A DNA stretch of 53,181 bases from Chitinispirillum sp. (lineage in GTDB: Bacteria; Fibrobacterota; Chitinivibrionia; Chitinivibrionales; Chitinispirillaceae). Of this stretch, positions 1 to 53,181 are shown piece after piece. The position numbers were made by a program, and so were the translations under genes. Location of the stretch: contig SKJJ01000141.1 of NCBI GenBank assembly GCA_007115975.1, forward strand, positions 1 to 53,181, written 5' to 3'. Under the pieces are notes generated by a model. It saw only the letters and a list, made by a program, of their open reading frames with translations. It was not told the DNA's origin and did no database searches. The stretch's first letter is position 1. Each line of letters starts with the position of its first letter.

Positions 1-42
1 CGAGCATGGAGGAGAACCGGTGCCGTCCTCGGCAGGCGCCCA
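1..42. repeat. Repeat R4, copy 1 (truncated by window edge)
   Basis: About 32 bases at 10-42 (GGAGAACCGGTGCCGTCC, one variable base, then CGGCAGGCGCCCA) recur almost unchanged at 27667-27698. The copy runs off the left edge, so its full extent cannot be seen. It directly abuts the coding remnant that follows. Confidence 0.7.
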
Positions 43-48
43 GAATAA

Positions 49-213
49 AAAAAAATTATAACAATAACAGTTGTACCGGGGCAGGATGAAAACTACTCAG
101 TTACACTTGATTGGGTTGGACCGGATAAACCACCAAAGGGCCGGGCAGCAATCGAGGTTAAACTTGGATCTGTTGGGACTGTTACAATCGATGGCGATAT
201 AGCTTTACAGTAA
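49..213 (+). pseudogene. 3' remnant of an unidentified gene
   Basis: An open frame with no start codon codes for about 54 residues ending in TAA at 211-213. It reads as a beta-rich segment (ITITVVPGQDENYSVTLDW, then a GSVGTVTIDGD segment near the end). The frame is closed upstream by TAA at 46-48, just before a run of nine A (47-55). One extra A would join it to the open frame that continues off the left edge. It may therefore be the tail of a gene broken by a homopolymer indel (mutation, slippage or sequencing error), or a fragment left by insertion of repeat R4. Family not recognised. Confidence 0.35.
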
Positions 214-239
214 CGACAAACATGATTTTACTTATTAGA

Positions 240-264
240 AAGGGTGCCATGACAAGGCTCCCTT
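240..264. terminator. Convergent hairpin terminator between remnant and tonB
   Basis: AAGGGTGCC (240-248) pairs with GGCTCCCTT (256-264) with one mismatch and a 7-base loop. It is followed by T residues on the plus strand and sits 3 bases beyond the tonB stop, so it probably ends transcripts from both sides. Confidence 0.6.
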
Positions 265-266
265 TT

Positions 267-911
267 TTAATTGAGCCTGAACTCTATACTCTGAACAGCT
301 CTTACGCGTACTGGTATCCCATTATTGGTTGCAGGCTGAAATCTCCAGGTGGCAATCATATCTCTTGCTGCAGCGGTGAAACTTGGGTGGGGTGATTTTA
401 CTATTTCAACAGACATAACGGAGCCATCTGTTTCAATTATGAGCATGACTTCCAGTGTACCCTCAATTCCAAGATCCATCGCTCTTCTTGGATAGGAAAT
501 TGGCGGAGTATAGACCGCGACGAGTGGATTGTCAGTCTCATTTTCATCGAGTACCAAAGCAGATAGGTTCTGCCCGGAGACCGCAACACCAGCTCCTCCG
601 GTTTCCACAGAGAGATCGGGTGAAAAATTCATTGAGATATTTTCATGCATCCCCGTGGATGGAGCGGCAGTGGATATATCATGGAGCGTGGGGACGGATT
701 CTGTTTCACGCTCCGGTTCGGGTCTTTTGTATTCGAACAAGACAACCCTGGATGCTTCTTCGGTGTACTCCTCACGCTCCTCGGGAAAAATATCTCCTAA
801 CACAGAGAGGAGGAAAAACAGAATAAAATTGAGTAGAAGGGCTGCAATTGCAACAATCAGGAGTGGTGTATTTTTGAGGATTGTTTTCATCACATTCAGT
901 ACCGATAACAA
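267..911 (-). CDS. tonB: TonB-family energy transducer
   Basis: This 214-residue protein has an N-terminal membrane anchor (about residues 10-40, rich in Leu/Ile/Phe), an acidic, Glu/Pro-containing periplasmic spacer and a C-terminal TonB domain. The domain (about 130-214) shows the family pattern: YP near its start, EGTLEVMLIIETDGSV, then a WRFQPA block. It should carry proton-motive-force energy from ExbBD to outer-membrane TonB-dependent receptors. It is the last gene of the five-gene minus-strand operon and abuts exbD with no gap. The spacer lacks the long Pro-Lys/Pro-Glu repeats of enteric TonB, as in TonB2-type proteins. No TonB-dependent receptor lies nearby, so the substrate is unknown. 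Confidence 0.9.
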   Translation of the reverse strand: MLSVLNVMKTILKNTPLLIVAIAALLLNFILFFLLSVLGDIFPEEREEYTEEASRVVLFEYKRPEPERETESVPTLHDISTAAPSTGMHENISMNFSPDLSVETGGAGVAVSGQNLSALVLDENETDNPLVAVYTPPISYPRRAMDLGIEGTLEVMLIIETDGSVMSVEIVKSPHPSFTAAARDMIATWRFQPATNNGIPVRVRAVQSIEFRLN

Positions 912-1322
912 TTATGGTTTATCCGCTGCAATGGAGACCTGCTGCACACCGGCAAGGATGCAGACATCCATCACCTCAACCGCTTTACCGATAGAGGCAT
1001 CTCTGTCTGCCACAATTACAGCTGAAATCTGAGGATCTTTATCAAGTTCCCTTGAGATCAGCTCGGGCAATCGCTCGATAGCGACCTGTCGTCCATGGAT
1101 ATGAACTGTACCTTCCCTTGTTATGCCTACAAGCAGGGTTTTTTGCTGCTGCATAACAGCAGAACTTGCCTGCGGCTTAGAGACATCCACACCCGTTTGT
1201 CTGTTAAAGTTGGTTGTAATAACAAAAAAGATAAGCAGAATGAAGACCATATCTATGAGAGGAGACACATTTACATCTGCGCCGCCGGAGTCGTCATCGA
1301 TAAGCTCAAAATCATCAAACAT
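912..1322 (-). CDS. exbD: ExbD biopolymer transport protein
   Basis: At 136 residues this is the usual ExbD size. One transmembrane helix follows the signature VSPLIDMVFILLIFFVITT; the Asp at position 24 matches the proton-path Asp of ExbD/TolR. The remaining ~90 residues form the periplasmic domain (DKDPQISAVIVADRDASIG motif). It assembles with ExbB to form the proton channel that drives TonB. It lies 2 bases after the upstream exbB stop and directly adjoins tonB, so the genes are surely co-translated. Confidence 0.93.
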   Translation of the reverse strand: MFDDFELIDDDSGGADVNVSPLIDMVFILLIFFVITTNFNRQTGVDVSKPQASSAVMQQQKTLLVGITREGTVHIHGRQVAIERLPELISRELDKDPQISAVIVADRDASIGKAVEVMDVCILAGVQQVSIAADKP

Positions 1323-1324
1323 TT

Positions 1325-1933
1325 CTATACCGTCTCCCCAACGGAAATTTTTGCAGCAACAACTTTCCCATCCTGTATGAGATTTTGTTTCAACCGATTT
1401 CTCATATTTACCAAAAAGAGATGAAAGAGCAGCGCAGGAACGGCAACAGCCAGACCGGTTTTAGTTGTAACAAGTGCAATAGATATCCCTTCGGCCATGA
1501 ACCCGGGGCTTCCTGTACCAAAGAGCATAATACTTCTGAATGTTGCAACCATTCCGGTCACCGTTCCCAAAAGTCCCAGGAGCGGTGCAACAGATATCCA
1601 CACCGAGATGGTGGTGAGGCCCTGGGAGAGGTCCCCAACAGCACCCATCAGAAATTCTCTGTAGAGCACTTTAAACATCTTGACATTCTTCTCCGGAACT
1701 CTTTTAAAAAGTATGAGCAGTGTGTCAAATCTGCTGTTACCTGTGTGGGGTTCATAATTTTCACCGTGTAGGAGCATATCCATACCGGCCATAAAATTCT
1801 TTCTTGCGCGATGAAAGGTGTAGAACCTATAAAGCGACAAAAAACCGCTGTACCATATTACAAACGATACAAGAAAAAGCGTCGGAAGAATAAGTCCCCC
1901 CTGAGAAAAGATCTCCTCTGTTACCCTCATCAT
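1325..1933 (-). CDS. exbB: ExbB/TolQ/MotA-family proton channel protein
   Basis: This 202-residue protein has three membrane segments. The first is near residues 12-32. The last two contain the family-defining ISVAPLLGLLGTVTGMVATF and GISIALVTTKTGLAVAVPAL motifs. It is the second, short ExbB of the operon, equivalent to ExbB2 in Vibrio TonB2 systems, and should form the channel with the ExbD encoded next. Its ATG overlaps the stop of the upstream long ExbB-like gene by 4 bases (ATGA). Confidence 0.92.
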   Translation of the reverse strand: MMRVTEEIFSQGGLILPTLFLVSFVIWYSGFLSLYRFYTFHRARKNFMAGMDMLLHGENYEPHTGNSRFDTLLILFKRVPEKNVKMFKVLYREFLMGAVGDLSQGLTTISVWISVAPLLGLLGTVTGMVATFRSIMLFGTGSPGFMAEGISIALVTTKTGLAVAVPALLFHLFLVNMRNRLKQNLIQDGKVVAAKISVGETV

Positions 1934-3402
1934 TGATTATCACTCTCCAGAGAAAGCCGGTTTATCAGATGCATTGCAAAGCACTGGAGATCGGCAACTA
2001 TACGGGTTTTCTTGTTACGTAAGAAGTTATGGGCCAGAAGGATAGGAACGGCAATAATCAGTCCGGTCTCAGTAGTTACCAGCGCCTGAGAGATACCGCC
2101 AGCAAGCAGCTTGGGATCACCTGTACCATAGGTAGTAATAACATCAAAAAGGGTAATCATACCGGTAACGGTTCCCAAAAGTCCCATCAGAGGTGCCACT
2201 GCAGCCAATACGGCGAGGGTATTGAGGTGGCGTCCAAGGGAAGAGGTCTGGGCAAGTAGAATCTCCTTTGCGACATCTTCAGCGGCCTCTCTTCCGGAAC
2301 CGATTGTTGTAACAATCGACATTCCGACTTTTGACGGCATACTTTTTTTTGATTCAAGAAACGATTTAAGACCTTCAATATCTCTGTTATCCAGAAGTTT
2401 ATCCGCCTGTGCAACTATTTTCCTGTTGGCAGGAAGCTTTCCACCTAAATGAAATATTTTTATAAAGACAAGTATCAGGGCATACAAAGGTATGGTGATA
2501 AGAGGATACATCACGGGCCCACCGGACCTGAAAAACTCTCCTGCTTTAGCCTGCAGCGATATTGCCTTCTGTTGCACCAGTGCAGAGGAGTGTTCATTTT
2601 GTAAAATATCAACCAGCACCGGCCCATTAATGGATTGGGAATCTATCCACCCAAAAAAATTATTCCGGAGAAATCTCTCGAGTACAGGAGTCTCCACTTT
2701 TGCTACAGAATACCTGGTGTGCCCCATCCTCCCGGTTTGCCTTACAAAATAGAACTCTCCGGATTCTTCAAGTCCGTAGCCGAACACATTCCCGAACCGT
2801 GCAAACATCAGCTGCAAGGTTTCGCCCTGATCAGAGATTGATCTGCTGCTTTCAAAGCTTACCGCATTTGCCTGCACCAACCTTTTGTCAACAAACTTCT
2901 GAAAATCTTTAATTACCGAAACAGCATTTCCCGATTCAGAAAAAGTGCTGCGGATATTTTCCAGTTCAAGCCTGTCTTGCTCCATACGCACGGGAAAGGA
3001 GCCGGATAATCTATCGGCATAGCTTCCAAAGATATCGTTAATGACGGCTCTGGTGTAGCGCCACTCATCCTGTTTGATTCTGAGGTCAGCCTGTGCGCTT
3101 TCAAGCCGTCTTTGAGCGGCCAGTTTTTCCTCACGCAGAAATGTCAACCGATTGAACATTTCACTCTGCAGATCATTAAGGGCACCTATCTCTTGTTTGT
3201 CTTTTTCTCTCTGCCTTACCGACTCCTGCCTCACTCTCCAACGTTCAGCAGTTTCCCACTGCAATGAGTCTCTTGAAGCCCTTACGGTCTCTTTTAAAGC
3301 ATTCATTCGATCCAACAGTTCTTTGCTGTTTGCGCGTTGGTTCGCATTTAAGAGTGTTGCCGAAAACAGCAGCAGAGCAGTAAGCAGTGTGACTTTTTTC
3401 AT
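1930..3402 (-). CDS. ttpC: TtpC-like long MotA/TolQ/ExbB protein
   Basis: The 490-residue protein begins with a signal peptide (1-20), then a coiled-coil periplasmic region rich in Arg/Glu/Gln (about 25-130) and a further periplasmic domain to about 290. A C-terminal ExbB-like membrane region follows, with APLMGLLGTVTGMITLF and GISQALVTTETGLIIAVPI. This architecture is that of TtpC, the fourth component of the Vibrio TonB2 complex, which links ExbB2D2-TonB2 function to the periplasm. Gene order (DUF3450, TtpC, ExbB, ExbD, TonB) also matches. It overlaps both neighbours by 4 bases. Assignment to TtpC rests on architecture and context; a generic long ExbB is the alternative. Confidence 0.85.
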   Translation of the reverse strand: MKKVTLLTALLLFSATLLNANQRANSKELLDRMNALKETVRASRDSLQWETAERWRVRQESVRQREKDKQEIGALNDLQSEMFNRLTFLREEKLAAQRRLESAQADLRIKQDEWRYTRAVINDIFGSYADRLSGSFPVRMEQDRLELENIRSTFSESGNAVSVIKDFQKFVDKRLVQANAVSFESSRSISDQGETLQLMFARFGNVFGYGLEESGEFYFVRQTGRMGHTRYSVAKVETPVLERFLRNNFFGWIDSQSINGPVLVDILQNEHSSALVQQKAISLQAKAGEFFRSGGPVMYPLITIPLYALILVFIKIFHLGGKLPANRKIVAQADKLLDNRDIEGLKSFLESKKSMPSKVGMSIVTTIGSGREAAEDVAKEILLAQTSSLGRHLNTLAVLAAVAPLMGLLGTVTGMITLFDVITTYGTGDPKLLAGGISQALVTTETGLIIAVPILLAHNFLRNKKTRIVADLQCFAMHLINRLSLESDNQ

Positions 3403-4202
3403 TCCTTCTCCTCTGTACCGAAGGGAATTTCGACAAACGAAGGAACTGCCTGCCCCATTCTTATCTTTACAGCTTCTATGATACCTGCAGCCATATCAGG
3501 GTCATCACTGATCAACCATTGCACTTCACCCTTGTTATCATACCCGGTCCACAAAGCGATTCGTTGCCCTTTAGGGTCTGCAACGGCTTCAAAGAAGTTT
3601 CCTATCCGAATTCTGTGTACGGTACCACGGATCTGCTGAATCGGAGAATCAGCTTCACTTACATCAATCTCAAAAGAGTGATCTTCTGCTCTGGCAACTA
3701 TCGAGACATACCTCTGAAAAGCCTCGGCATTACCAACTCTACCCGATTCCAGTTCGCTTCTAAGGTGCTGAAGTGTATTGTTTGTTTGCCCGCGAACAGC
3801 CGGTGGCAGCTCTTCGATAATTTTGAGCAGACCAGAACAGGAAGCAATCAACTGTCTTCTGATAGAATTCTGGAGCAGTTCCTGCTGCCGTATGGCTGTT
3901 TCTATACCGGTGACGGCACTTAGCAGTGAGTCTCTTTTGCCTGCGGTAATGTGCGTCTGCTCCCTCAGGGAATCTATTGCATCATTGTAGGACGTTTTTC
4001 TTTGTTCAACTCTTTTGGCGTATTCGCCAAACTCTTTCTGTTCACGCTGTAGTTCAAGGTGATTTCTCTCTCTTTCTGTATTGATTCGCTGTAATTCACT
4101 TTCAAGAGAGGTAATTTCGTTGAGCAGCACGGTATCTGCTTTGAGTGGCGCGATACACCAAGTCACAGCAGCTGTAATAATAACCAATTTTCTAATCATC
4201 AT
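3399..4202 (-). CDS. DUF3450 periplasmic coiled-coil protein
   Basis: The 267-residue protein has a signal peptide (about 1-23), a long heptad-rich region (about 25-115) dominated by Glu/Arg/Gln and a compact C-terminal domain ending in an RIGNFFEAVADPKGQRIALW-type segment. This is the DUF3450 family, typically the first gene of TonB-ExbB-ExbB-ExbD operons. Its role is not firmly established; a periplasmic scaffold for the TtpC/TonB complex is likely. Its stop overlaps the ttpC start by 4 bases. Two adjacent ATG codons begin the frame; a GA-rich stretch precedes them but its spacing is tight, so the exact start is uncertain by one codon. Confidence 0.8.
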   Translation of the reverse strand: MMIRKLVIITAAVTWCIAPLKADTVLLNEITSLESELQRINTERERNHLELQREQKEFGEYAKRVEQRKTSYNDAIDSLREQTHITAGKRDSLLSAVTGIETAIRQQELLQNSIRRQLIASCSGLLKIIEELPPAVRGQTNNTLQHLRSELESGRVGNAEAFQRYVSIVARAEDHSFEIDVSEADSPIQQIRGTVHRIRIGNFFEAVADPKGQRIALWTGYDNKGEVQWLISDDPDMAAGIIEAVKIRMGQAVPSFVEIPFGTEEKE

Positions 4203-4822
4203 CTCTCTTCAGACACTGTAGGACAGGATTAAACAAAGATCAAATCAATTTAAAAAATTAATTCTCCACCCACAATTTTCCAAAGATTAAGTGGTATCGG
4301 TTTGGAATAACCCCGGCATGGGAAAATTTTATTTTGCAGCAAATCTCCCCTCCATACAACCGATACACTTACTTACTGAGGGAGCTTTTCTTTGCAACTG
4401 TTCTTTCATTAATCCCAAAATTGTATATTATATGTAAGCGACAATGTGCATAAAGAAGACGGTGAGCAGATTTGCGGGATGGTAATTAGTTTCTGTTCAG
4501 AACTGGCAGATTTTTCGATGATATCCGAGTTGCCTTGTAACTGCCATTCTAGAAGCGTAAGGTATCCAGCACCAAGAAGTTCTGTTTATGTAATGACCCT
4601 TTATCTGATATCCATCCTGCGTCTATTAAGCAGGATAGATTTCAACTGCCCATCAGGATGATACAGTAGCAGTGCTGTCGCACATTTTTTATATTTTTTT
4701 TGCCATTGACTGCGTTGACATACGCAGGAGTGACCGATCTTTACTCCATGTTTTTCGTGAACAGAAACCAGTTACACTTTTTCTTCAGCCTTAAACACCG
4801 TTCAAAAAAGAGGGCTTTTCAC
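4203..4822. other. Divergent intergenic region with one operator-like inverted repeat
   Basis: This region separates the TonB operon from the aminotransferase gene. It holds an exact 7-bp inverted repeat ATCCTGC/GCAGGAT at 4614-4636 (9-base spacer), which could be an operator or small hairpin for the downstream gene. No convincing Fur box was found in front of the TonB operon. An open frame at 4446-4661 lacks a ribosome site and recognisable content. Confidence 0.4.
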
Positions 4823-6019
4823 ATGATCAGATTTTCAAGCAGTGCTCAAAAAATGCGTTCATCAGAAATCCGCAAGCTCATGAAGCTTGCCGCCGATCCT
4901 TCATTGATCTCCTTTGCCGGTGGAATGCCTGCAAATTCACTGTTTCCGATCGATACACTGGATGAAATCTACGCAAGCCTCTCAGTTCAGGCCAAGCAGA
5001 CAGCAATGCAATATGGCCCAACGGAGGGTTTACCACCACTGGTAAAAGGACTAAAAGAGTACCTTGCCTCAAAGGGATTCAACCTAGAGGGCCAGGACCT
5101 GCTAGTCACCACCGGTGCCCAGCAGGCTATCAATGTAATTGCAAAGGTAATGCTGGATCCCGATGACATAGTGATAACTGAATACCCCAGTTTTATTGGG
5201 GCTCTTGCCGCCTTCAAATCGTATCAAGCCATTACAGAAGGTGTTCCAATGGATGATGAGGGTATAATTATTTCCAAACTTGAAGAGGCTCTGGACAAAC
5301 ACAAAAGCAGGGTAAAACTGGTCTATCTCAGCCCCTATTTTCATAATCCGGCAGGAATCATCTATAGTGAGAGCCGGAAAAATGCAGTACTTGAAGTGTT
5401 AAGAAAACGAAAGATCTGCCTGCTTGAAGATGATCCTTATGGAGAGCTTTACTTTGACCAAGCAGACAAGGTCCTTACCCAACCAATTAAAACAATGGTC
5501 AACGATGAATCGGTGCCAATCTGTTATGCCGGATCGTTTTCAAAGATTTTTGGTCCGGGAATACGCCTTGGCTGGTTACTTGCGCCAACAGAGATAATCG
5601 ACAAATGCCAGCTCTGCAAACAGTCGATGGATGCCTGTTCTTCCTCGTTCACTCAGGTACTTGCGACTGAGTTTCTCAAAGAGTCAAGACTTGAGAAGTA
5701 CCTCCAGCTCCTTCGTCCGGTGTACGCACGAAAAGCACAGATCATGCTTGACAGCCTCAAAGAACATATGCCCAAGGGTGTATCCTGGACTACACCCAAA
5801 GGAGGGTTTTATATCTGGGTCACCTTACCAGAACACATGGACTCTTCTGATGTGTTTTCCAAATCAATTGAGGGCGGGGCTGCGTTTGTAATCGGAAGTG
5901 CATTTGATCCGGCAGGGAAACGAAACAACAGTTTCCGTCTTGCATTCTCTCACACTCCTGAGGATATGATCGCAAAGGGTGTAGAGATTGTTGCCGATGC
6001 AGTGAAAGCTTCGCTGTAA
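4823..6019 (+). CDS. PLP-dependent class I/II aminotransferase (2-aminoadipate/LysN type)
   Basis: From the ATG at 4823, preceded by GAGG at a 9-base distance, the protein is 398 residues, the normal family size; the frame is open to a TTG at 4700 but that extension has no family character. It starts with the N-terminal SLISFAGGMPANSLFP block of the LysN/MocR-like group. It also has TTGAQQAINVIAKVMLDPDD, YLSPYFHNPAG and DDPYGELYF. The lysine motif AGSFSKIFGPGIRLGWL forms the Schiff base with pyridoxal phosphate. The family transfers amino groups between 2-oxoglutarate and 2-aminoadipate, aromatic or branched-chain amino acids; the substrate cannot be fixed here. It is monocistronic with a strong hairpin after it. 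Confidence 0.88.
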   Translation: MIRFSSSAQKMRSSEIRKLMKLAADPSLISFAGGMPANSLFPIDTLDEIYASLSVQAKQTAMQYGPTEGLPPLVKGLKEYLASKGFNLEGQDLLVTTGAQQAINVIAKVMLDPDDIVITEYPSFIGALAAFKSYQAITEGVPMDDEGIIISKLEEALDKHKSRVKLVYLSPYFHNPAGIIYSESRKNAVLEVLRKRKICLLEDDPYGELYFDQADKVLTQPIKTMVNDESVPICYAGSFSKIFGPGIRLGWLLAPTEIIDKCQLCKQSMDACSSSFTQVLATEFLKESRLEKYLQLLRPVYARKAQIMLDSLKEHMPKGVSWTTPKGGFYIWVTLPEHMDSSDVFSKSIEGGAAFVIGSAFDPAGKRNNSFRLAFSHTPEDMIAKGVEIVADAVKASL

Positions 6020-6034
6020 GGGAAAAAGGGGGAA

Positions 6035-6056
6035 GGCGGCATTGTTCAATGCCGCC
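6035..6056 (+). terminator. Hairpin terminator after aminotransferase
   Basis: GGCGGCATTG pairs exactly with CAATGCCGCC over 10 bp with a 2-base apex, 16 bases beyond the stop codon. It is followed by a modest T-containing stretch (TGCTTACATCTTTT). Confidence 0.65.
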
Positions 6057-6192
6057 TGCTTACATCTTTTCCGGTTCCTGATTCTTAACCCTATTTTTTC
6101 TATTTCTCTTCCGTTCACTGCGTTTCCCCCCCCCTAACTGCTTACTAACCAAACATTGATACTAAAAAAAACAGTGCACACTAGCATTATTC

Positions 6193-6257
6193 TATGCCGT
6201 TGGGGTGGTTGATAGTGTGAGGGTGAATTTAACGCAGAGGACGCAGAGTTTAAAAAA
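6193..6257. repeat. Repeat R3, copy 1
   Basis: A GGTTGATAGTG, GAGGG, GAATTTAACG, CAGAGGACGCAGAG stretch recurs at 27550-27633 with the same order and few differences. The second copy carries about 18 extra bases of GCGGAG-like reiteration before the shared TTTAAAA end. The CAGAGGACGCAGAG piece resembles a widespread bacterial intergenic repeat. Confidence 0.7.
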
Positions 6258-6317
6258 CAGGAGTCAGAAAAAGAGACATCTTTACTCTTGAGGTGGGATT
6301 TGCTCGTTACCCTGGAT

Positions 6318-6350
6318 GGGAGCCCTCTAAATTCCCCGGTGGCGGAGGGG
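6318..6350. repeat. Partial R2-like unit
   Basis: GGGAGCCCTCTAAATTCCCC followed by GGTGGC and GGAGGGGG resembles the left flank of the R2 copy at 52765-52988 (GGAGCCCCCTAAATCCCCC) closed by its G-rich arm. It lies between R3 and the R2 copy at 6396-6444. Confidence 0.4.
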
Positions 6351-6395
6351 GTTTAAGAACCAACCTATCTATATCACGTTTTGGTGGGCAGTGTG

Positions 6396-6446
6396 AGTGT
6401 CCGGAAGTCCCCCTTCGGTGTATACTATAAAGGGGGCTCCGGAAAA
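6396..6446. repeat. Repeat R2, short-core copy (hairpin after superoxide reductase gene)
   Basis: TCCGGAAGTCCCCCTT (6401-6416) faces AAAGGGGGCTCCGGA (6430-6444), giving a long stem with one bulge around a core of about 13-19 bases. On the minus strand it reads CGGAGCCCCC, short core, GGGGGACTTCCGGACA, the same outer frame as the copies at 50.7 and 53.0 kb. Located just downstream of the superoxide reductase stop, it may also terminate that transcript. Confidence 0.65.
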
Positions 6447-6459
6447 ATATTTACTGATA

Positions 6460-6843
6460 TTACGCAGTTGCCCAAAGGCCATGAAGATTACAGAACTCTC
6501 TGGCTTTGACCTCAACACCCTCTTCCACCATAAACACTGCTTCAGCTGCAGTATCCCCTACTTTGAAATCGTGTCTGAGCACCTTATCCCCGGCAATCAA
6601 TTCTACAAAGAGGATATAGTGTTCACCGGTCATGGGATGAGCAACTTCACCAACCTTTACAGTCACCTTATTTCCCTGACGTTCGATAACAGGGACATGC
6701 TTTTCTGTAGCTGCATCAACGGTATTGGCGACAAGTTCTTTCATCTCTTTTCCACAGCAGACAAGGTCAGCTCCGCCCTCCCAGAGAGATTCAACAACAT
6801 TACCGCAGATATCACATTTGTAGACACTTTTCTTTTTAGTCAT
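6460..6843 (-). CDS. dfx: Desulfoferrodoxin (class I / 2Fe superoxide reductase)
   Basis: The 127-residue protein reduces superoxide to hydrogen peroxide in the cytoplasm of anaerobes and microaerophiles. An N-terminal desulforedoxin-type rubredoxin site has four Cys (CDICG at 10-13 and the CC pair at 29-30), so it is the two-iron class. The catalytic domain keeps the EKHVPVIE, VAHPMTGEHY and CNLHGLW motifs that supply the His4Cys ligands, including the essential Cys-x-x-His near the end. AAGGAG lies 8 bases before the ATG. It is a single gene; the divergent neighbour is an FMN-binding protein, but a functional link is only suggestive. Confidence 0.95.
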   Translation of the reverse strand: MTKKKSVYKCDICGNVVESLWEGGADLVCCGKEMKELVANTVDAATEKHVPVIERQGNKVTVKVGEVAHPMTGEHYILFVELIAGDKVLRHDFKVGDTAAEAVFMVEEGVEVKAREFCNLHGLWATA

Positions 6844-6884
6844 GCAACAAGCTCCTTTTATATGTTCAAATAAAAACTATGTTT

Positions 6885-6913
6885 AAAATACATGACTAAG
6901 CTTTCTAAATCAA
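6885..6913 (-). promoter_or_regulatory. Possible sigma70 promoter for dfx
   Basis: On the minus strand TTGATT (6908-6913) and TATTTT (6885-6890) are separated by 17 bases, about 42 bases before the dfx start. Each box matches four of six consensus bases. Confidence 0.4.
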
Positions 6914-7059
6914 CTGTCCAAAGTACTTTTCCAGAGCAACTCAGCACCAACTAATAATTATTCTTTTTGTTATCAATGCATTTTCATTGATCTTTGTTGG
7001 CAAAAAATATTTTAGACGGTAACAGAAACACCATCAACAATTACCATCGAGTTTTAGCT

Positions 7060-7464
7060 ATGTCGAAGAAAATGAAAAATGCATTGTTTGTTCTCTCTTC
7101 CCTTGCAATCCTGACAGCTCTTACGTTGATACTTGGTACAATGGGAATGGATGAAATCAGGGATTACCAGATACCCTCCATTGATCTGCCTTCAAAACAA
7201 GATGGAATATATCATGGCACACTGGCACGAACCCGATGGGGTTTATCGGTAGAGGTCTCGGTGAAAAATCATATCATCACAGAGATCAAGATAACTGACA
7301 GGAAGAGTTCAAATATCACCGAATCTTTGATCAACGAATTATCCGATCAACTGATCAATCGCAGTACGCCAGATTTTGATGCGGTCTCGGGTGCGACAAT
7401 GACCACAAAGGGTTACCTGATAGCAGTTGCAGAAGCACTGAAAGGAGGATCTTACACTCCATGA
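7060..7464 (+). CDS. Membrane-anchored FMN-binding domain protein
   Basis: From the ATG at 7060 the product is 134 residues: one N-terminal transmembrane/signal segment (about 8-28) and an FMN-binding domain (PF04205-like) facing outward. The motif DAVSGATMTTKGYLIAVAEA contains the S/T-G-A-T signature whose Thr is covalently flavinylated by ApbE in characterised members. It therefore probably carries a covalent flavin for extracytoplasmic electron transfer. The frame is open to 6994, but that extension lacks a ribosome site. The next gene overlaps by 4 bases. A related protein is encoded at 30697-31095. Confidence 0.8.
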   Translation: MSKKMKNALFVLSSLAILTALTLILGTMGMDEIRDYQIPSIDLPSKQDGIYHGTLARTRWGLSVEVSVKNHIITEIKITDRKSSNITESLINELSDQLINRSTPDFDAVSGATMTTKGYLIAVAEALKGGSYTP

Positions 7465-8075
7465 AAACCAAACACCGAATCCAAAATTTTTCTCAAATGG
7501 TATTTTTTTATGTTCCCATTTTACTATTTCTTTGTATTCAATCCACATATTCCCACCGGGGTAAAGCTATTGAGCCAACAATTGGCATTGCTCCACTCTG
7601 GGTTGCAGCAGAATACGGTTTATACTGGGGTTTTACCTTTTCCGGGAAAATTAAAATAGTGCAACACAATGTACTATCGATGCATGTAGATGTTGCTCCT
7701 ATGGGTTTGTTGACAATAACCGATGTTGATACAAAAGGAAAGCTACAACACTGGGGCAGTACCCTTAGCTATCTATTTCAAATGGAATTAACCAATAAAC
7801 GGTTACGAATTGAACCGGGTATAGCAATAGGTGCAGCTACTACACCCTACATTTATGGCACTTTTCATTTATTTCCGGTAGACTCTGCATATTCCAAACA
7901 AGTCACTCACCCCAAGAGAGAGACTGTATTGGGAATCGGACCACAACTAAGGATATCTCTGGGGAAAAATCGTATGAAATTCTTCGCAGATGGTCGCATG
8001 CTGTTCGCAAAAAACAATTTGGCGACGCTTGCGAATGTGGGGATTTCTTTCGACGTAGGAAATCAATTTAAATAA
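7461..8075 (+). CDS. Putative small outer-membrane beta-barrel protein
   Basis: The 204-residue protein starts with a hydrophobic signal sequence (about 12-32, ending near STYSHRG). Alternating hydrophobic/aromatic strands follow (for example YGLYWGFTFSGKIKIV, LGIGPQLRISLG, and the C-terminal VGISFDVGNQFK), as expected for an 8-strand-type barrel or similar outer-membrane protein. The ATG overlaps the FMN-binding gene stop (ATGA) and GGAGG precedes it, so the two are translationally coupled. I do not recognise a named family; the coupling suggests a role near the flavin protein. Confidence 0.6.
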   Translation: MKTKHRIQNFSQMVFFYVPILLFLCIQSTYSHRGKAIEPTIGIAPLWVAAEYGLYWGFTFSGKIKIVQHNVLSMHVDVAPMGLLTITDVDTKGKLQHWGSTLSYLFQMELTNKRLRIEPGIAIGAATTPYIYGTFHLFPVDSAYSKQVTHPKRETVLGIGPQLRISLGKNRMKFFADGRMLFAKNNLATLANVGISFDVGNQFK

Positions 8076-8287
8076 TACTCCAATGCTTCGAAACCGGTTC
8101 TATTTACCGGTCGATTTCGCTTCAGGAATTATTCCCTGCTTTTCAGCATGGCGCAGAAAAGAACGGGCAATACGATATAAGACAATCAGCATAAATAAAC
8201 TCTTAAAGGTTCCACCATACCAACTCCGTTTTCTATTTTTTCTGAACATGATTTTATCCTTTCAAACATTTCAACAGAGGTATTACT

Positions 8288-8734
8288 ATGGAATATACGA
8301 TCGGCACTATCGGCAGATGTATTGTAATGCGACTTCATGAAGATGACCATGTGTATGAGTGTATCGAAACAACTGCTCAAAAAGAACAACTAAGCCATGG
8401 AGTTGTCTTGATGATTGGTGGGGTTAAAAATGGCAAAGTGGTAGTAGGTCCAAAGGATCAGAATCAGCGTCCTCTTGACCCGGTCCTTAAGAACTTTTCA
8501 GATGCTCATGAAATAGCTGGGATAGGTACTATTTTCCCCAACGAAAAAGGTGTCCCTTTACTGCATATGCATGCCACAATGGGCAAAGGAGACTCACCGA
8601 TAACCGGATGTCCCCGCCAGGGGCTTGACTGCTGGTTGGTGACTGAGATTGTGATCCTTGAGCTCAAGGGTATAGATGCTGCCCGAGTGAGAGAAGAATC
8701 GGGTATGGAGCTTCTTAAATTGTTTACACAGTGA
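8288..8734 (+). CDS. PPC (DUF296) domain protein
   Basis: The 148-residue protein is a single PPC domain, the fold shared with plant AT-hook nuclear proteins and small bacterial trimeric proteins. Visible hallmarks are the N-terminal RLHEDDHVYECIE strand, the glycine-rich GVVLMIGGVKNG turn, EIAGIGTIFPNEKGVPLLHMHATMG with its paired histidines, and the GCPRQGLDCWLVTEIVILEL end. Bacterial members often bind a metal through the HMHA-type site; their function is unsettled, and DNA binding is not established. GAGG lies a few bases before the ATG. Single gene, with an R1 repeat downstream. Confidence 0.8.
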   Translation: MEYTIGTIGRCIVMRLHEDDHVYECIETTAQKEQLSHGVVLMIGGVKNGKVVVGPKDQNQRPLDPVLKNFSDAHEIAGIGTIFPNEKGVPLLHMHATMGKGDSPITGCPRQGLDCWLVTEIVILELKGIDAARVREESGMELLKLFTQ

Positions 8735-8749
8735 ATCCAAGTCTGAAGG

Positions 8750-8850
8750 GAACTATAGCAACACAGTAGTAATGCTCCGCTCACCCTGAGTCAAGGCCCG
8801 CCGGAGTCGGGTGAGCTGAGCATGAAACAAGTCTTACTACCACCTATGCC
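8750..8850. repeat. Repeat R1, copy A
   Basis: A 19-base arm ATGCTCCGCTCACCCTGAG (8772-8790) is identical to the inner arm of copy C (52806-52824). It faces a shortened GGGTGAGCTGAGCAT arm (8809-8823), making a compact hairpin. It lies between the PPC gene and the convergent Na/Pi gene and could end both transcripts. Confidence 0.75.
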
Positions 8851-8890
8851 TATTTCCCTCAGTGGGGGACTGAAGGGGCTCTCTAACTCC

Positions 8891-10579
8891 CTACTTAACA
8901 CCATTCAAAACTTCAGCAACATTCATGATATGATCCTTAACCCTTCTGTAGCCGTTTAATATATCGGGAAAAACGGTACTGAGCATTGGGTCACACTTTG
9001 CCTCTGAAAGCCTTGTAAGATGGCGGGTACGCAGGTCCCGGAATTTTTCGGTGATATGATCTCCATTGGGCAGGGCGCTGGTAAGAGTTGCCCTCTTTCT
9101 GGTTGCATTGCTAGTGTTGACAACATCAAAGTAAGTAGAAACCAATTCGTGCAGTTGCCCTATTTCAGATTTCATCAGATCTGGAATTGAGACATCTGCG
9201 TTCAATATCCTCAACCGAAGTTTGGTGATTGTTGCTATATAATCACTTATTGTCTCGTACTCATCGGCAAGGCGCATCTGTCTCCTTGCTTCTTCAGAAA
9301 GACTGTGAGGTATATTTCCCCCTCCAAGCAATTCCGTTAGAAACAGAGTTATCTCACTTTGCATGTTATCAAGAATCTCTTCACGTCTGAATATATCTTT
9401 TACAACCTGGTGATCAGGTTCACTATCACTAACAATGCTCCTGAGCCCATCGAGCATTTTCCTGTTCAGCTCACCCATGATCACAATCTCTTTACGCGAC
9501 TGTTCGATACCCATCATCGGAGTCTCCAGCAAGAAGAAATCAAGATGAGTAAGTTTTGGTTTTTCAAACGTTGATTTTTCAGGAACGACTCTGGTAAGGA
9601 GTTTAGTAATAGCTGGAACCAGAGGGATAAAAAACAGGGTGTTAATCACATTAAACCCAGTGTGCGCAGCAGCGATACCGGCCGCCACATAAGGAAATGT
9701 TTCGACTCCATCCATCAGAACCATATGATCGGGATCGACACTTATAACCACCCTGATAATTTTTATATAGAACTGGAAAACAGTGGTTATCCAGACAGCC
9801 CCTCCAAGATTAAAGATTATATGCCCGTAAGCCGCTCTTCTTGCATTGGTGGTACTGGTTCCAAGCGAAGCGAGGTAGGCGGTGATTGTCGTTCCGATAT
9901 TTTCACCCATAACAAGAGCAGCAGCAGTCTGGAAGTTTATCACCCCGGTAGTCGCCAATGTTATGGTAATCGCCAATGTTGCTGAGGAGGACTGGACCAT
10001 AAAGGTTAAAATGCAGCCCAAAAGGACACACATCATCACTCCCCAGTATGTATCCGCAGAAAAGAGACTGAACCACTCCACAAACTGTGGAATATCTCTG
10101 ATCGGTCTGAGCCCATCGTTCATGAGCTGAAGGCCGAAAAATATCATACCTATGCCCATAAGAGTCATTCCGGTGTAGCGCAACTTTTCATTTTTAGAAA
10201 AGAGGTAGATAAGGGCTGATACACCAACTATGGGGAGCCCGTATTTTCCAATTGCCAGTACCACTATCCACCCTGTTATAGTGGTACCGATATTTGCCCC
10301 CATGATCACTCCAATAGCCTGACGGAGGGTCATCAGGCCTGAATTCACGAACCCTACAACCATCACCGTGGTAATTGAGCTGGACTGCACGACACAGGTA
10401 ACAACTGTGCCCACTCCGGTTGCCATAAGGCGGTTATTGGTAACCATACCGATCATACGTCTGAGACGGTTTCCTGCAATAGTCTGCAGACCATCTGACA
10501 TATAACGCATTCCTAAGAGGAAGATTCCAAGGCCACCAATAACACTGAATGCCATTGTCAGTAAGAGATTTTTGTCCAC
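8891..10579 (-). CDS. Na+/phosphate cotransporter II-like protein (NptA/YjbB type)
   Basis: From the GTG at 10579 (GGAG 9 bases upstream) the product is 562 residues; the open frame to 10654 adds 25 residues of non-membrane character. The N-terminal ~350 residues are polytopic and hold the two inverted Na_Pi_cotrans repeats, each with a QSSS signature (VTCVVQSSSITTVMVVGFVN and FMVQSSSATLAITITLATTG), plus MGANIGTTITG and MGENIGTTITA. A soluble PhoU-like helical domain follows (about 380-560). It probably moves phosphate with sodium across the inner membrane. No pst or pho genes adjoin it. Confidence 0.88.
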   Translation of the reverse strand: MDKNLLLTMAFSVIGGLGIFLLGMRYMSDGLQTIAGNRLRRMIGMVTNNRLMATGVGTVVTCVVQSSSITTVMVVGFVNSGLMTLRQAIGVIMGANIGTTITGWIVVLAIGKYGLPIVGVSALIYLFSKNEKLRYTGMTLMGIGMIFFGLQLMNDGLRPIRDIPQFVEWFSLFSADTYWGVMMCVLLGCILTFMVQSSSATLAITITLATTGVINFQTAAALVMGENIGTTITAYLASLGTSTTNARRAAYGHIIFNLGGAVWITTVFQFYIKIIRVVISVDPDHMVLMDGVETFPYVAAGIAAAHTGFNVINTLFFIPLVPAITKLLTRVVPEKSTFEKPKLTHLDFFLLETPMMGIEQSRKEIVIMGELNRKMLDGLRSIVSDSEPDHQVVKDIFRREEILDNMQSEITLFLTELLGGGNIPHSLSEEARRQMRLADEYETISDYIATITKLRLRILNADVSIPDLMKSEIGQLHELVSTYFDVVNTSNATRKRATLTSALPNGDHITEKFRDLRTRHLTRLSEAKCDPMLSTVFPDILNGYRRVKDHIMNVAEVLNGVK

Positions 10580-10654
10580 TGAGAATTTCTCCGGAAGAGT
10601 GAAAAAAAGAGTTTGCCGTAGAACACCACCATTGGTGACGCAATCCCGGCCCAA

Positions 10655-10959
10655 ATTAGGGGAGTGTTAGGAACTGATGTGTTTTTTGTTTGTTTTTTCA
10701 TGGGGAAAAGAAAAAATATGTTTCAATTTCATCTTAGACAACACCTTTTTTCATCGACTCGAATTTAAGCATTCAAAATCAAATACAACGTTTCCCCTTT
10801 TTTATCGTAAGTCTTAGGTGAGAAGCGTTTCAACGATAAGGACATCTACGTTTGGGAACGGCTGATTTATAACTATTTTTGTGCAAAAGCTATATTTTTA
10901 TCACCATTTAGCTTTATCGAGAATTTTTTACAACTCCCCGGAGAGAAAGTGACTACTAA
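10655..10959. other. Intergenic region upstream of thiE
   Basis: It contains an inverted repeat TTATCGT/ACGATAA (10802-10839) and a weaker AAGCTA/TAGCTT pair near 10886-10917 followed by a T run. Neither shows TPP-riboswitch hallmark sequences. T/A-rich stretches at 10680-10725 may hold promoters for either side. Confidence 0.3.
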
Positions 10960-11589
10960 ATGAGTGATTTAACGTTAAAAAAATTTGGTTTTTATGCCGT
11001 ACTCACCAACCCAATCAAAGGTTATGAATACCTGACAAAACTTCTTGTTGACAATGAGTTTCCCTTCGTGCAGCTCAGAATGAAAGATGCCACTCAAGAC
11101 GAGATCGAAAAGACAGGGCTTCTAATGCGCAGAATAACACAAGGTTCTTCTACCCGCCTCATAATCAATGATTACCCGCAGATAGCCAGGAGAATCGATT
11201 CTGATGGTGTGCACATTGGCCAAAATGACCAGGCTTATGAGGAGGTAAGAGCGTTACTGGGACCTGATCACATTATTGGAGTATCAACTCATTCACCGGC
11301 GCAAACAGTCCGTGCTTGTGCTCAAAACCCTGATTATATAGGTATCGGTCCGGTTTTCCCCACCCCCACAAAGAAGATGCCCGATCCGGTTATCGGTATC
11401 GAAGGGATGAAAAAGATGCTCCAGGAGGCCACGGTCCCTGCGGTGTGCATAGGTGGCATCAATCTTGAAAACCTGCCGGAGGTACTTAGGGCCGGAGCCG
11501 AAAACTTCTGCATGGTCAGGGAGTTTACACAGAGCGATAATCCCGGGGAGATACTGGCAAGGATCAGAAAAATCTGCTCTGAAGTATGA
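10960..11589 (+). CDS. thiE: Thiamine-phosphate synthase
   Basis: This 209-residue TIM-barrel enzyme joins HMP pyrophosphate and thiazole phosphate to give thiamine phosphate. Visible motifs are the N-terminal FYAVLTNP strand, FVQLRMKD, RLIINDYPQIA, DGVHIGQND, IGVSTHSPAQ, DYIGIGPVFPTPTK and PAVCIGGINLENLPEVL, matching pyrophosphate- and thiazole-phosphate-binding loops. GGAGAGAAAGTGA precedes the ATG. No other thi gene lies in the window, and I see no TPP riboswitch before it. Its relative TenI shares the fold, but the retained motifs and length favour ThiE. Confidence 0.9.
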   Translation: MSDLTLKKFGFYAVLTNPIKGYEYLTKLLVDNEFPFVQLRMKDATQDEIEKTGLLMRRITQGSSTRLIINDYPQIARRIDSDGVHIGQNDQAYEEVRALLGPDHIIGVSTHSPAQTVRACAQNPDYIGIGPVFPTPTKKMPDPVIGIEGMKKMLQEATVPAVCIGGINLENLPEVLRAGAENFCMVREFTQSDNPGEILARIRKICSEV

Positions 11590-11688
11590 TAAGTGCCGAT
11601 GCTGGTTTAACGGAGTGCCGTTGGGAAATTGTGGTTTGGGAGAGATCGATGCCCAGGCCGACCGCGACACCGATGGGGGGGGGAATAG

Positions 11689-12057
11689 TTACTCCCCTGT
11701 TCTATTCTCCATGTTCAGGATGTGCTGTTTCCTTTTATGCTCATTGCGATGTTCGGGGCAATACTTTGGATAGACATACTGCCTTGGGTAGATTTTAACT
11801 TCATACTCCTGACCACAACCCTCAAGAGCGCATTTGAATAGCACCTGTGTAACATCAGTATTCTCATGCTCAAAGACCAGGTTTTCTTGGGAAACATCTT
11901 TGGTTTCAGCGCTCTTTTTGTCACGATTTTGGGGATCGCGATGGTGTTGGCAATATTTGGCAGCCTGAATACCATAAAAGACTTTCCCACACCCCTTAAC
12001 AGCACAGGTCTGTTCAATGACTTTCTGTTTACGGTGATTCCTCGGTATCTGTATCAT
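11689..12057 (-). CDS. Small protein with two zinc-finger-like motifs
   Basis: The 122-residue, Lys/Gln/Glu-rich protein has two similar cysteine motifs: CAVKGCGKVFYG followed by KYCQHH (about 18-41), and CALEGCGQEYEVK followed by KYCPEHR (about 76-103). Each is C-x4-C with a C-x2-H pair about 15-23 residues later, so each could bind one zinc. The repeated design suggests nucleic-acid or protein binding. No family is recognised. AGGAAGG lies 9 bases before the ATG. It converges with thiE and stands alone. The repeated pattern makes it more credible than a chance frame. Confidence 0.6.
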   Translation of the reverse strand: MIQIPRNHRKQKVIEQTCAVKGCGKVFYGIQAAKYCQHHRDPQNRDKKSAETKDVSQENLVFEHENTDVTQVLFKCALEGCGQEYEVKIYPRQYVYPKYCPEHRNEHKRKQHILNMENRTGE

Positions 12058-12215
12058 ATCTCCAACCCTTCCTCTGGGAATTAACTCTTTTGTACAATCC
12101 TCCTGAGCCAGATTGCCTAAAGATTATATCTTTGTGACACCTCATTAACAAGCTATTTTTCATAATAAGTCACAAGCAGTGTCAAAGAAATTATTTTAAC
12201 CGGATATAGAATATA

Positions 12216-12245
12216 TTGAACATTTAACATCCAGTATAGTACAAT
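12216..12245 (+). promoter_or_regulatory. Possible sigma70 promoter for the secreted hypothetical protein
   Basis: TTGAAC (12216-12221) and TACAAT (12240-12245), spaced by 18 bases, lie 124 bases before the chosen start. The -10 box matches five of six consensus bases, the -35 box four. Confidence 0.3.
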
Positions 12246-12369
12246 AATGGCAACATTATTTTTCCGGCAACCAAATACTGGTGAACAATTGTGGATTTCA
12301 TGAAACGGGCAGTTTTTTTCACACACTGTACAAAACGGCGACATGACTATCAAAGAGAGAGGTATGAAA

Positions 12370-13059
12370 ATGATCACTGTATTGACCACCGTTGTACTGC
12401 TTACCATGGCTTACTCCATTTTCCCTGATCAGATTGCAGTAACAAGTGATGGCACAGAGGTACGGCTAAAAAGTGACGGTACCTGGAGCTTTGTAGAGAA
12501 AAGAGCGGATCAACCACAAAGAAGTAAACAGGCAGAAAAACCAAAAACTGCTCCCGGAGAGACCTCCCTGATCGAGCTTGTTGCCGCTGATTCAGCAAGC
12601 AACTTCAGATCGGTTAAGTGGTATATGACAAAGGAGGAGGTGAGAAGAGTGGAGGATGCCACGCTCAAGGGTTCAGGCAATGACACTCTTTTATATGAAC
12701 TTGAGATGTTTGGTTACCGGACTGAGCTTTTGTACATTTTTTCCAGCAACCGTCTTATACGTATCCATTGCGGTATTTCACAGCCCCATTCAAACCCCAA
12801 CCGGTATTTTCGTGATTACCAAAATCTGAAAGACTATCTTATACCGATTTACGGATCACCCACAGAAGAGGTTCTTGATTGGACCAATGAGCTATACAAG
12901 GAAGATGAATCCAGATGGGGGTTTGCTGCAAGTATTGGATTTCTAACGTACACAACCAAATGGATAAGCGCAAATACGAGAATCGGGTTCGTTCTTTCCG
13001 GAAGGAATCACACAATATCAACGACCCTTGAATATGCAGCGATAAATGCTGCCAGATAG
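12370..13059 (+). CDS. Secreted hypothetical protein
   Basis: From the ATG at 12370 (GAGAGG 7 bases upstream) the product is 229 residues; in-frame ATGs at 12343 and 12364 are alternatives. A signal peptide (about 1-17) is followed by DGTEVRLKSDGTWSFVE, a short motif often seen just after signal peptides in exported proteins of unknown function. A Lys/Gln/Pro linker and a globular domain with SVKWYMTKEEVRRVE and YELEMFGYRTELLYIF follow. The latter resembles domains that parse a small periplasmic sensor or lipoprotein, but I recognise no named family. Single gene, convergent with pyrC. Confidence 0.65.
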   Translation: MITVLTTVVLLTMAYSIFPDQIAVTSDGTEVRLKSDGTWSFVEKRADQPQRSKQAEKPKTAPGETSLIELVAADSASNFRSVKWYMTKEEVRRVEDATLKGSGNDTLLYELEMFGYRTELLYIFSSNRLIRIHCGISQPHSNPNRYFRDYQNLKDYLIPIYGSPTEEVLDWTNELYKEDESRWGFAASIGFLTYTTKWISANTRIGFVLSGRNHTISTTLEYAAINAAR

Positions 13060-13093
13060 TTTTTTGATCTATCGATGATTGCCTTGACTAATT

Positions 13094-14440
13094 CTATATT
13101 CTCTCGAAAACAACTCTGCCATCAAGGATGGTACAGAGCGCCGCTCCCTTGAGCTCAACATTTGCAAAGGCAGTGTTGGATGATTTGGAGAAGAATTTAT
13201 CTGTCTGCACGGTCCAGGTGCGTTGTGGATCAATGATTGTGACATCAGCCTTTGCACCTTCAGAGAGTGTGCCGCCGTGCAGCCCCAGGATTTCATTTGG
13301 CGCAATACTCATGGTGCGGACCATCTGTATGGGAGTGATAAGGCCAGTATGAACAAGGGCGCTCAATGTGACTCCCAGCGAAGTCTCAAGCCCGACAACA
13401 CCGAAAGCAGCATTCTCAAACTCCACGTCCTTTTCTTCTGAGACATGAGGTGCATGGTCGCTTGCAATCACATCAATGGTACCATCGATTAACCCTTCGA
13501 TTACTGCATCCCTGTCCGCAGCAGTCCTTAGCGGTGGATTCATCTTTTTATTGGTATCATAAAGTCCGATATCTTCATCAATAAGAGTAAAGTAGTGGGG
13601 ACATGTTTCAGCGGTAACATTGACTCCCCTGCTCTTGGCTTCCCGTATGAGGCGCACAGAGCCAACCGTTGATACATGAGCCACATGAATTCGTGCACCG
13701 GTATATTCGGCAAGAAGAAGATCTCTTGCAACCCCGATATCTTCAGCAATAACCGGAATTCCCCTTATACCAAGTTTTGTTGAAAAGAGCCCTTCATTCA
13801 TGTGTCCTTTGCTGCTTAGATCGGCGTTTTCACTATGACAAATAACAGGGATATCAAATGACTTGGAATAATTGAGTGCATTGCGCATTATTCTGCTGTC
13901 ATTCACCGGTTTGCCGTCATCAGATACGGCACAGGCACCGGTAGCCACCATCTCCCCAAACGCGGCGAGCTCCACTCCTTCCAGATCTTTTGTTATGGCA
14001 CCAACGGGAAAAACCCTGCAAGGACACCCTTCAGCCCTTCCCAGGACATATCGAATCTTTGACTCTTCATCAATAACGGGATTGGTATTGGGCATACATG
14101 CCACCGATGTAAACCCTCCGGCAGCAGCAGCCTGAGTACCGGTAAGAATAGTCTCTTTATCTTCTCTGCCGGGTTCTCTGAGATGTACATGCATATCCAT
14201 AAGGCCCGGTACAACCCAGGCACCTTTTGCATCGATAATGCGGGCGTTTTTCTCTTCCTGAGTGGTATCCTTCCCCACCGACTGTATGGTACCTTTGAAG
14301 ATGACCATATCACCAACAGAATCGATGTTGTTTTTGGGATCGATAAGTCTTCCGTTTTTTATGATAACTGACTCTGCATGCTCTGAAGCCTGAGGCTCAT
14401 AGACCGTTGCATCACCGATTTTCCTAATCACTTTCACCAC
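13094..14440 (-). CDS. pyrC: Dihydroorotase (class I)
   Basis: This zinc amidohydrolase cyclises carbamoyl-aspartate to dihydroorotate, step three of pyrimidine synthesis. From a GTG at 14440 or 14437 the protein is 448 or 447 residues; the open frame to 14479 is wholly inside pyrB. Metal and substrate motifs are visible: [43 protein letters not shown] and IASDHAPH. Length and motifs mark class I (PyrC of the type partnered with aspartate transcarbamoylase). The start overlaps the pyrB stop by about 14 bases, which suggests translational coupling and a physical PyrB-PyrC complex. Exact start uncertain among clustered GTGs. Confidence 0.93.
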
Positions 14441-15350
14441 CCCCAAGAAGATAGAGTACTGCCATACGAACCGCCACACCGTTTGTTACCTGATCGAGAA
14501 CAACTGAGTTATTGCCATCAGCTACCGTTGATGCAAGCTCAACACCTCTGTTTATTGGCCCGGGGTGCATTACAAGAATATCTTTTTTTAGTTTTGCTAC
14601 CCTTTCCAGATCAAGGCTGTAGCGCTCCCGATACTCTTTGATCGATGGGAACACCCCACTTGACTGACGTTCCAACTGCATACGGAGCATCATCACCACA
14701 TCGGCCCCCTCCAGTGCCTCATCGATATTATCAGTTACCGGAACTCCAAGGCTATGAGTGTGCTGTGGCAAGAGGGTTGGAGGGCCACAAAGGACAACAT
14801 CCATACCCATTGTTTTCATCCCCCATGCATTTGAGCGGGCCACACGGCTATGAAAAATATCACCGATTATTGCGACCTTGAAACCTCGCAGTTTTCCCAG
14901 TTTCTGCCGTATGGTCATCATATCAAGGAGAGCCTGGGTGGGATGCTCATGGAGGCCATCACCGGCATTGACTATAACAGCATTAGTGCACTGTGTGAGA
15001 AAGTAGGGCACCCCGGCAGCGCCGTGGCGTACCACAACCATATCTATTTTCATTGCTTCGATATTTCGTATCGTGTCCTTAAGTGTTTCCCCTTTTTTCA
15101 CCGAGCTTGTGGAGGCGGAGAAATTGAGAGGACTTGCCGAAAGCCTCTTTTCTGCAAGCTCAAAGGAGATTCTTGTCCTGGTGCTGTCCTCATAAAAGAG
15201 ATTAACAACCGTTTTACCTCTGAGGGTGGGGACTACTTTAATTTCACGCTGAAGGACTTCATAAAATGTATCGGCAGTATCGAGGATCAGCTTTATATCT
15301 TCAGCCGAGACCCCTTCCAAACCGAGTAAGTGCTGGATTTGCAGTCCCAT
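14424..15350 (-). CDS. pyrB: Aspartate carbamoyltransferase catalytic subunit
   Basis: The 308-residue enzyme carbamoylates aspartate, the committed step of pyrimidine synthesis. Carbamoyl-phosphate site motifs [19 protein letters not shown] and [12 protein letters not shown], and the [11 protein letters not shown] aspartate loop, are intact. No pyrI regulatory subunit follows. Instead pyrC overlaps its end, the arrangement found where ATCase and DHOase assemble together. It starts 4 bases after the pyrR stop. Confidence 0.96.
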
Positions 15351-15354
15351 GGAC

Positions 15355-15903
15355 CTATTTACCTTCTTCCAGTTCCGTTAACCAGAGTGAGTCTTGTTGG
15401 TCGATCTCTCTTACTTTTAAGGAAACTTCCTGATTGGCAAGCGTGGTGATTTTTTTACCCACATAATCTGCCCTGATAGGCAGTTCTCTGTGGCCTCTGT
15501 CGATGAGCACTGCCAATTGTATTGTTTGTGGACGGCCAAAATCCATAAGGGCATCCAGAGCAGCTCGTACGGTGCGCCCGGTGTAGAGGACATCATCCAC
15601 CAGAACCACATTTTTTGTATTGATATCAAAAGGGATATCGGTAGCCTTCACTTTGGGCTGTTTCAGTGAAACCCTGTAATCATCCCTGTAGAGCGTGGAA
15701 TCAAGCATTCCTGTGGGAATTTGACGATTGACGAGGTCTTTGATTTTTTCTACAATCCGTTGAGCAAGAAAGACACCCCTGGTCTGCATTCCCACAATAG
15801 CCAAAGAGTCGATTTGATTGTTATGCTCTAAAATCTGATGAGTTATGCGGGTAAGGGCAAGATCGAGTGCCTGGGAATCCATGATGAGTTGTATCTGTTT
15901 CAT
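15355..15903 (-). CDS. pyrR: PyrR bifunctional pyrimidine regulator / uracil phosphoribosyltransferase
   Basis: From the ATG at 15903 the protein is 182 residues, the usual PyrR size; the frame is open to 15960. It has the PRPP-binding signature [18 protein letters not shown], the [12 protein letters not shown] loop and [18 protein letters not shown]. In Gram-positives PyrR binds pyr mRNA and causes attenuation. Here the pyrR-pyrB gap is only 4 bases and a promoter overlaps the start, so no attenuator is possible inside the visible operon. The protein may act elsewhere or chiefly as a UPRTase. Confidence 0.92.
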
Positions 15904-15910
15904 ATATAGG

Positions 15911-15939
15911 AAAATAGTTTGCCTTTTATAGAGAGTCAA
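15911..15939 (-). promoter_or_regulatory. Promoter of the pyr operon placed for a leaderless transcript
   Basis: On the minus strand TTGACT (15934-15939) and TATTTT (15911-15916) are exactly 17 bases apart. The expected start of transcription falls at about 15903-15905, on or next to the pyrR ATG (15903). No Shine-Dalgarno sequence precedes that ATG. Confidence 0.5.
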
Positions 15940-16122
15940 AAGAAAAGTGGTGTCCGGCATCTATTCTCGTTTATGCTCTTTCACTTTCTTGTTTTTTTGA
16001 GATTGGCACTATTTAAACCGTTAGAAATGTACCGTTACTAATTGGATCACCTTTTGCAGTGGAAGAGACACATAGGCCAATTCACCAATCAATATTTTTT
16101 AAAACTTATGTAAGGAGGGATC

Positions 16123-16683
16123 ATGAAACGTTGTGCAATGACTTTAATCCTTGGCGCCTCACTGTTGTTTCTCACTCCAGGATGTAACAACAACAACAAT
16201 AACAACAACGAAGAGGATCAGCAGATTTTCCAAAACATTGAGGATGACAACAACCTCTCCACGCTCAGAGATGCCCTCACTGGTGCAGGGCTCGATTCAC
16301 TGCTTCTCGAACAAGGACCGTTTACCATTTTTGCACCAAACAACAATGCCTTCAACCAGATACCTGAAGAGACATTGAACGACCTGCTGGCAGACTCTGC
16401 TGCATTACGAGAACTATTACTCTATCATGTTGCAGCCGAGGAGTTGAATTCAACTGAGATTACCGAGTTGGCAAGTATCACCACCGCCCAGGGCGAGCAG
16501 ATAACGGTAACCGTGGAGAACGGCAACGTTTTTCTCAACGAAACCAATCAGGTGATCGATGCAGACAGAAGGTCCGAAAATGGTATAATACATGTGATTA
16601 ATGGGGTATTGGTACCTGATGCTGTGGATTTGGACAATCTGGATCCTGCGGACAACAATAATGATCAAGGTAATGACGAGTAG
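16123..16683 (+). CDS. Fasciclin (FAS1) domain lipoprotein
   Basis: This 186-residue protein has a signal peptide ending LTPGC (lipidation Cys at 21), an eight-Asn run, and one FAS1 domain (about 35-165). Domain motifs are NLSTLRDALTGAGLDSLL, PFTIFAPNNNAFNQIP, LLYHVAAEEL and IIHVINGVLVP. An acidic Asn/Asp tail ends it. FAS1 domains mediate adhesion at cell surfaces and in matrices. AAGGAGGG precedes the ATG. The Asn run is coded by a nearly pure AAC/AAT triplet tract (16187-16210), so its length may vary by slippage. Single gene followed by a perfect hairpin. Confidence 0.88.
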   Translation: MKRCAMTLILGASLLFLTPGCNNNNNNNNEEDQQIFQNIEDDNNLSTLRDALTGAGLDSLLLEQGPFTIFAPNNNAFNQIPEETLNDLLADSAALRELLLYHVAAEELNSTEITELASITTAQGEQITVTVENGNVFLNETNQVIDADRRSENGIIHVINGVLVPDAVDLDNLDPADNNNDQGNDE

Positions 16684-16702
16684 CGGCCACCACTACGATA
16701 GT

Positions 16703-16737
16703 GTATGATCCGGTTTTTCAAAGAGATCGGATCATAC
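16703..16737 (+). terminator. Hairpin after the fasciclin gene
   Basis: GTATGATCCG (16703-16712) is perfectly complementary to CGGATCATAC (16728-16737), 20 bases after the stop codon, with a 15-base loop. There is no long T run, so termination strength is uncertain. Confidence 0.5.
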
Positions 16738-16849
16738 CACAGTTGTGAAAATGATAGTATATCCTTCTCTACTCCCATCCCTTCATTCATAGCTTCATGT
16801 ATCGAAAAAAAACTCAAAACAACCCAATTGCTGTGGTGGTACTCTGAGT

Positions 16850-17818
16850 TCAGATGAACAGATCCAGAAATCTGTTTTCATACTTTTTAAACAACCCAAG
16901 CCTGTCCAGCTCCTTTTTTAGTTCACTGGCTTTTGAGCGCTCTTTTTTGACCTGCTCAAAGAGCCCGTCCAGTTTGGCCTGAACAAGAGGGTCAAGGCCA
17001 TCCTCATCTTTTTTATCCGGCTGTTCAAGGACTTGTTCATATTGATACTCCTGTTCAAAAGTTGTATTGGGTACAATGTCGGCTATTTTTTCATTGATTC
17101 TGTTCTCAATTTCTCTGAATTGCTCATCGAGACTTTCCGAAAGCCGCCTGATCTCGGTGAGGTCTATCCTGAACTGTTCCATTTGGGCAAGACAACTGAC
17201 AAGTGGTATTGCAGCTTTGGGGTACGTCGTTCCCCCTGCATAGGCAGGCATTGTAACCATTAAACAGGCAGCCTCAATACCCGTTTCTTTTGCCAGAGCG
17301 GGAAGCACTCCTGCCGGGCCAGCAATTTCACCGGCAGAAAGTGGTTTCACCCCCATTTTTTCCAATTTCCCCGAGAGCTCTTCGCTGTTTGCAGCATAGA
17401 AGAGTTGATTGGGTTGCCCATGACTCATTGGGACAGGGACTGCACATACGGTGACGATCTGTTTGACCCCGTAGTTTTTGGCAATATCGATAAGTGTTTG
17501 CAGTACAAGCATCTGCTTTGTTTCATTCAGCTGTGCACCACTTTGATAAATTATCAGGTCGGGAGAGACCGTATAGTGTAAGGTGCTTTCAGGAATTTTC
17601 ACCGGCACGATACGACCATTCTCCACAACACTTGACTGAGGAACAGACAATTGATTCAGGTCAATTGCACCAAGCTGTTTTGAATCGAGCTTTCTTCTTA
17701 TATAATCTCCTGCAACAAGTCCAACATTTCCAAACCCCGGCCAGACGGCTAAGAGGAGTGGGCAAGATTTAAAAGCGACTTCACTGCGTTTATTTGTTGT
17801 CACAAGCGGTATATCCAT
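16850..17818 (-). CDS. PAC2-family protein
   Basis: From the ATG at 17818, with a perfect GGAGG 7 bases upstream, the product is 322 residues. The N-terminal two thirds match the PAC2 (proteasome assembly chaperone-like) domain: PLLLAVWPGFGNVGLVAGDYIRRKL, LIIYQSGAQ, VTVCAVPVPMSHGQPN and AGPAGVLPALAKETGIEAACLMVTMP. The last ~90 residues are charged and coiled-coil-like. Bacterial PAC2 proteins are widespread but unassigned; there is no sign of proteasome genes here. Monocistronic. Confidence 0.8.
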   Translation of the reverse strand: MDIPLVTTNKRSEVAFKSCPLLLAVWPGFGNVGLVAGDYIRRKLDSKQLGAIDLNQLSVPQSSVVENGRIVPVKIPESTLHYTVSPDLIIYQSGAQLNETKQMLVLQTLIDIAKNYGVKQIVTVCAVPVPMSHGQPNQLFYAANSEELSGKLEKMGVKPLSAGEIAGPAGVLPALAKETGIEAACLMVTMPAYAGGTTYPKAAIPLVSCLAQMEQFRIDLTEIRRLSESLDEQFREIENRINEKIADIVPNTTFEQEYQYEQVLEQPDKKDEDGLDPLVQAKLDGLFEQVKKERSKASELKKELDRLGLFKKYENRFLDLFI

Positions 17819-18150
17819 AGTATCACCTCCCTGGATTTCAACTATGCTAATTTCATGCCATAGGGACATTTAGCTGAAAAACGGCTTAATTGTACCTGTT
17901 CAAAAGGTTGACATCACTGAGGTGATCTGTTTTGATACAGATATGTAGCAATGTAAAACAGGGTGCCGGGTGATAACGGCGGAGACTAATCGGGCCAGAA
18001 TTCGTTTGTCCAAGAGATAAGAGATCCTCTGAGCGTTTTTTTTGCAACTCCGCCCCCTCAGGCAACAAAAAAATCAGGTTTTCCCCCGCTTACAGAACGT
18101 AATTTACTTACTGAATAGTCCAGCAATATAATCTATGGGGAGATCGTAAC
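17819..18150. other. Divergent intergenic region, nothing recognised
   Basis: This lies between the PAC2 gene and the HD-domain gene. It probably holds both promoters, but I could not pick a convincing one. A small frame at 17886-18068 has no ribosome site or protein-like content. Confidence 0.3.
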
Positions 18151-18768
18151 ATGAGTGCACACCTAACAGACACGCGCGAAAGATTTCTGCGGCAAATTGC
18201 TTTTTTGATTGAAATAGACAGGGTTAAAACCATTTTCAGAAAAACACGACTGCTTAGTGACAAACGATATGAAAACGATGCAGAGCATGGATGGCACATG
18301 AGCCTGATGGCGCTCATTTTATGGGAACATTCAAACCAGCAGGTAGATATTTCAAAAGTGGTGAAAATGGCTCTTATCCATGACCTTGTCGAAATCGACG
18401 CAGGCGATACATTCCTCTATGCCGAGGATCAAAAGGACAAGACAGCAAACGAAAGAAAGTGCGCTGAGAGAATTTTTGGTCTATTGCCCGAAGACCAGAG
18501 AGATGAGTATCTGGAGCTTTGGGAGGAATTTGAAGCCAAAGAGACCGCAGAGGCCCTGTTTGCAGGGGCACTTGACCGTTTAGGTCCTGTTATGCAGAAT
18601 TATTACGATGGCGGACATGCCTGGAAAATGCACAATGTCACTGCAGACAAGGTTTTAAAGGTTAACAGTCAGATTAAAAAGGGTTCTGAAGAGATATGGA
18701 ATTATGCAAAAACGCTGATAGAGAAAGTAGTAGAACGGGGTGATTTGGAGTGTAAAGACCGGCAATAA
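18151..18768 (+). CDS. HD-domain hydrolase (HDDC2/YfbR-like 5'-nucleotidase)
   Basis: The 205-residue protein carries the HD_3 domain: YENDAEHGWHMSLMALIL gives the first His, ALIHDLVEIDAGDT the HD pair, and ALDRLGPVMQNY the distal Asp. It should be a metal-dependent phosphohydrolase. Relatives (E. coli YfbR, human HDDC2) dephosphorylate deoxynucleoside 5'-monophosphates. GGGGAG lies about 9 bases before the ATG. Single gene. The substrate is inferred from family only. Confidence 0.83.
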   Translation: MSAHLTDTRERFLRQIAFLIEIDRVKTIFRKTRLLSDKRYENDAEHGWHMSLMALILWEHSNQQVDISKVVKMALIHDLVEIDAGDTFLYAEDQKDKTANERKCAERIFGLLPEDQRDEYLELWEEFEAKETAEALFAGALDRLGPVMQNYYDGGHAWKMHNVTADKVLKVNSQIKKGSEEIWNYAKTLIEKVVERGDLECKDRQ

Positions 18769-18863
18769 GAGAGGGAAAGATCAGTACAACATTAAAGCCA
18801 AAAACGTTCGCCGATTTTTTTTCAGGAAAGACTTTGGCATAAGCAACTGCGACAACGCACCAG

Positions 18864-20099
18864 TCAGTAGGTAAAATCTATACAGAGGATATATCTAACC
18901 CCTTTCCATTCGATAAGTTCAGCAAGTGTCTGACACACCCTTCCGCTAGCCAGGGAGAGGTAGTGACCGGAGATGTATCTTGTTAAACCTGACTGCAGAG
19001 ATATGACATACCGTTTCATCCCATGATCAAAGCCGATACCAGCAGGTTGGTACAATTGACCAGAACTCAGAAAATTGCCTCCTACAGTGGTAGAGAGCTG
19101 TACCCCATGTTCATTGAGTATATAGAAACATTCAAGATTAGAATTCTTTGCCTTAAGATTTCTGAAGATCTCATCGTAGTCAAGATTTGCCAAGGTGGTT
19201 ATCTGTTTCACCAGTTCCTTGAGCGTCGTAATCTGCTCATAACTACGTCTTTTTTTCATCTTCAGTTCGGTTAAACAGTGATATTTGAACGATGATGCCA
19301 GGGTTTTCAATTTTTTTTCAGATACAGAACTGATATCACCTGATGAGGGTAGCGGTTTACAGAAATAGAACCCCTGAAGATAGTCTGCACCATCTTCTAG
19401 ACAGACCAGTGCTTCCTGTTCAGTTTCAACCCCTTCAGCGACCACCATTGCCCCGATATCATGGGCAATCGATACTATCCCCTTAAAAACAGAGCGTTTA
19501 TAGAACTCTTGGTGAATATCCTGTATGAGAAAACGGTCAATTTTTATAATTGAAGGCTGAATCGCAACCATACGGTTAAGGTTGGAACAGCCGGCCCCAA
19601 CATCATCAAGAGCAATCCGGAACCCCATTTCTCTGTAGTTATTCACAAATTTCAGCAGTATCTCCTCATTTTCGATACCAGATTCGAGCAGTTCAATTAC
19701 AACCTCCTGAGGCTCTATCCCATGGGAACAGACAAGATCTGCCAAAGAGTTTGATCCAATGGTGCTTCCGATCAAAACCGATGTATTAATATTGAGAAAC
19801 AGAAGAGGATTCTGTTCACCAGCCTTATATTCTAGAGAGTAATTTTTGATCGCCTTTTCCCTAAATATCCGGTCGAGATCAAGGATATCCCCCGGATTAA
19901 CCGCATAAGAGAACAGCTCTGGCGGGCTGAAAACCGAATCATTGTAATCTCCTCTTGAAAGGGCTTCAACACCAAAAACCTGCCTTTTAGTGACAGAGCA
20001 AATGGGGTGAAACAGTGTCCTGACAGATTTTTTTGCCAGAATATCTGACAGCACATTATTAGTATGCGACCCTTCAACAAAACAATTTCCGGCACTCAT
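18864..20099 (-). CDS. EAL-domain c-di-GMP phosphodiesterase with C-terminal sensor domain
   Basis: From the ATG at 20099 (AAGGGG 9 bases upstream) the protein is 411 residues. The EAL domain (about 20-255) keeps the signature VFGVEALSRG, the metal ligands in LFLNINTSVL, VIELLESGIENE and ALDDVGAGCSN, the KIDRF lysine, VVAEGVETEQE and the LQGFYF end, so it should hydrolyse c-di-GMP. The C-terminal ~150 residues, ending in RYISGHYLSLASG and YILCIDF, resemble the PAS/Cache-like domain of YkuI. It has no signal peptide or membrane helix. An HD-GYP protein lies 16 kb away; no diguanylate cyclase is present in the window. Confidence 0.88.
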   Translation of the reverse strand: MSAGNCFVEGSHTNNVLSDILAKKSVRTLFHPICSVTKRQVFGVEALSRGDYNDSVFSPPELFSYAVNPGDILDLDRIFREKAIKNYSLEYKAGEQNPLLFLNINTSVLIGSTIGSNSLADLVCSHGIEPQEVVIELLESGIENEEILLKFVNNYREMGFRIALDDVGAGCSNLNRMVAIQPSIIKIDRFLIQDIHQEFYKRSVFKGIVSIAHDIGAMVVAEGVETEQEALVCLEDGADYLQGFYFCKPLPSSGDISSVSEKKLKTLASSFKYHCLTELKMKKRRSYEQITTLKELVKQITTLANLDYDEIFRNLKAKNSNLECFYILNEHGVQLSTTVGGNFLSSGQLYQPAGIGFDHGMKRYVISLQSGLTRYISGHYLSLASGRVCQTLAELIEWKGVRYILCIDFTY

Positions 20100-20360
20100 T
20101 ATTGTAGTCCCCTTTGTTGTTAAACAGTTCTTTACAACGCTAAAATCGTGCCACAACCATTACAAAGGGGATTTCAGGAAAAAACCCTGCAGTTTAAACC
20201 TTCTTTTGATACAAAAGCGTGTTTTTTTTCTAAAATTGATACAATTTTGATGGGGCGGGCAGGCCAATTGCAGTGCCTTTCCTGCAAATGACAACTTAGA
20301 AGGAAGCTGTTTTCCTTTTACAAAACAGCCCCCCCCCTGGAGAATACGTCCCAGACACAC

Positions 20361-20400
20361 AAAAGGCCTGTTATCTCAATGACAACAAGCCTCCCTTTTA
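20361..20400 (-). terminator. Intrinsic terminator after lipoprotein gene
   Basis: Read on the minus strand, AGGCTTGTT (20384-20392) pairs with AACAGGCC (20365-20372) and is followed by TTTT, 17 bases past the stop of the upstream lipoprotein gene. An outer AAAAGG/CCTTTT extension strengthens the stem. Confidence 0.6.
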
Positions 20401-20416
20401 TTATAGGGCAAAGCCT

Positions 20417-21289
20417 CTATCTCAGAGGAAATCTTCTGTAATCACTTTTAAGAACCTCATAAGTTATGTAGCCGTCTTTTGAACTGTCGGTGACAGTTGA
20501 GTCGTAAGCGGGTTTTGATTCTGTTACCCATCGATTTGTCTCAGGATCAAGCCGCTGGAAGTTATACCGTACCCTCTTATCGTTTGTAACATATTTAAAA
20601 GCAACATCTCCCATAAGATCCCATTTACCCTCAGACTGAAACTCCCAGTCATCTCTTGTTGTTGCACTGGTAGTTCCCCTGCTTCTATCCATCATGTAGA
20701 GAGACCCATCAGGCCGCAGATGAATTTCGTGCCTTTTGACAACATTAAATCTGCTATCCGGAGATTCCTCTTCCATAACCCATGCACCAACAAAATGGCT
20801 GCGCAGCGAATCCGCCAGAGCCTGTTGTTCCAGAAGTGTATCAAGCTGCAGATCAAGCGTTTCCAGCCGGGTCCTTGCGAGCAGTGGGGAAGGGACTTCA
20901 ATCAGCGAATCGACCGTAGCAAACAACTTTTGGGCCTCCTTGAGATGTAATCCTTTGAGGGGTTCCCCTTTCTCCTCAGCAGCAGCTCTGAGAGAAGCGA
21001 TTACAGCAGCACTCTCCTCCAGCAGCACCCCCATTCTCTCTTCAAAATCATTGAGAGCATTGTAAAGAGAATCACGGTATTTGGTATAATTAGCGGAATT
21101 TCCGATTGACTTTGCGGTTTTCATATGGTTAAGGTACATGCTTATTCTGGTCATTTCCCTTCTTGGCACGCCCCGATCTCTTAAGTCGGCAATTCTGCTT
21201 TCAGCTTCTTCTATGGTGATTTTCTGCCCGCACCCAACAACAAGTAACGTTATCAGAAGTAGAACTCCCGTAAAAAAGATATGCTTCAT
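20417..21289 (-). CDS. Hypothetical lipoprotein
   Basis: From the ATG at 21289 (AGGAG 7 bases upstream) the product is 290 residues. The signal peptide ends LLVVGC with the lipidation Cys at about 20. A helical, charged region (about 25-165) follows, then a compact C-terminal half starting FVGAWVMEEESPDSRF. That half has an RPDGSLYMMDRS segment and an EFQSEGKWDLMGD block, resembling small lipocalin-like scoring domains in which a GSW- or GKW-type motif recurs. No named family recognised. Single gene with its own terminator, downstream of the efflux operon on the same strand. Confidence 0.6.
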   Translation of the reverse strand: MKHIFFTGVLLLITLLVVGCGQKITIEEAESRIADLRDRGVPRREMTRISMYLNHMKTAKSIGNSANYTKYRDSLYNALNDFEERMGVLLEESAAVIASLRAAAEEKGEPLKGLHLKEAQKLFATVDSLIEVPSPLLARTRLETLDLQLDTLLEQQALADSLRSHFVGAWVMEEESPDSRFNVVKRHEIHLRPDGSLYMMDRSRGTTSATTRDDWEFQSEGKWDLMGDVAFKYVTNDKRVRYNFQRLDPETNRWVTESKPAYDSTVTDSSKDGYITYEVLKSDYRRFPLR

Positions 21290-21447
21290 ACTACTGCTCC
21301 TGGAAAAAGTTTTAACAATAAATACTCTCATATCGTTAATTTACCACATTATTTATATAAGCGGGGAATTTTTTTTGCGAAAAGGGGTAGGTTTATTGAG
21401 CAGACAGCATTCTGAAAAAGAATACCACTGGGGAGGGTCGTCGCCAT

Positions 21448-22896
21448 TTATCGCATTGAATCCACCCCTCTTCTCTCCAGAAGAGTCCCGTCTTTGAGGT
21501 ACAAATCGAGCAGAGAACTCACATAGGTATTTTCTGCCCGAGCTTTGTCGAGCTGTGCAGAGATGAGATCCCGCTGAGCCTGCAGTAGCATATATCCTGT
21601 TGATTTTCCTGCTGCCAGCTTCATCTCTTCAGCCTCAAGTCTCTCTTGCTGTAACTGGTGTGAAACAGCTGAAGCCTCAATACGTTTCTGTGCCCGTGAG
21701 ACTTCAAGATATGCTGAGCGAACCTCGTATTCTATAAGTCTTGTTAGGTTTTCGAGCGAATGGCACATCTGTTCACTGCCAAACTTTGCCCTGCGGTAAA
21801 CTTGCCGGGCAGCTCCGCTTGTCAGTGGGAAATCAAGCACAAGCCCACCGGAAAGGGACTTTGTCATCTGTGATTCCCTAAAATCCATCGCATCGGAGAA
21901 ACTCTCATGACCGGAATTTCCCTGCAAAGTCATAAAAAAGTCCAATTTGGGAAGGAGACCGTTTCTGGTCTGAATCACCTGAAGCTCACCTTTTTTCTCC
22001 ATAGTGCGGGCAAGTCTCAGATCGGGTCGCATTCTTTTAGCAACAAACAAGTGATGGGACAGTGAATCTGGAGCACTCAGGGTTAAAAAAGTGTCCACTG
22101 TAAGGATATTGGTATTCCACAGATCAGGTCTATTCATCAGGTAAATAAGGCGATATTTTTTTCGGGTATATTCAGTCTGAGCATCAATAAGCATACTTTC
22201 CCTGTGAGCAACCTCAGCTTTTATGGCAGCAAGATCCAGGGCCGCGATACGTCCGGCCTTAAGACGCTCCTGGGACTCGTAAAGCAGCCTTTGGGCAAGC
22301 TGCAGCGATTGCTCATGGATTTGCAGCTCCTGCTTTGAGAGGTGAATGTCGCGGTAAGCTCTTTCTGTATCTGCTATAAGTCTTTGAGCATACCCCACCA
22401 ACTCTTCGCGTTTTATGGCAATATCAAGATTGGCACTACTTACAGGAGCAAGATTGACAATAGGGTTAAGTCCACGAAGAATTGCCTGAGTGAGAGTAAT
22501 CCCAAGAGTATTGCGATACTTCTCTGTCAGAGACTGACCTGCTAAATAGGAGCTCTGGGGTTGAGCACTTGCTCTTGCCTGTATCTGTGTTCCGGTAGGA
22601 AGCGATTCTGTCACCAGAACAGAAAAATCCCTTGCGGTTCCGCGGCCCACAGCGTCTTTTACTTCCGAAAGCCCGAAACCAACCTTAATGCGCGGTTCAT
22701 ACTGATACAACTGTTCTCTTAAAACCGTTGTGGCAATATCAATGTCCAGTTTCTCTATATTTATTACCGGATTGGACCTGGTTACGTTTTCAAAGACCTG
22801 CTCAAGTGTTAGATGAACTGTCTCCTGCACATCAGCACCCACACCGAAACCTGCTGCAACCACGATAATACATCCTATCAATTTTACTTTTCTCAT
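21448..22896 (-). CDS. TolC-family outer-membrane efflux protein
   Basis: This 482-residue protein has a signal peptide (about 1-21) and two outer-membrane-factor repeats of long helices, for example the AERAYRDIHLSKQELQIHEQSL region and the C-terminal RLEAEEMKLAAGKSTGYMLLQAQRDLISAQ block. It is the outer-membrane duct for the RND pump encoded just upstream, 16 bases away. It is the last gene of the three-gene operon; no clear terminator is seen after it. Confidence 0.92.
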   Translation of the reverse strand: MRKVKLIGCIIVVAAGFGVGADVQETVHLTLEQVFENVTRSNPVINIEKLDIDIATTVLREQLYQYEPRIKVGFGLSEVKDAVGRGTARDFSVLVTESLPTGTQIQARASAQPQSSYLAGQSLTEKYRNTLGITLTQAILRGLNPIVNLAPVSSANLDIAIKREELVGYAQRLIADTERAYRDIHLSKQELQIHEQSLQLAQRLLYESQERLKAGRIAALDLAAIKAEVAHRESMLIDAQTEYTRKKYRLIYLMNRPDLWNTNILTVDTFLTLSAPDSLSHHLFVAKRMRPDLRLARTMEKKGELQVIQTRNGLLPKLDFFMTLQGNSGHESFSDAMDFRESQMTKSLSGGLVLDFPLTSGAARQVYRRAKFGSEQMCHSLENLTRLIEYEVRSAYLEVSRAQKRIEASAVSHQLQQERLEAEEMKLAAGKSTGYMLLQAQRDLISAQLDKARAENTYVSSLLDLYLKDGTLLERRGVDSMR

Positions 22897-22912
22897 TTTT
22901 CCTCTTCTGCTC

Positions 22913-25900
22913 TCACGACGTACTCCCTTGCTCCCCCCCCGACACTCGCCTCTTCCTCTCCTCTACAAATGAGTAGACCACCGGAATAAAAACGAGTGTA
23001 ATCAGAGTGGATACCAACAGTCCTCCGATAACAACACGAGCCATAGGGGCCTGTGCTTCCCCTCCTTCACCAAGCCCCAAAGAGAGCGGGAGAAGCGCCA
23101 TTATCGTAGTCGAAGTGGTCATAAGAATAGGGCGAAGTCTTCGTTCACCGGCTTTTTTGAGTGCATCGTAAAGCTCCATACCATGCACTCTGCGATATCT
23201 GTTTATGGTGTCAACCAGTACAATGGCATTATTGACTACTATACCGATAAGAATAATACACCCGATAAAAGCCTGCACACTGAAAGAGGTACCGGTAAGA
23301 AGCATAATGGTGATAACTCCGATGAGTGCAACCGGGATGGAAAAAAGTACAATGAAAGGATCCTTAAAGGATTCAAACTGCCCTGCCATGACCAGAAAAA
23401 CCAACAGTATGGCAATACAAATCCCCGTGATAAGTTCTCTGTAAGCTCGCTGTTGCTCTTCATAATCACCCCTTATGAGAACAACAAAGTCTTCGGGGAT
23501 GGATACATCTCTGATAACTCTTCTGAGATCAGCAGCAACAGAGCCCAGGTCGCGCCCGGAGTGGTTTACATCTACATTTATTATCCGTTCCCTGTCCCGT
23601 CTCTGGACCTGCATAGGCCCAACACCAGCCTCAATTCGTGAAACCGACTGCAGAGAAACCGGTGTTCCGGCACTGTTTATAAGGGTCATCCTTGACACCC
23701 GCTCCAGATCCCTGCGTTCATCATCCCTAAGCCTAACCCTTACATCATACTCATTTCCGCGCACTCTTATCTGTGTTGCCCTTGTTCCGCCCATTGCAGT
23801 CTGAACAGCGCCTCCGATCTGAGAGGCAGTGAGCCCAAGATCGGCAGCTCTGTTGCGATCGACAACTACCCTGTATTCAGCCATTCCTGTCTCACGGCTT
23901 ATCTCAGTATCGGTAACCCCATCAACGTCTCTAACTGCAGCAGCGACTTGTTGGGCGATTTCCTGTCCGGTTTGGAGGTCATGTCCCCTGATTTCAAGAG
24001 AAACCGATCCACCGTCACCACCTGAGCCCATTCTCAATAGAAACAGCCCCTGCCCTTCACGAACCCTTATAGTGGCACCGGGAATATTGTTTAATTCTCT
24101 CCTGAGATGGTCTGCGATCTGAGTGGTGGACCTTCTGCGCTGAGCTCTTGGCACAAGGGGGATACGAATATTGGCAGTATTGCTTCCCTGGGCCCTCCAG
24201 CCTCCGCCGCCAACTCTTACGAAAACAAACTGCTTTTCAGGTATCTCTGCAAAGATGACCCTCTCAATTTCCTTCACGGTGGCTTCGGTGACATCAAGCC
24301 GGGTTCCAGTTTCCATGGTAACATTAACACGCACCTCACTTTCATCGGCAGAGGGCATAAGTTCCATGCCAACCAGTGGAAGCAGAAGTAGAGTGCATAT
24401 AAACAGAAAGACCACACCTCCAACAACAGTCATTCGGTGTGTAAGAGCCCAGCTAATTATCCTGCGGTAGTAATTCGTAACATATCCAAGTCCCCTTTTT
24501 GATCTGGAAAAAAGCGCCGATACAAACTTGCTTTTGGATCCGCTCAGATCATAGACATGAAGGAATTTTGAAGAGAGCACGGGAACAAGGGTGAGAGCGA
24601 CAATAAGTGAACAGGCTAAGGAGAAAGCAACCACATAAGCAAGCGACTGAAACATAACTCCCGACATCCCGCGGATAAAGACAACCGGGAAAAACACGAC
24701 CAGTGTCGTAAGGGTGCTTGCTGTCACCGCAGACCACACCTCAGCCCCACCCTGTACTGCGCTGTCAAAGGGCGTCTCTCCTGTCTCTCTTTTGTAAAAA
24801 ATATTATCGAGCACAACAATGGCGTTATCAAGCAACATCCCTATACCCAGAGCCAAGCCCCCGAAAGTCATCATATTGAGGGTGAGGCCGGAGAAATAGA
24901 CCAGTGCAAAAGTTGCAATTACACATACGGGAATAGCAGCAGAGACGATAAGAGTGGCGGAGAGGTTGCGCATAAAAAGCAGAAGAACCGCAACGGCGAT
25001 TATTCCACCTATCATCAGAGATGTTGCAACAGCTCCTATAGAGCGCTGGATGTAAACAGATGTATCGATAAGCGGAAGAAGTCGAATTTCAGGAATATCA
25101 CTGTTGATTCTCTGCATCTCACGATGCACCCCGTTTGCAACCGCAACAGTATTGGTGCCGGTCTGTTTGCTTACAGAAAGTTGAACTCCCGGCTCTCCGT
25201 TGATTCTTATGATGCTTGTGGCCTCCTCAAAGCCATCGGTTACAACAGCGACATCAGAGACTCTGACCGGCACTCCATCCCTGAGAGTCACAATAGTATT
25301 ACTCACGTCATCTAATTTTTCATACTCAGCCAGAGTTCTTACAATTATCTCCCTGCTTCCAATCTCAACCGATCCAGCAGGTATGTTCCTGTTCTCCTGG
25401 CGCAATGCATTAACAACCATAGCCGCAGAGATGCCAAAAGATTCGAGGGCCGAAGCATTGAGTGATACCTGAACCTCACGTCTGGTTCCACCTCTGATAT
25501 CAACCGAAGCCACTCCGTTCACCCGCTCCAGTCGGTACTGGACCTGGTCTTCTATTATCTGTCTTACACGAACCAGATCGAGCTCGGAAGTAACTCCGAG
25601 GATCAATACGGGAAACGCACTCAGGTCAAATTTCCGAATAGCAGGCCTGTCGGCCTCCTCCGGAAGTCTGGCCAGAATGCGGTCCACGCGGTCGCGAATA
25701 TCATTGACCGCCTCATCAAGATCTGTCCCCCAGATAAAAGCAACCCGAACAACACTCCTGCCTTCACTTGATGTAGAAACGATCTCCTCAATTCCCTGGA
25801 TACCGGCAAGTGATCCTTCAATTGGCCTTGTAACAAGTTCCTCGACTTCCTGAGGTCCTGCATTGCCATAGTTTGTGATAACCGAAATAGTTGGCAGTGT

Positions 25901-26026
25901 CACCTCCGGCATCAAATCGATTGGAAGGCGCCCAAGAGAGAAAACTCCTACGACAAGAACCACCAGATAGATAACAGAGGTCAGTATTGGCCGGCGGACC
26001 GTAAGGGTCATTAGGGGATTGCTCAT
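22913..26026 (-). CDS. RND multidrug efflux transporter (HAE1/AcrB family)
   Basis: The 1037-residue pump has the complete AcrB layout: N-terminal helix (RRPILTSVIYLVV), a large periplasmic loop, six helices, a second loop, and six more helices. In the fourth helix GIGMLLDNAIVVLDN keeps the first Asp of AcrB's DD pair (D407), but the second (D408) is Asn. In helix ten GIVVNNAIVLVDT has Asn where AcrB has the relay Lys (K940). This variant is common in many bacterial HAE1 pumps but means a different proton relay. Its ATG overlaps the adaptor stop by 4 bases. Confidence 0.94.
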   Translation of the reverse strand: MSNPLMTLTVRRPILTSVIYLVVLVVGVFSLGRLPIDLMPEVTLPTISVITNYGNAGPQEVEELVTRPIEGSLAGIQGIEEIVSTSSEGRSVVRVAFIWGTDLDEAVNDIRDRVDRILARLPEEADRPAIRKFDLSAFPVLILGVTSELDLVRVRQIIEDQVQYRLERVNGVASVDIRGGTRREVQVSLNASALESFGISAAMVVNALRQENRNIPAGSVEIGSREIIVRTLAEYEKLDDVSNTIVTLRDGVPVRVSDVAVVTDGFEEATSIIRINGEPGVQLSVSKQTGTNTVAVANGVHREMQRINSDIPEIRLLPLIDTSVYIQRSIGAVATSLMIGGIIAVAVLLLFMRNLSATLIVSAAIPVCVIATFALVYFSGLTLNMMTFGGLALGIGMLLDNAIVVLDNIFYKRETGETPFDSAVQGGAEVWSAVTASTLTTLVVFFPVVFIRGMSGVMFQSLAYVVAFSLACSLIVALTLVPVLSSKFLHVYDLSGSKSKFVSALFSRSKRGLGYVTNYYRRIISWALTHRMTVVGGVVFLFICTLLLLPLVGMELMPSADESEVRVNVTMETGTRLDVTEATVKEIERVIFAEIPEKQFVFVRVGGGGWRAQGSNTANIRIPLVPRAQRRRSTTQIADHLRRELNNIPGATIRVREGQGLFLLRMGSGGDGGSVSLEIRGHDLQTGQEIAQQVAAAVRDVDGVTDTEISRETGMAEYRVVVDRNRAADLGLTASQIGGAVQTAMGGTRATQIRVRGNEYDVRVRLRDDERRDLERVSRMTLINSAGTPVSLQSVSRIEAGVGPMQVQRRDRERIINVDVNHSGRDLGSVAADLRRVIRDVSIPEDFVVLIRGDYEEQQRAYRELITGICIAILLVFLVMAGQFESFKDPFIVLFSIPVALIGVITIMLLTGTSFSVQAFIGCIILIGIVVNNAIVLVDTINRYRRVHGMELYDALKKAGERRLRPILMTTSTTIMALLPLSLGLGEGGEAQAPMARVVIGGLLVSTLITLVFIPVVYSFVEERKRRVSGGEQGSTS

Positions 26027-27219
26027 CTTGACTCTCTCCTGCCCTGCGATGCGGGTCGAGAAGCGCTCTTCTCTGTTATCACCGTTGCACCATCCCTTAA
26101 CAGATGCTGGCCTAGTGTAACCACCGGGCCCTCTATTGCTTCAGGAGAAACAATCTCAGTCCATGTTTCATTTTTAATCCCTTTGATCACCTCTGTCATA
26201 CTCACCGTTAGCGAGTCGGTAAGCGTATAGACATAGTCTTTTCCATCTCTTTCGAAAAGTGCAGGCGTTGGCACCACAAGGGCAGAATCATTCTGGGCAA
26301 GGGTTATAGAGAGGCGGGCAAACATACCCGGCTTCAACAGTAGCGAATCATTGGGCACAGCAATCTCCACGACAGCAGTGCGTGAAGCCTGTTTGAAAAA
26401 CGGGGCAACACGATAAACCACTCCTTCAAACTCTTCCCCCGCAATCGCATCAACCACTACCAAAGCTTGCTTGCCTGGTTCAAACCTGCCGTAATCCCGC
26501 TCTGTAACGGCTATTTCCACAAAGACAGTATCGATACCCACAATGGTAAGTATCGGTGATCCGGGCTGCAGCTGAGCCCCTGGGTCAATATGGCGCTGAG
26601 CAACAAGTCCCCTCTTTGATGATCGGATTTGTGTGTACCCCAATCGGGTATTGGCCTGAGCAAGAGATGCCTGTCGTTGTTCGACCTGAGCACGGGCGAG
26701 ATCAAGTCTGGAGCGATGAGACTCTAACTGTGTCTCCATGGTTTCAAGTTCTACCTGTGAAGATATTCCTTTTAAAACCAACCCTCGGAGTCTTTCCAGT
26801 TCCCGCTCAGCAAATGAGAGTTGTATTTGTGCATCTTTAACTGAAGCCCGGCTGACCCTGAGCTGTGCCTCCATCTCACGAAGAGAATTGCGATACTCGG
26901 TATCATCTATTTGCCCAACAACCAGGTTTCCACCAACTACATCACCGATTCGTCTGTCGAGATTCATAAGTCTTCCGCCAACCTGCGCAGCTATTATATA
27001 GGTATAGGAGGCATAAACTGTCCCGGTAAACTCACGATCATCTCTTATCTGTCTGATTTGGGCATCTGCGGTTCGAACAGGCACCGGCCCCTGCATTCCA
27101 CCTCCCCTGCGCGGACCAGAGCTCTCTGTTTCACCACCGCTTCTTAAAAACAGGGTATACATTGTCAAAGCGGCTATTATGAATGCCGCAACACCGATGG
27201 CAAGTCTCTTTCTTCTCAT
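26023..27219 (-). CDS. RND periplasmic adaptor (membrane fusion protein)
   Basis: The 398-residue protein has an N-terminal membrane anchor (about 7-27) and the classic adaptor series. A lipoyl half-motif (ASYTYIIAAQVGGRLMNLDRRIGDVV) precedes a helical hairpin of about 80 residues (Glu/Arg/Gln-rich). A second lipoyl half (LGYTQIRSSKRGLVAQRHIDPG) and beta-barrel and membrane-proximal domains (KPGMFARLSITL) follow. It bridges the RND pump and TolC. First gene of the operon; order adaptor-pump-TolC. Confidence 0.93.
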   Translation of the reverse strand: MRRKRLAIGVAAFIIAALTMYTLFLRSGGETESSGPRRGGGMQGPVPVRTADAQIRQIRDDREFTGTVYASYTYIIAAQVGGRLMNLDRRIGDVVGGNLVVGQIDDTEYRNSLREMEAQLRVSRASVKDAQIQLSFAERELERLRGLVLKGISSQVELETMETQLESHRSRLDLARAQVEQRQASLAQANTRLGYTQIRSSKRGLVAQRHIDPGAQLQPGSPILTIVGIDTVFVEIAVTERDYGRFEPGKQALVVVDAIAGEEFEGVVYRVAPFFKQASRTAVVEIAVPNDSLLLKPGMFARLSITLAQNDSALVVPTPALFERDGKDYVYTLTDSLTVSMTEVIKGIKNETWTEIVSPEAIEGPVVTLGQHLLRDGATVITEKSASRPASQGRRESR

Positions 27220-27457
27220 ATCTATCCGTTTTTTCTATTTAAGATTTTTTCAGCCGTTTATTAAAATGGATATTTCCAATAGCTATAAACCAGTCTGTTA
27301 TTAAGAAATGTTACTGTTAGATTTTCCGGGGATGGAGAGTGTTACAAAATTTATATGCTAGCGGTAAGAATAATTGGTTTAATGGTTAAAATGTCATTCG
27401 AGTCGACATATGGAATGGTCTTTAGTAAGGGGCTGGGGCTAAAGAATGTCCTCCGTC

Positions 27458-27496
27458 CTCCGCCCTCCGCACTAGTTGCTATTGAGGAGGGCGGAG
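27458..27496. repeat. Perfect 11-bp inverted repeat
   Basis: CTCCGCCCTCC and GGAGGGCGGAG flank a 17-base loop. A further CTCCGT copy at 27451-27456 precedes the left arm. Confidence 0.6.
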
Positions 27497-27549
27497 CTTC
27501 TAGCCGAAGTGGTTTCTGTACTGGGCACCCCAAAACATACTATGATTTC

Positions 27550-27633
27550 TGTGCCGGTGGGGTTGGTTGATAGTGGGAGGGTTGAATTTAACGCAGAGGA
27601 CGCAGAGAGCGCGGAGATACGGAGAGTTTAAAA
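27550..27633. repeat. Repeat R3, copy 2
   Basis: Matches 6193-6257 through GGGGTTGGTTGATAGTGG, GAGGGT, GAATTTAACG and CAGAGGACGCAGAG. It then carries an extra AGCGCGGAGATACGGAG before the shared AGTTTAAAA end. Confidence 0.7.
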
Positions 27634-27654
27634 CATAACGTGGTACCGAGTGAA

Positions 27655-27698
27655 GCGAGCCGAAAGGAGAACCGGTGCCGTCCGCGGCAGGCGCCCAA
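27655..27698. repeat. Repeat R4, copy 2
   Basis: Contains GGAGAACCGGTGCCGTCC, then G instead of T, then CGGCAGGCGCCCA, as at 10-42. It directly follows R3 copy 2, so R3 and R4 may be parts of one larger element. Confidence 0.7.
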
Positions 27699-27841
27699 AT
27701 TCATACTCATAAAGGTTGTTGTGTTACACTTCTTCTACAAATATGCGATCCCTACGAGACCAGGGGAAAAAACCAAAACAACTATCGACAGCGAGGCCGA
27801 TGGGAAAGCGGAATGAGGATTAACAATCAGCAGAAATGCAT

Positions 27842-28777
27842 CTACTTCTCACAACCATGTTGTTCCCCGGAGTTTTCAGCTCTGGGATGCGCCTGACGGT
27901 ACACTTTCAACAGATGTTCCCTTGAAATATGCGTATAAATCTGAGTTGTAGAAAGGGAGCTGTGCCCAAGAAGCTCTTTTACAGCTCGAATGTCAGCCCC
28001 AGAATCAAGCATGTGTGTTGCAAAGGTGTGGCGAAGAACATGGGGGCTTTTCTTTTTACTGTCACTGATTCCCGTCAAAAGCCCCGAAATAACACGCTCA
28101 ATTTGTCGTCTGGACAGCCTCCCTCCCTTACGATTGGTAAACATGGGATCCCTGCAGCCATTACCCGGTACCCTGAGATCGTGGTATTTTGTTATCAGCC
28201 CGATTGCCTGTTTTGTCACCGGCACGATTCTCTCTTTACCCCCCTTACCCATGACCAGAATTGTCATAGACCTTTTATCAAGGTCTTCTATATTCAGCCC
28301 AAAAAGTTCAGAGAGCCTGATACCGCTTCCGTAAAAGAGCTCAGCCATAGCCTGATTGCGGATTTTTTCCAGCCCCTCAGCAGGCACCGAATTGAGTTGG
28401 GACGCCTGTGTCTTTGAGAGAAACACCGGGAGATTTTTTTCAAGCTTTGGAGTAGCAAGGGCTTTAGCCGGGTTTGCTGTGAGGTATTTCATTTTAACAC
28501 AATAACGACACAATGATTTAACTGAAGCAATTTTTCTTGCCACCGTTTTAGGTCTAAGTCCATATTCGCCGAGCGAGTAGGTGTATATTCGGATATTTGA
28601 CTTGACTAAAGCGCCGGCAATGCTGGTTGGCAGCACCTCTTTTTTAAGAAAGAGAGTAAATTGCTCGAGGTCACTCTTATAGGCAGAGAGAGTATGTTCG
28701 CTGTAGCCTCTCTCCTTGCGCAGATAATCGAGGAAGTCAGAAATTACGTTTGTGATATGTGCATCGCAAAGAGTCAT
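27842..28777 (-). CDS. Tyrosine recombinase XerC/XerD-like
   Basis: The 311-residue recombinase has the SAM-like N-terminal DNA-binding domain (FLDYLRKERGYSEHTLSAY) and all catalytic residues: Arg in GSGIRLSELFGL, Lys in GKGGKERIVP, His-x-x-Arg in HVLRHTFATHM, His in LLGHSSLSTT, Tyr in IYTHIS. Size and the C-terminal HPRA end are those of chromosome-dimer-resolution Xer proteins rather than phage integrases. I cannot separate XerC from XerD, and no dif site was recognised. Divergent from floA. Confidence 0.9.
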   Translation of the reverse strand: MTLCDAHITNVISDFLDYLRKERGYSEHTLSAYKSDLEQFTLFLKKEVLPTSIAGALVKSNIRIYTYSLGEYGLRPKTVARKIASVKSLCRYCVKMKYLTANPAKALATPKLEKNLPVFLSKTQASQLNSVPAEGLEKIRNQAMAELFYGSGIRLSELFGLNIEDLDKRSMTILVMGKGGKERIVPVTKQAIGLITKYHDLRVPGNGCRDPMFTNRKGGRLSRRQIERVISGLLTGISDSKKKSPHVLRHTFATHMLDSGADIRAVKELLGHSSLSTTQIYTHISREHLLKVYRQAHPRAENSGEQHGCEK

Positions 28778-29007
28778 TGAAATTCTCCTTTAACCAGGTC
28801 TTCCGGAAGGCGCATAGATAATCTATAATAGAGCGACGCGGGCCGGAGCACATTTTTTCTGTTTCGTCGCCCCTCATACTTTTAAAGTTACCATAAAATA
28901 AAAGCCGCCCCCTTACTGCTATGCCCCTTATTATATTCCTACTGTTCGCTCTGTTTATAAGTATAGTAACATTCAAATAAACCTATCATCAAATAAAGTG
29001 AGGTGTT

Positions 29008-29985
29008 ATGGATTTCAGAACGCTTTTGGTAATTGCAATAGTCATTGCGGCAATAGTTGTAATTTTCTCAGTCGGCTCAGCCTTTTCGTTGTGGATACAG
29101 GCTCTTATATCCGGCGCCAAGGTTGGCCTGCTCAATATCGTTTTCATGCGCTTCAGAAAAGTTCCTTCGAAGCTGATTGTTCAGGCAAAGATTATGGCGG
29201 AAAAAACCGGTCTCAGTATCTCAACCGATGATCTTGAATCACATTTTCTCGCGGGTGGAAATGTAATGCGTGTTGTTCAGGCGCTTATCGCTGCAGATAA
29301 GGCAAACATCCCCCTTCCCTTTAAAAGAGCTGCTGCAATTGACCTTGCCGGCAGAAACGTTCTGGAAGCGGTGCAGATGAGTGTGAATCCAAAGGTTATT
29401 GAGACTCCCAGGGTTGCGGCGGTTGCAAAAGACGGAATACAGCTTACCGCACTGACCAGAGTAACCGTCAGAGCCAATATCGACAGACTGGTTGGAGGAG
29501 CCGGAGAAGAAACAGTTCTGGCACGTGTGGGAGAGGGAATTGTCACCACTATCGGTTCTGCAGTAAATCACAAACAAGTTCTTGAGAATCCCGACTCAAT
29601 ATCAAAAAACGTCCTTGGGAAAGGGCTCGATGCAGGAACTGCATTCGAGATTTTGTCAATTGACATTGCTGATGTTGATGTAGGGAAGAATATCGGCGCG
29701 GAGCTTGAAACAGACCGTGCCGAAGCCGATAAAAAGATCGCTCAGGCAAGAGCAGAAGAGCGTCGCGCTATGGCTATCGCTGCAGAGCAGGAGATGAAAG
29801 CAAAGGTTCAGGAGATGAGAGCCAAAGTGGTTGAAGCAGAAGCAGAAGTGCCTCTTGCTATGGCAGAAGCCTTCCGCAAGGGACATCTGGGAGTTATGGA
29901 CTACTACAAAATGAAAAACGTAGCGGCTGACACACAGATGAGAGAATCCATCGGTGGAGCCGACAAGTCCCAGGATAAGAAATAA
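29008..29985 (+). CDS. floA: Flotillin-like protein FloA
   Basis: The 325-residue protein has an N-terminal hydrophobic region (about 5-45), a SPFH-like core ([32 protein letters not shown]) and a long Ala/Glu-rich helical repeat (about 225-290), the exact design of FloA/YqfA. It organises functional membrane microdomains. GAGG lies a few bases before the ATG. The two next genes run the same way. Confidence 0.93.
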
Positions 29986-30042
29986 ACCCCTTTTTCTCTG
30001 TCCGGAACATCTGTTTCGGACAGAACCTTTGAAGGTTATATT

Positions 30043-30579
30043 ATGAATAGTGTAATAGATCTTGGAGATTTATTAGAGACTGTATTGCCACTGCTTTTTT
30101 TTCTCATGTGGGTGGTTATCTCCATTGTTGCTGCCTCATTAAAAAAGAAAAAAGAGCAATCTGGTGCCCCCAAGCAGCCTCAACAGGAGCAAAAGGAATC
30201 CAGAGGCCTCTCTGGAGATCTGAGGCAATCACTCGAATCCGTTTTTGGCCCACTCTACGAAGAGCAAGAAGAGGTTGAGGAGCAGGATGATGCGTACAGG
30301 GATTACAAAAGCGACACTCCGGCTCAAAAAGCGGAACCAGCACTTTCAAAACCCGTTAAAAAAACCTCACCTGTAACGAGTGCCTATTACGACAAACGCA
30401 AAACCTTCCCAACAGCCAAAAGCGGGGCTTACGAAAGAGACAAGAATTTTCCACAGGCAAGGGATGATGCCTGGGTTATACGAGCCGATGTTGAACTGGC
30501 AAAAGCCTCAAGAGAAGATCTTGTCAAGGCTGTTATCTGGTCAGAGATACTGCAGCCGCCGTTGAGTCTGAGAGAGTAA
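30043..30579 (+). CDS. Membrane-anchored hypothetical protein linked to floA
   Basis: The 178-residue protein has one N-terminal membrane helix (about 10-32), then a Lys/Glu/Gln-rich, probably disordered cytoplasmic region. It ends in a short helix, DLVKAVIWSEILQPPLSLRE. The last block (xxAVIWSEILxPP) resembles a C-terminal motif I associate with small proteins near flotillin/NfeD-type genes in several phyla; this is memory-based and unverified. It starts 57 bases after floA and is probably co-transcribed with it. Confidence 0.6.
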   Translation: MNSVIDLGDLLETVLPLLFFLMWVVISIVAASLKKKKEQSGAPKQPQQEQKESRGLSGDLRQSLESVFGPLYEEQEEVEEQDDAYRDYKSDTPAQKAEPALSKPVKKTSPVTSAYYDKRKTFPTAKSGAYERDKNFPQARDDAWVIRADVELAKASREDLVKAVIWSEILQPPLSLRE

Positions 30580-30585
30580 AAAAAA

Positions 30586-30655
30586 GTGACGGGTGTCGAG
30601 GGGAAGGAAAGACCTTCCAATCCGACTCTTCCCATCGACACCAGACACCCATCAC
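30586..30655. repeat. Nested inverted repeat with two alternative pairings
   Basis: GTGACGGGTGTC (30586-30597) pairs with GACACCCATCAC (30644-30655), 11 of 12. Alternatively GGTGTCGA (30592-30599) pairs exactly with TCGACACC (30635-30642). A small AAGGAAAGACCTT hairpin sits between. It fills the gap between the floA-linked gene and the FMN-binding gene. Confidence 0.65.
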
Positions 30656-30696
30656 TCGACCCTCTCCCCTCCTCACCATCAAAAAGGAGATCAGTC

Positions 30697-31095
30697 ATGT
30701 TAAAAAAAGTAGTAATTGTGGTTGCTGCAGTTATCACCATACTGCTGATCTTTGCCGGTTTTCTTACGCTGCGCTACCGCAGTATGACTCAGACAATCAC
30801 TACAGAAGCCGCGAAAGTAACCGATGTTGACCTCTCTGAAATACCCAACGGAGATTACCGGGGGAGTTTCGGGGAGTTTCTGGTGCATATCGACCTTGAA
30901 GTCTCAGTGGCAGATCACAGGATTTCATCAATCGACATTATCGAACAGAAATGTGGCCCCGGCTATGAAGCAACCGGGACAGTTGACAGAATAATAGCAG
31001 CTCAGAGTCCCAGGGTAGATGCAATCACCGGTGCGACAGGAAGCAGCTATTCAATTATGATAGCAGTCTACAGAGCATTGACTGAAAAAAGATAA
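30697..31095 (+). CDS. Membrane-anchored FMN-binding domain protein
   Basis: From the ATG at 30697, with AAGGAG 7 bases upstream, the product is 132 residues. It has an N-terminal transmembrane helix (about 3-24) and an FMN-binding domain with the flavinylation motif DAITGATGSSYSIMIAVYRAL. Like the 7060-7464 protein it should carry a covalently attached FMN (via ApbE, not in the window) outside the inner membrane. The wider open frame from 30586 runs through the inverted repeat and lacks a ribosome site. Confidence 0.82.
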   Translation: MLKKVVIVVAAVITILLIFAGFLTLRYRSMTQTITTEAAKVTDVDLSEIPNGDYRGSFGEFLVHIDLEVSVADHRISSIDIIEQKCGPGYEATGTVDRIIAAQSPRVDAITGATGSSYSIMIAVYRALTEKR

Positions 31096-31461
31096 CCATC
31101 ATTAACCAAAAAACAACGTTCTGTTCAGACACCATAAGTTTATCCTTTGATGTACCCTGCTTGTCATTTTAGCGCAGGTGGGGCTTTTTAACACCGGCAC
31201 TGGCCACTGCAAAAGTGGCAGACAATCGCATGTACGATCAGGTTCTTCAACTTTTCTCTTGTAGGATTTACGAGGCCACACCAAGAGTAGCTGCGGCTTA
31301 TTTGAAACCTATAGCTCAGACGTTCACTACATTTTGACACGGTATTTTTCTTTCAGAGCCTCTGTGCTAAACCCGTTACTATTGACACATCAAACACGGC
31401 ACACTCTTCCTGCAGTATCCGCTCTCCATTCCCGTGGTTTGCACAGCTATTCGAAGAAACC
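31096..31461. other. Convergent intergenic region with small hairpins
   Basis: Lies between the FMN-binding gene and the convergent porU-like gene. CCTGC/GCAGG near 31158-31184 followed by GGGGCTTTTT may be a terminator for the plus-strand gene. GCCACT/AGTGGC near 31202-31218 forms a second hairpin. No gene seen. Confidence 0.35.
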
Positions 31462-34400
31462 TCACCGGGGGGGATGAACCACCAGTTTTTTAATCTTGCT
31501 TCTTACCGTAGTGCCCTGAGATCCCAGGGTTCTGCCGGAATTTGGCGCACTCACCTGGTAGAGATATACATTCGGGGTCAGCAGATTACCTGCCTGATCC
31601 CTGCCATCCCAGAACTCACCGTTTCTGGCGTTGCGGATTACTCTGAGCAACCGACCATTGAGAGAGTATATTCTGATTGTCAGCTCAACATCACTATAGT
31701 GCTCGGTAGTATTTGAGTGGTGAAAGAAGAAGCGGGTCCCCAGCCCCATTCGCATTGGATTTGGAATGTTAAGTACATGATCGAGCCGCAGGTCACGTTC
31801 TTCAACAATCTCAAGTTCGATTGTCTGCTTTGTAAGATTACCCACAAGATCACGGGCAGTGATTTCCATTATATGCTTGCCGGTTCTCAGGATCCCCTCA
31901 TCAAAATTGAAAACAGCAACCCCTCGGCGAAAATCACCCTCCTCAAATTGAAACAGATGATTGATATTACGCCTGCTTAAAGCACCCTTCACCTCGAGGG
32001 TTATCCCCTCATCGGGCCCAACACCAACCATATCTATTCCGCTCTCATCAACGATACTGATCTCACATTTAAGCGGCAACTGTGCGCTAAGGCGGTTTGA
32101 GACAAACACCACCGACTGATCCATCTGCTCAGAGTCATATATTGGCCTGATACTTATTACCGGGCCGGCAGTATCGGTTATCTCCCGGTCATCAGTTCCG
32201 CTGAAGATAAGATCCCCCCTGAAACCAGCACCCACAATGCTGTCCTGCCAGGCATAGGCATTGAACCGGATGCCTTCTCTGTCAAAGGTAAGGTTCTGAG
32301 GCAGAAGAATTGTCTGTTCAAAAACTCCTCCCGACACAGGAATTTTACCACTGAAAACGGGTGAGCCGGGCAGAGCATAAACAGGATCTGTTGCAGTGCC
32401 TCCATCTTTTCTGGTCGTTGTATCCTGGGGATTGAACAGGCCAATCTGCACAAAGCCATTACCACCGTCACCGAAACTCCGGTCCAGCTGCCCATTCTCA
32501 AACGTGACTTCACCCCGGACAGTTATCTGCTGGAGAGCCTTAAGGGTATCGCTACTGTTGCCTTCGCTGTCGTAAACAGAGAGTGCAACATTGCGACTCC
32601 TTGAAACCAAACGGATGGAAGGATCTCCAAGGATAACATAGGACAGATTGTTCGGATGACGAAAATCACTGAGGGCCCTTACAAAAGATGCTCCTATGGA
32701 GAGGTTGCTATCCTGACTAAAAAGATACCTGAACACATTTAGGGCCAGACCTTCATTTGGAGTAGCCTGCACATCTCTTGTGGCTGAAATGGTGGCAATT
32801 GCCCCTGAAGCAGCCTGCTTGGTCAAAATTGAAGAGAGGCAATCCTCATTAGGAGTGTCAAACCGTGCAACAGCACAGGAAAATGAGCTGACCAGGGGGT
32901 AGCGTCCCCTGTTGTGAAGATTCTGTGCAGACTCTCTTGTCAGAATGTACTCATCAGCCCAGACGTGATAGGAACCATGCCCGAAAAAATTCACTGCCGA
33001 AACACCGGAATTGATCTCATTTATGAGCGCTCTGCTTGCTGCAGGTTTTCTGTACAGTTCATCCCATTCGTATTCGAAAAGGTACAGCTTTCTTATATCA
33101 GTATAAGGGCGCTGATCCTGAATAATTTCTGCAACACTCTCTGAGGATTCATGATGTGGTGTGAAGTGCAGATTGATCGGATCTTTTTTGTCACCCTGCA
33201 TATCATCATCGGCAACAAGCAAAACCCTGTTTCTCCAGGAACCGAAATCCGCAGTCCCCATCTCTTCAACTTCAACTATTTTGTCAACTATAGCCTCTGC
33301 TTCTGATCTTGTTTTTGCCGGCAAGCGTCCTGTAAAATAGAACGGTTCAAGCTGATCCATATAAGATTCTTCAGTATCAAAGAAGGTAAAATAGAGATCC
33401 ATGTTTCTACCATCAATCTGAGCGGTAGGAAGAAGATTCTCTTCCGTTGTACTAATATTTTTGTAGTCATAATGCCCTGATCCAAACAGAACAACGTAAG
33501 AGAGATCGCTGCCGCCATCCCAATGCCGATAAACGTACAGTAAAAAATTTCTCACTGCTACCGGATCAGTATTACCTCCGGAGAACTGGTTATAGACATC
33601 ATCAATCAAAACCACCCGTGCATTACTGAAGCGGTGACGGTTTTTATGGCTTGCAAGTCTCAAGGCAGCATCCATAAATTCAGCGTGGGTAACTATAAGA
33701 TAATCGGTACTGTTGGAGTTATCTCTTATATTGCGGTAGAGTAGCCCGCTATTGGAGAAGGTGACAGCATCCACATCGGGCAGATCGAAAAAATCATCTT
33801 CACTGCTGATAAAGTATCTTACCCCCGATCCACCTGTGTCACTCCAGAAGTAGTGTTCTGTCTGATCAAAACGAACAGAGTCTATAAGCGTTATTGCAGA
33901 TTCATCAGCAGGTATGCGAAAAAGCAGTACCGGTTTATCACCGGTCCCGCTGAGACTGTAGCCAGATATACCTTGCGAAACGTCTGAAAAAACAGCTAAA
34001 CGGGAGGAATTTTCTCTTATTGCCAATTGAGAATGGTACCGGAAATGGACACCATCCAGTTCAAAAAAGCCGCTGTTTGAAGCGAATTCCAGATCCAGAG
34101 TCCCTGAGCCCCACCGGTCAATTGCATGCCACAGCGTGTCACACCTCTCACAGATACTTTCACCCATTGAGGCACTGATCCTGCCATTTCCTACCGAGTG
34201 TCTATTCTTCCTAAAGACAACCTCCCCCGGCAAACTGCTGTCCAGCAAAGGCAACGTGATTTCTTCAACAAGTCTTCGGCGCGCCTGCGAAGAGTTATCA
34301 AACCTTTTGTACACCCAATCCACGCTACCTTCCTTGTATCTGGCCAGAAGCTCACGGGGCCTTCTCAAGTAGTAGTTGTTTTGAAAAAAACTATTGGTAT

Positions 34401-35502
34401 CAGTTGGGTTCTGAGGCTGAAGAAATTGCTCCATTGCAAGTCCGCCCCCACTTTTGCGAACCAGCCAATAGGTCCGGTAATCGTCATATCGATTAATTCT
34501 CATTGAAAACGCTTCGGCCTGGGGGTCATAAACCCAGTCTGATGCTCCGGTTACATATGCAAGTGCATAGTCCTCATTGTGCACCACCCCCCCGGGATTA
34601 GCTTCCACACGCAACAGTGGTATTTCAAAAACCGATGCGGGAATCTGGCCCTCAGGCGGCACCTCCTTATCCAGCTCCCCTTTATAAGAAGCATACAGGG
34701 CGACATCAGACATCCTTACACTGCTGCCGAAAAGTGCCCGTAGCCTCTGTCCACTTATACGGAGTATTCCGTTCTCCATTGTGGTGGCTTCATTGAACCC
34801 CCTGTTACCGTCCCCTATTCTGAATTTATACACTTGATGAGCTGTGCTGATCGGGAACTGTTCAACTGCCGTTCTCCCTAAATAATCTCTTCTTTTTACC
34901 CACCCTCTTGCAGTTGTATAATTCAAAAGCATGCTGCGAACCATCTTTTCATAATCAGATTCAACTGGCAATCCGGTTTCCCTGTGCACCGCATCAGCAA
35001 AGCGCACTGTAACGGTCCCCCTGCGTAGCACCCTTAGTTCACCGCTGTGCTGGTCATAAAGGAACGGACTGATCACTATACGTGCTGCTCTGTACTCTCT
35101 GAATCTGGTATACTGAGGCTCACTTATCCAGGATGATAAAAACCGCGGATCACTGCCGGCAACCTCTTTTTGCATGGAAGGTACCGGTGGGAATTGAAGC
35201 AGTTCTGTATGCACCGACTCCGGCGTCATGGTTACAGCTACTCCACCACTTGAAGGAACACCTATATAAAAGGAGTAGCCGGGCAGAAGAGCTTTTCCAC
35301 TGTCACCACTTGCCATATTCTGACTGTTAAAAAATATTCTGGTATGCGACTGTCCCTGAGACTGCAGACTCCTCAGCTGATAATCATTGAGGTGCCAGGA
35401 AAGAACCATGTGTGAGGGAGACTCTTCTATTATCTCCAGAGGATTACCGGACACATACAGGGCAGAGAGCATTAAAAGGAGTGTGATTTTTTTTGTTATC
35501 AT
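31462..35502 (-). CDS. porU: Gingipain-like C25 protease, PorU-type type IX secretion sortase
   Basis: The 1346-residue exported protein has a signal peptide (1-19), beta-rich N-terminal regions (to about 640), a peptidase C25 domain (about 650-1020) and a C-terminal FlgD/Ig-like domain (about 1240-1346) with LRLDHVLNIPNPM and LNGRLLRVIRNARNGEFWDGRDQAGN. The catalytic pair is visible: His842 in NFFGHGSYHVWADE and Cys876 in SSFSCAVARFD. Their 34-residue gap matches the 33 between His211 and Cys244 of gingipain RgpB. Size and order match PorU, which cleaves C-terminal sorting signals and attaches type IX cargo to the surface. Other T9SS genes are not in the window. A C25-type cargo protease is the alternative. 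Confidence 0.78.
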   Translation of the reverse strand: MITKKITLLLMLSALYVSGNPLEIIEESPSHMVLSWHLNDYQLRSLQSQGQSHTRIFFNSQNMASGDSGKALLPGYSFYIGVPSSGGVAVTMTPESVHTELLQFPPVPSMQKEVAGSDPRFLSSWISEPQYTRFREYRAARIVISPFLYDQHSGELRVLRRGTVTVRFADAVHRETGLPVESDYEKMVRSMLLNYTTARGWVKRRDYLGRTAVEQFPISTAHQVYKFRIGDGNRGFNEATTMENGILRISGQRLRALFGSSVRMSDVALYASYKGELDKEVPPEGQIPASVFEIPLLRVEANPGGVVHNEDYALAYVTGASDWVYDPQAEAFSMRINRYDDYRTYWLVRKSGGGLAMEQFLQPQNPTDTNSFFQNNYYLRRPRELLARYKEGSVDWVYKRFDNSSQARRRLVEEITLPLLDSSLPGEVVFRKNRHSVGNGRISASMGESICERCDTLWHAIDRWGSGTLDLEFASNSGFFELDGVHFRYHSQLAIRENSSRLAVFSDVSQGISGYSLSGTGDKPVLLFRIPADESAITLIDSVRFDQTEHYFWSDTGGSGVRYFISSEDDFFDLPDVDAVTFSNSGLLYRNIRDNSNSTDYLIVTHAEFMDAALRLASHKNRHRFSNARVVLIDDVYNQFSGGNTDPVAVRNFLLYVYRHWDGGSDLSYVVLFGSGHYDYKNISTTEENLLPTAQIDGRNMDLYFTFFDTEESYMDQLEPFYFTGRLPAKTRSEAEAIVDKIVEVEEMGTADFGSWRNRVLLVADDDMQGDKKDPINLHFTPHHESSESVAEIIQDQRPYTDIRKLYLFEYEWDELYRKPAASRALINEINSGVSAVNFFGHGSYHVWADEYILTRESAQNLHNRGRYPLVSSFSCAVARFDTPNEDCLSSILTKQAASGAIATISATRDVQATPNEGLALNVFRYLFSQDSNLSIGASFVRALSDFRHPNNLSYVILGDPSIRLVSRSRNVALSVYDSEGNSSDTLKALQQITVRGEVTFENGQLDRSFGDGGNGFVQIGLFNPQDTTTRKDGGTATDPVYALPGSPVFSGKIPVSGGVFEQTILLPQNLTFDREGIRFNAYAWQDSIVGAGFRGDLIFSGTDDREITDTAGPVISIRPIYDSEQMDQSVVFVSNRLSAQLPLKCEISIVDESGIDMVGVGPDEGITLEVKGALSRRNINHLFQFEEGDFRRGVAVFNFDEGILRTGKHIMEITARDLVGNLTKQTIELEIVEERDLRLDHVLNIPNPMRMGLGTRFFFHHSNTTEHYSDVELTIRIYSLNGRLLRVIRNARNGEFWDGRDQAGNLLTPNVYLYQVSAPNSGRTLGSQGTTVRSKIKKLVVHPPR

Positions 35503-35947
35503 AGTATGACTATTTATTCGTTTAGGATGAACAACTGCTTTACCGGCTGACCAAACACACTGTATGTGCTCTACGTCTTCTGGATTGTGATGACTATCTC
35601 TTTTTGTTGCTGTTATACAACTGATTTAAAATGGTTTTTTACCCTGACCAGTTGCAAAAAGTCTGCTTTCAAAGATTATAGCGCTGTTTTTTTACCCCCC
35701 CCTTTTTCCTGTCTTTTCGGTCATAGGTGCATGTATGTAAGCAACATCGGTTTGCCCCTTGTTGTCCAGCGAAGTCGGGATACACAACAATGGCAGACAG
35801 GTCTCCATTGCTAGATCTTTACCAGAACCGCCAGCCACTTACGATCTCTCCCGAGTTTAAAGTGTTAGATCGTGCCCCCATGCACCTTTTTTCTCTCACA
35901 GTGCCGTATCGGCGATGTTATGCACAATTCTGAAAAAAATGTAACAG
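35503..35947. other. Divergent intergenic region upstream of porU-like gene
   Basis: No gene recognised. It contains T-rich and C-rich tracts (for example at 35688-35706). Short open frames at 35566-35933 lack ribosome sites. Confidence 0.3.
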
Positions 35948-35977
35948 TTGACATTGTGTTAGCATCGGGGTTATAAT
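35948..35977 (+). promoter_or_regulatory. Consensus sigma70 promoter for HD-GYP gene
   Basis: TTGACA (35948-35953) and TATAAT (35972-35977) are both perfect consensus hexamers, 18 bases apart. They lie 30 bases before the chosen ATG, predicting a leader of about 23 bases with the AGAGGA ribosome site. Confidence 0.8.
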
Positions 35978-36006
35978 TAAAGTTGCCCTTAAAGAGGACT
36001 TGGCCG

Positions 36007-37248
36007 ATGCAAAAAATTCTCAACAGTCTCAAGAGAGTACCTATAGATGAAGTTGTAGTGGGGATGCACCTTGAAGATGTGTATAACAACAAGGGCACTC
36101 TTCTGCTCTCTGCGAACATGATGATCACCAGTGATGAGCAGGTGACAAAGCTTAAAAAGCGCGGAGTCACAACAGTTCTTGTCAATGTGGGCAAAGGAAA
36201 AGATGCTCCCTGCGCCACTGAGCCAAAGCAAATTAGTGCAACCCATTCCCCCGATCCTTTAAACAAAAACCGCACCGAATCCCACAGAGAGCGGGCCTAT
36301 TATCTGGAACTGGACCGTGCCAAGCAGATGCATCTGCAGACACTTGAGACCACCAGGGAGACTCTCCATGCAGCGCGAATGGGAAAGCCGGTATTGGTAA
36401 CAGAGGTCGAGAAAGCCTCCGAAGGTATGGTGGAGAGCATTATGCGAAACCCGGATGCACTGGTGAGTCTGGCTCAAATAAAGGGTTATGATGAGTACAC
36501 CTATGTCCATTCTGTTAATGTAAGTATATTCAGCACCTCTCTGGCCCACTCTATGGGATACGACAGCGAATCATTACTCCAGATAGGTATAGGCGGGATA
36601 CTGCATGATATCGGGAAAATGCAGGTTCCTGATTATATCCTGAACAAACCCGGCAAACTTACCAACGCAGAGTATGGCGTTATGAAAAAACATCCCGTGT
36701 ACGGCCTTGAGATGGTTAAGCAGCGGAACACTATTTCAGAGCTCTCAAAATCGGTAATTATCGAGCACCACGAACGCTACGACGGTACCGGTTACCCCAG
36801 GGGGCTAAAGGGCGATCAAATCAGGGAGATGGGACTTATTGCTGCAGTGGCGGATGTATATGATGCAATCACAACCGATCGCGTATACCGTTCGGCATGG
36901 ACACCACAAAAGGCATTGGGGATAATCTTCAAGGGCTGTGACAGGGAATTTTCAAGAAGAATTGTTGAGCTTTTTACCCGTCATCTGGGAATTTACCCTG
37001 TTGGTAGTTTTATTCGCCTCAACAACGGAGAGATGGGTGTGGTGGTCCGGGTCGAAAAAGGATTCCTTCTTGCCCCCAATGTTTTGATTCTGTTCTCATC
37101 GGATCAAAAAAGGTTACACACACCGGTGGAATACACCCTGTCAGAAAAACAAAAAGGGGAAGACGGAGAGAGTTATAAGATCAGCTCATCTCTGGATCCA
37201 AAGCCGTTCGGAGTGAATATTAGCGACTACATCCAGGGAAAGATGTGA
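36007..37248 (+). CDS. HD-GYP domain c-di-GMP phosphodiesterase with DUF3391 N-terminus
   Basis: From the ATG at 36007 (AGAGGA 8 bases upstream, transcript start near 35984) the product is 413 residues; an upstream ATG at 35983 would fall at or before the transcript start. Residues 1-60 match DUF3391 (RVPIDEVVVGMHLEDVYN). The HD-GYP domain (about 150-320) is complete: HSVNVSIFSTSLA, GILHDIGKMQVPD (HD at 200-201), VIIEHHERYDGTGYPRGLKG and ADVYDAITTDRVYR. It should hydrolyse c-di-GMP. A short C-terminal beta domain (VGSFIRLNNGEMGVVVRVE) ends it, as usual for the family. Confidence 0.92.
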   Translation: MQKILNSLKRVPIDEVVVGMHLEDVYNNKGTLLLSANMMITSDEQVTKLKKRGVTTVLVNVGKGKDAPCATEPKQISATHSPDPLNKNRTESHRERAYYLELDRAKQMHLQTLETTRETLHAARMGKPVLVTEVEKASEGMVESIMRNPDALVSLAQIKGYDEYTYVHSVNVSIFSTSLAHSMGYDSESLLQIGIGGILHDIGKMQVPDYILNKPGKLTNAEYGVMKKHPVYGLEMVKQRNTISELSKSVIIEHHERYDGTGYPRGLKGDQIREMGLIAAVADVYDAITTDRVYRSAWTPQKALGIIFKGCDREFSRRIVELFTRHLGIYPVGSFIRLNNGEMGVVVRVEKGFLLAPNVLILFSSDQKRLHTPVEYTLSEKQKGEDGESYKISSSLDPKPFGVNISDYIQGKM

Positions 37249-37329
37249 CCGCCGCAGGCTATAGAGACAGTATGTTTTTCCCCTCATTTTTTTTTAGGAA
37301 AGGCTCCCTTGGCGAGGTTCCTCAATCCC

Positions 37330-37496
37330 ATAGGTGTGAAATTGATGATCGTTTCACCCTCCGCTCACCTGCACGGTGCGCCGGAGTCGAAGGGTTCCTT
37401 ATATCCGGACCCCTTTGACCAGGAGCTCAGGGTGAGCGCAAGCATACTACAGTGCTAAACAGGTAACAGAGGTCGCGACCTTAACTTAGCACTTAT
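37330..37496. repeat. Repeat R1, copy B (decayed)
   Basis: It shares blocks with copy C in the same order: ATAGGTGT, CCGCTCACC, GCCGGAGTCGAAGGGTTCC (37380-37398), AGGAGCTCAGGGTGAGCG (37421-37438), AGCATACTA and CCTTAACTTAGCACTTAT (37479-37496). The arms no longer pair perfectly. It lies between two convergent genes. Confidence 0.8.
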
Positions 37497-37526
37497 GGAA
37501 TTCCGCTGGCTCCGGAGCTACTCACC

Positions 37527-40500
37527 TCAGATCTTTTTCCTTGAAAGCAGCTCAAAAGAGTTTTCAGTAACGATATCGAACAGTTTGATTGATAAGTCCT
37601 TCATCGAAAAGCCGTTGTTGTTTTCTTTTTCATCCTTTTGAAACCTGAGGATGTATTCATGAACCCTTTTTGCCTGGAGTACAAACGCCTCCAGATTGGC
37701 TTCAATGAGCTGCGGAAATGGCGTACCATCTGTTTCGATGGAGAGAAACGGGAACTCTTCAAGTTCACGGAATTTCTCTGCTTTGTCTTCCCAGCCCGGG
37801 ACTCTCTTTTTACCAATAATGTTCATCTCTTTTTTCAGAATCGCCTCCGCCACACGTGATGGCATACAGCCAAAGGGACCAATGGAGATAATCCCACAGG
37901 AGTCATTCAGTATCTCTCTTAAAGCAAGACCTACCGTTAGTATGGCTTCTCCGCGGAAATTTACATTAATTAGATGCAGAGCACTCTCAATGGTCTTTTG
38001 AATCTCTATCATCTCGAACCGGTAAAGATCGCTCTGGGCAAGGACCGTCTTAATCCTTCTCTCCCACCACTCCTGCATCTGAGAGGTAAGTTTTATCTTC
38101 AACTGCCCTTTAAAATCAAACTCCTTTTCACCGAGTTTAGTGTTTATGGTGTAGTTGCTGTAGTGTAGAAATTCGGCTATCGGCGCAACTCTCACCATAA
38201 AACCCTGATTTTCCAGGTATTCAACGATATTTTTTCTGCTAAACTCGTCTCTTCTGACAAAAATCTCCCCCACCAGCGATATGACCGGTACCTTTGAGGG
38301 GTCTTTTTTCAGTGGAATCTTTTTGAGACGCTTAGCGATGGTGCTCAACAGCACCGAGATTCTGATCTCATTTATTCCTTCAAAGTGTTTAATAATATCC
38401 TTCCAGCACTCCTCCAGCTCATCCATTGCCTTCTGTTTATCCTGTGCCGTAACAGCGAGCATACTTCTTATATCACCAACAACATCTGCAAGCACTAACC
38501 CCTGCCATGATTTTAAAAGCATTCTGCTTCCAAGTCCGCCATAACCGTTTTCATCGGTCATGGTGAACATTGCCACATCGGGAATTTCGTTTTTTTCTAT
38601 TATCTGTTCAAATGCTCTGTAATACTGTCCAAGCCTGCACGGACCACCTCCTGCAGGCATAAAGAAGAGACTGATTTTGTCATCGCTTCGTTTATTCACA
38701 TGGTCAAGAAATGACCCGGTAGTGACAAGATAGGGCAGACACTCCTTGCAACTTGCATTCTTTTTGCCCAGATGCAGCACATCCTTGTCGGCAACAGGAA
38801 GTGCCCGTGTGTTGATATTCATACTGCGGAACACCGCAGCGGTGGCCTCGGTGCTGTAACGCCCCATTGAGGGAAGCAGCAGTTCCACTTTTGGGTCGGT
38901 CAGAGAGTAGGTTTTGCCATCAGAGGCGGTGATGCGGAACTCTCTGTTTACCCGTTCAATTTTTGCAGGAGTAAAAGAGCTCTTCTTTTTTAAAACTACT
39001 TTTGAGTGGTGACACGTATTCATAATGTCAAGCGCCGCTTCGATTCTTGTATCGATTCCGGCATCAGCGGTGTGCTGATCAAGCTCAAGAGTGAGCGAAG
39101 GTTTACCATCCATTGCAGTGCGGAAAAAACCGAGCAGAAAAGAGTCCGGCCCGCAGGAGAAATTGGTAATGTAGAACCCGAAAAGGTTGTCGTGATCTTT
39201 AATGTATTGGGCTGCTTTCATAATCTTCTGCCCCATACCCCAGAACATATTTCCATCCACACAGTATTTTTCAGAGTCAAGCATGTCGTAAGGGATAACT
39301 ATATACCCCCTTGATGCCACCTTGTGTGGAATACCCATATTTGCATCAGAAGCAAAGGAGTTGTAGGGTCTTCCCACGATAACGATACCAAACCGGTCGG
39401 GATTGTCATCAAGATACTTCAGAGCCTTTTTGCCATACTCTTTAAGTTCCTGCTCGAATGCGCCCTGTTTTTTCACCGCCACCGCCAAGGCCCTCTTTGC
39501 ATCATTTTCGGATATCCCCATTGATACCGCCATTTTGACCAGTTCCTCCTCAGCACGTCCATAAGAGGTATCCATCTTGAGAACCGGTGAGAGGAGCACC
39601 GTAGTGGACTGCTCCAGTTCGCGCCTGAACGTGGACTTTATGTAGTAGGGCTCCCCCTGCACAAAGACACATGCCTTGCTGTAAGTGGGCACATTGGGGA
39701 CAGGTATCTGAACAACCTGCGGGAGAAAGATGTAGTCCGGAGACTTATCGAGCAGATTGACAAAACTTCCATGGGTAAGTTCAGCGGGCAGACAAAACGC
39801 GGCCTCAATCCTTGCAATACCGCGGGGATCTATCTGGTCTGAGTAGAGGATTTTGAATCCCATTTCATGGAAAAAGTTTGAGTAGAGGGGATAGAACGCC
39901 TGGGTAAGAAAAGTGCGCATAATCCCGACCGTGCGTTCCGGTTTATCCTGTTCGGTTTTGGTGGTTTTGTCCATGACACCATACTTATTGAACATCAGAT
40001 CGTTGCGTATTTCAACCAGATCCAGATCTCTCACATCAACATCAAGATTCAGACGCATATTATAGTACTTGTTGCATATCCCTCCAAAAGGGTACATTTT
40101 GCCATTGACTTTTATCTTTGAAATTTCACATTTACGGTCGCACTTCTCTTTTCCACCGGCACAAACAAAACTGCCGTCCCGTAAAGCTTCACGATTGACA
40201 AGCTCTTCGAGATCAAAGTCCTGCGGTTTTGAAAGCCCCAGCTCTATGCGGTTGGCAGTCTCAAGCGCTACCCCGAATGCCCCCATCAAACCGGGCTCGG
40301 GAGGAACAATAATGTGGTGTTTCATAAGGGAGGCCATTGCAACGGGAACAGCACGGTTGTAGCAGACCCCACCCTGCATAAAGATCTTTTTTCCCACGGG
40401 GCGCGAACCTTTCACCCTGTTGATATAGTTAAGACAGACAGAGTAGACCAGACCGGCAACAATATCTGCTCTGGAGATTCCTTCCTGCCCGGCAAGCTTG

Positions 40501-41927
40501 ATATCACTGCTGATAAATGCGGAACACTGATCGGTGAAGTTTGGCGGACACTCTCCCTTGAGTGCATACTCCCCGATCTGCTCTGTTGCAATATTTAAGG
40601 ACTCACGTGCTGACTCCTCAAGAAAAGAGCCGGTCCCGGCACTGCAGGCTTCATTCATAGCGTAATCGGAAGGAACGCCACCGGTAAGGAAGGTGTATTT
40701 GGCATCCTGTCCGCCGATTTCAAAGATCGTATCCACCTCTTCATCAAAGAAAGCTGCCGCAGCGGCATGGGCGATAATTTCGTTTATAACATCATTTGAG
40801 AGGGCATGGAGCGCAGCGATCTGCCTGCCCGAACCGGTCACCCCGAGTGCAATGATTTTTACTTTGGTATCGCCAAGCTGCTCTTTAATTGCAGCATAAC
40901 AGTTCCTTGAAGCCTGAATAGGATCACCGTTTGTTCTGAGATACACATCGGCTATTACTGCCGAGTCATCTTTTCTCATAAGAACCGCTTTGGTGGTGGT
41001 CGACCCTACATCCAACCCCAGGACACAGCAATCGCCATCAGCGGCTGCGTCCTTTTTCATCTCCTTGAACTCCACCAGATCAAGGGCAGAATTGAGCGCC
41101 ATATGCCTTCCAAATGAAGAGGGGACTTCACGAACGACCTGATCCATCTTTTCAGGCAACGGAACACACTCATTGTCAACGGCCCAAAGCGCCGCACCAT
41201 ACGCTTCATACACTGAAGCCATCGGTGAAAGTTTCAGGGATTTGAATCTCTCTTTGAGGATCTCCACCATGGCGCCATTAAGTGAGCCACCTCCGATAAG
41301 GGCCATTCTGTCACAATCCATCTCCTTAATTAATTCACAGATCTTATCAGCCATCATCAGACAGAGACCGGCTGCGATATTTGCCCTGGGCTCCCCCTTG
41401 TTGAGCGCATGTGTACAGTCACTTTTACAGAACACACTGCATCTGCCGGCAATCTTGTGAGCCTCTCCCTGCTTGGCCAGTTCAACAGCCTCTTCCAGCC
41501 CAAGATCCATACGCCTGATCTGCTGAAGGAAAAACTCACCCGTTCCTGAGGCACACTTGTTGCCGGAGTGAACGGAGCTTATCCCCCCGTTTTTATTGAT
41601 AGTATACGCAAGCTGTGTCTCTCCCCCGGAGCTTACCACTAACTGGGGATAGTTATCTTTACTGTGTTCATGTTTGAGAGCACACTCAACCGCTTGGGGC
41701 TCGGGAATGGTCGACAGATTCACATTTGATCTGAATGCCCGGCCGGTAACCGCTATACGGTCGAGGCTCTGGGCCTGCTGCTCAAGTATTTTGACAATCA
41801 CATCCTTAGGGTTACCTTCATGGGCTATGCGCCCCTGTTCATCAATATCCACTGCCCCATCTTCTTTGGCGGTCAAGGTAACGTACTGAACAGTTGTGGC
41901 TCCAAAACAGATGCCCAAAGTTTTCAT
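37527..41927 (-). CDS. Giant 2-hydroxyacyl-CoA dehydratase activase fusion (BadF/HgdC + DUF2229 + HgdB-like)
   Basis: The 1466-residue protein fuses two ASKHA ATPase domains (about 1-265 and 300-560). Each has a Cys loop for the bridging [4Fe-4S] cluster: KCASGTGEFFLQQ with CSVFCKSDC, and EACSAGTGSFLEES with CSAFISSDIK. A Cys-rich linker follows (CAGGKEKCDRKC, GGICNKYYN), then a DUF2229-type region (from about 660: VGIMRTFLTQAFYPLY). The C-terminal HgdB-like part (about 1000-1400) has SCKECLPYLVTTGSF and GGGPCRLGQYYRAFE. Such proteins use ATP to push an electron to a low-potential iron-sulfur reductase. No dehydratase or CoA-transferase partner adjoins it, so the substrate is unknown; reduction like that of double-cubane-cluster proteins is possible. 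It suggests anaerobic life. Confidence 0.88.
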   Translation of the reverse strand: MKTLGICFGATTVQYVTLTAKEDGAVDIDEQGRIAHEGNPKDVIVKILEQQAQSLDRIAVTGRAFRSNVNLSTIPEPQAVECALKHEHSKDNYPQLVVSSGGETQLAYTINKNGGISSVHSGNKCASGTGEFFLQQIRRMDLGLEEAVELAKQGEAHKIAGRCSVFCKSDCTHALNKGEPRANIAAGLCLMMADKICELIKEMDCDRMALIGGGSLNGAMVEILKERFKSLKLSPMASVYEAYGAALWAVDNECVPLPEKMDQVVREVPSSFGRHMALNSALDLVEFKEMKKDAAADGDCCVLGLDVGSTTTKAVLMRKDDSAVIADVYLRTNGDPIQASRNCYAAIKEQLGDTKVKIIALGVTGSGRQIAALHALSNDVINEIIAHAAAAAFFDEEVDTIFEIGGQDAKYTFLTGGVPSDYAMNEACSAGTGSFLEESARESLNIATEQIGEYALKGECPPNFTDQCSAFISSDIKLAGQEGISRADIVAGLVYSVCLNYINRVKGSRPVGKKIFMQGGVCYNRAVPVAMASLMKHHIIVPPEPGLMGAFGVALETANRIELGLSKPQDFDLEELVNREALRDGSFVCAGGKEKCDRKCEISKIKVNGKMYPFGGICNKYYNMRLNLDVDVRDLDLVEIRNDLMFNKYGVMDKTTKTEQDKPERTVGIMRTFLTQAFYPLYSNFFHEMGFKILYSDQIDPRGIARIEAAFCLPAELTHGSFVNLLDKSPDYIFLPQVVQIPVPNVPTYSKACVFVQGEPYYIKSTFRRELEQSTTVLLSPVLKMDTSYGRAEEELVKMAVSMGISENDAKRALAVAVKKQGAFEQELKEYGKKALKYLDDNPDRFGIVIVGRPYNSFASDANMGIPHKVASRGYIVIPYDMLDSEKYCVDGNMFWGMGQKIMKAAQYIKDHDNLFGFYITNFSCGPDSFLLGFFRTAMDGKPSLTLELDQHTADAGIDTRIEAALDIMNTCHHSKVVLKKKSSFTPAKIERVNREFRITASDGKTYSLTDPKVELLLPSMGRYSTEATAAVFRSMNINTRALPVADKDVLHLGKKNASCKECLPYLVTTGSFLDHVNKRSDDKISLFFMPAGGGPCRLGQYYRAFEQIIEKNEIPDVAMFTMTDENGYGGLGSRMLLKSWQGLVLADVVGDIRSMLAVTAQDKQKAMDELEECWKDIIKHFEGINEIRISVLLSTIAKRLKKIPLKKDPSKVPVISLVGEIFVRRDEFSRKNIVEYLENQGFMVRVAPIAEFLHYSNYTINTKLGEKEFDFKGQLKIKLTSQMQEWWERRIKTVLAQSDLYRFEMIEIQKTIESALHLINVNFRGEAILTVGLALREILNDSCGIISIGPFGCMPSRVAEAILKKEMNIIGKKRVPGWEDKAEKFRELEEFPFLSIETDGTPFPQLIEANLEAFVLQAKRVHEYILRFQKDEKENNNGFSMKDLSIKLFDIVTENSFELLSRKKI

Positions 41928-42630
41928 AGTCTCTCCGTTATATAGTTCTGATCAACGTCACTGATGGTGATCATTGGGTACAAACTGAATCCTCAGCAAA
42001 ACCCTGATTTTCTCAAATTGGGAAATTTTGTTACATTTTTCATTCAGAACCTCTCTATCTCAGATAAACAGAGGGGTTTACCACCAGAGGCCTCAAATGT
42101 CCCCTGCTATTGTATGCAAGTAGCGTACCGGAAAAAAGCTCTGGTATAACATGTACGCTCTTCTCCCCTTTTTCAGATAAAAGCAGAAAAAGCAACATTT
42201 TTGGCTGCCAGGGGGGTTGCAGTACTATAAAATAAAAAGAGTCAAGCCAGATTGGAAATGAATTCTGAGCGAAAGCTGTTTACCTCTTTTAAGCCCCTAT
42301 ACAGTGGTGTGCTATTTTAGTGTATAAGTTGTTTTTTTACACCGATAGCGCCCCATTGTCATGTTTGCTCTGAAACGACACCAACGGGCACTTCCCCTTC
42401 ACCTATTGGCGCAAAGAGAGTCACCAGTACATTTACCCCTAAGTGAAATCAATTATATTTATGCCCGGCAATCATTTTGGAACTGATACGCAACCACTCA
42501 CCTGCTTCTCAGAGGGCTTAGTGTGCTGTTATTATAGTCCAGAACAACTATGTAACAAGCAAGAAAAATCAACGCCGAATAGCACCCTCAGTCTATTGAT
42601 GGCACTAATATTAAAGGTAGATACCAGATC
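41928..42630. other. 703-base divergent intergenic region
   Basis: Separates the activase gene from the glycan island. Two TGATCA palindromes 19 bases apart (41949 and 41968) lie just upstream of the activase start and might be an operator. No hairpin terminator, RNA gene or convincing promoter recognised. Small open frames at 41964-42149 and 42443-42634 lack support. Confidence 0.35.
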
Positions 42631-43290
42631 ATGATTTTCGACAAAGCATTTGTTATCAGTCTCGAAGAGTCCCGCAGAAGAAGAGATGCCTTCTTCAATT
42701 CCGCAAAAAAAAACTCCTTGGAAGCAGAGTGGATCAAGGGTATACACGGAGAAAAAGTTGATTTACAGAGATTAAAGGAGCAGGGCACTTTAACAGAAGC
42801 CTTTACATTAAAAATGCCCGGCAGCCTTGGATGTCTGTTAAGTCATCTCAGTGTGTGGGAATTGATAGAAAAAGACCCGAGTGTTAACTGCGCACTGATA
42901 TTTGAGGATGATGCGGTATTGTGCAGAAATTTTTCAAAGAGACTAACATCGATTCCCCACAGTGCCCTGCCCCAAGACTGGGATATGATCTGGCTTGGCT
43001 GGCAGAGAATAAACTGTACACCAGTGAACAACTATTTTGGCAAGCCCAACGGTGCAAAGAAAAACAACGGACATTTCTGTTATCTTATAAACTCACGCAG
43101 CATTGAAAAAATCAAGACTATCCTGCTTCCTTACGATAACAAGCGTTCAAAGGATGTTCTGCTCAGAAAGAACTTTCACTCCTTTAACGCTTACTTTCTG
43201 CTAAACCGCTTAGCCCGAACACGAATAATAGAGTGGGGTTCGGTAAGAAAAAAAATCAACTCCAAACAACGTCACAAAGATAAAAGCTGA
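42631..43290 (+). CDS. Glycosyltransferase family 25 (LPS/lipooligosaccharide type)
   Basis: The 219-residue cytoplasmic protein opens with the GT25 block FDKAFVISLEESRRRRDAFF and contains PGSLGCLLSHLSVWELI and CALIFEDDAVL, the conserved acceptor and Asp-Asp (metal/nucleotide-sugar) motifs. DWDMIWLGWQ follows. GT25 enzymes add galactose or glucose to LOS cores. It starts the plus-strand half of the glycan island. The C-terminus (about 180-219) is Arg/Lys-rich. Confidence 0.85.
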   Translation: MIFDKAFVISLEESRRRRDAFFNSAKKNSLEAEWIKGIHGEKVDLQRLKEQGTLTEAFTLKMPGSLGCLLSHLSVWELIEKDPSVNCALIFEDDAVLCRNFSKRLTSIPHSALPQDWDMIWLGWQRINCTPVNNYFGKPNGAKKNNGHFCYLINSRSIEKIKTILLPYDNKRSKDVLLRKNFHSFNAYFLLNRLARTRIIEWGSVRKKINSKQRHKDKS

Positions 43291-43387
43291 GCTTGTGGCC
43301 GTAGCAGGAGAAGCCTTTTCTTGACAGCCAAAACAACTGCGATGTATTTTCAACATCAAGATTTTTTATACCGTTCCCGGCGATTTA

Positions 43388-44443
43388 ATGATAAAAGTAG
43401 ATTTTACATACTCCTCACATAAAGACTATGCTACCCTTCTTCCCCTGTTTGAGTACGTTAAGAAACGGGGCTGGCAATCCCGACTTTTCCATATACATAA
43501 AATGAAATGCAGGAATCGCAGCACCCTTAACAAACTCGCATCAACGATAATAATCGCTTATGACGGTCCACTGAACAGGTTGCGAAAATGCGGGTGGAAT
43601 GGCGACTTTATCTATTTGGAGCACGGGCTCAGCCCCGTAAAGAGCTATACCTACCTGTACCGATTTTTCTTTGAGGCCTCTTTGCTTTTTTTCCCGGGGG
43701 AGGTATTTCAGCGAAAAATGCTCGCGCTAGCCCCCTCTTTCACACGGGGGCTGCTTGGAGGATACACAAAATGTGATCAGCTGGTAAAAGAGTCGTTCTG
43801 CAAAGAGCACTTTATCAGGAAATATAACCTGAACCCCGATAAGCCCATTATTCTTTTTGCCCCCTCCTGGGGAAGCAAACAGGGGGCAGGAATCAGAAAC
43901 ATCAAGCACCTTAAAGATCTTGACAATGTCATTTCAGTACCCCACCCCAGTGAATATCGGATTGCCAGAAGATATAAGGCGGTCATACCTCCTCTAAAGA
44001 GTAATATAAATGAGTTTATTCATTGCGCAGACCTCATCGTCAGCGATATCTCTTCGATAGTTGCCGAGGCGGCAATTATTGGTAAGCCGACAGTACAGCT
44101 GCGCCTTGAACAGTATCCGGGTTGTTTCCCGTCACCGGAAAAGAGGAAAACAGGTATATGGGTTTCAGACAACGTCATTGAAAAAGAGATGCAGACAAAC
44201 CGTCTCCACCGCCCTTTTAAAATTCCCTATATTGATGAAGACTGGGATTTTGGTTATTCAGCAGAACCACCCGACATACAAAACACCATACAACAGGCTC
44301 TGGATGAGCCAAACCGCTATAAAGAGAACAGGACTTACTGGGCAGGTCAATCATGCTGGCATCCTGATGGCAATTGCATAAAGCGCATAGCTGATATGAC
44401 TGCCCATTTTTTAACTACTGGTGAGATAAAGCAGATGCAGTGA
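43388..44443 (+). CDS. CDP-glycerol glycerophosphotransferase-like protein (PF04464 type)
   Basis: This 351-residue GT-B-like protein has the family features FIYLEHGLSPVKSYT, KPIILFAPSWGSKQGA, VISVPHPSEY and ADLIVSDISSIVAEAAIIGKPTVQL. Members transfer glycerol-phosphate or a similar polyol-phosphate from a CDP-donor to wall polymers or surface glycans. It is followed 30 bases later by a cytidylyltransferase-like gene and then a LicD gene, which supports a phospho-substituent role. The donor is not known. Confidence 0.8.
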   Translation: MIKVDFTYSSHKDYATLLPLFEYVKKRGWQSRLFHIHKMKCRNRSTLNKLASTIIIAYDGPLNRLRKCGWNGDFIYLEHGLSPVKSYTYLYRFFFEASLLFFPGEVFQRKMLALAPSFTRGLLGGYTKCDQLVKESFCKEHFIRKYNLNPDKPIILFAPSWGSKQGAGIRNIKHLKDLDNVISVPHPSEYRIARRYKAVIPPLKSNINEFIHCADLIVSDISSIVAEAAIIGKPTVQLRLEQYPGCFPSPEKRKTGIWVSDNVIEKEMQTNRLHRPFKIPYIDEDWDFGYSAEPPDIQNTIQQALDEPNRYKENRTYWAGQSCWHPDGNCIKRIADMTAHFLTTGEIKQMQ

Positions 44444-44473
44444 CAGCAGCAACAAACTTACAGAGAGGATCTT

Positions 44474-45166
44474 ATGAAAGCAATTATTCTTGCAGCAGGA
44501 ATCGGCTCTCGTCTTGGGAGACCGGTCCCTAAGCCACTCACAATGCTTGATAACGGCGAAACCATCATTGGGCGGCAAATAGCTATTTTGAAAAAATTCA
44601 TGTCCGTCCACGACATTATCATTGTCACCGGGTTTAAAAAAGAGCTGATCATGGAAGAGCACCCGGAGCTTCTGTTTGCCTACAACAATGAATACGATAC
44701 CACCAACACCTCAAAAAGCCTCTTGCGCGGACTTGCAAAAGCAGACAAAAATGCCGACTGCATATGGCTCAACGGGGATGTGGTTTTTCAGGAGGAGGTT
44801 GTTGAACAGGTATTGAATTTCAAAAAATCATGTATGGCTGTTCACAATCGCTCAACCGGTGATGAAGAAGTAAAGTACAGGTTAAGCCCGAATGGGTCGA
44901 TTTGCGAAATATCCAAGCAAGTCGTAAACGGGTTGGGTGAAGCTGTTGGTATAAACAAAATATGCCCAGAGCAGATAGAACTCCTGAGTAATTATCTGGC
45001 TATGTGCAAACCGGATGATTATTTTGAAAAGGGAATCGAGATGGCGATAAATGAAGGACTGGAAATCTACCCGGTTGACATTACTTCTTATGTATGTGAG
45101 GAGATAGATTTTATTGATGACCTCAATTCGATCAACAAAAAAATTAAGGACAACAATGCTCTGTGA
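44474..45166 (+). CDS. LicC-like nucleotidyltransferase (CDP-alcohol or NDP-sugar forming)
   Basis: The 230-residue protein has the Rossmann-type signature KAIILAAGIGSRLGRPVPKPL and the downstream WLNGDVVF strand with its Asp. YNNEYDTTNTSKSLLRGL resembles the choline-phosphate cytidylyltransferase LicC region more than typical sugar-nucleotide enzymes. It should activate a phosphorylated small molecule as a CDP- or NDP-ester for the transferases on either side. AGGATC lies before the ATG. It overlaps the LicD gene by 11 bases. A choline kinase (LicA) is absent nearby. Confidence 0.75.
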   Translation: MKAIILAAGIGSRLGRPVPKPLTMLDNGETIIGRQIAILKKFMSVHDIIIVTGFKKELIMEEHPELLFAYNNEYDTTNTSKSLLRGLAKADKNADCIWLNGDVVFQEEVVEQVLNFKKSCMAVHNRSTGDEEVKYRLSPNGSICEISKQVVNGLGEAVGINKICPEQIELLSNYLAMCKPDDYFEKGIEMAINEGLEIYPVDITSYVCEEIDFIDDLNSINKKIKDNNAL

Positions 45167-46202
45167 AATAGTTACAGCTTTGGAACAACATAACATCCCC
45201 TACACCCTTGGCGGATGTACTTTGGTAGGTGCGGCTGATGGTAACAGTGAAAAGCACAGCCCTCATCCCACCCTTTACCTTTTCAAATTGTCAGCATTAC
45301 AATTTGTAAAATTATTTTTTACTCTCCTGCCTCACAAAATACTTCTCAAGCCAAAAGCCCATTATCTAAAGCTTAAAAGAAAGACCCAAAGAGCATTTCT
45401 TTTTCCGCTTAAAGAGTCAGCTGAAGGTTACACTGCTGTGGTAAAGAATGAGACCATTTTTTTTTCATGTAAAGATCTTTCTCCCAATCATCTCGAAGTG
45501 CTCAAAGAAAAGTCATCCGCCTATATGGTCCCTCAAAACACAAAACGTTTTGTAGAGAAGTACAAAAGAGAGATTTTGTCAAATTACTATCAGCCCTTTG
45601 AAGTCCAGCTTACCGATGAATCGGAACAAAAAGCAGTAGCTCTTTTGAAAGGTGTCTCTGCGACAGTGAAAAAAGCCGGTCTCCAGGCGTGGATTGAAGG
45701 TGGTACACTTCTTGGTGCCATACGTGATAAGAGACTTATACCCTGGGACCATGACATTGACATGGGTATAATTTTTTCTGATAATGAAGCGATCAGTTAT
45801 CTTGTCAAAGCACTAAGAAGAGAATACAGCGTGAAGATCTGCTTTTTCAATAATTCACCAAGTGGCATATGGAATCTTGGAAAATACCGTCTCTTAAAAA
45901 TTTACCCCAAAAGACATCTCTTTTTCAGAGAAAAGATCTGCTGTGACCTTTTCATATACTACCCCGCAAAAGACGAGAAAACAGGAGAGAAGATATACCG
46001 ATACGTGGTATGGGATCAAAACGCTGCACATAAAGCGAAACATTTTGATAAACTTGACTCAATCGATTTTTATGGAGTACCTGTTATCACCCCGGCCTAT
46101 CCGGAGGAGTTTTTGGCAACAAAATATGGCGAAAATTGGCGAATTCCCCAAAAGACCTGGAATGTGGCTCTGGATGATGGTTCCGTTGTTTCAAGAGAAT
46201 AG
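45156..46202 (+). CDS. LicD-family phosphotransferase with degenerate N-terminal copy
   Basis: From the ATG at 45156 (AAGGA 5 bases upstream) the product is 348 residues. The C-terminal half is a clear LicD domain: WIEGGTLLGAIRDKRLIPWDHDIDMGI with the D-x-D metal site, then the ICCDLFIYYP strand and a KYGENWRIPQ end. The N-terminal half has a similar PYTLGGCTLVGAADGNSE opening without the D-x-D, suggesting a decayed duplicate. LicD proteins attach phosphocholine or related phospho-alcohols to glycans, so it likely uses the product of the preceding LicC-like enzyme. Confidence 0.8.
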   Translation: MLCEIVTALEQHNIPYTLGGCTLVGAADGNSEKHSPHPTLYLFKLSALQFVKLFFTLLPHKILLKPKAHYLKLKRKTQRAFLFPLKESAEGYTAVVKNETIFFSCKDLSPNHLEVLKEKSSAYMVPQNTKRFVEKYKREILSNYYQPFEVQLTDESEQKAVALLKGVSATVKKAGLQAWIEGGTLLGAIRDKRLIPWDHDIDMGIIFSDNEAISYLVKALRREYSVKICFFNNSPSGIWNLGKYRLLKIYPKRHLFFREKICCDLFIYYPAKDEKTGEKIYRYVVWDQNAAHKAKHFDKLDSIDFYGVPVITPAYPEEFLATKYGENWRIPQKTWNVALDDGSVVSRE

Positions 46203-46246
46203 CCACCCGTTTTATTTACATACAATACTTCATTACACCGAAACGA

Positions 46247-46852
46247 TTGGCGGTGACCATGAAAAGATCGAAAATCTGCATTGTAGGAAACGGTAGTTCT
46301 GTATTGAAAACCCGAAAGGGTTTTTGCATAGACCAGTTTGAAACAGTGGGAAGAATCAACAACTACACCACAGCCGGATATGAACACCATATCGGTTCAA
46401 AAACATCGATATGGTTTAACGGTGCAAATCAAAAACTAAAAAAGCGAGATCTCTGTTCAGAAACAGTAGTGGTCCTCATCCCCTCTGAAATACTCAAAAG
46501 AAAAGGCCCCCGCATACACAAGAGAATCAAGCAACGGCTCAATGTTCCTTCGCAGGATTCTTACACTCTTGTTTCACCGAGGGATATGGAATTATTTGAA
46601 AAAAGCGCGGGGAACAGCAGGCTGACAACCGGAACCAGTGCTATTCTCTGGGCAAGTGAACACTTTGAGGAGGTGTATCTACACGGATTCGACTTTTTCA
46701 TCGATTCAAAAGCGCATTATAATGATTCTCCAGTCACCAGATTTCTGATCGACAGGGGAATAATCAAAAAAGCGCAGAAACACGATACGCAAAAAGAGAA
46801 AGAGTATATAACGTCACTGATTGAAAAGGGAATAATCCATACTCTTCACTGA
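46247..46852 (+). CDS. GT29-like sialyltransferase
   Basis: The 201-residue protein has the two motif regions of GT29-type sialyltransferases: an N-terminal KICIVGNGSSVLKTRKG with a following DQFETVGRINNYT (sialylmotif-L-like), and SRLTTGTSAILWASEHFEEVYLHGFDFF followed by a histidine (KAHYN; sialylmotif-S/VS-like). These bind CMP-sialic acid. The convergent operon encodes CMP-nonulosonate synthesis, which strongly fits. In-frame starts at 46247 and 46259 are both possible. It converges tail-to-tail with the GT30-like gene (6-base gap). Confidence 0.72.
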   Translation: MAVTMKRSKICIVGNGSSVLKTRKGFCIDQFETVGRINNYTTAGYEHHIGSKTSIWFNGANQKLKKRDLCSETVVVLIPSEILKRKGPRIHKRIKQRLNVPSQDSYTLVSPRDMELFEKSAGNSRLTTGTSAILWASEHFEEVYLHGFDFFIDSKAHYNDSPVTRFLIDRGIIKKAQKHDTQKEKEYITSLIEKGIIHTLH

Positions 46853-46858
46853 TACAAC

Positions 46859-48133
46859 TCATCCAAGAACATCAACGATCTCTTTCCACACCGTTTCAGA
46901 GACCCTTCCGGCCGACTCAACAAACTCCAATGTCTTCTCAGCTTCAGATTCGTGTATCTGACTGTTATGGATTCTGCATAGGTAATCACTTACATCCCTT
47001 GAACAGTGTATGACAGATGCGATTTTTTCATCGGCCATCTTACACGCTTCATCAAGAATACAATAGTTTGGTCCGTAAAAGACCGGGACACCATGAGCGG
47101 CAGGTTCGATAACCGAGTGTACCCCGGCCCCGAAACCCGCCCCGACATACGCACAGTGCCCGAACCGGTAAAGATCTGCCAGGATACCAACCTTGTCAAT
47201 GATCATGGCATCACTTCCATCACAGCCCTTCGATTGGGAGTAGACACAATAGGAAAAATTGTATTTTTGGAGTTTACCTATTGTTTCATCTATATCTTTT
47301 GGTGCCACTTCATGAGGCACAACCACAATTCTGTAATTATCTTTTGCTTGCGGTGTTTTTTCATAGAATGCTCTGACACCTTCCAGAACCACATCGTAAT
47401 CGGATGGGATAACACTGCCGAGCATGATGTTTCTGCGGTCCAGAATATTTTGTGTAAAATAGCTTTTATCCCTGTTTTTTTCTCTGCGGCAGATCACCTG
47501 ATCAAATCGCGAGTCTCCCGTTACTTTCACCTTAGCCCCTGGTGCAAGGCTCAGGATATTCTTTTGTATCCTCTGGGATCCACAAAGCACAAGATCAAAC
47601 AGCTCGAAAATTTTCCGGTTTGCCGAACGAAACGGGAATTTGAACCGAAGCGAATTTTCATAGATATTGGCATTGATAAAAACTGTTTTGATCCTCAAAA
47701 GCGAAGATGCAACGATATGTGAGGGCCAAAGGTCATGCCTGTTTACCACGTATGCCAGCGGTCTGGTCTTTTTGAAAAACAGAATGGCTGATACAAATGA
47801 GTCCTTGGGGTGGTAGCATACTGCATCAAAGTGCGGTGACCCTTTTTCCTTGTTGTAAATTGTCGGTGAGGAGAAGGTCTGTAACACGAAATATCTTTTT
47901 CTGTCGATAATGGATAGAAGCGGTTTGAGCTGTTCAAACTCTCCGGCAGAGGCAGCGTGAACAATCAGCAATGCTCTACCCCCTCTTTTTTCCCCGATTA
48001 TTCGAAATGCCTCTCTTCTCAGTTTTCTCTCTTTGCCAAACCGTTCTCTCATCTTTGGCAGCAGAAACATTACCAGCTTGATTGGAGGCCATATGAGAGG
48101 AGAGATAAGAATATAGAAAGAAAGCTGCAGCAT
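46859..48133 (-). CDS. Kdo-transferase (GT30/WaaA)-like glycosyltransferase
   Basis: From the ATG at 48133 (AAGGA 9 bases upstream) the protein is 424 residues. It has an N-terminal membrane segment (about 3-22) and the WaaA-type motifs LIVHAASAGEFEQLKPLL, FINANIYENS, RIVVVPHEVAP, and GAGFGAGVHSVIEPAAHGVPVFYGPN (donor-binding). Canonical WaaA adds Kdo to lipid A. Here it lies in an operon making a nonulosonate (NeuB, KdsC-like, NeuA), so it may be a paralogue that transfers that nine-carbon sugar, or it may be the housekeeping WaaA. Sequence alone does not decide. Confidence 0.8.
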   Translation of the reverse strand: MLQLSFYILISPLIWPPIKLVMFLLPKMRERFGKERKLRREAFRIIGEKRGGRALLIVHAASAGEFEQLKPLLSIIDRKRYFVLQTFSSPTIYNKEKGSPHFDAVCYHPKDSFVSAILFFKKTRPLAYVVNRHDLWPSHIVASSLLRIKTVFINANIYENSLRFKFPFRSANRKIFELFDLVLCGSQRIQKNILSLAPGAKVKVTGDSRFDQVICRREKNRDKSYFTQNILDRRNIMLGSVIPSDYDVVLEGVRAFYEKTPQAKDNYRIVVVPHEVAPKDIDETIGKLQKYNFSYCVYSQSKGCDGSDAMIIDKVGILADLYRFGHCAYVGAGFGAGVHSVIEPAAHGVPVFYGPNYCILDEACKMADEKIASVIHCSRDVSDYLCRIHNSQIHESEAEKTLEFVESAGRVSETVWKEIVDVLG

Positions 48134-48170
48134 GGTACTATTTCCTTGGCAGGGGTAGAAAAAACAAGCG

Positions 48171-48668
48171 TTACTTCTTTGCACTCAAAATGGCGTCAAC
48201 GAAATCCCTGAACGCTCCCTCACCGCCTTTTCTTTTGGTAACATAGTCCGGCTGATAGTTACCGACAAGAGGGCTGTTAGGGACGATGGCGGTAAGTCCC
48301 GCTATTTCCAGTGCGCCAAGATCATTTATATCATCACCGATATAGGCGGTCTGCGACAGATCGACCCCGGTATTTTTACAGATCTCCTTTAGCCTAAACG
48401 CCTTGTCCAGCTCTCCCAGACACAGCTTTTCTATGTTAAGCTTTTTTGCTCTGGCTTTCACAACTGCAGAGTTTTCACCGGTGATAATTGCAACCTCGAT
48501 CCCCGCTTCTCTGAGCATCGCCACTGCCATTCCGTCATAGGTGGAAAACGCCTTGAGCTGTTCTCCCTGAGCAGAGTAGTACATGGTTGCATCAGTCCAG
48601 ACACCATCAATATCGGTTGCGACCAGCTTTATATCTTTTGCTTTATTTATAAAAGTAGCACTTACCAT
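48171..48668 (-). CDS. KdsC-like HAD phosphatase (nonulosonate/Kdo phosphate)
   Basis: The 165-residue protein is a minimal HAD phosphatase of the KdsC subfamily: nucleophile loop VATDIDGVWTDA, then IITGENS, DKAFRLKEI and IGDDINDLGAL with the metal Asps. The C-terminal KGGEGAFRDF is the signature loop of KdsC. It hydrolyses Kdo-8-phosphate or, in KDN/sialic acid pathways, a nine-carbon acid 9-phosphate. It overlaps the neuB stop by 7 bases, so the 9-phosphate role is the better contextual guess. Confidence 0.85.
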   Translation of the reverse strand: MVSATFINKAKDIKLVATDIDGVWTDATMYYSAQGEQLKAFSTYDGMAVAMLREAGIEVAIITGENSAVVKARAKKLNIEKLCLGELDKAFRLKEICKNTGVDLSQTAYIGDDINDLGALEIAGLTAIVPNSPLVGNYQPDYVTKRKGGEGAFRDFVDAILSAKK

Positions 48669-49711
48669 TGTATGTCCTGCTCCTTTATAACGGTATCAGC
48701 AGTTATATCTCTGAGGGCCTTCTTACCAGTCACCAGCGCTATTTTGGTGGGGGAGATACCGGTACCTGGCCCCTTCGTTGTAAGCATCTGTGGTGTAATC
48801 ACTGTCCCTTGAGCAATGTCTGAGGCAGCAACAATGCTCTTGGTCAGTTTAGTGAAAATAGGGTGTTCGGATTGCTGAATCTCTTTTTCAAAACACCCCA
48901 TGGCCTCTGTTGTATGTCTGATATCTCTCACCATTTTCGCAAACCCCTGCGGTTCGAGGGATGCAGCGTGATCACCGCCTTTCATGGTTCTGTCGAGAGT
49001 AAAGTGGCGCTCGATTATACAGGCTCCAAGTCCCACGGCAACCGGGGGAATTGCTATTCCCTGCTCATGCCCCGAAAACCCGATTACAGCATCGGGGAAC
49101 TCCCTTTTAAAGGTATGGATCACATTAAGGTTTATCTCATCAAACCGAGACGGGTAAGTTGAAGTACACTGTAAAATTGCAATCTGCAGGTTCTGTTTTT
49201 TTACTGTATTGTACGCCATCTTTACATCTTCAAGTGATGCCATTCCCGTGGAGAGAATAACCGGTTTTCCTTTTGCAGCCGTGTGTTCAAGAAGCGGAAG
49301 ATTGGTAAGATCGGCCGATGCCATCTTGAAAAAGAGAATTCCTGCACTGTCCAGAAAATCTATACTCTCCTCGTCCCAGCCCGAAGCGCAGAAGATGATA
49401 TCGTTTTTCCTGCAGCACTCCTGCAGTTCTCCATAGTCCTCTTCGCTCAGTTCCAAAGCCTGCTTATGCTCTCCATAGGTTTTCCCAAAACTGTTGGAGT
49501 TTACGTAAGGCATATCAAGGCCTTCTCTTGTAAGGATCCTGCTTATGCACCGTTTCTGAAATTTAACTGCATCAGCACCACATCTTTTCGCCTCGATTAT
49601 AAGTTTTTTTGCTATCTCCCTGTCACCCTGATGATTGATACCAATCTCAGCGATAATAAATACAGGATGGCCCTGTCCTACGATTGTATCACCAATACTT
49701 ATAAAACCCAT
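48662..49711 (-). CDS. neuB: NeuB-family nonulosonate synthase (sialic acid or KDN 9-phosphate synthase)
   Basis: The 349-residue enzyme condenses phosphoenolpyruvate with a six-carbon amino sugar or mannose derivative. The NeuB TIM-barrel is complete (FIIAEIGINHQGDREIAKKLI, ADAVKFQKR, FFKMASADLTNLPLL, ILQCTSTYPSRF, IGFSGHEQG, ERHFTLDRTMKGGDHAASLEP). A C-terminal SAF/antifreeze-like domain follows (AQGTVITPQMLTTKGPGTGISP). The HAD phosphatase gene overlaps it and neuA lies 17 bases upstream, as in phosphorylated-substrate pathways. No NeuC epimerase is present, so the substrate sugar (ManNAc-6-P or Man-6-P) is not determined. Confidence 0.9.
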   Translation of the reverse strand: MGFISIGDTIVGQGHPVFIIAEIGINHQGDREIAKKLIIEAKRCGADAVKFQKRCISRILTREGLDMPYVNSNSFGKTYGEHKQALELSEEDYGELQECCRKNDIIFCASGWDEESIDFLDSAGILFFKMASADLTNLPLLEHTAAKGKPVILSTGMASLEDVKMAYNTVKKQNLQIAILQCTSTYPSRFDEINLNVIHTFKREFPDAVIGFSGHEQGIAIPPVAVGLGACIIERHFTLDRTMKGGDHAASLEPQGFAKMVRDIRHTTEAMGCFEKEIQQSEHPIFTKLTKSIVAASDIAQGTVITPQMLTTKGPGTGISPTKIALVTGKKALRDITADTVIKEQDIQW

Positions 49712-49728
49712 TATTTACCCCTTGTACG

Positions 49729-50418
49729 TTAATCATCGTGCCGGATCTTCTCCGCTATCTTCTCCAGTATTTCAAAATCAGTCTCCGTGTCAATCTCATA
49801 GCTGTACTCTTGGTCGAATATAACATAGCCGATCCTCCCCCCCAACCTGTTGGAGGTGTTGCGGAAGTGGTCCGCTGAAAAAATATAGAGCGAGCCGTTT
49901 TCCACATACCTGCAATTCTCAGGTGTAATATCCTGGCGCCTCGGGCGATTGACATAATCATATTCGGCCACTGCCTCATCACCCCTTATTTTCCAGAAGA
50001 ACCGGTGGGTTGGAGATATGCTGAGGAGAGAGTCATACTGTCCCTGCGCAAATGTATTCAGTGCCTCAGCTATTGCGTTTACAGGACGAATGGGACTGGT
50101 AGCCTGCAAAAAGACAATCGTCTGAGGATCAGTTCCGGTAACGGCCATATGATCTATGGCGTGTGCAATGGCACTCTCCGAAGTAGCCGTATCACCTGAA
50201 ATCTCAACAGGTCTTTTGATAATTTCTGCCCCGGCAGCTTTGGCAATCTCCGCTATTTGGTCATTATCGGTAGTGACAACGACACGATCTATGCGTGGTA
50301 CATTCAAAGCCTGTTCGATAGAATGAACGACCAGTGGCTTACCCGCAAAGGGCCGAATATTTTTACCCTTAACCCCTTTGCTGCCGCCTCTTGCCGGAAT
50401 GATTGCAACCACACTCAT
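49729..50418 (-). CDS. neuA: Acylneuraminate (CMP-nonulosonate) cytidylyltransferase
   Basis: The 229-residue enzyme activates a nonulosonic acid with CTP. It carries the N-terminal VAIIPARGGSKGVKGKNIRP nucleotide loop, VVVTTDNDQIAEIA, IVFLQATSPIRP, CRYVENGSLYIFSADHF and the C-terminal YEIDTETDFEILE, all typical of NeuA rather than KdsB. The product CMP-sugar is the donor for the GT29-like enzyme and perhaps the GT30-like one. First gene of the minus-strand operon neuA-neuB-kdsC-like-GT30-like. Confidence 0.92.
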   Translation of the reverse strand: MSVVAIIPARGGSKGVKGKNIRPFAGKPLVVHSIEQALNVPRIDRVVVTTDNDQIAEIAKAAGAEIIKRPVEISGDTATSESAIAHAIDHMAVTGTDPQTIVFLQATSPIRPVNAIAEALNTFAQGQYDSLLSISPTHRFFWKIRGDEAVAEYDYVNRPRRQDITPENCRYVENGSLYIFSADHFRNTSNRLGGRIGYVIFDQEYSYEIDTETDFEILEKIAEKIRHDD

Positions 50419-50664
50419 ATAAATATCCGTGAACAGATTAATTTCAGAACCGTTTACGCAGTTGTTTTATCGGTTGAATTATTGGCAAAATAGTTTATTG
50501 CCTCTGAAAAAACGCCTTTTTTCCCCACTCGGGTACGGAATCGGGTTTCGCTTCCGGGTTTCGTACTTTTGTTTTATTTTCGAGACCCGGTCCCGAAAGC
50601 GAGGGGAACACTTCGTCCTGCTTAGCGTATTGGCGTAAACTTAAGTCTGATCCATCTTATTAGC
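50419..50664. other. Upstream region of neuA with an imperfect inverted repeat
   Basis: CGCTTCCGGGTTTCG (about 50549-50563) is largely complementary to CGAGACCCGGTCCCGAAAGCG (50580-50600). This may form an imperfect stem near the neuA promoter. No gene recognised. Confidence 0.4.
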
Positions 50665-50880
50665 ACCCCTGGAGAGCCCCCAAAACTCCCTCCCCAGACA
50701 ATGCTATTTGGCACAGAAATGCCAAGCTAACATTATCAATATTCCTTCCAAAGGGCATTTTTGAAAGAGATTGCCATTTTGCCGGAATATAGGGAGACTT
50801 CCGGATAGAGCCACTTGCTACCACCAATAGTGAGAACATATGCATAGACAAGATCTACAAATCCCCCCTCGGGGGCTTTT
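50665..50880. repeat. Repeat R2, inverted-core copy
   Basis: Left flank GGAGAGCCCCCAAAA (50671-50685), core of about 105 bases, then right flank GACTTCCGGATA (50796-50807) and ATGCATAGACAAGATCT (50840-50856) with a C/G-rich hairpin and TTTT. The flanks match the 53.0-kb copy directly. The core between them (for example GCTAACATTATCAATATT at 50726-50743) matches that copy only as reverse complement. Confidence 0.8.
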
Positions 50881-51014
50881 GGGGGCTAGCCAAGAAGACG
50901 AGTACAGGTCCGCGAGCTGCCTCGTTTTTGTATTAATCATCCATTTCGCCTCTCTAATGTTTTATATTTGCAGGTTACAAAATCCTATACCCGCTTCTCA
51001 AGGAATCCATCCCG

Positions 51015-52736
51015 ATGTATACAGATAATAATCCCAAACTGCTCGAAAAGTACTCCTCTGCCGTAACGCTCTCAGATATGGAGATGTTTTTGTTTCCGGA
51101 ACTGATCTATTCTCTTGTTATGGCGAATATAATGTCACCACGGCTCTGGTTGTGGAGAGAGGACCCATGGTTTAAAAAAATCGACAAAATGAACCCCCAG
51201 CGAAGAATCCAGCGACTGAAACAGTTCATTATGGATCACTTTTCCTTTAATCTTGACCTTGAAACCTGGGGGCTTACCACCAAAGAGAGCGAGCTGTCAC
51301 GATTCGAAACGTTTATAGACCGTTCCGTGCTCTCCGAAAGCAATGCTCTTTTTGGCTATGAAGGGGATAAATACTATTTCGACATCGACATACGACGCCA
51401 CTTCGGACTTGACAAATACACCTCCGATATCATCCCCTACTGGAAAACAGAGACTCTTGAGGCGATGGAGGCATTCAGGTTCAAGGACAATTACCCTGCA
51501 GGGGCCGGAGAGTGTGTCTCCCTTGCAGCCCTTTATGCAGCTGCATCATTTGTCGTGGCAAAAATCCCTTTGGGGGATATCTATCTGATGACCACTCCTC
51601 TTCACTCGCAAAACTACCTTGATGTCAATGATGGTATTCTGACCAATAACCGCCGCATCGTAACCAAGACAATGTGGTATAACGGAACAGAGCTTTCTGC
51701 CAAAGCCCGCAGAGCGCTGCAAAATGAACAGATCACACTGGTGGCACACAACAGTGGTTATATCCATACCACCTACGATAGAGCCACTATCAACCCCCAG
51801 GCTTACAGCACATTCAAAAGTAAGCTGCGCAACTATCTTAAAACAGAGATTAATTATGAGGTTATCGCCAACTTTCTTCGCTACAACTCAAAGCTTCAGT
51901 CCTGTTTTCAACTGACCCATGATTGTTGCGGAAAACCACGGTATATCGATGCAGAAAAAGTCTACAGCTATGAACACTCGAGTAAATTCCGTGTGGGCAG
52001 CTCAACCCAGAGCCACCTGCTCCAGGAAATAGAGGAAGATGACTATTATACCGAGGCTAACCCCAACAGAATTCTTCTCGAGGAGTTGGAGCGTTTCTTT
52101 ATAGAAAACCGGGTTCTTGTTGATGATGCTGAAACAATCGATAAATTGCTTAACCTCCTTCACCATAACTGTTTTAATGTTCAGACGGTTGTCCATGACC
52201 TGATTGAATTCTGTAAAATCACCCCCCGACTGCCCTCAGACAAGAAATATTTTAAAGAGGAGAAGACCATAGAGATGGATGGAGTAGGCGGCGCAGAAGA
52301 AGCGCAGGCCTATCTGCAGAGTATCCGTAACGAGAGTCTTATAGCGGACCTGGCATTTTCGGCTTTCAGAGATCTATCCACCACTCCATGGAAGCCATTC
52401 CTGAAAGCGGCTCTTCAGAGAAATCCTGTGTGCCTGCACGCGACAGAATCCAAAGATCTTAACAACATCTACTCTACTCTTATCTCCTTTCCAAACGAAT
52501 CGATCTACCCGGGCGATACCCGTTTAGCCCAACCCGATGAAGTCTGGAATTTTGGGCGTGGAGATGGGCTGGAGAGAGCACTGTGCCTGCTCGCTGTTTA
52601 CACCACCCGCTACCAAAGAGCGTTCAACTTCTCAATTGATGACAGGACGGTAATAGTTACCTTGGACGGACAAGAGTACCGGTTCCCCACCCGCAAAGCG
52701 GTCCCGCCGCCACGGATGTCTGATTTTGATTTTTGA
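51015..52736 (+). CDS. Unrecognised 573-residue protein with possible transglutaminase-like site
   Basis: Soluble, no signal peptide or membrane helix. The middle contains AGECVSLAALYAAASFVV (Cys167), then GDIYLMTTPLHSQNYLDVNDG (His197, Asp203 or Asp206). This Cys-(~30)-His-(6 to 9)-Asp order resembles the transglutaminase/papain-like triad, but the Asp is closer to the His than usual. Flanking parts are helical (about 10-130 and 350-500), and the C-terminal third holds an EVWNFGRGDGLERALCLL block. I do not recognise a named family. AAGGA lies 10 bases before the ATG. It stands alone between R2 copies. Base composition resembles its neighbours. Confidence 0.7.
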   Translation: MYTDNNPKLLEKYSSAVTLSDMEMFLFPELIYSLVMANIMSPRLWLWREDPWFKKIDKMNPQRRIQRLKQFIMDHFSFNLDLETWGLTTKESELSRFETFIDRSVLSESNALFGYEGDKYYFDIDIRRHFGLDKYTSDIIPYWKTETLEAMEAFRFKDNYPAGAGECVSLAALYAAASFVVAKIPLGDIYLMTTPLHSQNYLDVNDGILTNNRRIVTKTMWYNGTELSAKARRALQNEQITLVAHNSGYIHTTYDRATINPQAYSTFKSKLRNYLKTEINYEVIANFLRYNSKLQSCFQLTHDCCGKPRYIDAEKVYSYEHSSKFRVGSSTQSHLLQEIEEDDYYTEANPNRILLEELERFFIENRVLVDDAETIDKLLNLLHHNCFNVQTVVHDLIEFCKITPRLPSDKKYFKEEKTIEMDGVGGAEEAQAYLQSIRNESLIADLAFSAFRDLSTTPWKPFLKAALQRNPVCLHATESKDLNNIYSTLISFPNESIYPGDTRLAQPDEVWNFGRGDGLERALCLLAVYTTRYQRAFNFSIDDRTVIVTLDGQEYRFPTRKAVPPPRMSDFDF

Positions 52737-52764
52737 TGTGAGTGGATCAGAGCCGTCTCATCGG

Positions 52765-53181
52765 AGCCCCCTAAATCCCATAGGTGTTAAGTTAAGGCTT
52801 GTTTCATGCTCCGCTCACCCTGAGTCCCGACTTTACGTCGGGATCCGCCGGAGTCGAAGGGTTCCTGTACTACATTAAAAAGGGGACAGGAACCCTTCGA
52901 CTAGGAGCTCAGGGTGAGCGGAGCATACTATAGTGTTAAATATATTATAGATCGTTCCTTAACTTAACACCTATGCCCTAAATCCCCCTATATTCCAGCC
53001 AAATGGCAAATCGGTTTAAAAGTGCCTTTTGGAGGGAATACTGATAATGTTAGCCTGACATTTTCTTGCCAGATGGCATTATCGGAGGGGGACTTCCGGA
53101 TACAAACACTCACGTGTGGCCAAAAGTTGATAAAAATTAAATGCATGGGCAAGTTCTTCAAGTCCCCTACCGGGGATTTTA
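52765..53181. repeat. Repeat R2, forward-core copy interrupted by R1 copy C (runs off window edge)
   Basis: Left flank GGAGCCCCCTAAATCCC (52763-52779) is split by the R1 insertion and resumes at 52976. The core (for example GATAATGTTAGCC, 53043-53055) is followed by GACTTCCGGATA (53091-53102) and ATGCATGGGCAAGTTCT (53141-53157). It ends in CCCCTACCGGGGATTTT, a small terminator-like hairpin. Confidence 0.8.
52780..52974. mobile_element. R1 copy C: 195-bp palindromic MITE-like element
   Basis: Outer arms of 18 bp (52780-52797 / 52957-52974), inner arms of 19 bp (52806-52824 / 52908-52926) and central arms of 16 bp (52853-52868 / 52886-52901) are all perfect inverted repeats. A small exact hairpin TCCCGACTTTACGTCGGGA (52825-52843) sits inside. 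CCCTAAATCCC stands on both sides (52769-52779 and 52976-52986), as a target duplication would. It has no coding capacity. Confidence 0.75.

Follow-up and report, generated by a model that had tools for sequence, protein, structure and literature searches.

REP-type palindromic repeats are a known system with which dispersed bacterial hairpin sequences can be compared, and miniature non-autonomous transposable elements (MITEs) are often rich in hairpins as well. Cut-and-paste transposition has been published for the insertion sequence IS231A, whose target reads GGG(N)5CCC. According to the accessible part of one source on the IS4 family, the transposases of this family carry the signature Y(2)R(3)E(6)K as well as D(60-110)D(100-150)E, the ends of the IS231 subgroup read CAT-------AA--TAA--- with a duplication of 10-12 bp (Table 1), and IS231 is concentrated in one phylum (PMC2266710). 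The MIC231 mobile insertion cassettes, as described in the accessible part of a second source, have IS231-type ends and no transposase, and are mobilised in trans by the IS231A transposase (PMC3913671).

This article is concerned with a 197-bp element called copy C, which lies near the end of a contig of 53,181 nucleotides from Chitinispirillum sp. (SKJJ01000141.1; this whole stretch is referred to below as the window). We are confident that copy C is a miniature non-autonomous transposable element, that is a MITE or an empty mobile insertion cassette, of the IS4 family, IS231-like and moved in trans. An original prediction made from the letters of the window had already proposed a non-autonomous element, possibly moved by a transposase encoded elsewhere, and this reading gains from terminal inverted repeats (TIRs) common to full IS4 elements and from a 10-bp duplication that recurs at other copies.

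Architecture of copy C and its target site

Measured from TIR to TIR, copy C occupies positions 52779-52975 of the forward strand, making it 197 bp long and not 195 bp as predicted. It is intergenic and overlaps no open reading frame (ORF) of 60 or more residues; a 573-aa ORF upstream (51015-52736, forward strand) is left unbroken and ends in a stop 32 bp ahead of the left duplication. The left TIR, CATAGGTGTTAAGTTAAGG (52779-52797, forward strand, 19 bp), agrees with the IS231 end consensus at every fixed position, and the right TIR (52957-52975, reverse strand, 19 bp) complements it perfectly. Inside these, a second pair of arms forms a perfect 19-bp match between ATGCTCCGCTCACCCTGAG (52806-52824, forward strand) and 52908-52926 (reverse strand), and an inner hairpin is made of a perfect 17-bp pair, AGTCGAAGGGTTCCTGT (52852-52868, forward strand) with 52886-52902 (reverse strand). 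The three perfect pairs are thus as predicted, with lengths of 19, 19 and 17 bp in place of 18, 19 and 16 bp. The inverted repeats of the supposed near-perfect palindrome are also real, but they are arranged as nested arms with side hairpins rather than as a single continuous palindrome. The predicted fold reaches -118.7 kcal/mol (z -14.9), a value equalled by none of 200 dinucleotide shuffles.

Copy C is flanked by two exact copies of CCCTAAATCC, at 52769-52778 and 52976-52985 (both forward strand). With one base more, the 11-mer CCCTAAATCCC occurs exactly twice on the forward strand of the window (52769 and 52976) and is absent from the reverse strand. The duplication nevertheless measures 10 bp rather than 11, since on the left the TIR already begins, with its first C, at the eleventh base; the exact flanking copies of the prediction therefore stand, and their length is corrected to 10 bp outside the TIR, which is also the commonest length elsewhere.

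Recurrence at other copies was examined in 30 TIR pairs: eight from named genomes, one from a full element of genome G016, seven from the window's own genome, one more from G169 and 13 from a single Brocadiaceae metagenome-assembled genome (MAG), G172. For each locus the pair with the fewest TIR mismatches was used, and L224 had none. Ten-base flanks agreed with at most two mismatches in 18 of the 30 pairs, eight of them perfectly; since the loci were hand-picked, it should be added that including the omitted C210, L100 and L108 (5, 7 and 9 mismatches at 10 bp) makes this 18/33. Weak own-genome pairs (C94, C117 and C113) and every single end were likewise left out, and the weak members retained are L127, whose left end has six mismatches, and C197, whose left TIR has small indels. 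At other lengths the same tolerance gave 1/30 (8 bp), 1/30 (9 bp), 2/30 (11 bp) and 0/30 (12 bp), and left and right flanks taken from different elements matched at 10 bp in only 31 of 870 combinations. All 18 pairs with a 10-bp duplication are short elements; a duplication of 11 bp is found instead at the full G016 element (one mismatch) and at L221 (none). Within the window's own genome, two of seven pairs keep the 10-bp duplication, namely copy C (no mismatch) and C197 (two, with its damaged left TIR), and the remaining five show 5 to 10 mismatches.

When both strands of the 18 sites are considered, the G/C fraction along the target is 0.94, 0.94, 0.75, 0.28 at each of four central positions, then 0.75, 0.94 and 0.94, in other words SSS-WWWW-SSS over 10 bp. 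This is similar to the GGG(N)5CCC of IS231A, but the sites here are one base shorter. In many own-genome copies a CCTAAATCC-like sequence lies beside the left TIR, and part of this flank similarity may reflect a common type of target.

Distribution of the termini and full-length relatives

The window's genome (G000) is a 3.89-Mb assembly in 236 contigs, in which a BLAST search with a 218-bp query gave at least 61 matches (40 of 106 first-look candidates having been scored). With up to three mismatches the TIR itself matches 40 times, against none for the reversed control, so these matches are not due to chance. A search of 167 genomes from the phylum, allowing one mismatch, found the TIR in this genome alone. 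Beyond the phylum, a scan of GTDB genomes for the exact TIR returned 35 stretches in 14 genomes, as counted from the records. They include Brocadiaceae/Kuenenia, other Planctomycetes, Nitrospirae, Acidobacteria, Acidimicrobiia, Chthonomonadaceae and an Akkermansia MAG, a phylum spread that binning errors may inflate, many of these genomes being MAGs. Twelve of the 14 were searched again, and all 12 contained the TIR (at most two mismatches) and none the control, with 82 matches in G172. Viral contigs held no exact match to either the TIR or the inner unit described below. Among the titles and abstract openings found for MITEs in connection with IS4, IS231, anammox or nesting, none describes the copy C element, and the string CATAGGTGTTAAG was met in the accessible text of one paper, on Acinetobacter small RNAs. 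The strings of the inner unit were not found in literature text.

Two further copies lie in the window. Copy B (37329-37497, forward strand, 169 bp) has decayed arms, as predicted: its TIRs carry four and two mismatches, and 8 of the 10 duplication bases differ, leaving none intact. Copy A is a fragment (8760-8848, reverse strand), said in the prediction to keep only the inner hairpin; it does keep the hairpin, together with a single outer end in decayed form, CATAGGTGGTAGTAAGACTTGTTTCATGC, read on the reverse strand. A recent insertion of copy C, also predicted, is plausible and moderately supported: the perfect TIRs and duplication favour it, but the nearest own-genome copy among the candidates scored is only 91% identical. 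Elsewhere in the genome, at C152:11161-11335 (L052) and C29:52766-52875 (L006), the inner palindrome seems by eye to have kept its orientation with the outer arms apparently swapped, and the arms look as if the interior had been inverted through recombination between them.

Which enzyme, then, could have moved such an element? The prediction proposed comparing its ends with those of a full transposon, and such transposons exist. A Nitrospirae MAG holds a 1793-bp insertion sequence (L107) whose TIRs, at 1-19 and 1775-1793, are identical to those of copy C. It encodes a 410-aa protein that matches Pfam DDE_Tnp_1 (2.3e-24) and the NCBIfam IS4-family transposase (5.2e-60), as well as a 112-aa DUF6788 protein. 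In G016, a genome of the same family as that of the window, a 1819-bp element ends on both sides in CATACGTGTTAAGTTAAGC, two mismatches away from the TIR of copy C, and contains a DUF6788 gene and an IS4 transposase frame broken by three stops, 45% identical to that of L107. A third element, in G169, is 1588 bp long and lies at a contig start; it has a long open transposase-like frame and TIRs two mismatches from those of copy C. Over the last 32 bp of the right end, copy C is identical to the G016 element at 27 positions and to L107 at 25. Since the L107 and G169 elements start at contig ends, the duplication is readable at neither. The YREK motif is present in the proteins of both L107 (YMLRWQIELLFKQLK) and G169 (YRLRWQVELIFKQFK), and the DDE spacings of the former are 70 and 135, within D(60-110)D(100-150)E, assuming that the first D of DSTSWD and the D of FDLGYF are catalytic.

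A DUF6788 gene accompanies an IS4-type transposase in two full elements (L107 1348-1686 and L076 1075-1419), the two of the three that were scanned by profile; DUF6788 is named in no paper found by literature search. Contig C154 of G016 (L158, from 2551) holds a relative with the same TIR and the apparent start of a DUF6788 frame (MNPKQRIS), which may have arisen by internal deletion.

The best 20 listed of 1330 plasmid matches to the transposase are 28-31% identical, come mostly from Bacillaceae and relatives and are mostly annotated as IS4-family transposases. The window's own assembly contains no match to the L107 transposase, and across 60 genomes (the own genome included) the only strong match is in G016, with six weak partial matches in G144. 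The only PF01609 (DDE_Tnp_1) match of the own genome, at C192, has an internal stop and no TIR on its stretch even at six mismatches, and is probably not the partner. The partner transposase is lost from the window's genome, unassembled or too diverged.

The interior, the host repeat and rival explanations

The interior of copy C includes an inner unit, GGAACCCTTCGACTAGGAGCTCAGGGTGAGCGGA (52889-52922, forward strand), whose last 29 bases, one of them varying, also form a dispersed repeat without these TIRs. Written as CCTTCGACT(A/G)GGAGCTCAGGGTGAGCGGA, this unit is present nine times in the own genome and once in G001, with two shorter relatives each in G017 and G161, which amounts to 14 places in 4 of 167 genomes. 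A TIR with at most two mismatches is found within 300 bp of three of these places (the window copy, C197 and C29), and the other 11 have six mismatches or more. Two TIR-less units, at C72 and C195, lie inside another outer palindrome containing GGGCTGGGTCAT. With IS231-like ends around a second repeat that is also dispersed without them, copy C is therefore a composite.

Are such interiors a habit of the family? Folded with their TIRs removed, the interiors reach z <= -5 in 19 of 28 pairs (30 shuffles each), as opposed to 1 of 31 neighbouring 150-bp flanks and none of 40 random 160-bp stretches of the window, although some interiors exceed the controls in length and their z may be inflated for that reason. 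With 13 of the pairs drawn from a single genome, a count of sequence types is fairer: 29 interiors fall into eight BLAST clusters, five of which include a member with z <= -5. One of the palindromic interiors holds a stand-alone intergenic repeat, and another a nested second IS231-like element. The association of palindromic interiors with IS231-like TIRs is suggestive only. The broader claim, that in several phyla these TIRs have repeatedly come to surround long palindromic interiors unrelated in sequence (five of eight types), which would imply selection or the capture of palindromes, we regard as doubtful, the odds being against it. If it were true, extended hairpin interiors might be selected, for example by aiding the transposition of a short element or its escape from silencing; alternatively, elements with IS231-like TIRs might capture palindromes preferentially.

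Several loci illustrate the variety of these interiors. In L104 an element at 3250-3412 is nested within 3032-3484, with 18-bp CAT-type ends (CATAAGCGCTAAGATAAG) and 8 of 10 flank bases duplicated. The interiors of L099, L219 and L221, from a Brocadiaceae MAG, fall into one BLAST cluster with those of L104, L116 and L127, from an Acidobacteria MAG of a different phylum, and L099 and L104 have a TCGAATATCGAACAAGGAAT-type palindrome in common.

Copy C was predicted to lie inside a dispersed repeat, R2. It does, R2 running from 52763 to 53181 (forward strand) with copy C and its duplication as an interruption, and continuing to the contig end; but R2 starts only some 6 bp before the duplication, so that copy C occupies the left edge of the repeat and not its middle. 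R2 sequence is seen in the window at 50684-50800 and 52763-53181, and in the own genome on contigs C220, C15, C86, C130 and C195. Six other own-genome copies align over the joined flanks (C220:95173, C15:28296, C86:40341, C130:27184, C195:21711 and C35:50684), whereas the other matches, the window locus aside, fall in parts of the query more to the right. No TIR is present in the 400 bp upstream of any of the six, where the best candidates have 7-8 mismatches of 19. Because CCCTAAATCCC is in the right flank as well, only alignment to the left of this 11-mer counts as evidence of an empty site, and it extends over 6 bp in C15, 5 in C220, 3 in C195, 1 in C86, 0 in C35:50684 and about 10 poorly matching bases in C130. 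The own genome thus has R2 copies at paralogous sites that contain the target sequence but not the element; they are weak as true empty sites because copy C sits at the R2 edge. In the same-genus genome G001, an R2 copy is 68% identical, with a diverged site and no adjacent TIR. The empty sites that the prediction proposed looking for are therefore represented, with moderate weight, by the six paralogous copies, and not by an orthologous site, the left flank having no match in G001.

Could the whole palindrome instead be a REP/BIME-like or other hairpin that stands alone between genes and was spread by a RAYT (Y1_Tnp) or together with a DUF559 gene, its duplication being coincidental? The inner unit does occur without TIRs in G000 and G001, with a shorter relative in G017 and G161, and such repeats may lie near DUF559 genes elsewhere. 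The own genome has one DUF559 match (PF04480) and seven Y1_Tnp matches (PF01797), two of the latter falling in a single broken gene, and a look-alike of the inner unit, CCTTCGACCAGGCTCACTGTGA, stands at C183:1842 (L135), immediately behind the sole DUF559 gene detected there. Yet strict motifs of the unit (two mismatches and one mismatch) are absent from all 22 loci around Y1_Tnp and DUF559 matches (L135-L156, in G000, G001 and G016), where a looser motif adds the C183 look-alike alone, so that the link of the inner repeat to either kind of gene is weak. The outer TIR and the 10-bp duplications fit IS4, and IS4 partners with the same ends disfavour the REP/BIME reading for the outer element. 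For the whole palindrome this reading is very unlikely; the inner unit may be a repeat of that sort.

The position of the element close behind a stop codon and its strong predicted fold (z -14.9) would also suit a functional RNA or a transcription terminator downstream of the 573-aa gene, in place of a transposon. This is highly improbable: the sequence recurs at dozens of scattered places, and Rfam gives no credible match, the sole one being to a microRNA family at 23.4 bits against a cut-off of 88. The hairpin may still have a secondary role as a terminator. It could also be argued from the CCTAAATCC-like sequence adjoining the left TIR in many own-genome copies that CCCTAAATCCC belongs to the end of the element, and hence that no target was duplicated. 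In other genomes, however, the 10-bp flanks vary between elements yet agree within each one, TIR-less R2 copies contain the CCCTAAATCCC sequence once each, and at C4:149 the flank next to the TTTCATG-type arm reads GGATTTAGGG, in the opposite orientation. We consider this last explanation hardly credible.

Proposed mechanism and comparison with known systems

The IS231-like, IS4-family reading of copy C remains our preferred one. Judging from the shared ends, an IS4-type transposase family very probably moved copy C, the own assembly being one in which no such gene was found. Supplied in trans, such a DDE transposase would bind both 19-bp TIRs, excise copy C and insert it at a target of about 10 bp with G/C-rich ends and an A/T-rich middle, in this case CCCTAAATCC at the left edge of R2; repair of the staggered cut would then duplicate the target. 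By analogy with IS231A, the chemistry would be cut-and-paste. The non-coding interior, with its separate dispersed palindromic repeat, was probably acquired through insertion of that repeat or recombination with it.

As expected of a MITE, copy C has the TIRs of a full IS4 element, measures 197 bp with no ORF of 60 or more residues, and has 40 TIR matches in its own genome. As expected of IS4, the duplication is about one helix turn, 10 bp in 18/30 pairs and 11 bp (one mismatch) at the full G016 element. This gives one repeat family of a fragmented assembly a name and a likely mobiliser, allows copies to be sought in other genomes by their TIR and target rule, and widens the range of IS231-like ends to further phyla. 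The one point that might interest transposon specialists is the recurrence of palindromic interiors.

How does copy C compare with the systems already described? It resembles the IS231 subgroup, as far as the accessible part of the source covers it, in its end consensus, in a duplication within the 10-12 bp range, and in the YREK motif and DDE spacing of its partner, and passenger genes are known in this subgroup (PMC2266710); it differs in that the full elements here come from a Nitrospirae MAG, an Acidobacteria MAG and a genome of the window's family. Like MIC231, it combines IS231-type ends with the lack of a transposase, but the accessible part of the source gives MIC231A1 a gene (PMC3913671), whereas copy C has none and is much shorter, and "MITE" is therefore the better word. 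With REP-type repeats it shares an interior made of dispersed intergenic hairpin sequence, and it departs from them in lacking a firm RAYT link among the loci searched and in having the outer ends and duplication of a DDE transposon. Copy C is thus a good but ordinary example of its kind, save for its unusually palindromic interior.
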